Part shown: piece after piece, positions 1 to 34,846 of the stretch
How the letters are laid out: every line of letters starts with the position of its first letter
How positions within the stretch are numbered: the first letter of the stretch is position 1
Source: Alcanivoracaceae bacterium
GTDB taxonomy: Bacteria > Pseudomonadota > Gammaproteobacteria > Xanthomonadales > Marinicellaceae
Assembly: GCA_016763695.1 (NCBI GenBank)
Contig: JAESTH010000064.1
Span: forward strand, 1-34,846
Length of the DNA stretch: 34,846 nucleotides
Direction: 5' to 3'
Program-made: the position numbers and the translations under genes
Notes under the pieces: generated by a model
Databases searched by the model: none
Told to the model about the DNA's origin: nothing
Seen by the model: the letters and a program-made list of their open reading frames with translations, nothing else

Positions 1-1
1 A

Positions 2-163
2 ATAGAAGGCTGGGAAAAAGCGATTATGCCATTATCAACTTGTGATTATGAATATGGAGAAGGCAGGCATCTTTATATAATGGAAGGTGATAGCTCCATA
101 CAAATAACTGATAAAATATTATCTGATTTAAATAATATTGATCTTATAAATAAAAGAGATTAA
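2..163 (+). CDS. NRPS C-terminus (thioesterase domain end), partial
   Basis: This is the last 53 codons of a gene that begins outside the window. The residues (GRHLYIMEG, then DKILSDLNNIDLINKRD) match the end of the thioesterase domain at 10815 (ARHLHILEG, DKILSDLNNIDLINKRA), so this is the end of another type I thioesterase on an NRPS. The His in GRHLY would be the catalytic His of the Ser-Asp-His triad by that alignment. The stop is followed after 9 nt by the next synthetase, so the two are probably cotranscribed. A thioesterase normally releases the product, so the upstream protein is either a complete assembly line or a duplicated copy. Assignment rests on the paralogue in the window. Confidence 0.85.
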   Translation: MEGWEKAIMPLSTCDYEYGEGRHLYIMEGDSSIQITDKILSDLNNIDLINKRD

Positions 164-204
164 ATAACAAGTATGAGAGAAATAGTCAAAATAATTGCAC
201 AACT
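68..204 (+). repeat. NRPS gene-junction repeat, copy A
   Basis: This stretch spans the end of one synthetase gene and the first codons of the next. It aligns without gaps to 10720-10856 with about 13 differences in 137 bases. The 49 bases at 110-158 are identical to 10762-10810. The repeat ends abruptly after CAACT in both copies. Confidence 0.9.
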
Positions 205-3200
205 TGCAGATGCTGGGATTGAAGTTTACCTTTTCGAAGAAAAACTGAAAGCCAGGGCTTTGAAAGGTGTATTTGCTGCAGAATTTGTAAATTTAATTAA
301 GAATAATAAGCCAGGTATTATTGAATACTTAAGCCAGCAGGCAGAACGGCAACAATTCAGTGAAAGACCTAAAATAGTTAGGATTGAAAGAAAAAACAAA
401 CAACTCATTCCATCCTATGCTCAACAACGTTTATGGTTTATAGATAATATGGATGGCAGCAGTGCTCATTATAACATGCCTTCAGCCATGCGTTTGCAAG
501 GCGACTTTAATGTAGATGTCGCTGGCGCTGCTTTTACCCAGATTATAGAACGCCACGAAACCCTGCGTACAACTTTTGTTAATAATGAAGATAGCCTTTC
601 ACAAATCGTCCATGAACAGTTTGAATTTACCATTACTGTCATAGATTTAAGCTCTTTAACCAGCGATGAACAAAAACAGAAAATAAAAATATTAAAACAG
701 CAAGATGCACAATTCTGTTTTGATTTAAAGCACGATTTAATGTTACGTGTCAGTTATCTGAAAATAGCAAATAATCAGGGCATATTATTATTTAATATGC
801 ATCATATTGCCTCAGATGGCTGGTCTATCAGTGTACTTGTAAACGAGTTTATTAAGCTCTACTGTTCAATGCTTGAAGATAAACCAAACCCTTTAGTACC
901 ACTGGAGATTCAATATGCTGATTATGCCCATTGGCAACGTAACTGGCTAAGTGGAGAAGTGTTAGAAAATCAACTCACATACTGGGATAAACAGTTGGTT
1001 GATTTACCACAAGCGCATAATTTACCATTGGATTTTGAACGTCCAGCATTGCGAACTTTCAATGGCGCCCTACATCATTTTGGAGTAAATGATGAAACTT
1101 TAACTCGGCTAAAATCCATAGCCTTAGAGAATAAAGTCACTTTATTCATGCTTATTCATGCGGCCTTTTCTATCCTTTTGTGCCGTTACGCTAACAGTGC
1201 CGATATTGTTATTGGTACGCCAGTAGCCAATCGGCTCCAGAAAGAACTGGAAGGACTTATTGGTTTTTTTGTTAACACCTTGATTCTTCGAACTGACTGT
1301 TCCGATAATCCAAAATTTAATGAATATTTGCAGCAAGTTAAGACCATCAACCTTGATGCTCAAGCCAATCAGGATGTTCCATTTGAACACCTGGTTGATC
1401 GATTAAACCCCAATCGCAGTACCAGTCACAATGCATTGTTTCAGATCATGTTCAGTATGAACACTAATGATAAGTTTGAATTTAAATTACCCAATGTTGA
1501 AATACAATCAGAAAACAGGTCTCAAGTTAATGCGAAATTTGATCTGACTCTCAATGCTGATCCAGAACAAGAGGGTGCTGATACCGGTCTACACTGTTCA
1601 TTTGAATACAACACTGATTTGTTCAAAGCTAAAACCATTAAAAACCTGGCAGACTGCATGCAGCGATTATTAATTGGTATTGCTAGCAGTGATAATCAGG
1701 CTATTGCAGAATTACCATTATTAAGTGATACCGAAACAGATTATTTATTATACCGCTTAAACAATACACAGGCACATTATCCAAGTGAACAGTGCATACA
1801 GCAGTTATTTGAGCAACAGGTAAAGAAAACGCCCCACAATGTGGCAGTGGTCTTTGAAAAACAATCATTGACCTATGCTGAACTCAATAAGCAGGCTAAT
1901 CAATTGGCCCATTATTTAATCGACTGTGATGAAAATAATGACATTGCTCCTGATCATTTTGTTGGATTATGTTTTGAAAGGTCAGCGCAGATGATAGTTG
2001 CTATACTGGCAGTATTGAAAACTGGAGCGGCCTACTTGCCTCTGGATCCAGCTTATCCCAAAAGTCGTCTTCAATATATGATACAGGACAGTGGCTTATC
2101 AACTGTGATTACTCAACAAGTGCTACAGGATGTCAGCAAAAAGCAGGGGATCAGACAACTGTTGCTGGATAGTAATACAGTAAAGAACACACTGCTAACT
2201 TATTCTACAGCTAATCTAATCATTAAGACTTTAAACTCCAATCATCTTGCTTATGTTATTTATACATCAGGTTCTACTGGTCAACCCAAAGGTGTCATGG
2301 TTGAACATCAAAACTCAGTACATTCTGTTTATGCCCGTAAGCACTTTTATAAGCATCCTGTAAAAAGTTTTTTACTTATTTCTCCCATAGCTTTCGACAG
2401 TTCACTGGCGGGGATAACATGGACTTTATTGTTTGGAGGTAAATTGGTTATTCCCAACAGTTCAACCATTACTGATCCAGATGCCTTGATTAGACTTATC
2501 GATCGACGTACTGTTAGCCACACATTAATGACTCCTGCATTGTATTCAACCTTACTCAGCACCATTCAATCCGAAGATATTGTTCAGTTGCACACCGTGA
2601 TTGTTGCTGGTGAATCGTTTACTGAAACACTTTTAAATAACCATCAAAAACTGTTACCAAAAACCAAACTTTTCAATGAGTATGGTCCAACAGAAACTAC
2701 AGTATGGGCAACTGCAGCACAGCTTTATCCAGATAACAACAATCAAGCTATATCAATTGGAAAAGCCATCAACAACACTCGATTGTTTGTATTGAATTCA
2801 GATAAAAAACTTGTGCCCAAAGGATCAACTGGTGAACTTTACATTAGTGGTTCAGGATTGGCACGTGGCTATTTAAATCAAGCCGAATTAACAGCAGAAC
2901 GATTTATTCGTAACCCCTTTAGTCAGGAAGAAAACGATTATATATATCAAACAGGAGATATGGTTCGTTACCTTGAGGATGATAACCTAGAGTTTATTGG
3001 TCGAATTGATGACCAGGTTAAAATTCGTGGTTTCAGAATTGAGCTTGGAGAGATTGAGCAACAAATTTTAAATCATCCCAATGTTGAATCAGCACTGGTC
3101 ATCATCAACCAGAAAAATGCAGACGATAAAAAGTTGGTGGCGTATTTCACATCAGAATCAATAATGGAAGAATCAGAACTTACTCATTCAATCCTTTCAC

Positions 3201-6200
3201 TTTTGCATAAATACCTACCCGATTATATGCTCCCAACTTTTTTCATTCGATTGCCGCATTTTCCCCTGACTGTAAACGGCAAAATAGATCGAGAGGCTTT
3301 ACCAGAACCCAGTACGTTAGACCTCAATGATGATTATGTAGCCCCAACTGGTGAAATAGAAAAACAATTGACTGAGATTTGGTCAACGATTCTTAAAATT
3401 CCTCAGGAAAAAATAAGTACAAATGCCCATTTTTTCAAACTTGGCGGACATTCACTATTATCTATCAAATTAGTAGCAGCAATAAGAAGCCGTTTTAGTT
3501 GTGAATTATCAGTACGTGTGGTTTTTGATGCTCCACAATTATCAGAATTGGCAAAAAGAATTAAAAATTCGCATGCAACAACTCGACCAAAAGTCACAAA
3601 AATACCACGTATCAATCATCTTTTTACACCATCTTATGCTCAACAACGCCTGTGGTTTATAGATCAAATGGATGGTGGTAGTGCCCATTACAACATGCCT
3701 TCAGCCATGCGACTACACGGTGATTTTAAAGTAGAAGTGGCACAAGCTGCCTTTGCTGATATTATCAGACGCCATGAAGTCCTGCGCACGGTTTTCATTA
3801 ATAGTGAACAGGGGCCTTTACAGCTCATTCGTGAACAGTTTGACTTTAATATCAAACAAATAGATTTAAGTCACTTAAGTTCGGATTTACAAGAGCAGGC
3901 CATATACAAGGCTATTAAAGGGGATGCCAATCAGTCATTTAACTTAAGTGACGACCTCATGCTGCGGGTTACCTATCTGTATTTAAGTGTTGACAAAGGC
4001 GTGATGTTATTCAATATGCACCATATCGCTTCAGATGGGTGGTCTATAGGTATTTTAGTGGATGAATTTGCTCAACTCTACCGGTCCAAGCTTGCGGGAA
4101 AACCGAACCCATTAACAGCACTTGCCATCCAATATGCAGATTATGCCCACTGGCAACAGCACTGGCTGGAAGGAGAAGTTTTTGAATCACAGCTAAACTA
4201 TTGGGATAGACAATTAGCTGATCTGCCACAAGTGCATAATTTACCCTTAAAAGATAAACGGCCTGTGACACAAACTTTTCAGGGAGAATCATATCGTTTT
4301 ATACTCGATGTTGACACTTTAGAATCACTTAAACTTATCGCCCTTGATAATCAGATAACCCTGTTCATGCTGCTTCACGCTGCTTTTTCAACGCTGTTAT
4401 CACGTTATGCCAACAGTACCGATATTGTTATAGGCACACCCGTGGCCAATCGTTTACAAAAAGAACTGGAGTCCGTCATTGGCTTCTTTGTTAATACATT
4501 AGTGCTGCGTGCTGATTGTTCCAACAACCCGTATTTTGTTGACTTTTTACAACAAATAAAAAATATCAATCTGGATGCTCAAAGCAATCAGGATGTGCCT
4601 TTTGAACATCTGGTTGATCGACTTAACCCAGCTCGTAGTACCAGTCACAGCGCCCTTTTTCAAATCCTGTTTAATATGGACACCAATGAAGATATAACAC
4701 TGAAATTACCAAACGTGAGTTTAAGCCCAGGCCATACTCAACAAAGAAAACAGATAAATACGAAATTTGAACTCACTCTCAGTGCTGTAGAGTCAACACA
4801 GGGACTGGCATTTAATTTTAAATACAACAGCGACCTGTTTGAAGCATCCTTTATCAAACAGTTGAGTGCTAGTTTACAATTGTTACTGCAAGGAATAGTT
4901 ACAAACCCAAACAGAAGGCTGGCCGAATTTGAGATACTGGATAGCGATCAACAACATTATCTATTACACACATTAAATGATACCCAACTTGATTATCACC
5001 GTGATCAATGTATCCACCAGTTGTTCGAAACACAAGTCAGCAGCAGCCCTGATGAAACTGCACTGGTATTTGAAGAACAGCAACTCAGTTATCAACAGCT
5101 CAATGAACAGGCCAATCAGCTGGCGCATTATTTGATCGATAAAGGAGTCAAACCAGAAACCATAGTTGGCTTGTATGCGCAGCGTTCTGTAAACATGATT
5201 GTTGCAATCTTAGCTATCTTAAAGACAGGTGCAGCTTACCTGCCATTAGATCCCAATCAGCCAGATAATCGCCTTAATTACATGCTTAAGGATAGTCAAA
5301 TAGCCTACTTGTTGTCCAACTTAGCCACTGATCAATTAACAATAAAAGACATACAGGTGATTAGTTTGGGGGATGTGGTCAATAATAAAGGACTGACGTT
5401 TGTACATAATCCCAATATTACAACCAAGACTTCACAACTGGCCTATATTATTTATACTTCAGGTTCTACAGGTCAACCCAAAGGTGTGATGGTTGAGCAT
5501 GGCAATGTTTTGGCATATCATGCGTCTCTGCTGTGCCAGTGGCAGTTGTTAAATGGAGATAATATCTCTGCCTGGTTATGGACAGCATCTTATGCCTTTG
5601 ATGCCTCGGTTAAGGGTTTATTATCCTTATGTGCAGGCCGTGGTCTGGTTATGCCATCAGAATCACAGGCAAAAAGACCTGAGGTCATCGTTGCGTTAAT
5701 ACAAAAACACCAAATAGGCATTTATAACGCCAGCCCACACCTGATGGAATTAACCCTAGAATACCTTGAAATGGGAAGAACTGGCACAGACAAACTCCAC
5801 TTTCCTGATCTGATATTGGGTGGCGAAGATATTCCCCAGGCTATATTGGCTAAGGTATTAAAATACTGTAAAAAACACCAACGTCAGGCGCTCAATGCAT
5901 ATGGCCCAACAGAAACCACTATTAACAGTACTTTCGACCTGATTACAGAAACATTGACTATAGGACGCCCAATAGCCAATACCCAGACCTATGTACTCAA
6001 TCATGATGCTCAATTGCAACCCTTTGGCACAGTAGGCGAACTCTATATTGGAGGAGCTGGTTTAAGTCGAGGATATTTGCACCATCAGGATTTAACCGCA
6101 GAGCGATTTATCAAACACCCTTTTATTAAAAACCCTAAAAACCAGGCCGCACGCTTATACAAAACTGGTGACCTGGTGCGTTATGCTGCTGATGGTCGAC

Positions 6201-9200
6201 TCATATTTATGGGTAGGGCTGATGAGCAGGTTAAAATCAGGGGATTCAGAATTGAATTAGGTGAGATCGAACAGCAACTGTCACTAATCGATTACATCAG
6301 TGCAGCACTGGTCATGTTAACTGGTAATAAAGCCAGTCAACAATTAACCGCTTATATAGTACTGGGTGATGTCAATATAGAAAGTAAGGAATACATAAAT
6401 AAAATAAGGCAGGAGCTGGCAGCACATTTACCTGATTACATGCTGCCATCGGCTTTGATCTTACTTGATTCATTACCATTAACAGCGAATGGTAAGATTG
6501 ATAAAAACAACTTACCATTGCCTGATGAATCACTAAAAAATGAATATATAGCCCCATATGGTGCAACTGAAGAAGGCTTATGTGCAATCTGGTCAGAGTT
6601 ATTAAAAATTCCAATAAATACCATTAGTACTGCTTCTAACTTTTTTGAACTGGGCGGTCATTCCCTATTATCAATACGATTGGTCGCACAGATAAGAAGC
6701 CGTTTCAATAAAGAAATTGCCATACACGATATTTTTGAGTCCTCACAGCTTTCGGTCTTGGCTGAGGTCATTAGTCATAGTCAACTAGTCGCACGACCCA
6801 GAGTGACCGTGTTACAACGACAGGACCATGATTTAATTTGTTCTTTTGCACAACAACGCCTTTGGTTTATTGACCAGATGGAAGAGGGCAGTAGCCATTA
6901 CAATATGCCTGCTGCTGTTCGTCTGCATGGCGATTTTAAAGTAGCAGTGGCACAAAGGGCCTTTGCTCAAATCATTAATCGGCATGAAACATTACGTACA
7001 AACTTTATTGATGGAGATACGGGTCCTTTACAAGTTATTCACCAACAGATTGAGTTTTGTATGACCCAAATAGATTTAAGTCAGCAAACAGGCCAGCAAC
7101 AAGAGCAGGCCATTACCGCAGCCATCGAAGAGGATGCTAAACGACCATTTAACTTACGTAAAGATTTAATGCTACGCGCCAGTTACCTGCATATAAGTGA
7201 TGGTAAAGGGGTTTTATTATTCAATATGCACCATATCGCTTCAGATGGCTGGTCGATGGGGATCTTGATCAATGAGTTCGTTAAACTCTACCAGGCAAAC
7301 CTTGAAGGCAAACCTGAGCCATTAACACCATTTAGCATTCAATATGCTGATTATGCACATTGGCAACGTAACTGGTTAAAGGGACAAGTACTTGAATCAC
7401 AACTAGCATACTGGGACAGGCAATTAACCGATTTACCGCAAGTACATAATTTACCACTGGATTTTGAACGTCCTGCCTACCAAACCTACAACGGTGCCTC
7501 ATATCCTTTTAAAGTTGATGGTAACAACTTGCAGCGACTTGAATCTATAGCACTAGAGAATCAAGTGACTCTGTTTATGCTGCTCCACGCTGCCTTCTCA
7601 ATACTGTTATCGCGTTACTCAAATAATACAGATATAGTTATTGGTACGCCTGTAGCCAACAGGCTACAAAAGGAACTGGAAGGACTCATTGGTTTCTTTG
7701 TTAATACCCTCGTTTTACGCACAGACTGCTCGGGGCATCCGTCTTTTACTGATTTTTTGCAGCAGGTTAAAACCACCAATCTTAACGCCCAAGCTAATCA
7801 GGATGTGCCTTTTGAGCATTTGGTTGATCGACTGAATCCGAGTCGAAATCCCAGTCATAATGCCTTATTTCAGATCATGTTAAGTATGAATACCGGTGAA
7901 TCTTTCGAAATGAGCTTACCTAATGTCAGATTGAGTCCGCAGCCAAGTTCACAAGTAACTGCCAAATTTGATTTGGTCATGAATGCTGTGGCAGTTAATG
8001 AAAACTCTGGCGACAAAGAAAAGGGTTTATATTGTTCTTTTACCTATAATACAGATTTATTTACAGCAGAAACCATTGCGCGACTAGCCAAAAGCATGCA
8101 ACTTTTATTGGCATCTATCGCTGCTGATGCCACTCAATCCATAGCCCAGTTACCACTACTTGGTGATGCAGAGACCCATTATCTATTACACACCTTAAAT
8201 GATACACAGGTGGATTATCCTGATCAAATGTGTGTACATCAATTATTTGCACAACAGGTAGAGAAAAGTCCAGATCATATTGCTGTGGCTTATGAAGAGC
8301 AATCTTTAACTTATTTTGAATTGAATGCCAAAGCCAATCAACTGGCTCATTATCTAATCGAACAGGGTATTAAAGCTGATGACTTTATTGGACTGTGTTT
8401 TGAGCGTTCATTGGATATGATGGTGGCTCTATTGGCTATCCTGAAAGCAGGGGCTGCCTACTTGCCACTCGATCCAAGTTATCCCAAGGATCGACTTGAT
8501 TACATGATGAACGACAGTGCTTTATCATTGGTATTAACTCAACAGCATTTAATAGCTAGCACTAGCGGACAGCAGAGACGACAATTGACTTTGGATGATA
8601 AAGCATTTAATAATGTCTTAAACAATTATCCCAGCAGCAACCCAACTATCGAGGACATGAGCAGTGATGATCTGGCTTATACCATTTATACTTCAGGCTC
8701 AACAGGCAAGCCCAAAGGAGTCATAAATACGCATAGCGCCCTTAATAATCTTTGCCAATGGCACATAAATGAATATGACATAACCACAGAAACAAGAGCT
8801 TCTCATCTTGCCAGTATTGGTTTTGATGCCGCTGTTTGGGAGATCTGGCCTTATTTGCTTAGTGGCGCACAAATTCTGCTGATCTCAGATCAAATCAGAC
8901 TGTCTCCGCATAAACTTTTGCAATATTTCAAACAGTCTAAAATCACCCATTGTTTCTTGCCAACAGCACTTTTAGAAGCTTCATTTGATTTATTAGATAC
9001 CCCTGAAAAAACCAGCTTGGAATTTATTCTAACTGGTGGAGAAAAACTGACCAGGCACAATTTCACCAATAGCAGCACTCACTTGGTGAATCATTATGGC
9101 CCTACAGAATCAACTGTAGTTACCACTTCTTGTAAAGTTATGACAAATGAAAATATTGCACCACCTATTGGAAAACCTATTGCAAATATCAGGACATATG

Positions 9201-9667
9201 TCCTGACAAATGAACGGAGCTTGACTCCAAATAAAGTGATTGGAGAATTGTATATAGCTGGAGCTGGATTAGCACGGGGTTATTTAAACCAGCCAGAATT
9301 AACTGCAGAAAATTTTATTCAGCATACTTTTAGTGATAACAGTACTGAGCGTTTGTATCGAACAGGAGATTTGGTTCGTTATCTGCAAGACGGCAATTTA
9401 GAGTTTATGGGTAGAATTGATCATCAAGTTAAAATTCGTGGTTTTAGAATTGAACTGGGTGAAATAGAGTACCACCTATCTGAATTGGAACAAGTGAGGT
9501 CATGCGCAGTCCTGGTTGAGGATAATCATAATGAAGAAAAGTATTTATCTGCTTACATCACCTTAAATGATAAACACATAGCTGACAGTCATATCATCAA
9601 AACCATTAAGATAGCCCTAAAAAGCACCATGCCAGCATATATGATACCCAGTTTCATTACTGTTTGA
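173..9667 (+). CDS. Three-module nonribosomal peptide synthetase (TubC dock-C-A-T-C-A-T-C-A, frameshifted before T-TE)
   Basis: A multimodular cytosolic NRPS that activates amino acids as adenylates, loads them on phosphopantetheine arms and condenses them. Residues 1-55 resemble a TubC-type N-terminal docking domain. Condensation domains start at about 80, 1155 and 2224, with HHIASDG at 210, 1283 and 2353. Adenylation domains show YTSGSTG(Q/K)PKG at 697, 1761 and 2839, YGPTE near 837, 1910 and 2975, and QVKIRGFRIELGEIE after 943, 2014 and 3080. A10 NGKID is at 1035 and 2106. Carrier LGGHS serines are 1094 and 2164. I see no epimerization, methylation or cyclization domain. The third A domain stops right after its A9 motif (MPAYMIP); A10, carrier and thioesterase continue in the next frame from 9664. 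Restoring one base would give about 3,547 residues. ATG lies 9 nt after the upstream stop with no strong Shine-Dalgarno, suggesting coupled translation. Product and substrates are unknown. Confidence 0.95.
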   Translation: MREIVKIIAQLADAGIEVYLFEEKLKARALKGVFAAEFVNLIKNNKPGIIEYLSQQAERQQFSERPKIVRIERKNKQLIPSYAQQRLWFIDNMDGSSAHYNMPSAMRLQGDFNVDVAGAAFTQIIERHETLRTTFVNNEDSLSQIVHEQFEFTITVIDLSSLTSDEQKQKIKILKQQDAQFCFDLKHDLMLRVSYLKIANNQGILLFNMHHIASDGWSISVLVNEFIKLYCSMLEDKPNPLVPLEIQYADYAHWQRNWLSGEVLENQLTYWDKQLVDLPQAHNLPLDFERPALRTFNGALHHFGVNDETLTRLKSIALENKVTLFMLIHAAFSILLCRYANSADIVIGTPVANRLQKELEGLIGFFVNTLILRTDCSDNPKFNEYLQQVKTINLDAQANQDVPFEHLVDRLNPNRSTSHNALFQIMFSMNTNDKFEFKLPNVEIQSENRSQVNAKFDLTLNADPEQEGADTGLHCSFEYNTDLFKAKTIKNLADCMQRLLIGIASSDNQAIAELPLLSDTETDYLLYRLNNTQAHYPSEQCIQQLFEQQVKKTPHNVAVVFEKQSLTYAELNKQANQLAHYLIDCDENNDIAPDHFVGLCFERSAQMIVAILAVLKTGAAYLPLDPAYPKSRLQYMIQDSGLSTVITQQVLQDVSKKQGIRQLLLDSNTVKNTLLTYSTANLIIKTLNSNHLAYVIYTSGSTGQPKGVMVEHQNSVHSVYARKHFYKHPVKSFLLISPIAFDSSLAGITWTLLFGGKLVIPNSSTITDPDALIRLIDRRTVSHTLMTPALYSTLLSTIQSEDIVQLHTVIVAGESFTETLLNNHQKLLPKTKLFNEYGPTETTVWATAAQLYPDNNNQAISIGKAINNTRLFVLNSDKKLVPKGSTGELYISGSGLARGYLNQAELTAERFIRNPFSQEENDYIYQTGDMVRYLEDDNLEFIGRIDDQVKIRGFRIELGEIEQQILNHPNVESALVIINQKNADDKKLVAYFTSESIMEESELTHSILSLLHKYLPDYMLPTFFIRLPHFPLTVNGKIDREALPEPSTLDLNDDYVAPTGEIEKQLTEIWSTILKIPQEKISTNAHFFKLGGHSLLSIKLVAAIRSRFSCELSVRVVFDAPQLSELAKRIKNSHATTRPKVTKIPRINHLFTPSYAQQRLWFIDQMDGGSAHYNMPSAMRLHGDFKVEVAQAAFADIIRRHEVLRTVFINSEQGPLQLIREQFDFNIKQIDLSHLSSDLQEQAIYKAIKGDANQSFNLSDDLMLRVTYLYLSVDKGVMLFNMHHIASDGWSIGILVDEFAQLYRSKLAGKPNPLTALAIQYADYAHWQQHWLEGEVFESQLNYWDRQLADLPQVHNLPLKDKRPVTQTFQGESYRFILDVDTLESLKLIALDNQITLFMLLHAAFSTLLSRYANSTDIVIGTPVANRLQKELESVIGFFVNTLVLRADCSNNPYFVDFLQQIKNINLDAQSNQDVPFEHLVDRLNPARSTSHSALFQILFNMDTNEDITLKLPNVSLSPGHTQQRKQINTKFELTLSAVESTQGLAFNFKYNSDLFEASFIKQLSASLQLLLQGIVTNPNRRLAEFEILDSDQQHYLLHTLNDTQLDYHRDQCIHQLFETQVSSSPDETALVFEEQQLSYQQLNEQANQLAHYLIDKGVKPETIVGLYAQRSVNMIVAILAILKTGAAYLPLDPNQPDNRLNYMLKDSQIAYLLSNLATDQLTIKDIQVISLGDVVNNKGLTFVHNPNITTKTSQLAYIIYTSGSTGQPKGVMVEHGNVLAYHASLLCQWQLLNGDNISAWLWTASYAFDASVKGLLSLCAGRGLVMPSESQAKRPEVIVALIQKHQIGIYNASPHLMELTLEYLEMGRTGTDKLHFPDLILGGEDIPQAILAKVLKYCKKHQRQALNAYGPTETTINSTFDLITETLTIGRPIANTQTYVLNHDAQLQPFGTVGELYIGGAGLSRGYLHHQDLTAERFIKHPFIKNPKNQAARLYKTGDLVRYAADGRLIFMGRADEQVKIRGFRIELGEIEQQLSLIDYISAALVMLTGNKASQQLTAYIVLGDVNIESKEYINKIRQELAAHLPDYMLPSALILLDSLPLTANGKIDKNNLPLPDESLKNEYIAPYGATEEGLCAIWSELLKIPINTISTASNFFELGGHSLLSIRLVAQIRSRFNKEIAIHDIFESSQLSVLAEVISHSQLVARPRVTVLQRQDHDLICSFAQQRLWFIDQMEEGSSHYNMPAAVRLHGDFKVAVAQRAFAQIINRHETLRTNFIDGDTGPLQVIHQQIEFCMTQIDLSQQTGQQQEQAITAAIEEDAKRPFNLRKDLMLRASYLHISDGKGVLLFNMHHIASDGWSMGILINEFVKLYQANLEGKPEPLTPFSIQYADYAHWQRNWLKGQVLESQLAYWDRQLTDLPQVHNLPLDFERPAYQTYNGASYPFKVDGNNLQRLESIALENQVTLFMLLHAAFSILLSRYSNNTDIVIGTPVANRLQKELEGLIGFFVNTLVLRTDCSGHPSFTDFLQQVKTTNLNAQANQDVPFEHLVDRLNPSRNPSHNALFQIMLSMNTGESFEMSLPNVRLSPQPSSQVTAKFDLVMNAVAVNENSGDKEKGLYCSFTYNTDLFTAETIARLAKSMQLLLASIAADATQSIAQLPLLGDAETHYLLHTLNDTQVDYPDQMCVHQLFAQQVEKSPDHIAVAYEEQSLTYFELNAKANQLAHYLIEQGIKADDFIGLCFERSLDMMVALLAILKAGAAYLPLDPSYPKDRLDYMMNDSALSLVLTQQHLIASTSGQQRRQLTLDDKAFNNVLNNYPSSNPTIEDMSSDDLAYTIYTSGSTGKPKGVINTHSALNNLCQWHINEYDITTETRASHLASIGFDAAVWEIWPYLLSGAQILLISDQIRLSPHKLLQYFKQSKITHCFLPTALLEASFDLLDTPEKTSLEFILTGGEKLTRHNFTNSSTHLVNHYGPTESTVVTTSCKVMTNENIAPPIGKPIANIRTYVLTNERSLTPNKVIGELYIAGAGLARGYLNQPELTAENFIQHTFSDNSTERLYRTGDLVRYLQDGNLEFMGRIDHQVKIRGFRIELGEIEYHLSELEQVRSCAVLVEDNHNEEKYLSAYITLNDKHIADSHIIKTIKIALKSTMPAYMIPSFITV

Positions 9668-10815
9668 AACAACTACCAGTCACCCAAAACGGTAAGATAG
9701 ATTCGGCAGCTTTATCAAAAATGGCTAAACCTTTGCAACAACAGGAGTATGTTGCTGCAACAAATAAAAGTGAGCACATCATGCTAGAAGTGCTGTCGAG
9801 CGAACTGCATTTAGATATAAAAACCATCAGTATGAGCGCCAACTTTTTTGATATTGGAGGTCACTCTTTATCATTGTTAAATATAGTTCAAAAACTAAAT
9901 GATAATGGTGTACAAAGCAGCATTAAACAATTCTATGAATATGAAACGTTAAAAGAAATATGCAGTGCCAGTAGCGGTGCTGAAAACTATTCGGAAAATG
10001 ATTCTTTACTGAAGTTAAATACATCAACCAAAGGAACACCATTGTACTTGGTACATCCAATGGGAGGTAGGGCTGACTGCTATAAACAATTAGCCAAACA
10101 TTTAGAGAACATTGCTCCAGTATTTGGCATACAGGCTCCCTTCGTAGCCAATCGCGATTTTTCATTTACCAGTCTTTTTGAATTGGCAGAATATTATGCC
10201 CATGCCATCTTAATGAAGCAACCTGAAGGACCCTATAGACTAGGTGGTTGGTCTGTTGGCGGATTACTTGCACAAAAAATTGTTCATGTTTTAAACCAAG
10301 CTGGAAAAGAGGTCGAATATTTTGTTGGTTTAGACAGCTTTATGATCATGCCTTATCAACAGCAGAGCAGTGACTTTGAGGCATTAAAAAAGGTTGTTGC
10401 AACAGTCAGAAAAGAAAAAGATATTGGTGAAAGTTTTTTCCCAAGAGGTATAGAAAATAAGAGTCTGAAACAACAAATAGATATCACAATCAAACTATTA
10501 AAATTAGATGATAGTGAAACGAGTAAACAACAACTTATCCAAAGTTTTACATTTGGAATAAATTTTTTTAAAGCCAAAATTTCATTATCTCCGCAAAATA
10601 TCAGTAAAAAATCGATCTTATTCATAGCTAAAAACAATACTAACAAACAGCTAATCAAGGATGGGTGGAAAAAAGCCATTTGTTCGGCTATTAATGATTA
10701 TAAATATGTAGAAGCAAGACATCTTCATATATTGGAAGGTGAAAGTTTTATACAAATAGCCGATAAAATATTATCTGATTTAAATAATATTGATCTTATA
10801 AATAAAAGAGCTTAA
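9664..10815 (+). CDS. NRPS C-terminal part: A10 motif, carrier protein and type I thioesterase
   Basis: This frame holds the missing end of the synthetase before it. It opens with LKQLPVTQNGKID, the A10 motif of the third adenylation domain. Next comes a carrier domain with FFDIGGHSL (attachment serine 68), then a thioesterase with GGWSVGG (nucleophile Ser197), Asp in VGLDSF (224) and His in ARHLHI (353). The thioesterase should release the peptide by hydrolysis or cyclization. The spacing from YMIP in the first frame to NGKID in this one equals that in module 2 if one T is added to the GTTTG run at 9662-9666. So this is one gene with a single-base deletion or a sequencing error. The TTG at 9664 could start a free-standing protein but has no visible ribosome site, and half an A-domain lid is not a sensible N-terminus. 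Confidence 0.9.
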   Translation: MKQLPVTQNGKIDSAALSKMAKPLQQQEYVAATNKSEHIMLEVLSSELHLDIKTISMSANFFDIGGHSLSLLNIVQKLNDNGVQSSIKQFYEYETLKEICSASSGAENYSENDSLLKLNTSTKGTPLYLVHPMGGRADCYKQLAKHLENIAPVFGIQAPFVANRDFSFTSLFELAEYYAHAILMKQPEGPYRLGGWSVGGLLAQKIVHVLNQAGKEVEYFVGLDSFMIMPYQQQSSDFEALKKVVATVRKEKDIGESFFPRGIENKSLKQQIDITIKLLKLDDSETSKQQLIQSFTFGINFFKAKISLSPQNISKKSILFIAKNNTNKQLIKDGWKKAICSAINDYKYVEARHLHILEGESFIQIADKILSDLNNIDLINKRA

Positions 10816-10856
10816 ATAGCAAGTATGAGAGAAATGGTGAAAATAATTGGACAACT
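10720..10856 (+). repeat. NRPS gene-junction repeat, copy B
   Basis: Second copy of the junction at 68-204. It contains the thioesterase 3' end, the stop, the same 9-nt spacer and the first codons of another synthetase. Homology stops after CAACT at 10856, which marks a likely deletion or recombination breakpoint. Confidence 0.9.
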
Positions 10857-10863
10857 ATCCTGA
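10825..10863 (+). pseudogene. Remnant start of a third NRPS gene (docking-domain codons)
   Basis: The frame reads MREMVKIIGQLS and then TGA. The first eleven codons match MREIVKIIAQL at the start of the large synthetase at 173, at the same 9-nt distance from the preceding stop. After that the sequence is unrelated. It is best read as the stump of a further tandem synthetase removed by deletion. A functional 12-residue peptide is unlikely. Confidence 0.8.
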
Positions 10864-10872
10864 TACATGGAT

Positions 10873-10916
10873 GATGGGTTGTGCACCCATCGGATAGGTC
10901 ACCCCTTTGGTGGGGT
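10873..10916 (+). terminator. Two consecutive hairpins downstream of the NRPS operon
   Basis: GATGGGT (10873-10879) pairs with ACCCATC (10885-10891) over a 5-nt loop. ACCCC (10901-10905) pairs with GGGGT (10912-10916). No U-run follows, so intrinsic termination is not certain. They lie immediately after the deleted third synthetase start. Confidence 0.4.
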
Positions 10917-10920
10917 TGTG

Positions 10921-10949
10921 GTAGAGACGCCCTATTAGGGCGTCTCTAC
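10921..10949. repeat. TAGAGAC-type palindrome, copy 1
   Basis: A perfect 12-bp inverted repeat, GTAGAGACGCCC and its complement around a TATTA loop. It shares its ends with the elements at 14710 and 31954, and its core and loop with the latter. It lies about 105 nt after the last NRPS stop and could act as a terminator or RNA stabilizer, or be a small mobile repeat. Confidence 0.85.
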
Positions 10950-11069
10950 GGTTTCATCAAAACCGAGCAGTGTTTTAAACTAGCGAATATCTGGTAGTAT
11001 CAAGTAGTATCAAGGACAAGCATCTTAGATAATGAGTGAATTACTTTTTCGATGGGTTCCGCCTGCCGC

Positions 11070-11182
11070 TAAGATATGTCACTCCCAGGAGTCTTTGCCA
11101 TAGCTGCTCTGATTGGATTTAAATCTACATAAGTCAGGTAAGTAATGCCCTTTTATCAAGTAATGCCTGACTCTTGAAGCGA
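11070..11182 (-). pseudogene. REP-associated tyrosine transposase (RAYT) fragment 1
   Basis: On the minus strand one frame reads [15 protein letters not shown] and a shifted frame continues YLTYVDLNPIRAAMAKTPGSDIS. These are the conserved C-terminal blocks of IS200-like RAYT proteins. The copy is frameshifted and lacks the N-terminal catalytic part, so it is dead. The rest of 10950-11369 shows no gene; a direct repeat TAGTATCAAG lies near 10993-11016. Confidence 0.75.
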
Positions 11183-11369
11183 GATTTCATACTGAGATAC
11201 TTTAGAAATATCAAATAGTTAGCTTATATATTGGCGAATTTGGTACGAATCGCGGCCAACCCTCAGTTTAGTATATTTTTAAGAGTATCCTGTATGTTTT
11301 TTATATGGAATTTATCTTAATTAAATGGTTGAGTTGTAAGATTACATATTTTGCTAAGATCAAATTTTT

Positions 11370-11984
11370 TTATTGTATAGTTTTTAGTTTTTCTGTATTT
11401 TTAATAATTAACAAGTATAGCAATATTAACATTAGTACTGGAATAGGATTAATTACTATTAATATAACAATAGGGAATAAAATTAGTTTATTGTAAGAAA
11501 TATTATTATAACCATACAGAACTCTTGATAAACCAAAAATTATAAGACCAACATATGAAATTAAACTACTTATCATAGGTGCTATTAACGCCTCAGAAAT
11601 TCCACTAGCCAACCTTTTTGGATCGTTTGTTCCTATTGAAGATATCTCAAAATATAAAAATGCTAATTTCATTAATGTATATAAAATGGCTAGTAGCAAC
11701 GAAAAGGACAAGGCTAGTCCGATTTTTGACATAGTGTTGCCTTTTGCATTATTACTGTCATCACGTTTATTCTTTTCTGCATTATTTGTTAATATCAAAT
11801 CTTGAACTACGATTTCATAGGCTGAGGCTAAAGACTTTATAGATTCATAAGATGCTTTTCCTGTTTTTTCTATCCTTTGTACAGTTCTTAAGCTTAAACT
11901 ACTTACTTCTGCTAAATGGCTTTGAGTCCATGCTTTGGATTTTCTTTTGTTTATTAACAGCTTTTTGTCTATATTTTCTTTCAT
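11370..11984 (-). CDS. XRE-family HTH regulator with C-terminal membrane domain
   Basis: A 204-residue protein. Residues about 10-65 form a helix-turn-helix of the XRE/Cro type (WTQSHLAEVSSLSLRTVQRIEK), which should bind DNA. Residues from about 85 on hold roughly four hydrophobic segments, so it is probably anchored in the inner membrane. A linker rich in N, K and D lies between the two parts. A Shine-Dalgarno-like AGGA lies 8 nt before the ATG. The promoter region carries a 24-bp perfect palindrome (12017-12040), which suggests autoregulation. It is the only intact gene among transposon debris, and no target gene is adjacent. What it senses is not visible. Confidence 0.8.
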   Translation of the reverse strand: MKENIDKKLLINKRKSKAWTQSHLAEVSSLSLRTVQRIEKTGKASYESIKSLASAYEIVVQDLILTNNAEKNKRDDSNNAKGNTMSKIGLALSFSLLLAILYTLMKLAFLYFEISSIGTNDPKRLASGISEALIAPMISSLISYVGLIIFGLSRVLYGYNNISYNKLILFPIVILIVINPIPVLMLILLYLLIIKNTEKLKTIQ

Positions 11985-12016
11985 TATTATTCCTAAGTAA
12001 ATTTAGACTTTCTATA

Positions 12017-12040
12017 TTACTAATATTTAAATATTAGTAA
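12017..12040. promoter_or_regulatory. 24-bp perfect palindrome over the XRE regulator promoter
   Basis: TTACTAATATTT is followed directly by its exact reverse complement. On the minus strand a TTGTCA box stands 16 nt before TAATAT, and that -10-like box lies inside the palindrome. This is the expected place for an operator bound by the dimeric regulator encoded just downstream. Pairing is visible; binding is inferred. Confidence 0.6.
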
Positions 12041-12165
12041 ACGACTTTATTATGACAATCTTGTGCCAATTTTCTATTTTAATACATTATTCCGTTTTTC
12101 TAAACAAAATAATTAATGGGCATAGTCTGTATGAGGGTTTGTGGTGATTCCTTACAAAAGTTCCA

Positions 12166-12325
12166 TTAATCAACATAACCAATTGGTTTATTGCAATAAA
12201 TAATAACTTCAAATAAATTTGTATTAACACATTTATTAACTTTTAACTCCCTTGGAGAATAACCAAATTGTCGTTTAAATTCACGGTTAAACTGAGCTTG
12301 ATTGGCATTTTTTCCATTTAACAAT
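12166..12325 (-). pseudogene. AraC-family regulator C-terminal fragment
   Basis: The minus strand reads LLNGKNANQAQFNREFKRQF, then GYSPRELK and about 25 further residues to a stop. This matches the last helix-turn-helix of AraC/XylS regulators (FsRxFKrxfGxSPxxyR). The first HTH and the sensor domain are absent, and the upstream side runs straight into a RAYT fragment. It is a truncated remnant. Confidence 0.65.
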
Positions 12326-12332
12326 TGTTCAT

Positions 12333-12368
12333 CATGGCAGCTCAGATTGGCTTAAGGTCAACATAGGC
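12333..12368 (-). pseudogene. RAYT fragment 2
   Basis: The minus strand reads AYVDLKPI, a stop, then AAM, matching the AYVDLNPIRAAM block of RAYT proteins also seen near 11100. Only this short piece remains, with an in-frame stop in place of Arg. Confidence 0.55.
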
Positions 12369-12375
12369 CATTGTA

Positions 12376-12632
12376 TCATTCAAATGTGTGTAATTTAAGC
12401 AATTGAGTTACACTATTCAATGGCAATTGAATAAAGGGGTAATGATGTTGTGTGGGCCATTAGATAATAGAAATCTGTCCCGTAGGTTAACACTTGCCCC
12501 TTACATTAACTCCGCAAATACGAACTGTATCTTGTGCATAGCTTAAGACTAATAGCACGAATAATTTACAAGGGTGTATGGAAGTTAATCATTCAATTAC
12601 CAGCAATATTATAACTCACACATGAGGTTAGT
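12376..12632 (+). other. Non-coding flank of the IS110 element; possible bridge-RNA region
   Basis: No open frame is convincing here. GTGTAA/TTACAC (12388-12413) and TTCAAT/ATTGAA (12416-12431) form small inverted repeats. AAGGGGTAA (12434-12442) can pair with TTGCCCCTT (12494-12502) around a 51-nt internal region. IS110-group elements carry a structured bridge RNA upstream of the transposase gene, and this stretch has the right position and length. That function is inferred. Confidence 0.35.
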
Positions 12633-13094
12633 ATGGTTTTTTTTGGCATTGATATTTCTAAATTAACATTTGATGTAACCGTTTTGATTGAAGACAAATC
12701 GCAACATAAAAAGTTTGATAATAATTTACAAGGGTTTTCACATTTTCATAAATGGATTAAATCGCTAAAATCTGAAAGCTATATTTGCATGGAAGCAACA
12801 GGAATTTATAGCATGCATTTAGCTTTGTATTTAGTAAAGAGAAAATACAAAACGATTGTGTCGAATCCTTACAAAATAAAGAATTATGCGCGAATGAAAA
12901 TGAACCGTAACAAAACAGATAAAGCAGATTCCTTGTGTGTTGCTCAATATTGTAAAAATCTTTACCGAGAAAACGAAATAGATAATCAAATCTATGTTCC
13001 TAAAAGTAAATATTTTCAAAGGCTACAAGCTCTAGTTACTCGCTTGGAACAAGTAAAATTACTTAGAGTACAATTAGGTGAATTCATAATTTAA
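12633..13094 (+). pseudogene. IS110-family transposase, N-terminal half (DEDD domain)
   Basis: Residues 1-153 carry the RuvC-like DEDD domain: Asp7 in GIDISK, Glu54 in CMEATG, and Asp96 and Asp99 in NKTDKADS. GAGG lies 5 nt before the ATG. The frame ends after LRVQLGEFII, where family members continue through a helical linker. Bases about 13070-13130 look scrambled and the linker is lost, so this half alone should be inactive. Confidence 0.85.
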
Positions 13095-13114
13095 ATTGGC
13101 ATGTTTATGATTTC

Positions 13115-13659
13115 ACCCTGTTAACCATTTAGAATCAACGCTAGATAAAGTTTCTATAAAATTTATAAGACAGACAATCAAGCAATTAGAAAAACAAATA
13201 ACCGATGTGAAAAATTCAATTGTGGAATGTGTTAATCAAGACTTAATGTTGAAAAAACAAGTAAAACTTTTGATTACAATTGATGGAATTGGAGAAGCAA
13301 CAGCTTGGTCTATACTGGCCTATTTGGGTGATATTTCATTATTTTCAACATCAGGACAAGTGACTAGTTTTGCTGGGATCAATCCTTGTATAGAAGACTC
13401 AGGAACAAGTTTAAAAACATCAAGATTGTCGAAAATGGGGCATAAACGTTTACGCAAATCATTATATATGCCTGCAATAACGGCTAAGAAACATAATCCA
13501 GTTCTCATTGAGTTTTATGATAAATTATTGAATAAAGGCAAACCAAAGAAAGTAGCCATTTGTGCGGTGATGAGAAAGTTGTTGGTGATTGCTTATGGAG
13601 TTTTGAAGTCAGAAATGGCATTTGATCCATTATATAAAAAACCTCAGACCTTAGACTAG
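13115..13659 (+). pseudogene. IS110-family transposase, C-terminal half (Transposase_20 domain)
   Basis: The open stretch resumes with NHLESTLDKV after a stop and reads to LD at 13659. It contains IDGIGEATAWSILAYLGD and FAGINPCIEDSGTSLKTSRL, then SKMGHKRLRKSLYMPA. These are the helix-hairpin-helix and the serine-containing domain of IS110 transposases. A start exists at GTG 13207, but the domain is normally fused to the DEDD half. With the frame break the transposase is probably dead unless frameshifting restores it. Confidence 0.85.
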
Positions 13660-13660
13660 T

Positions 13661-13752
13661 CTTATCCACATATCCACAGGAGCGATTGCCAGCGGAGAAA
13701 CCTTTAGGATTATTTCATAGCGGCAATCTTTGCCTGTGGGTATGTGGGTAAG
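13661..13752. repeat. Long imperfect inverted repeat next to the IS110 end
   Basis: CTTATCCACATATCCACAGG (13661-13680) pairs with 13733-13752 at 18 of 20 positions. GATTGCC (13684-13690) pairs with GGCAATC (13722-13728). The loop is about 31 nt. The left arm contains TTATCCACA, identical to a consensus DnaA box, but a single box means little. It may be a REP-like element tied to the adjacent RAYT remnant. Confidence 0.7.
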
Positions 13753-13943
13753 ACGAACTGAAATTTATATTTAAAAATGGCTTGAATTTTAAGACAGTAT
13801 CTACACGTTAATAAGGCACGTTCATCAAGCAATGCCTGGCTCTTGAACCTACTTTCCCAGAAGTGACCTGTGACTTTGTCTTCAATATTTGATATTCTGG
13901 CAATATACTCATTAAGCAGTTTCATAAACCAGCTGATACTCAT
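13710..13943 (-). pseudogene. RAYT fragment 3
   Basis: The minus strand reads [17 protein letters not shown], then [19 protein letters not shown] and DERALLTC. This is the conserved C-terminal half of RAYT transposases. After LLTC (about 13803) the frame leaves the family. The HUH motif and catalytic Tyr are missing, so it is a remnant, although its open frame of 77 codons looks like a small gene. Confidence 0.75.
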
Positions 13944-14203
13944 AGTATATCAGGGACAGGCTGAGGTACCCCCAATTTAATGGACACTGAAGTCAAAAGC
14001 CGTTGACAATTTAACGACTTTTCTTCTTTTAGTAGCTGATTCTTAATAGGTGAAGACCATCTAAACTCCCAATAATATCGCTATTAATGAATGGTTTTTG
14101 GCAATAAATATGATTAAAATGCAGGAATGGCATTTATGATTCGAATTTAGTATTAATAATGGCTAGGGCTGACACCACTTATTAAAAAGTATTGATCAAA
14201 AAT
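13944..14203. other. Intergenic region without a recognised gene
   Basis: On the minus strand the open frame of RAYT fragment 3 continues upstream, but no clear homology is left. A short minus-strand frame ending KRRKVVKLSTAFDFSVH just before 13976 could be another transposase tail; I do not recognise it. The promoter of the gene at 14204 should lie here, but I see no clear boxes. Confidence 0.4.
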
Positions 14204-14557
14204 ATGACTAGATTTTATTTACTATGCCTCATTTTTTTATTAACAAATATTGTAGTAGCTAAGGAGAATGATGCCACCACCAGTACAAATTTATTTAGTA
14301 AAGAGCGACACGGAATAAGGTTGCACCGCAAAGGTGATTATAAAAAAGCTTATAAAAAACTATATGAAGCAGCCACATGGGGCTTAAAATATTCTCAATA
14401 TTTTCTGGCAATCATGTATTTGAAAGGGCAGTATATTAAACAGGATATCATCATAGGTATGGGATTGTTGGCGGTTGAGAATGAAGCTGATATTAAAGGA
14501 CGAAAAAAATTGTTTGAAAATATATATGCCAGTTTGTCAGATAAACAAACAAAGTAG
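14204..14557 (+). CDS. Small exported Sel1-like repeat protein
   Basis: A 117-residue protein. Residues 1-19 are a signal peptide (hydrophobic core LLCLIFLLTNIVV, then AKE). Residues about 40-85 resemble one Sel1-like TPR unit (GDYKKAYKKLYEAATWGLKY, then SQYFLAIMYLKG). Such repeats usually mediate protein contacts in the periplasm. I chose ATG at 14204 over TTG at 14192 because the signal peptide then begins MTRF. No strong ribosome site is visible. It is convergent with the dehydrogenase at 14748, and a 26-bp palindrome lies between them. Function is unknown. Confidence 0.65.
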   Translation: MTRFYLLCLIFLLTNIVVAKENDATTSTNLFSKERHGIRLHRKGDYKKAYKKLYEAATWGLKYSQYFLAIMYLKGQYIKQDIIIGMGLLAVENEADIKGRKKLFENIYASLSDKQTK

Positions 14558-14709
14558 ATGCAAAGGTAACGGATTACATAGGTAAATTTGGCATGAAAGC
14601 AAAACATCTTAAATGTTCAGAATCTCTTGATGTGGGTTCAAGAAGGCCTATTGTCAACTGTGAACATTATTATGTATCATGTAGGCGGGCATTTTGAAAT
14701 AGATTGAGG

Positions 14710-14735
14710 TAGAGACAAGGCATGCCTTGTCTCTA
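14710..14735. repeat. TAGAGAC-type palindrome, copy 2
   Basis: A perfect 26-bp palindrome: TAGAGACAAGGCA followed directly by its reverse complement. It shares only the TAGAGAC/GTCTCTA ends with copies 1 and 3; the core differs but stays self-complementary. It lies between two convergent genes and may terminate both. Confidence 0.9.
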
Positions 14736-14747
14736 GGTATTTAATAA

Positions 14748-15515
14748 TTATTTAGCTTGTAATCTAATAGCACCATCCAATCGAATAACAGAACCGTTTA
14801 AATATGTGTTTTCAATGATATGAGCCATGGTGTCTGCAAATTCAGCAGGGTTGCCCAAACGAGATGGGAATGGTACGGCTGCCCCCAATGATGCTTTGAC
14901 TTCATCTGGCATGCCTGCAACCATAGGGGTCATAAATACACCTGGTGCGATAGTCATTACCCGTACACCTATGCGGGTAAACTCTCTTGCCATGGGTAAA
15001 GTCATACCAATAATTCCTGCTTTTGAGGCAGAATAGGCGGCTTGTCCTATTTGGCCTTCGTAGGCAGCAATAGAGGCTGTATTGATAATAACACCACGTT
15101 GTCCATCTACATCGGCTTCATTATTTTGCATAATATTGGCAGCCGTTTTTGAGATGTTAAAACTGCCTATCAAGTTGATTTGTATGGCTTTAGAGAAGTA
15201 ATCTGTAGCCATGGGAGCTTCACGCCCCAAAACTCTGCCCGCAGCTATGACACCTGCACAATTAATGGCAACGTTGATACCACCTAAAAAGTCATTGGCC
15301 TGTTGGCATGATGAAATCACATTTTCTTCATTGCTGACATCAGTTTTGACAAAATGTGCTCTGGAACCAAGTTCGCTCAAAACTGACTGAGCAGCTTCTT
15401 CATTAATATCAAATAATGATACCCTGCCTCCATCGGAGATGATTTTTCTTGCACATGCCAGTCCAAGACCTGATACACCACCTGTGATTATGGCTTTGAC
15501 GTTGTTTGTTTTCAT
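14748..15515 (-). CDS. Short-chain dehydrogenase (3-hydroxyacyl-CoA dehydrogenase type 2-like)
   Basis: A 255-residue classical SDR oxidoreductase. The NAD(P)-binding TGGVSGLG is at 11-18, NCAG at 85-88, and the catalytic Ser148, Tyr161 and Lys165 (YSASK) are all present. The long insert around 95-140 and the C-terminus ending LDGAIRLQ resemble type II 3-hydroxyacyl-CoA / 2-methyl-3-hydroxybutyryl-CoA dehydrogenases, which act in isoleucine and short-chain fatty acid breakdown. That substrate is inferred from family likeness, and a FabG-like role cannot be excluded. It follows the hydrolase at 15539 on the same strand with a 23-nt gap, so the two may be cotranscribed. Confidence 0.85.
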   Translation of the reverse strand: MKTNNVKAIITGGVSGLGLACARKIISDGGRVSLFDINEEAAQSVLSELGSRAHFVKTDVSNEENVISSCQQANDFLGGINVAINCAGVIAAGRVLGREAPMATDYFSKAIQINLIGSFNISKTAANIMQNNEADVDGQRGVIINTASIAAYEGQIGQAAYSASKAGIIGMTLPMAREFTRIGVRVMTIAPGVFMTPMVAGMPDEVKASLGAAVPFPSRLGNPAEFADTMAHIIENTYLNGSVIRLDGAIRLQAK

Positions 15516-15538
15516 GAATTTACCTTTAAAATTTAAAG

Positions 15539-16561
15539 TCAGCTAATAGGAGCGCTGATCGGTTGCATAATATAGCATAGACAGTCGTGTCTAATTGCCT
15601 GAATATTTTGGGTTATCATCGCAGGGACAAAGCTCTTGTTGCAAACTACTTTGTTACCAGCAATGGTGAAATATGTTGAGGTGACATCATTGTCGCTTTC
15701 ATCGGTTACCACTAAAGGCATGGTTTTTTGTTGTGTCAATTGTTGATTTAACTGACCAAATTCTTCACCTGTTTCGATTTGGTGGAAATTTAAAAAGTCT
15801 AAGTCATTGACCAGTATGAATTCGTGATCATGTTGTATAAAGCTATAATCTATGTTGGCCTTAATTTTAACAGTGGCAAAAATTTTATATACTTTCTGGT
15901 GTTCCAAAATACCAGGTACCTGTATAAGGTTTGACTGACTTAATAATAGTTCTAAAAACGTATGTGTCTGTTCGGTACCATCAGATGTACCAGACAAACC
16001 ACATTCAACGGTAACTGAAGGGCAAAATTGAGCAAAGGCACCTGATTGAATTCCATACGGGCTGGTAAAATAGATCATGGTGTCAGAGAACAGAGAGGCC
16101 AGGTTTAAAAACTGTGGGTCAAGTGAGTTGATGCCTGAATAGTGAGGGTTTCTACCTGAGTTATTATGAATGTCAACACTGGCAAAAGGCTTGTGAAGTT
16201 TCATGATATCGGTAATTTCATGCATGGTTGTTGCAATTGGGCAGTCCAGTTTTAAGTGGCTGGGCCATGATCGATTAAAGTCAGGTTGTTCATCAAGCTG
16301 TCTGACATTATATCTGGCAGCCTGAACATTGCCAAAAAGTATACTCAGCGATCTTGGTAAAATATGCTGATGATTATTTAAATAATCTTTTAAGGCATCC
16401 CAACCAGTATATTCGTCACCATGTTGTAATATTGAGATAAAAACAGGCCGCTTAATTTTGCCTTGAAGGTGTACTAATGTATGATTATCTAATTTGGTGT
16501 GTAGCTGGTCAGCAGAAAGGTTCAACAAACCTTCTGGCAAGTGATTAAGTTGAGTTATCAT
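15539..16561 (-). CDS. M14-family zinc hydrolase (succinylglutamate desuccinylase/aspartoacylase type)
   Basis: A 340-residue cytosolic hydrolase of the AspA/AstE branch of M14. The zinc ligands are probably His47 and Glu50 (LQHGDE) and His132 (DIHNNSG). GNVQAARYNVR and DFNRSWP form the substrate-carboxylate region (79-100), and Glu186 (VTVECG) is the likely catalytic base. The C-terminal ~110 residues form a beta-rich domain typical of the family. Substrates are N-acyl amino acids or amidated peptides; which one cannot be told. The gene is divergent from the ABC operon at 16733, with a 171-nt region between. Confidence 0.8.
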   Translation of the reverse strand: MITQLNHLPEGLLNLSADQLHTKLDNHTLVHLQGKIKRPVFISILQHGDEYTGWDALKDYLNNHQHILPRSLSILFGNVQAARYNVRQLDEQPDFNRSWPSHLKLDCPIATTMHEITDIMKLHKPFASVDIHNNSGRNPHYSGINSLDPQFLNLASLFSDTMIYFTSPYGIQSGAFAQFCPSVTVECGLSGTSDGTEQTHTFLELLLSQSNLIQVPGILEHQKVYKIFATVKIKANIDYSFIQHDHEFILVNDLDFLNFHQIETGEEFGQLNQQLTQQKTMPLVVTDESDNDVTSTYFTIAGNKVVCNKSFVPAMITQNIQAIRHDCLCYIMQPISAPIS

Positions 16562-16732
16562 ATATTTTTGAAATTTTCCGAACTTTTTATAATAGAGTTA
16601 TTCTAAAACTCTTGGTAATTGCTAATATGTTATTTAATACACTTGATTTTTTTTTGTAAATTGGTAAAAATAACGACCGCTAATTCTAACACATAAATCA
16701 GAGAAGCATAATAAAAATATTTGAGGAAAAGC

Positions 16733-17680
16733 ATGATTGAATGTAAAAATTTAACAAAGAGATTTAATAAATTTGTGGCAGTAGATGACTTGTCATTTAT
16801 TGCTAATAAAGGTGAGGTTCTGGGTTTTTTGGGTCCTAATGGAGCAGGTAAATCGACGACCATGAAAATGATAACTGGTTTTTTGCAGCCCACTTCTGGT
16901 CAGATTAATGTTTGTGGTATCGATTTGTTTCAGGATCCATTAGGTGTAAAAAACAAAATTGGCTATTTGCCAGAGGGCGCACCCAGTTATGATGAAATGC
17001 GGGTCTGTGATTTTTTGCGGTTTATCGCTCAAATGCGAGGTATTAGCAAAGAGCTGGTAGCAACCAAGGTGGATGAAGTGGTTGATAGAATGAGCCTGGA
17101 AAAAGTGTATTATCAACGTATAGAGACGCTATCAAAAGGTTTTAAGAGAAGAGTTGGTCTGGCGCAGGCCATTATTCACGATCCTGAAGTGTTGGTACTG
17201 GATGAACCAACTGATGGTTTGGATCCAAACCAGAAGCATGATGTCAGAAAGTTAATAACTTCCATGGCTAAAGATAAAACCATTATTTTGTCTACCCATA
17301 TTTTGGAAGAAGTACATGCAGTATGTGATCGAGCCATTATTATTGCCGATGGCAGAATCGTTGCTGATAACAGTCCTTCAGAATTAGAAAACATGTCAAG
17401 GTATCACAATGCGGTAACTTTTGATGCTGATATTGATTTTTCATTATTGGAGAATATCAAAAATATGAGTTGTGTAAGAGATGTTGAGTACAAAGCAAAG
17501 TGGAAAAAAACCACTGTCTTTCCAGCTCAGGGGATTTATATCTTTGATGAAATCAGTGATTTTCTCAAGAAAAATAAAATATCTGTTACCAGGTTAACAA
17601 TGGAAGCAGGGCGTTTAGATGAAGTGTTTAGAAATATTACTCTGGGTAAAAATACCCAAAAAAATAAGGAGGTGGCATAA
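16733..17680 (+). CDS. ABC transporter ATP-binding protein, GldA-like
   Basis: ATPase subunit, 315 residues. Walker A GPNGAGKST is at 34-42, signature LSKGF at 133, Walker B VLVLDEPT at 153-160 and the switch His at 189 (STHI). The ~100-residue C-terminal extension is typical of the GldA/CcmA-like subfamily that works with ABC-2 permeases. ATG 16733 has GAGG 6 nt upstream, which beats the in-frame TTG at 16721. The stop overlaps the next start by one base. The linked permease, GldG-like and DUF4340 genes identify it as a Gld-type exporter. In Bacteroidetes the homologues serve gliding; in Proteobacteria the substrate is unknown. Confidence 0.9.
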   Translation: MIECKNLTKRFNKFVAVDDLSFIANKGEVLGFLGPNGAGKSTTMKMITGFLQPTSGQINVCGIDLFQDPLGVKNKIGYLPEGAPSYDEMRVCDFLRFIAQMRGISKELVATKVDEVVDRMSLEKVYYQRIETLSKGFKRRVGLAQAIIHDPEVLVLDEPTDGLDPNQKHDVRKLITSMAKDKTIILSTHILEEVHAVCDRAIIIADGRIVADNSPSELENMSRYHNAVTFDADIDFSLLENIKNMSCVRDVEYKAKWKKTTVFPAQGIYIFDEISDFLKKNKISVTRLTMEAGRLDEVFRNITLGKNTQKNKEVA

Positions 17681-18414
17681 TGAATCCTAAATTATCCATA
17701 ATAACCAGAGAATTACAGGGCTATTTTTCAACACCTATCGCCTATGTTTTCATCGTTATATTTTTGATCTTAAGTGGTGTTTTTGCTTTTTATCTGGGGG
17801 GCTTGTATGAGCGCAATCAAGCTGACCTGTCACCATTTTTCAATTTTCATCCATGGCTTTACCTGTTTTTGGTGCCTGCTGTGTCCATGCGCATGTGGTC
17901 TGAGGAAAGACGCAGTGGTAATATTGAGTTATTAATGACTTTGCCTGTTAAACAGAGTGATTTGGTTTTGGGTAAATTTTTGTCTGCTTGGTTGTTTATT
18001 GCCATTGCATTATTTTTAACCTTTCCTATGTGGATATCAATTAACTATTTGGGCAACCCCGATAATGGTTTAATTATTGCCAGTTATATTGGCAGTTTAC
18101 TATTGGCAGGTGCTTTTTTAGCCATAGGTTCCTGTATTTCTGTTGCCAGTAAAAACCAGGTTATTGCTTTTATTCTGACGGCAGTCATCTGCTTTATATT
18201 TTTATTGGCAGGATTACCTATGGTTTTAGACTTTTTTGCTTCATGGTTACCACAAATTTTACTGGATGCCATAGCTTCCACTAGTTTCCTTACCCATTAT
18301 TCCAGTATCAATAAAGGTGTTTTGGATTTGGGTGATGTGGTTTATTTTGCTATGGTGATTGGTATTTGGTTATATGCCACATCCATTGTTTTAGATATGA
18401 AAAAGGCTGACTAA
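17680..18414 (+). CDS. ABC-2 type permease, GldF-like
   Basis: A 244-residue inner-membrane protein with six predicted segments, starting near residues 18-40. The amphipathic loop RMWSEERRSGNIELLMTLPV is a hallmark of ABC-2 permeases of the GldF/NosY type and contacts the ATPase. The ATG shares a base with the preceding stop (TAATG), and a strong AAGGAGG lies inside the end of the ATPase gene, so translation is coupled. It forms the channel for the ATPase at 16733. The substrate is unknown. Confidence 0.9.
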   Translation: MNPKLSIITRELQGYFSTPIAYVFIVIFLILSGVFAFYLGGLYERNQADLSPFFNFHPWLYLFLVPAVSMRMWSEERRSGNIELLMTLPVKQSDLVLGKFLSAWLFIAIALFLTFPMWISINYLGNPDNGLIIASYIGSLLLAGAFLAIGSCISVASKNQVIAFILTAVICFIFLLAGLPMVLDFFASWLPQILLDAIASTSFLTHYSSINKGVLDLGDVVYFAMVIGIWLYATSIVLDMKKAD

Positions 18415-18436
18415 GGGCGATATAAGGAGAATCAAA

Positions 18437-20020
18437 ATGAAATTACATTCAACAAAAATACTAATACTGATAGCAATATTCTTACTGGGCTCAATAATCA
18501 TTAGTCAATCAGGAATATTTTCCCATACACGTTTGGATCTTACAGAAAACAAGTTGTTAACTTTAAATGAAGGTACAATAAATATTCTTAAAAATATTGA
18601 TGAAAGCATTCACCTTAAGCTCTATTTTTCAGATGAAGCGACACATAACATCCCCATTTTAAGGACTTATAAAAACACGGTAATGGATTTGCTCAATGAA
18701 ATGCAGCGATATTCAAATGCAAAGCTGGAAGTGTCACTGATAGATCCAAAAATTTTCACTCCAGAAGAGGATGAAGCCTCCCAATTTGGTTTGCAGGCTC
18801 TGCCAGTTGGCGATGGTGGTGAAAATGTGTTTTTTGGACTGGTGGGTGAAAACACTTTAGACAGTTTGGGAATTATTGCTTTCTTACAACCTGATAGAGA
18901 ATCATTTTTAGAATATGATATTGCCCAACTTATAAATAGTCTCAATCATCCAGAGAAAAAAGTCATTGGTATCATGAGCTCTATTAATTTACAGGCTAGG
19001 TTTGACCAAATAAAAGGTGAGTCAATACCCGCACAAGTCTTTGTTACTCAATTGGAGAAAGACTATACGGTTAATAATCTAGAGACAACGATAGAAAAGA
19101 TAGATGAACAGATAGATGTACTTATGCTTGTACACCCAAAAGAATTGTCAAAAAAAACATTGTTTGCGATAGATCAATATGTGATGAAGGGTGGGCGATT
19201 AATGGTTTTTGTTGATCCTTTTGCACAAGCCGAAAATATTGAGCCCGACCCACAAAACCCAATGGCAGCTTATCAGGCAGATAAAAACTCAGATTTACAA
19301 CAGTTGTTTGGTGCTTGGAATGTTCACTATGATAATAAAAAAATCATCCTTGATGATAAATATGCATTGAACATTCAGAGGCATCAGGGTGCCAGACCTA
19401 CGCGTCACCTTGCTTATTTGGCTTTAACGGGAGAGGCTTTTAATAAAAAGGACATTATCACCAGAGAGCTTGACACCATAAATTTGGCAGCAATTGGTTA
19501 TTTTGAATCAGAAAACATTCAGGCTATTTTAAATAGTTCTGAACTAGCTAGTACCACCACATCAGAGGCTTTAAAATTTTTAGTTGACCCAACTACTCTG
19601 TTTAAAAATTATAAAGCTGACAAACAAAACTATATTATTGCAGGCAGATTAACTGGCACAATTAAGTCAGCATTTCAGGATTCAATTGATGGTGTCGATA
19701 AGTCAAGCGTAATTTTAGAGAATACTGATCCTAAAGTCGTGTTATTTGCAGACGTTGATATTTTATTTGATCAAATGTGGGTGAGTAGCCAGAACTTTTT
19801 TGGTAGAAAAGTTTACTCTGCATTTGCTGACAATGGCAATATGATTACTAACTTGTTGGATAACATGGCAGGTAGTCCAGATTTAATCAATATTCGTGGT
19901 CGGAAAAACTCTGCTCGCCCTTTTCTTAAGGTTCTGGAGTTACAAAAGCCTCAGATAAAAAGTTCAGAGAACAGGAAAATGTACTTAAACAGCGCTTGCG
20001 TGAAACAGAAGAAAAATTAA
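18437..20020 (+). CDS. GldG-like auxiliary protein of the ABC transporter, N-terminal part (frameshifted)
   Basis: The frame codes for 527 residues. One membrane segment (about 7-27) anchors a large periplasmic part of the GldG / uncharacterized ABC auxiliary family, with the typical RLDLTENKLLTLNEGTINIL and later KGGRLMVFVDPF. The family normally ends in a coiled coil and a second membrane segment, and both lie in the next frame (19996-20286). Inserting one A in the run at 19944-19947 yields QKASDKKFREQENVLKQRLR and joins the two parts into about 615 residues. The last ~22 residues of this frame (from PQIKSSENRK) are therefore an artefact of the shift. Confidence 0.88.
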   Translation: MKLHSTKILILIAIFLLGSIIISQSGIFSHTRLDLTENKLLTLNEGTINILKNIDESIHLKLYFSDEATHNIPILRTYKNTVMDLLNEMQRYSNAKLEVSLIDPKIFTPEEDEASQFGLQALPVGDGGENVFFGLVGENTLDSLGIIAFLQPDRESFLEYDIAQLINSLNHPEKKVIGIMSSINLQARFDQIKGESIPAQVFVTQLEKDYTVNNLETTIEKIDEQIDVLMLVHPKELSKKTLFAIDQYVMKGGRLMVFVDPFAQAENIEPDPQNPMAAYQADKNSDLQQLFGAWNVHYDNKKIILDDKYALNIQRHQGARPTRHLAYLALTGEAFNKKDIITRELDTINLAAIGYFESENIQAILNSSELASTTTSEALKFLVDPTTLFKNYKADKQNYIIAGRLTGTIKSAFQDSIDGVDKSSVILENTDPKVVLFADVDILFDQMWVSSQNFFGRKVYSAFADNGNMITNLLDNMAGSPDLINIRGRKNSARPFLKVLELQKPQIKSSENRKMYLNSACVKQKKN

Positions 20021-20286
20021 ATGAAATTCAACAAGGTAAAGGACAGCAGGACAGGTTGATTATGAGTCAGGAACTGGAACAGGAAATTCGAAAATTTCAA
20101 AAAGAAAAGCTGGAAGTAAGGAAAAAGCTAAGAGAGGTCAGAAGAAGTCTGGATAAAGATATTCAAGATTTAGGCAGCAATCTCAAAATGATCAATATCG
20201 GTTTGGTGCCATTATTGGTTAGTTTAATTGGTGTGTTTGTATTGTGGTATAGACCAAGAAAAAAAGGAGGTCAATATGCAAAATAA
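19996..20286 (+). CDS. GldG-like protein, C-terminal part (coiled coil and membrane anchor)
   Basis: The displaced end of the gene before it. It has a charged coiled coil (RETEEKLNEIQQGKGQ through EVRRSLDKDIQDLGS) and a final membrane segment IGLVPLLVSLIGVFVLWY followed by RPRKK. There is no ribosome site at its first ATG-like codon. Single-base restoration upstream fuses it to the GldG-like frame, so it should not be seen as a separate gene. Its end overlaps the DUF4340 start by 11 nt and contains that gene's AAGGAGG. Confidence 0.8.
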   Translation: MRETEEKLNEIQQGKGQQDRLIMSQELEQEIRKFQKEKLEVRKKLREVRRSLDKDIQDLGSNLKMINIGLVPLLVSLIGVFVLWYRPRKKGGQYAK

Positions 20287-21292
20287 TCTTAAATTATTAT
20301 TAGGGCTATTAGTTATATTGTTGATGGTCAGTTATTTTATTTTACAAAACAAGGGTATTACTACTAATGAGGAAACACAAATGTTGGTTCCTGAGTTGAA
20401 AGATCTAATAAACGAAGTTGACGGTATTGTTATCAGCAAAAACGATAAAACTGTAACTTTAAATAAACAGGACGGAATCTGGAGAATAGCCGAAGTCGAT
20501 GATTTTATGGCAGATACTAATAAAATTGCCACATTATTATTGGATTTAAGAAAATTTTCTCTTAAGGATAAAAAGACCAGTAATATCGATAATTACGGTA
20601 AATTATCATTAGCAGAATCTGGTGAGCATGCAGCAAGCAGAATATTATTGAAAAATGCCAGCAGTCAATTTGCCGATATTTTCATAGGCAAACAGGCACA
20701 CAGATCGCAAGGCACCTATGTGAGAAAAAATACCGAGTCGCAAACTTGGTTGGCTGATGGTGTTTTAAATTTAAAGCTGGATAGCTCATATTGGATTGTT
20801 AATACCATTTTGGATATTGATGGCAGCATGGTTAAGTCAGTTACTTTCAAACCAGTAGATTCAGTGCCGTTTAATATCAATAAACTGACTCCTAATGATC
20901 AGGGTTTTGTACTGGGGAATATGCCAGCTGGTATGCAACTGAAATCTACCATCGATCTCAATAGTCTGGCAAATGGTTTACAAAAATTTAGTATAGAATC
21001 AGCGGCAACAAAAACAGATATCAGTGATGATATGCTGGTAATATCGGTTATTTATCAATTATTTTCTGGTATGACTTATCAACTTGATTTATTTAAGCAA
21101 GATGAAAATAGGCTGATGAGAATCAGACTTGAAAACTTAGACGGCAATTCTAAATTTGCTCAGCAGCTGGAAAATTGGACATTTACCATTCCTGGTTATA
21201 AATTTAATGCGCTTAATAAGAAACTTGAAGACATGATTGAGGGGGAATCTGGGCCAGTAGATCAGGTAGCCACCAGCGAGAATGAAGATTAA
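20276..21292 (+). CDS. DUF4340-family protein of the Gld-type ABC operon
   Basis: A 338-residue protein. Residues 5-25 form one N-terminal membrane anchor (LLLGLLVILLMVSYF) and the rest is beta-rich and periplasmic. Motifs such as VTLNKQDGIWRI, a following short helix, and IFIGKQAHRSQGTYVR with LADGVLNL match DUF4340, usually encoded next to GldA-F-G-type ABC genes. ATG 20276 is chosen for its strong AAGGAGG; an upstream GTG at 20228 would run back through the GldG end. The role in the transporter is unknown. The stop overlaps the DUF423 start. Confidence 0.8.
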   Translation: MQNNLKLLLGLLVILLMVSYFILQNKGITTNEETQMLVPELKDLINEVDGIVISKNDKTVTLNKQDGIWRIAEVDDFMADTNKIATLLLDLRKFSLKDKKTSNIDNYGKLSLAESGEHAASRILLKNASSQFADIFIGKQAHRSQGTYVRKNTESQTWLADGVLNLKLDSSYWIVNTILDIDGSMVKSVTFKPVDSVPFNINKLTPNDQGFVLGNMPAGMQLKSTIDLNSLANGLQKFSIESAATKTDISDDMLVISVIYQLFSGMTYQLDLFKQDENRLMRIRLENLDGNSKFAQQLENWTFTIPGYKFNALNKKLEDMIEGESGPVDQVATSENED

Positions 21293-21680
21293 TATACAGA
21301 AAATAGCATTTTTAATTGCCGCAATCTATGGCATGACTGCGGTTATGCTGGCTGCATTGGGAAGTCATTTGTTTCATATAGAAAAAGGTTCAATCAATTA
21401 TTTATTGTTTAACAATGCTGTAACATATCAGCTTTTACACGCGATACTGGTGCTGTGGTTAAGCACTATAAAGCAAACAAATTTTTGGATTAAATCCGCA
21501 ATTTACAGTTTGTTATTAGGTATATTGTTATTTTGTGGTGGCCTGTATATTTTAGTTATATATGGCAAAACTATGCTTTCATGGATTACACCTGTTGGCG
21601 GGAGTTTTTTGATCCTGGCCTGGCTTAACTTGAGTATATCTGGTTTTCAAAAAATATTTAAATCTGAGGAAAAAAAATGA
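21282..21680 (+). CDS. DUF423 membrane protein (YgdD-like)
   Basis: A 132-residue protein with four membrane helices. Typical DUF423 marks are present: AALGSH in the first loop, NNAVTYQLLHAILVLWLS, then LLFCGGLYILVI and TPVGGSFLILAWLNL. Its biochemical role is unknown. The ATG overlaps the end of the DUF4340 gene by 11 nt, and its TGA overlaps the next ATG, so it is a late member of the operon that starts at 16733. Confidence 0.85.
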   Translation: MKINIQKIAFLIAAIYGMTAVMLAALGSHLFHIEKGSINYLLFNNAVTYQLLHAILVLWLSTIKQTNFWIKSAIYSLLLGILLFCGGLYILVIYGKTMLSWITPVGGSFLILAWLNLSISGFQKIFKSEEKK

Positions 21681-21979
21681 AAATATACAAATTTATAATA
21701 ATGCTGATATTATTGTCTTTAGTCACAAATAATGTATCAGCTAAAAGCAAAAATGCAGCACAAAAAGCCCGTAAAAATAACTTATCTGCAGTGACAGTTT
21801 TTATGGATATTAGTATTATCTCTAGAAAAAATAATGCCGCAAAAAAGCTAACAAAGTTGCATAGTGAATTTGCAAATGAAGGCTATGAACTATTATCAAT
21901 AGAAGTTTATACTGAGAATGGTGACTTGCAAGGTTTTTATGTCTCATATAAGCAACAAAAAGCCATAATACAGAAATAG
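21677..21979 (+). CDS. Small exported protein of unknown function
   Basis: A 100-residue protein. Residues 1-22 are a signal peptide ending NVSAKS. The mature part is short, basic and likely alpha/beta (LTKLHSEFANEGYELLSIEV and GDLQGFYVSYKQQ), which resembles DUF4177-like small domains, but I cannot confirm that. The ATG overlaps the DUF423 stop (ATGA). It is the last gene of the operon; the 83-nt gap to dnaX holds no obvious terminator. Confidence 0.6.
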   Translation: MKIYKFIIMLILLSLVTNNVSAKSKNAAQKARKNNLSAVTVFMDISIISRKNNAAKKLTKLHSEFANEGYELLSIEVYTENGDLQGFYVSYKQQKAIIQK

Positions 21980-22062
21980 TAATGTTGTACAGTTGCTTTC
22001 TTTACTTGATTATTTGATAAATAAACACCATACTGAATCCTTTATTAGAAAATTAATAGTTT

Positions 22063-23745
22063 ATGAGTTATCAAGCACTCGCACGTCAATTTAGGCCGCA
22101 GAATTTCACCGAACTAGTAGGGCAGGAACATGTCTCACAGGCGCTGATGAATGGACTGGAACAGGGAAGGGTTCATCATGCTTTTCTATTTACTGGAACA
22201 CGTGGTGTTGGAAAAACCACAGTAGCAAGAATTCTGGCAAAAGCCTTTAACTGTGAAAAAGGCGTAACAGGTGATCCTTGTGGTCAATGTAAGGCTTGTA
22301 CCGAAATAAGTGAAGGCAGGTTTGTTGATCTGGTTGAGGTCGATGCTGCATCCAGAACAGGAGTGGATGATACTCGTGAATTATTAGAAAATGTTCAATA
22401 TGCGCCCACCAGTGGACGTTATAAAATCTATCTGATAGATGAGGTGCATATGTTTTCGAATAGTAGCTTCAATGCGTTGTTGAAAACACTGGAAGAACCA
22501 CCACCACATGTAAAATTTCTCTTGGCAACGACCGAACCAAAAAAATTGCCAGTGACAGTTTTGTCCCGTTGTTTACAGTTTAATCTGAAAAGATTGAGTT
22601 TACCGCAAATTAAAGGTCACCTACAAAAATTGCTCAAAATTCAGAGTGTTGAATTTGAAGACAGTGCATTAGAGCTGATTGCCAGAGCTGCAGACGGTTC
22701 CATGCGAGATGGTTTGAGCCTGTTAGATCAATCATTGGCCTTTGGTGCGGGTAGTGTTAAAGAAAATGACGTAAAAATCATGCTTGGAACCATGGATCAA
22801 AACAGTGTTGTTAATCTGCTTAATAGTATCATCAGCAAAGATTCAGAATCACTCAGTGCGCACCTGAAACAAATATTCGAAATGGCACCTGATTATGCAA
22901 GATTTCTTAGTGATATGGCACTATTATTACATGAAGTTTCATTATTGCAGATCTTAAACAGTTATGTAGACAGCTCGCAATTTGATCGAGCAACAATTAA
23001 TACTATCGTGAAAAGTACTTCTGCAGAACAGATTCAACTTTATTATCAAATAGTGATAAAAGGTCAGGAAGAAATAAATTTGGCACCTGATAGTAAAATA
23101 GGCTTTGAGATGACTATTATTCGTATGTTTGCCTTTAAAATTGGTCAACCTGGAGATTTGAACAGAAATAATAGCCAAACAATCAGTCAAAGTAATACTA
23201 CTACCAGTATAAATTCTGTTAGACAAAATTCAAGTCCTGCGGCTATGTCAACAACTCATAATATAAATACATTAAAACCACCACAGAGTCCTGTACCAGA
23301 AGCAATGGTTCAAAGTGAACCTGTAGCCGTTAAAAAGTACCATTTAAAAGACATCACAGAGCAAAACTGGGGAAATATTTTCACTCAGTTACAGCTAAAA
23401 GGCACAGCCAGAGAATTAGCTAGAAATGCACATATTATTAGCAATAATAACGGTGTTTTGGTGCTTGCTATTGACAAGCAGGCGCATGCCTTTATGACGG
23501 ATAATGCACAGCAAAAGCTTAAAGTAGCTATTGAAAATGTCGTAACTGAACAAATATCAATAAAGCTTGAGCAGGATGTACAAGTGGAAAAGACCATAGC
23601 AAGAACCGAGCAGATACAGCGAGATACAAAAGTACGCGAAACAAAAGATAAAGTGCAGCAAAACCCATTTGTGCACCATATGCAAAATAACTTTGATGCA
23701 GAAGTTATACAAATCAAACAAGGCCAAAATTTCTTAGAGGTATAA
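22063..23745 (+). CDS. dnaX: DNA polymerase III subunit gamma/tau
   Basis: Clamp-loader ATPase of 560 residues. Walker A GTRGVGKTT is at 45-53, zinc ligands Cys64, 73, 76 and 79, Walker B LIDEVH at 124-129, and the SRC sensor motif at 168-170. Residues to about 370 form the AAA+ and collar domains. A Q/S/T-rich linker (about 370-430) leads to the C-terminal tau region (TEQNWGNIFTQLQLKGTARE). I see no A6G slippery site like the one that makes gamma in E. coli. The neighbours ybaB and recR complete the classical group. Confidence 0.95.
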   Translation: MSYQALARQFRPQNFTELVGQEHVSQALMNGLEQGRVHHAFLFTGTRGVGKTTVARILAKAFNCEKGVTGDPCGQCKACTEISEGRFVDLVEVDAASRTGVDDTRELLENVQYAPTSGRYKIYLIDEVHMFSNSSFNALLKTLEEPPPHVKFLLATTEPKKLPVTVLSRCLQFNLKRLSLPQIKGHLQKLLKIQSVEFEDSALELIARAADGSMRDGLSLLDQSLAFGAGSVKENDVKIMLGTMDQNSVVNLLNSIISKDSESLSAHLKQIFEMAPDYARFLSDMALLLHEVSLLQILNSYVDSSQFDRATINTIVKSTSAEQIQLYYQIVIKGQEEINLAPDSKIGFEMTIIRMFAFKIGQPGDLNRNNSQTISQSNTTTSINSVRQNSSPAAMSTTHNINTLKPPQSPVPEAMVQSEPVAVKKYHLKDITEQNWGNIFTQLQLKGTARELARNAHIISNNNGVLVLAIDKQAHAFMTDNAQQKLKVAIENVVTEQISIKLEQDVQVEKTIARTEQIQRDTKVRETKDKVQQNPFVHHMQNNFDAEVIQIKQGQNFLEV

Positions 23746-23747
23746 TA

Positions 23748-24071
23748 ATGAAAGGTAAACTAGGTGGCTTGATGCAACAAGCACAAAAAATGCAGGAACA
23801 AATGCAAAAACAGCAAGAGGAAATGGCAAATAAAATTATTGAGGGTCAAGCTGGAGCTGGGATAGTTAAAATCACCATGAATGGTAAGAGTCAACTAAAG
23901 AAAATTGATATTGACTACGATATGTTAGATGGTGATATGGAAATGATGGAAGATTTGATTATAGCTGCATTTAATGATGCACAAAATAAAATCACTACAC
24001 AGCAGCAGGGTTCCATGGCAGATTTAATGGGTGGAATGCAATTGCCAGCTGATTTTAAGATGCCATTTTAG
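23748..24071 (+). CDS. ybaB: YbaB/EbfC family nucleoid-associated protein
   Basis: A 107-residue DNA-binding protein. It shows the family layout: an M/Q-rich N-terminal helix (LMQQAQKMQEQMQKQQEEMA), a beta sheet (GIVKITMNGKSQLKKIDID) and an acidic C-terminal helix (EMMEDLIIAAFNDAQNKI). It forms dimers that bind DNA and has been linked to RecR-type repair. It starts 2 nt after dnaX, with AGAGG before the ATG. Normally recR follows directly; here parDE intervenes. Confidence 0.95.
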   Translation: MKGKLGGLMQQAQKMQEQMQKQQEEMANKIIEGQAGAGIVKITMNGKSQLKKIDIDYDMLDGDMEMMEDLIIAAFNDAQNKITTQQQGSMADLMGGMQLPADFKMPF

Positions 24072-24116
24072 TGTTTGAGTTTTATTCCTGTGAAGATGAA
24101 AATCAGCAAAAAACAA

Positions 24117-24149
24117 AGGGTGGCAATGTTTGGCACCCTGTAGTATAAT
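24117..24149 (+). promoter_or_regulatory. Putative parDE promoter with overlapping inverted repeat
   Basis: TATAAT at 24144-24149 has a weak TGGCAA (24121-24126) 17 nt upstream. AGGGTG (24117-24122) and CACCCT (24134-24139) form an inverted repeat across the spacer and could be an operator or a weak terminator of the ybaB message. AGTATAATACT around the -10 is also a small palindrome. Confidence 0.4.
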
Positions 24150-24178
24150 ACTTCTAATGGGAAATGAGTAAATAGAAT

Positions 24179-24463
24179 ATGCCATCACAACATGCGAAAA
24201 ACATAGCTTTAACAGAAAAATGGTATCATTGGGTTGACGAACTGGTGGCAAGTGGTGAGTATAAAAGTGTCAGTGAAGTGATGCGTGATGGTCTTCGTGC
24301 ATTAGAGTTGCGACGTGAGCATCATGAGCTTGAGCTCTCAGAAATACGTACCCGTATTTCTATATCTCTAGAACAGGCAGATTCTGAAAAATTTGCTAAA
24401 GGTTCAGGTGAAGATGCAATTAATAGAGCATTCAAACAGGCGCTACAATCAAACAATCAGTGA
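24179..24463 (+). CDS. parD: ParD-like antitoxin (type II toxin-antitoxin)
   Basis: A 94-residue protein of the ParD/CopG ribbon-helix-helix type. The N-terminal part (ALTEKWYHWVDELVASGEYK, then SVSEVMRDGLRALELR) is the dimeric DNA-binding fold. The charged C-terminal tail binds and neutralizes the toxin encoded next. Its TGA overlaps the toxin's GTG start. It should also repress its own promoter at 24117-24149. Assignment rests on the family pattern and the partner. Confidence 0.85.
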   Translation: MPSQHAKNIALTEKWYHWVDELVASGEYKSVSEVMRDGLRALELRREHHELELSEIRTRISISLEQADSEKFAKGSGEDAINRAFKQALQSNNQ

Positions 24464-24792
24464 AAACCTGGCGCTTAACCCAACAAGCAGAGAGTAGTTT
24501 ACAAGAGATCGCCCTGTGGACACTTGAGAATTTTGGTGAGTTTAAAGCCATTGAGTATCGTGATAATTTAATATCTTATATTGACAGGCTCGCCAATGGT
24601 GAGTCACCTCATGCAAAATCTTGTTCACAACTGATACAAGATGTATATACAACTGCGGAGCTGTTTTATTATCGTGAAGGACGACATTTTTTTATATTTC
24701 GAGAAAATGAGGATTGTATTGATATATTGGAGTTTATCCATGAGCGTTGTAATATACCTTATCATTTAAAAAAAATAGCAATGAAAAATTAA
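24460..24792 (+). CDS. parE: ParE/RelE-superfamily toxin
   Basis: A 110-residue protein with the ParE pattern: KTWRLTQQAESSLQEIALWT, then RDNLISYIDRLANGESPHAK, then ELFYYREGRHFFIFRENEDCI, ending in a DILEFIHE strand. ParE toxins poison DNA gyrase, while some relatives cut mRNA; the sequence alone cannot decide. The start is GTG, overlapping the ParD stop (GTGA). The stop lies 4 nt before the recR ATG, so recR may be expressed from the toxin-antitoxin message. Confidence 0.85.
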   Translation: MKTWRLTQQAESSLQEIALWTLENFGEFKAIEYRDNLISYIDRLANGESPHAKSCSQLIQDVYTTAELFYYREGRHFFIFRENEDCIDILEFIHERCNIPYHLKKIAMKN

Positions 24793-24796
24793 AATT

Positions 24797-25384
24797 ATGT
24801 CATTATTATCACAGTTAATGAATGCATTTCAAATTCTACCAGGAGTTGGTCCAAAATCGGCTCAACGTATTTGTTTTAATTTATTACAAAAAAATAAAGA
24901 CAATGCCATAAAGTTAGCGGATATATTGAAAGAAGCTTGTGAAAAGATTGGTGAGTGTCAACGTTGTCGGACTTTGACAGAAAATGATTTGTGTAGAATT
25001 TGTCTTAGTGATAAAAGAAACCCAAGCCAGCTGTGTATAATTGAAACGCCAGCCGATTTAATGCAAATAGAGCAGGCCACCGATTATTCTGGTACTTATT
25101 TTGTCTTACATGGTCGCCTTAGTCCAATTGATGGTTTAGGCCCTAACGAATTAGGTTTCCCTAAACTGATAGATATCTTATCAAAAGAACCGATTAAGGA
25201 AGTTATCGTTGCTACCAATTCGACATTAGAAGGTCAGACTACAGCTCAGTACATCGCACAAATGTGTCAAAAAGTTGATATTAAGACCACGGGCCTGGCA
25301 CGAGGTGTACCCCTTGGCGGTGAATTGGAATATGTTGATGCCAATACCATTGCCCATGCTTTTGGCAGCAGAGAAGAGTATTAA
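24797..25384 (+). CDS. recR: Recombination mediator protein RecR
   Basis: A 195-residue protein of the RecFOR pathway, loading RecA onto gapped DNA. The helix-hairpin-helix lies at about 10-30 (LPGVGPKSAQRI), four zinc cysteines at 54, 57, 66 and 69, and a Toprim domain after that (CIIETPADLMQIE, HGRLSPIDGLGP, TGLARGVPLGGELEY). The length is normal. No good ribosome site precedes the ATG, which follows parE by 4 nt, so translation may depend on coupling. Confidence 0.95.
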   Translation: MSLLSQLMNAFQILPGVGPKSAQRICFNLLQKNKDNAIKLADILKEACEKIGECQRCRTLTENDLCRICLSDKRNPSQLCIIETPADLMQIEQATDYSGTYFVLHGRLSPIDGLGPNELGFPKLIDILSKEPIKEVIVATNSTLEGQTTAQYIAQMCQKVDIKTTGLARGVPLGGELEYVDANTIAHAFGSREEY

Positions 25385-25406
25385 AAAACGCAAATAAGAG
25401 AACACC

Positions 25407-25757
25407 ATGGAATTAGAACCAACAATTTTCGATAAAATAATAAATAAAGAAATACCAGCAGATATAGTGTTTGAAAACGACTGTGTTTTGGCATTTAAAG
25501 ACATCAACCCACAAGCGCCCGTACATGTATTATTTATTCCAAAGCTCAGAATTAATACCATCAATGATCTAAAGGATGACCAGGCGCAAATAATAGGCGA
25601 ATTGTTTTTAGCTGCAAGAGATTATGCAAAACAAATTACTGAAGATGAAAATGGTTACCGAGTGATTATGAACTGTAATGAAAATGGTCAACAGTCGGTA
25701 TTTCATATCCATTTACATTTTATGGCTGGACGTCAAATGCAGTGGCCTCCTGGTTGA
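25407..25757 (+). CDS. HIT-family purine nucleotide hydrolase (HinT-like)
   Basis: A 116-residue histidine-triad protein. The triad HIHLHF is at 100-105, after GQQSVF, and the C-terminus AGRQMQWPPG is the HinT type. These enzymes cleave AMP from amino groups (phosphoramidates). It starts 22 nt after recR and is probably cotranscribed. The GAGAACACC before the ATG gives a weak ribosome site. Confidence 0.93.
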   Translation: MELEPTIFDKIINKEIPADIVFENDCVLAFKDINPQAPVHVLFIPKLRINTINDLKDDQAQIIGELFLAARDYAKQITEDENGYRVIMNCNENGQQSVFHIHLHFMAGRQMQWPPG

Positions 25758-25800
25758 TTCACTTGTATCAATTATTTTTTCATTTGAGAAGAAGTTTATA

Positions 25801-26664
25801 ATGAGAAGATGCGCAATTCTGACCATGGATCGATTAGAAGACTTTGTTGCCGATGATAAAATGCTGGATGAGCCAATGGCACAATGTGGCTGGCAAATCG
25901 ATCATGTCTCCTGGCATAAAGAGCATGTAGATTGGAGGCAGTATGAAGCGGTTATCATTCGCTCAACCTGGGATTATCAGGATGATGCCGATGCATTTGT
26001 GGCCGTTTTGGAGGCGATTGAAAAATCTGCTACACTATTACTCAATTCTTTGAATATGGTCAAGTGGAATATCAATAAAAACTATCTGCGGGAAGTGCAA
26101 ATAAAAGGTGCAGAAATTGTACCGACACTTTGGCTGGAGGTGTTTGATTTTTCATTAGTCGAAGGATATTTTGAGTATTTTGAAACCGAACAGATAGTCA
26201 TAAAACCTACTATTAGTGCCAATGCCGATAATACTTACTGGTTAAAGAAGGATTCCTATCTTCAAAAAAAGCAAGAACTGCAAAAATCACTAAAAGATCG
26301 CCAATTGATGGTTCAGCCCTTTATGCAGTCCATTGTTGATCAGGGTGAATATTCGTTGTTTTATTTTGCAGGTGAATACAGTCACAGTATTATTAAATCA
26401 CCAAAATCAGGTGATTTCAGGGTTCAGGAAGAACATGGGGGACAACTAAGGAGTATATCGCCAAGTGTGGAATTATTAACCGCAGCAAACAAGGCATTAC
26501 AGACTATTCCTGAAAAAGTGTTATATGCCAGAGTTGATATGGTTGAGCATCAGGGTGTTTTTAAAATCATGGAGATTGAATTGATTGAACCGTCTTTGTA
26601 TTTTAATTTGGATGAAACAGCTCCGTTGAGATTTGCAAAGGCATTTAATAAGTGGATAAAATGA
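25801..26664 (+). CDS. ATP-grasp domain protein (RimK / glutathione synthetase-like)
   Basis: A 287-residue protein. An N-terminal Rossmann-like half (MRRCAILTMD, VIIRSTWDYQ) is followed by an ATP-grasp domain (QIVIKPTISANADNTYW, LMVQPFMQSI, and VLYARVDMVEHQGVFKIMEIELIEP with metal-binding acidic residues and LYFNLD). Such enzymes ligate a carboxylate to an amine or thiol. The substrate is unknown. ATG 25801 is preferred because it has GAGAAGAAG upstream and the domain begins there, while an upstream start would overlap the HIT gene. Its TGA overlaps the next ATG. Confidence 0.85.
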   Translation: MRRCAILTMDRLEDFVADDKMLDEPMAQCGWQIDHVSWHKEHVDWRQYEAVIIRSTWDYQDDADAFVAVLEAIEKSATLLLNSLNMVKWNINKNYLREVQIKGAEIVPTLWLEVFDFSLVEGYFEYFETEQIVIKPTISANADNTYWLKKDSYLQKKQELQKSLKDRQLMVQPFMQSIVDQGEYSLFYFAGEYSHSIIKSPKSGDFRVQEEHGGQLRSISPSVELLTAANKALQTIPEKVLYARVDMVEHQGVFKIMEIELIEPSLYFNLDETAPLRFAKAFNKWIK

Positions 26665-27239
26665 TCAATCATGTAAAAATTCCCATTCCCAATAACTTCA
26701 GTTTTAAAAACTGTCTAAATTTTCTCAATCGTGGCTATGACGAGTGTTTGTATACAGCAGATAAGCACAGTGTCAAAAGGTTGATTCGTTTATCATCAGG
26801 ATTGGCAATGATAGAGGTATCGGCAGATGAAAATAATGTGCTAATCTCCATTAATAAAAATACAGTGAGCACCAGTGACACACAACAGTGTCAGAAATAT
26901 GTAATGGACTGGTTTGATCTGGATAGAGATATTGCACCATTTTATCAATTATTACAAAATCACAGGCAAACAAAAGGCTTTCCTGAAAAATACCATGGTT
27001 TACGTTTAATGGGGATTGTTGATTTGTTCGAGGCCATGTGCTGGTGTGTGATAGGTCAGCAAATCAATTTGACTTTTGCACATAAAATTAAAACCAGACT
27101 GGTACACAGATTTGGCGCCAGAATTATTCATGATGAAAAAACACATTATTGTTTTCCCAGGCCAAAGATTTGCTTGATGTCGGTCGTGAAGAATTGGCTG
27201 CCATGCAATTTTCCAAACAGAAAATCAATTATATATTAA
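26661..27239 (+). CDS. AlkA-type DNA-3-methyladenine glycosylase, N-terminal part (frameshifted)
   Basis: The frame encodes the N-terminal AlkA-like domain (from MINHVKIPIPNNF) and the start of the helix-hairpin-helix glycosylase (EAMCWCVIGQQINLTFAHKI). AlkA enzymes excise alkylated bases. At about 27156 the frame is lost: one extra C or T in the run GTTTTCCCAG gives HYCFPQAKDLLDVG and joins the second part at 27149-27547. The last ~26 residues of this frame are noise. The start overlaps the previous stop (ATGA). Confidence 0.82.
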   Translation: MINHVKIPIPNNFSFKNCLNFLNRGYDECLYTADKHSVKRLIRLSSGLAMIEVSADENNVLISINKNTVSTSDTQQCQKYVMDWFDLDRDIAPFYQLLQNHRQTKGFPEKYHGLRLMGIVDLFEAMCWCVIGQQINLTFAHKIKTRLVHRFGARIIHDEKTHYCFPRPKICLMSVVKNWLPCNFPNRKSIIY

Positions 27240-27547
27240 ATATATCAGCGGCATTTTGTAGTGATGGATTAAATAAAAAAAGTTTAATGAGATTGAGCAA
27301 GTCTGAGCAAATGGCTAAGCTATTAGCAATTAAAGGCATTGGTCCATGGACTGCTAATTATGTTTCTATGAAATCATTACGTGATATGACTTGCATTGCT
27401 TATGGTGACACGGGTCTTAGCTCCGCCCTGCATACAAATTTCAGTACTGATAAAAAACCTGATAACGATACAATAAATGAGATATTTAAACCATTTGCTG
27501 GTTGGGAGTCTTATCTGAATTTTTATTTATGGAGAAGTTTAAGTTGA
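27149..27547 (+). CDS. AlkA-type DNA glycosylase, C-terminal part with the catalytic Asp
   Basis: The continuation of the gene at 26661 in another frame. It carries the helix-hairpin-helix LLAIKGIGPWTANYV (59-73) and the catalytic aspartate in AYGDTGL (Asp87 of this frame), followed by FAGWESYLNFYLWR, the conserved AlkA end. The two frames together make one ~295-residue glycosylase. Single-base loss in a homopolymer is the simplest cause. Without it the enzyme would be dead. Confidence 0.82.
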   Translation: MFSQAKDLLDVGREELAAMQFSKQKINYILNISAAFCSDGLNKKSLMRLSKSEQMAKLLAIKGIGPWTANYVSMKSLRDMTCIAYGDTGLSSALHTNFSTDKKPDNDTINEIFKPFAGWESYLNFYLWRSLS

Positions 27548-28086
27548 AAGTTTTTATCAACAGTATGATCGCTTTTTTAGCAAAAAAGAGCACCCTGATC
27601 GCTAGCTTAATATTTGCTTCAATCATGTTTGTTTTGGTGATGTTCGTTATTAACCCAGTGATTGATGGCGGCAATGGCATCGGTGTTATTCAGTTGCAGT
27701 TGAGTTTTGATAAATTGGCAGGTATAAAAATAATTGAAAGTTGGGGCGAGGGTGCAATACAGCGTTTTAAGCAGTGGATTTTTACCGATTATATTTATGC
27801 ATTTTCATATGCTCTTTTTCTAGCCTCGATTTTATCAACACTCATAATTAAAAGCAGATTGGTAAAAGTCTCAATTTATAAATATGTGCCTCTCATGCCT
27901 TTTCTTGCAGGTTTATTAGATTGGCTGGAAGACAGTATGGAACTATTTTTCATGCATGATATGCAGGGCTATTCTGAGGTTTTATTTACCATTCATTCAC
28001 TAGTCGCCAGTGCAAAATTTGCTTTTATTTTATTGAGTTTCATTTTTATAATCATCTTTTGGGCTAAGAAAAAAGAGCATGACTAA
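27529..28086 (+). CDS. Integral membrane protein of unknown function
   Basis: About 185 residues with four hydrophobic segments (LIASLIFASIMFVLVMFVI, then YAFSYALFLASILSTLI, then YVPLMPFLAGLLDWLEDSM and FAFILLSFIFIIIFW). DWLEDSMELFFM between segments is the most distinctive stretch; I do not know the family. The start is uncertain: ATG 27529 lies inside the end of the glycosylase gene, TTG 27544 and ATG 27565 are alternatives. It ends 6 nt from the convergent foldase gene. Confidence 0.6.
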   Translation: MEKFKLKVFINSMIAFLAKKSTLIASLIFASIMFVLVMFVINPVIDGGNGIGVIQLQLSFDKLAGIKIIESWGEGAIQRFKQWIFTDYIYAFSYALFLASILSTLIIKSRLVKVSIYKYVPLMPFLAGLLDWLEDSMELFFMHDMQGYSEVLFTIHSLVASAKFAFILLSFIFIIIFWAKKKEHD

Positions 28087-28092
28087 TAATCG

Positions 28093-29067
28093 CTATTGAT
28101 TCCTGTTGCTCCACAGTGCGTTTAGCCTTCTGACTTCAGGGCTTGTGTATTGATCATGCAGCTGTTGCAATGAATAATTGCCCTGATTTGTTGCAATTAA
28201 CTGTCGTTGTGAAAAATATTCATCTACGGTATTTTTCCATTGCTGTCTTTGTACGTCCAATTGGGCTAGTCTATCTGCGGCGTCGGCACCGTATTCATTA
28301 ACTCTATGTGTATGAATATCTGTTTCACTGATGGATTGTGAATCATTAAATATTCGATTTTCTATCACGGTATCCTGATACGCAGTAGCGTTGTTTTCTG
28401 CAAGTAGCCAGTTAGTTTGCTGGTCAGAGAATTCATCATTGTTCTGCCTATGTTTATTGGCAAGTAGGAAATTAATATAGTTTTCTTCATCAATAAAAAA
28501 AGCTTTGGACATCTCTGCACCAAGAGTATCAAATCTGAATTCTGAAAGAATGGCCATTCTTTCAGCTTGCGATAAACCTGAAGAGAGTTGTGCTGCAAAT
28601 TGATCGGCAGAACTTAAATAGGCATGGTACTTATCAAATAATAATAGCACTTGTTGTATTTGTTGTTGAGTCAGCTGCTCTTGGGCAAATGATTGCAATT
28701 GATTTCTGATCTGTTGCAGGCTTAATTCACCAATGGCTGTAAAAAAATAATCAAATAGTCGCCTCAAATCTTGATCAATCAGTACTGTACCGTAAGCATC
28801 AAGATTAACCGCACCATCGGGTTTGCTTCCTGCATAAGATTTTATTTGTTCTGGATCAATAGAGGGTATTATTATTTTTGATTGTTTGAAAGGTTGATTG
28901 ACAACGGCAAATGTTGTTTCACTGAGCTGCTTAACAGAATGAGTTGCTACAATAGTATCTTGCTGATTAGTTGCAGTTGATTGAAAGAAAAGCAAGGCTA
29001 ATAATAAAATAAAAACAGTCAGGAGTATGACTCCTAACTGTTTGCGATTAATTACATGTGTTCTCAT
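28093..29067 (-). CDS. lifO: Lipase-specific foldase (lipase chaperone Lif)
   Basis: A 324-residue inner-membrane chaperone that folds the cognate lipase in the periplasm. One N-terminal membrane anchor (about 11-30, LGVILLTVFILLLALLFF) leads to a Q/T-rich linker and helical domains. The family signature RxxFDY(F)xxxxGE appears as RRLFDYFFTAIGE, and SYAGSKPDG resembles the SLxGTxxDG motif of the first minidomain. Its ATG overlaps the lipase TGA by 4 nt, the standard lip-lif pairing. Confidence 0.9.
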   Translation of the reverse strand: MRTHVINRKQLGVILLTVFILLLALLFFQSTATNQQDTIVATHSVKQLSETTFAVVNQPFKQSKIIIPSIDPEQIKSYAGSKPDGAVNLDAYGTVLIDQDLRRLFDYFFTAIGELSLQQIRNQLQSFAQEQLTQQQIQQVLLLFDKYHAYLSSADQFAAQLSSGLSQAERMAILSEFRFDTLGAEMSKAFFIDEENYINFLLANKHRQNNDEFSDQQTNWLLAENNATAYQDTVIENRIFNDSQSISETDIHTHRVNEYGADAADRLAQLDVQRQQWKNTVDEYFSQRQLIATNQGNYSLQQLHDQYTSPEVRRLNALWSNRNQ

Positions 29068-30005
29068 AAACCCTGATTTTTAAGACGATTTGCATGTGCA
29101 CGATAAACAGAAATTGGATTAGAGGCAAATAAGCCTCTTAAGCCTAATACCTGATTAATTTCGTCACCATGATTCCATGGGTAATTATCTCTGATAACCT
29201 TGCCTAAATGTGATGAGCAACGCCCAACTAAACCGTCATTGGCCTGACCCCAGAAAAATACACTTCCTGCTGCTAAAACAATATCAGAAGGGTCTAATAA
29301 ATTGGTAATCACTCCAGTTCCGCCGAAAGAAAAATAACTCACTCCATTTACCACATATTGTCCCTGGCCACATGCAGAAAGTGGAATGGCTTCAGGATAG
29401 CTGGCATTAAATGCAGCAGAACCAGTTGTGCTCAGTGATACCATAGAGGCAATAACATCCTGTGGGTCACCTGCACCACCTGAAATGACTTCAATAAATA
29501 CCGCTATGCCGGTAATAAATGTTTCTGCCAATGCTTCCAGGGTGGAGCCTGGCACCAAAACACTCTGTAGGGTATCAGCTACAGCACTGCCTTTGTGTGG
29601 TCCACCAACAGATGTTACTGAAGCAATCAGATCTGGTCGAACAGAGGCAACATATCGTGCAGTTGGTGCACCGTGAGAATGGCCGATCAGATTAAATTTT
29701 TCATGACCATAAAGTGCTTTTATGGTTTCTAATTGCTCTAATAACTGTTCACCACGTAATTCGCTGGAATTAGCCGCAGAAACATCAGCTACAAAGACGA
29801 TTGCTCCGCCATCTTCCAACTGTGCAGGAATACGGAAGAAATAATCATAGACACCAAAGGCCTGGTCAAAACCCAATAGACCATGTACCAACACAATGGG
29901 ATATTTGGTTTTTGTATAGGAGCTGTTCCACCAATAAGCATTTGCCTGTGCTGAAATGAAAAGCACAGCTACGCAAATGAGTAATCTCATGTTAAATTTT
30001 TTCAT
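29064..30005 (-). CDS. Secreted triacylglycerol lipase (family I.1/I.2)
   Basis: A 313-residue esterase with a signal peptide (1-23, ending ANA) for export and probable type II secretion. The oxyanion region is VLVHGLLGFD (38-47), the nucleophile elbow GHSHG (Ser110), Asp257 (NDGLV) and His279 (WNHGDE). Cys212 and Cys263 are placed like the family disulfide, and Asp residues near WNHGDEIN may bind calcium. GAGGG precedes the ATG by 6 nt. It depends on the foldase encoded next. Confidence 0.95.
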   Translation of the reverse strand: MKKFNMRLLICVAVLFISAQANAYWWNSSYTKTKYPIVLVHGLLGFDQAFGVYDYFFRIPAQLEDGGAIVFVADVSAANSSELRGEQLLEQLETIKALYGHEKFNLIGHSHGAPTARYVASVRPDLIASVTSVGGPHKGSAVADTLQSVLVPGSTLEALAETFITGIAVFIEVISGGAGDPQDVIASMVSLSTTGSAAFNASYPEAIPLSACGQGQYVVNGVSYFSFGGTGVITNLLDPSDIVLAAGSVFFWGQANDGLVGRCSSHLGKVIRDNYPWNHGDEINQVLGLRGLFASNPISVYRAHANRLKNQGL

Positions 30006-30123
30006 TAAACCCTCTTTTTTATTTTTAATAATAATTCATGTTATTGAAGTCTTTTAGTTCAACAACTTATACCTGTCAGCAAAATTTAGCTGAACGGTGA
30101 CTAATTTGTAACTGCTTGCCTCT

Positions 30124-30221
30124 GTCATTCCTGAGAAGGCAGGAATCTACTGGGAAAAATTACTAGACTTAGTGATTATAATCAATAATTTTCGTAAGTT
30201 TACCGCACTCTCGGTAATGAC
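30124..30221. repeat. Pair of inverted REP-like hairpins (GTCATTCC type)
   Basis: 30124-30150 starts GTCATTCCTG and folds with TTCCTG/CAGGAA. 30198-30221 is a diverged copy in opposite orientation, ending GGTAATGAC, and folds with TTACCG/CGGTAA. A further copy is at 34796-34822. The rest of the 30006-30384 gap, between lipase and glutathione peroxidase genes, shows no gene; it must hold the lipase promoter. Confidence 0.7.
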
Positions 30222-30384
30222 TAGAGGAAGTAATTTACACTGACTCATTTATATTGGTCATGTGAGATTTTACTCAGATGAAGAGCAAATCTCATTATTA
30301 TTATTTTTTATTGACCAGCTATCTGATAAGACTATCATTAAAATTAATATTGTCAATATTAAAACGAACGTTTAATTTAATTTG

Positions 30385-30867
30385 TTAACTTTTCAATGCT
30401 TTTTTTATGTGTTTTTCTATGTCTTTAGGTTTGGTAGTTGGAGAGAACCTTTTGATTGGTTGTCCATCTTTACCGATTAAAAATTTGGTAAAATTCCATT
30501 TAATTTTTTTGCCTAACGTACCACCCAACTCATCTTTTAAATAATCAAAAATAGGGTGAGCATCATCTCCATTAACATCGATTTTATCGAACATAGTGAA
30601 ATCAACGCCATAATTCTTCAGGCAGAATGTGGCAATTTCTTCATTTGAACCAGGGTCTTGAGAAGCAAACTGATTGCAAGGGAAGCCCAATATTTTTAAT
30701 CCAGCATCTTTATACTCTTCATGCAATTTTTGTAATCCTTCAAACTGTGGAGTTAATCCGCATTTACTGGCAGTATTAACCACTAATACCACATTATCTT
30801 GATAATCTTGCATGGATGTTTCTTCACCAGTGATTGTTTTTGCTTTGAAATCGTGAAAGTTACTCAT
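30385..30867 (-). CDS. Glutathione peroxidase (BtuE-like)
   Basis: A 160-residue thiol peroxidase that reduces hydroperoxides. The peroxidatic Cys36 lies in [15 protein letters not shown], Gln66 in GFPCNQF, and Trp124-Asn125 in KWNFTKFL. Cysteine, not selenocysteine, is at the active site. In bacteria such enzymes usually draw electrons from thioredoxin; the second Cys at 82 (FCLKNYG) is a possible resolving residue. GAGGAAAA precedes the ATG. Confidence 0.95.
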
Positions 30868-30921
30868 TCTATTTTCCTCGGGGCTTATAAAAGTTAGATA
30901 AGGTTTATGTGGTCAAATTTA

Positions 30922-31239
30922 TTATTTACAAGTTTCAGTACCTTTGGACCCATTATTTTTCGCCTCAACGACGGAATCTTCAGGTGAGTTTGACTTACTT
31001 CTCAGAAAATACTCAATCTAAGTAAAAGGAATAATAATGTATATAAAAATCAATGGGACAAATGTCGTCCATTGGTAAGCTGTGTGTTGATATATGAGTA
31101 TTCCTGAATTGACTAATAATGGCACTAGACTGGGCAAAAGCCACAAATGTTTTTTTTTATCTATATACTTGTCATTTTGCAGCATGGTTTGATTTGAAGG
31201 TATACAAACCATAATGCTACCACCATCATCTAATAACAA
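30922..31239 (-). pseudogene. Alkane 1-monooxygenase (AlkB-like) N-terminal remnant
   Basis: The frame reads NDKYIDKKKHLWLL, two membrane segments (PSLVPLLVNSGILIYQ and WTTFVPLIFIYIIIPF), a TAG stop at 31018-31020, then in the same frame IEYFLRSKSNSPEDSVVEA and a short tail. AlkB proteins begin the same way, with a P(L)xD(Y)xxGxDxxNPPE motif where NSPED stands here. The histidine-box catalytic part is absent. Its start codon lies 24 nt from the divergent GST start, so the GST promoter probably sits in this debris. Homology is from motif memory. Confidence 0.55.
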
Positions 31240-31263
31240 GAATTAATAATAAGGAGAAATACC

Positions 31264-31938
31264 ATGATTACAGTCCATCACCTCAATAACTCACGCTCAC
31301 AGAGGATTTTATGGATGCTCGAAGAGCTGGGTGTAGATTATCAGGTTAAGCATTATCAGAGAGATGCAGAAACACAACAGGCTCCTAAAGAGCTGTTTGA
31401 AATCCATGCTTTAGGTAAATCGCCTGTCATTACCGATGATGCTCCTAAAACAGCAATAACGGTGGCTGAATCTGGTGCCATTATTGAATATTTGGCACAG
31501 GCCTATGGTAAAGATATGATCCCCCGAAAAAATACTGCAGCCTATAGGCAATATATTTACTGGTTACACTTTTCAGAAGGATCTTTGATGCCACAATTAT
31601 TATTGAAGCTCATATTTGATAAAATCAAAACTGCACCCATGCCATTTTTTATCAGACCCATTGCCAAAGGTATCGCCAATAAAGTGTTGGGTAACTATGT
31701 ATTGCCAAATGTTAAAAATAATATGGATTTTATTGAAGATCACTTGTCAGAAAATGATTGGTTTGCTGGAGACAAAATGACGGGTGCCGATATTCAAATG
31801 AGTTTTCCATTAGAGGCCAGTATGGCAAGAACAAAAATGGATGATTATCCGCATACTAAAGCTTATGTTGAAAAAATCCATACATTAGAAACCTACCAAA
31901 AAGCCCTTGAAGTTGGCGGCCCTTATGACTATGCTTGA
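31264..31938 (+). CDS. Glutathione S-transferase
   Basis: A 224-residue two-domain GST. The thioredoxin-like N-terminal half begins VHHLNNSRSQRILWMLEELG, with Ser or Asn near 9-12 as the glutathione-activating residue. GKSPVI gives the cis-Pro and AESGAIIEYL the glutathione-binding Glu-Ser. The C-terminal helical domain ends with WFAGDKMTGADIQMSFPLE. AAGGAG lies 7 nt before the ATG. It is convergent with the OsmC gene, with a palindrome between. Confidence 0.93.
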   Translation: MITVHHLNNSRSQRILWMLEELGVDYQVKHYQRDAETQQAPKELFEIHALGKSPVITDDAPKTAITVAESGAIIEYLAQAYGKDMIPRKNTAAYRQYIYWLHFSEGSLMPQLLLKLIFDKIKTAPMPFFIRPIAKGIANKVLGNYVLPNVKNNMDFIEDHLSENDWFAGDKMTGADIQMSFPLEASMARTKMDDYPHTKAYVEKIHTLETYQKALEVGGPYDYA

Positions 31939-31953
31939 TTAACTATGTCATCA

Positions 31954-31980
31954 TAGAGACGCCCTATTAGGGTGTCTCTA
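31954..31980. repeat. TAGAGAC-type palindrome, copy 3
   Basis: TAGAGACGCCC, a TATTA loop, then GGGTGTCTCTA, with one G-T pair in 11. It is the same core as copy 1 except for one base and lies between the convergent GST and OsmC genes, 16 nt after one stop and 9 nt from the other. Confidence 0.88.
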
Positions 31981-31989
31981 CCGTGGTGA

Positions 31990-32406
31990 TTAGACGATTT
32001 CAAAATCATGAGTTATGTTAACAGTTTTATCCAGCATAGCAGATACCGAACAATATTTTTCAGCAGACAATTTAACCGCTCTGGCAATTGATTTTTCATC
32101 AATGTTTTCACCAGAAACAATAAAGTGTAAATGTATATCCGTAAAAATACGCGGGAATTCATCACGCCTTTTCGCAGTGGCCTGAACCTCAAGTTTGCTG
32201 ATCTCTTTCTTTGATTTGCCAAGAATTAATTTTACATCAATGCCTGCACAACCAGTTAGGCCAAATAGTACCATTTCCATTGGAGATGGTGCACATTGTT
32301 CATCATCTTTAACAATAGGTGCATCCATGAGTACACTTTTATGACTGTCTGTTTTACCGACAAAGGTATAATCCTGTAGCCAATGGGCAGTGACTGTTTG
32401 ACTCAT
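31990..32406 (-). CDS. OsmC-family peroxidase-like protein
   Basis: A 138-residue OsmC/Ohr fold protein. The two redox cysteines are Cys53 (GLTGCAGIDV) and Cys119 (EKYCSVSAML), and the C-terminus NITHDFEIV is typical. It most resembles the YhfA-type OsmC group, whose role in hydroperoxide defence is plausible but untested. I chose ATG 32406 because GGAG lies before it and the domain begins there; the longer frame would overlap the divergent gene. With gpx and GST it makes a local cluster of thiol-stress genes on different strands. Confidence 0.88.
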   Translation of the reverse strand: MSQTVTAHWLQDYTFVGKTDSHKSVLMDAPIVKDDEQCAPSPMEMVLFGLTGCAGIDVKLILGKSKKEISKLEVQATAKRRDEFPRIFTDIHLHFIVSGENIDEKSIARAVKLSAEKYCSVSAMLDKTVNITHDFEIV

Positions 32407-32478
32407 ATTATTCTCCAAAAAATATTTATTAATGGCATAATAGACCCTGTTTCTCATTTCACAAGTTTTTTTATCAAA

Positions 32479-33906
32479 TTGATTAATATTAGAAAATATT
32501 TTTACTCTTTTACTGTTGTTTTTGTCTTATTGACTTTTGCCTGGTTTGTTGCTCTGGAACTGACCAAGCAACGTATACAGCTTGAAGCTGAGAACAAAAT
32601 TAATAACTTTAAAAGTCAACAGACACCCTTTATTTGGAATTTTGAATCATTTACTGGTGATGTTGTTGAGCCTTATCAAAAGTATTGGCAACAGTTAGAT
32701 TCGTCACATTATATTAAAGCAAATAAAGGTCAGAACCCACAGTTGTCGCTTAATTTTTCCAGTGAGGTTATCAATACCTCACATCATTCAATATTACAGA
32801 TTGATTCTACAAATCTACTACAGGGAACAGTGAAAATTCAATTTAAAACTGAGCTTGATGATGATTACTTTTATTACTCATCAGACATTAAGTTAGCGGG
32901 TAAACAGCAGGTTATAGATTTGCAACAAAGCTGGCAGGGTATATCTGATAAAAATTCACACACGGTTAAAGCCCCATGGGGAACATCTGCACAAAAAGTC
33001 AGTAGTCTGGTTTTGTATTTTAATAATCCGGATACAGATTTAGTCATTGAATCAATTAGTATGCCTTATGCTTTTGAATATAGAAATATAGAGATACATG
33101 AAATTAATTGTTTGGGTGAAATACAGACGGAATATTCTCCAAGTTTATTACAGGTAAATATTTTTGTGTTACAAGCAGCCTGTTGGTTACCATCCACTTA
33201 TATGTGGCTAAAGCAGCAGGTTCAACAAAATTACCCTGAGTCCATTTTGTCCATTGCCCAGGTGGGTTTGTGGCCGCAGACCTATGTGCATAAAGTTAAT
33301 AAATCTTATACAAATATTTTGCTTATTAATACCGCCCTTTATGTTTTTATAGTTTTGGTTATATTGGCAGTAACGGTTTTAACGGGTCAATATTCAACTA
33401 AAGTAGATAAGTCAGAAGGTGATCAAAGATGGACAATTAAGCGTTTATTGCTTATTGGTGGAAAAAAAGCCATAAGTCCTTATCATGTATTGCTGAACTA
33501 TGCATTTGTGCTGACACCAAGTTTTATTATTTTTACATATCTGGCCTTTTTAAAATTTCCTGATTCAACAACCTTTAAACTTTTGCCAATGTATTTTGTT
33601 TGGGCTTTATTTCAACAGTTTATATTGGCTTATGTTTTAGCAGAAAAAATATTTTTTAGTCACCTGCATAATCGTCTATTATCCAGTGTGCTGGCAGCAT
33701 TGGTATTTGCTATTATTCATATGCCATCTGTTACTTTAATGTTGGCGACATTTGTTGCGGGTAGTTTTTGGGCTTATTCATGGTTGTTGTTTAAACGCTT
33801 TATACCTTTAGCCATCTCTCATGCGGTGCTGGCACTGATGTTTTACTATGTTGTTTCTGATGGTTTTTTATATTCTGCCAAGGTTTTACATTGGTTCTGG
33901 ACGTAA
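32479..33906 (+). CDS. Membrane protein with degenerate CPBP (CAAX protease-like) domain
   Basis: About 475 residues. One membrane segment lies near the N-terminus (SFTVVFVLLTFAWFVALEL). A ~230-residue periplasmic beta-rich region follows (FIWNFESFTGDVVEPYQKYW). A membrane segment near LYVFIVLVILAVTVL leads to a C-terminal multi-helix domain like CPBP/Abi proteases. There the glutamate pair of motif 1 is replaced (WALFQQFILAYVL), while the later histidines remain in FAIIHMP and ISHAVL. So it may be a non-catalytic relative. No ATG start is clear; TTG 32479 is my choice, as an earlier start would overlap osmC. Confidence 0.6.
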   Translation: MINIRKYFYSFTVVFVLLTFAWFVALELTKQRIQLEAENKINNFKSQQTPFIWNFESFTGDVVEPYQKYWQQLDSSHYIKANKGQNPQLSLNFSSEVINTSHHSILQIDSTNLLQGTVKIQFKTELDDDYFYYSSDIKLAGKQQVIDLQQSWQGISDKNSHTVKAPWGTSAQKVSSLVLYFNNPDTDLVIESISMPYAFEYRNIEIHEINCLGEIQTEYSPSLLQVNIFVLQAACWLPSTYMWLKQQVQQNYPESILSIAQVGLWPQTYVHKVNKSYTNILLINTALYVFIVLVILAVTVLTGQYSTKVDKSEGDQRWTIKRLLLIGGKKAISPYHVLLNYAFVLTPSFIIFTYLAFLKFPDSTTFKLLPMYFVWALFQQFILAYVLAEKIFFSHLHNRLLSSVLAALVFAIIHMPSVTLMLATFVAGSFWAYSWLLFKRFIPLAISHAVLALMFYYVVSDGFLYSAKVLHWFWT

Positions 33907-33957
33907 AATTTATGAAGATGTGTAACTTTAATATTTGTTTACATTTCAAACCCGTAT

Positions 33958-34000
33958 TGTGCAGAATTGCACATGGCAATCTACAAAAAGCATCTATAAT
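33958..34000 (+). promoter_or_regulatory. Activator-type promoter of small RNA 1
   Basis: TATAAT is at 33995-34000, with no good -35 box. TGTGCA-GAAT-TGCACA (33958-33973) is a perfect dyad centred at 33965.5, about -41.5 from a start near 34007. The 53 bases from TTGTGCA to the RNA start align without gaps with the same region at copy 2. This is the layout of a class II activator promoter. The spacing of the half-sites (TGTGC-N6-GCACA) resembles CRP/FNR-family sites. Confidence 0.6.
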
Positions 34001-34006
34001 AGAAGC

Positions 34007-34131
34007 TCGTGGGTAAATGCTACGACTTAGGTCTGGTCAAAGCCTTAACTGTAGCAATTTTAGTGGGATTGCACGACTCCACGGTTGTGCGTTAAGCCAG
34101 TGATACCTCCCGGTGTTACTGGCTTTTTTTT
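34007..34131 (+). ncRNA. Putative small RNA, sibling 1
   Basis: An unannotated ~125-nt transcript is predicted from its promoter and terminator. TGCTAC (34018-34023) pairs with GTAGCA (34051-34056). GCACGAC (34071-34077) pairs with GTTGTGC (34084-34090) over a 6-nt loop. The terminator hairpin follows. The body is about 95% identical to sibling 2 at 34472. I do not recognise an RNA family. A 28-codon frame from ATG 34017 to TGA 34103 exists in both copies, so a small peptide cannot be excluded. Confidence 0.65.
34094..34131 (+). terminator. Intrinsic terminator of small RNA 1
   Basis: AAGCCAGTGATACC pairs over 14 positions (two G-U) with GGTGTTACTGGCTT around a TCCC loop, followed by a run of T. 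In sibling 2 two stem bases differ, and pairing is kept in each case by G-U or A-U exchange. Confidence 0.9.
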
Positions 34132-34422
34132 ATTCCATCTTTCCTTTTTTCCTTTTATTATTATATCTTCCATGTGATCTTATTCTTAGACCTTGTTGTA
34201 TAAGACAGGATTGTATAAAAAATATTTCAATAAATTATATATTTTTTTTATTTTTTCAATTTTTCAACCAAACATCGGTTTTGCCATTTTATTCACACAA
34301 GCTAAGTCTTTAATTCTCATGTGTTTTATTTTTGCAAGTACATAATATCAATGGATTAATAACGAACCTTCTTGTTTACGCAAATATAAAATTAAATATT
34401 TTGTGTTTAGATTAGTTATGCT
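34132..34422. other. AT-rich spacer between the two small RNAs
   Basis: About 290 bases of very AT-rich sequence. I see no gene, no repeat of the flanking units and no hairpin worth naming. The similarity between the two RNA units ends sharply at both borders. Confidence 0.6.
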
Positions 34423-34465
34423 TGTGCAAAAATGGACAAGTATTTTTGTAAAATATGCTTATAAT
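34423..34465 (+). promoter_or_regulatory. Activator-type promoter of small RNA 2
   Basis: TATAAT is at 34460-34465. TGTGCA-AAAA-TGGACA (34423-34438), one mismatch from a perfect dyad, is centred at 34430.5, again about -41.5 from a start near 34472. The sequence between dyad and -10 differs from copy 1, so the dyad and -10 are selectively kept. Confidence 0.6.
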
Positions 34466-34471
34466 TAAAGC

Positions 34472-34596
34472 TCGTGGGTAAATGCTACGACTTAGGTCTG
34501 GTCAAAGCCTTGACTGTAGCAATTTTAGTGGGATTGCACGACTCCACGGTTGTGCACAAAGCCAGTGATGCCTCCCGGTATTACTGGCTTTTTTGT
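34472..34596 (+). ncRNA. Putative small RNA, sibling 2
   Basis: Near-copy of sibling 1: about six differences over some 122 bases. The TGCTAC/GTAGCA and GCACGAC/GTTGTGC stems are unchanged. Changes fall at CCTTGACT (CCTTAACT in copy 1), just before the terminator (GTGCACA for GTGCGTT) and in the terminator stem. The terminator (34558-34594) has a TCCC loop and a T-run. The C-rich loop could base-pair with Shine-Dalgarno sequences, as in other C-rich-loop small RNAs; that is inference. Confidence 0.65.
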
Positions 34597-34795
34597 ATCC
34601 GCACACTTTTTTCATTTTCTCAGTATTTTTTTCTAACTGTATGCCAGGCCTGTACGACAAGTAGACAGAATAAAATAAATAATATTTCATATAATCTATA
34701 CCTTTTGGTAACTACTCACTCCTCTAGACATTAATGGCGAAGGCACTAATCTCATCAATATTACTGATTATTATCATAACATCTATTCATTTTTA

Positions 34796-34822
34796 GTAGA
34801 GTCCTGTTTTCGCAGGAATGAC
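34796..34822 (-). repeat. REP-like element (GTCATTCC type), further copy
   Basis: On the minus strand this reads GTCATTCCTGCG and ends CTCTAC, matching 30124-30150 with about six differences in 27 bases. TCCTG/CAGGA forms the stem. The rest of 34597-34846 holds nothing I can identify. Confidence 0.65.
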
Positions 34823-34846
34823 GAGGTGAGTTGCATCTTTTGTTCT

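Follow-up and report, generated by a model that had tools for sequence, protein, structure and literature searches.

Tandem copies of a structured small RNA family with a shared promoter dyad and a DUF6502-like protein as candidate activator

Near the right end of the window, by which we mean the whole 34,846-nucleotide stretch that was analysed (contig JAESTH010000064.1), two units of nearly the same sequence follow one another. Are they genuine RNA genes, and if so, what switches them on and how might the RNAs act? Repeat analysis returned a direct repeat of 139 nt at 94% identity (33995-34133 and 34460-34598), and between the two repeats no similarity was detected beyond short chance repeats, which agrees with the initial annotation of two near-identical units around an unrelated spacer. 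The unit length given there, about 125 nt, was corrected to about 127 nt. The predicted RNAs lie on the forward strand at 34006-34132 (copy 1; covariance model match of 138.5 bits, with compensatory pairs) and 34471-34597 (copy 2; 135.4 bits). Copy 1 consists, in order, of a 5′ single strand (CUCGUGGGUAAAUG), hairpin 1, a linker (AUUUUAGUGGGAUUGC), hairpin 2 and an intrinsic terminator. The terminators, both strong and with a UCCC loop, were placed by folding and repeat analysis at 34094-34132 and 34558-34597 on the same strand. The -10 box TATAAT is found at 33995-34000 for copy 1 and at 34460-34465 for copy 2, again on the forward strand, and inspection of the sequence showed no TTGACA-like -35 in either promoter. 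Upstream of each box stands an operator-type dyad, TGTGCAGAATTGCACA at 33958-33973 and TGTGCAAAAATGGACA, with one departure from the motif, at 34423-34438. Both dyads are centred 29 bp 5′ of the first T of TATAAT, at about -41.5 if the start site is inferred from the -10 box. The upstream neighbour, outside the RNA genes, encodes an Rce1-like (CAAX-protease type) membrane protein (32383-33906, forward strand), and in four further genomes of the genus a related gene stands beside the orthologous sRNA locus. Elsewhere the window carries a large multi-module non-ribosomal peptide synthetase (173-10815), an IS110-like transposase split over two frames (12633-13659), a ParD/RelE-type toxin-antitoxin pair between the dnaX-ybaB and recR genes (24179-24792) and, near the contig end, a segment resembling a dispersed intergenic repeat (TAGTAGAGTCCTGTTTTCGCAGGAATGACGAGG, 34795-34832).

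Taken by itself, the window makes a weak case, because its dyads and RNA bodies match shuffles: the dyads, with 6 of 8 and 5 of 8 symmetric positions, do not exceed the shuffled controls, and the folding z-score of -3.9 for each full unit comes largely from the terminator, the bodies without it scoring -0.5 and -1.3, no better than shuffles. The relatives thus had to decide. With blastn, copies of the RNA were detected in each of the 11 genus genomes (MAGs of uncultured gammaproteobacteria) and in 0 of 50 other genomes, and the computed copy number is 1-6 per genome of the genus. A covariance model matched the same 11 genomes, a wider model recovered single copies in 15 of 18 sister-genus genomes, and none of a further 171 genomes of the order gave a covariance-model match. 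An alignment of twenty copies shows four helices, in which 97.7% of cells pair. Among the 27 consensus base pairs, 18 have changed on both sides in a compensatory manner, a number reached by none of 500 shuffles, with slid controls far below. Several of the copies are near-identical RNA genes that stand alone, each equipped with a promoter and an intrinsic terminator. The Rfam 15 covariance-model scan gave no match at gathering (the best sub-threshold hit was Esr41, 17.6 versus 102 bits, E 1.2), consistent with the earlier suggestion of duplicated RNAs of an unrecognised family. A protein-coding origin was also looked for. In several copies a frame starting with GTG GGT AAA TGC stays open, but indels break it in 7 of 20, and 3 further copies have a stop ahead of the linker. 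The small-ORF reading was rejected because the frame is lost in half of the copies. As judged by this comparative evidence, the window units are real copies of an undescribed, duplicated small RNA family with a predicted common structure.

In the genome of the window (G000), the family comprises the window pair and a second pair on contig C232; C155 and C207 carry divergent copies, and C140 opens with a truncated one. This contig starts inside the sRNA copy (C140:1-58, L005), whose terminator CCUCACGG is followed by a SorC-type regulator gene; the orthologous single RNA of G002 (L043) likewise precedes a SorC-type gene. Given this terminator type and the gene order shared with G002, a third tandem copy probably follows the window pair beyond the window end, lost at the contig break. 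Two other copies in G000 are of unusual build: in L118 (C207, ~7150-7400) a single transcript-like unit contains hairpin 1 twice, head to tail, and L117 (C155:22716-22840) precedes a regulator paralogue in the same orientation and lacks the dyad. In the sister genus, the RNA copies keep the 5′ end GUGGGUAA and the hairpin loop GGUCAAAG, and a glycine-zipper gene adjoins four of the copies examined; a gene of the same kind flanks several copies in the genus of the window. The sister-genus copies examined have no such dyad at the RNA promoter, indicating that the RNA predates the dyad. Nine of these single copies were recorded as L102-L104 and L213-L218; a CTTCTCATTT box 5′ of a TTGCTTACAAT-type -10 is common to five of them, and from that box they seem to be under different promoter control.

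The dyad was then followed through the genus. At 18 of 21 copies it is centred 29-30 bp 5′ of TATAAT with no -35 box, as the initial annotation had described for the window pair, and TATAAT is found at nearly all copies. L009 and L014 have no dyad at the usual place, and L022 carries a different dyad. The search for body and dyad in related genomes, proposed earlier, found the dyad in 10 of the 11 genomes. The significance of the dyad rests on this constant place and on the genome-wide rarity of the motif. The 11 genomes (~35 Mb) contain 18 sites of TGTGYA-N4-TRCACA, 1-3 per genome: 13 are at RNA promoters, 3 stand just upstream of genes for one protein family, hereafter the regulator family, and 2 are in coding sequence. 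In G000, TGTGYANNNNTRCACA occurs three times in 3.9 Mb, each time at a copy of this RNA. The letters of the dyad vary as whole half-sites (TGTGCA, TGTGTA, TGTACA). Sites of the GTACA-N4-TGTACA type are found at RNA copies, between divergent regulator pairs and before peptide genes, together with a few other background sites.

Nine RNA copies have as neighbour a divergently oriented gene of ~260 codons for a member of the regulator family; the dyad stands in between, its centre 18-49 bp from the ATG. The family has no Pfam, NCBIfam or PHROGs assignment. Its profile aligned with DUF6502 (PF20112) over 238 columns (hhalign 98.6%, E 6e-16), yet no member scanned with hmmscan passes the PF20112 cut-off; the tail of the family search also reaches DUF6502 genes. 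By profile comparison, it is a family of divergent DUF6502-type predicted HTH proteins. No paper found in the literature search names DUF6502, a family with no assigned function. The AlphaFold model of the regulator is poor (pLDDT 68.5) and contains two HTH-like segments, so the assignment of the recognition helix, which would start with a TG-I-(D/N)-RR motif, is tentative. The D/N position of this motif was compared with the dyad. Eight Asp regulators have a readable dyad, and in each case both half-sites carry C at position 5; all five Asn regulators have T there in at least one half (naive p ~0.0008, with some pairs near-copies and few independent events). The residue switched at least two times on the tree, in two separate clades. 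Sites in trans fit the regulators of the same genome as well, C5 going with Asp in G000 and G002 and a mixed site with Asn in G001 and G005. The window itself has no regulator gene. Its dyads are of the C5 type, and the regulators encoded on C232 and C220 are of the Asp type. The C232 regulator adjoins two further RNA copies that bear the dyad of the window, its own leader having lost the dyad and holding a degenerate RNA copy; the C220 regulator has a similar dyad in its own leader.

From the promoter anatomy and the computed association of dyad and regulator, we infer activation and propose the following reading, with a probability of about 0.68. The window units would be tandem, paralogous, lineage-specific trans-acting sRNAs, each transcribed from its own TATAAT promoter without a -35 and each dependent on an activator bound at the dyad near -41.5. 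The activator would be a DUF6502-like HTH regulator from elsewhere in the genome, for which the C232 and C220 genes are the best candidates, and the Asp at the start of its recognition helix would read the C of TGTGC. Bound at the dyad, it would recruit RNA polymerase and turn on several RNA copies at once, the window pair in trans. The RNAs would act by base pairing.

A quite unlikely alternative is that the dyads serve to repress or autoregulate the DUF6502-like regulators, with the RNAs constitutive or by-products and the -41.5 position incidental. The place of the dyad, 18-49 bp before the regulator ATG, is one where binding could repress. However, the spacing from dyad to -10 is fixed in 18 of 21 copies even where no regulator adjoins, as in the window, and the RNA promoters lack a -35 box; both points speak against this reading.

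It is also possible to take the dyad for a quorum-sensing lux/tra box read by an acyl-homoserine-lactone LuxR protein, which would make the RNAs ordinary LuxI/LuxR targets. The tra box of Agrobacterium is ATGTGCAGATCTGCACAT. The likeness of TGTGCAGAATTGCACA to it, the position of lux-type boxes near -42 and the one autoinducer-binding LuxR gene in G000 (C204) speak for this, but the domain is present in only 1 of 11 genus genomes, against 11 of 11 for the RNA and 10 of 11 for the dyad, and the letters of the dyad follow another protein family. LuxI was found in 0 of the 11, though the LuxI control search was silent as well. We regard a LuxR regulator as very improbable.

Class II activation by a CRP/FNR-family protein, the type of regulator first suggested for this locus, is likewise very improbable. 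A dyad at ~-41.5 with TGTG half-sites would suit it, and a Foldseek search with the model of the DUF6502-like regulator, which returned nothing significant, had weak matches to CRP/FNR-type proteins. The half-sites, on the other hand, are TGTGC, TGTGT or TGTAC, with C or T and not A at position 5, and the dyad reads TGTGC-N6-GCACA instead of the CRP site TGTGA-N6-TCACA or the FNR site TTGAT-N4-ATCAA. Moreover, the dyad hardly occurs outside this RNA and a single regulator family, which is not the pattern of a global CRP regulon. Because the dyad follows the DUF6502-like family in both position and sequence, the window RNAs are most likely driven in trans by a regulator of that family and not by CRP/FNR. 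Finally, the multiple dispersed copies, some of them degenerate (the third copy on C232, C207 and G002:C18), would suit repeats left behind by a mobile or protein-coding element, but compensatory changes in each helix, a reading frame that was not kept, RNA bodies without a match in the phages and plasmids searched and a glycine-zipper neighbour common to two genera make this reading the most improbable of all.

Returning to the proposed activated sRNAs, we compared the parts of the RNA that could pair with targets. The 5′ end GUGGGUAA is nearly invariant in both genera and the linker is invariant, while the terminator loop differs among copies (UCCC, GCCC, UCAC or AGAACAGG). The UCCC loop, which had been put forward as the target-pairing part, is thus an unlikely seed and was rejected as an anti-Shine-Dalgarno element. 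We infer that the RNAs probably base-pair via the 5′ end, and perhaps also via the linker. Complements of the 5′ end (TTTACCCACG) were inspected at 31 non-sRNA sites, none of which lies at a conserved translation start region. Pairing of the sRNA with a peptide leader was no better than shuffles and was rejected. A pseudoknot between CGUGG at the 5′ end and CCACG in the loop of hairpin 2 could form, and it is uninformative because its pairs do not vary.

Most regulator loci with enough contig have an adjacent gene whose small protein product starts like a signal peptide and has a tandem repeat between two Cys (L045, L048, L050, L051, L056, L057, L059, L060, L068 and L069 in g1; L143-L145 in g4; and L138). 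The repeats are near-identical, 7-10 residues long and differ in sequence between loci, with units such as VVGDGSNVS, KIGGDGTEN, KVGNDGSDS, IDSDGSGVT and AVGTGGSGIS, and STGDEIIGI, KVEQAGTDS and KVTEDAIGN in genus g4. A unit GTGGSPSEVI stands beside a true DUF6502 gene. It is plausible that the repeat protein is a signal precursor. The wider scheme would be a Gram-negative peptide signalling system in which the DUF6502-like regulator senses this signal directly or indirectly and switches on paralogous sRNAs both in cis and in trans, the window pair in trans. Several such circuits would run side by side in one cell, insulated from one another by different repeat sequences and different dyad letters; as a whole, this scheme is speculative and we consider it unlikely.

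For the DUF6502-type proteins, which occur across the order, the locus would provide a first candidate DNA site, a first candidate output and possibly a one-residue/one-base specificity switch, Asp going with C and Asn with T. It also brings in a new family of multicopy sRNAs, recruited copy by copy to different operator classes, and it links sRNA and regulator to recurrent, unexplained secreted repeat microproteins in at least two genera.

Among known systems, OmrA/OmrB and Qrr are sibling sRNAs, tandem or multicopy and near-identical, with divergent flanks and intrinsic terminators. The RNAs described here resemble them in all of these features, and OmrA/OmrB also in the conserved 5′ end, but differ in sequence and structure (no Rfam match) and in the type of activator. 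In Vibrio, the vqmA and vqmR genes are neighbours. Two reports describe VqmA as a transcription factor that activates the sRNA gene vqmR via a promoter site (PMC8284805, PMC13251380). The window system is similar in that a regulator is proposed to activate an sRNA through a promoter site. VqmA, however, is a receptor whose ligand is the small molecule DPO, whereas the regulator here is DUF6502-like; and unlike VqmR, the RNA here is multicopy and unrelated, and the neighbour of its candidate regulator encodes a predicted secreted repeat peptide.
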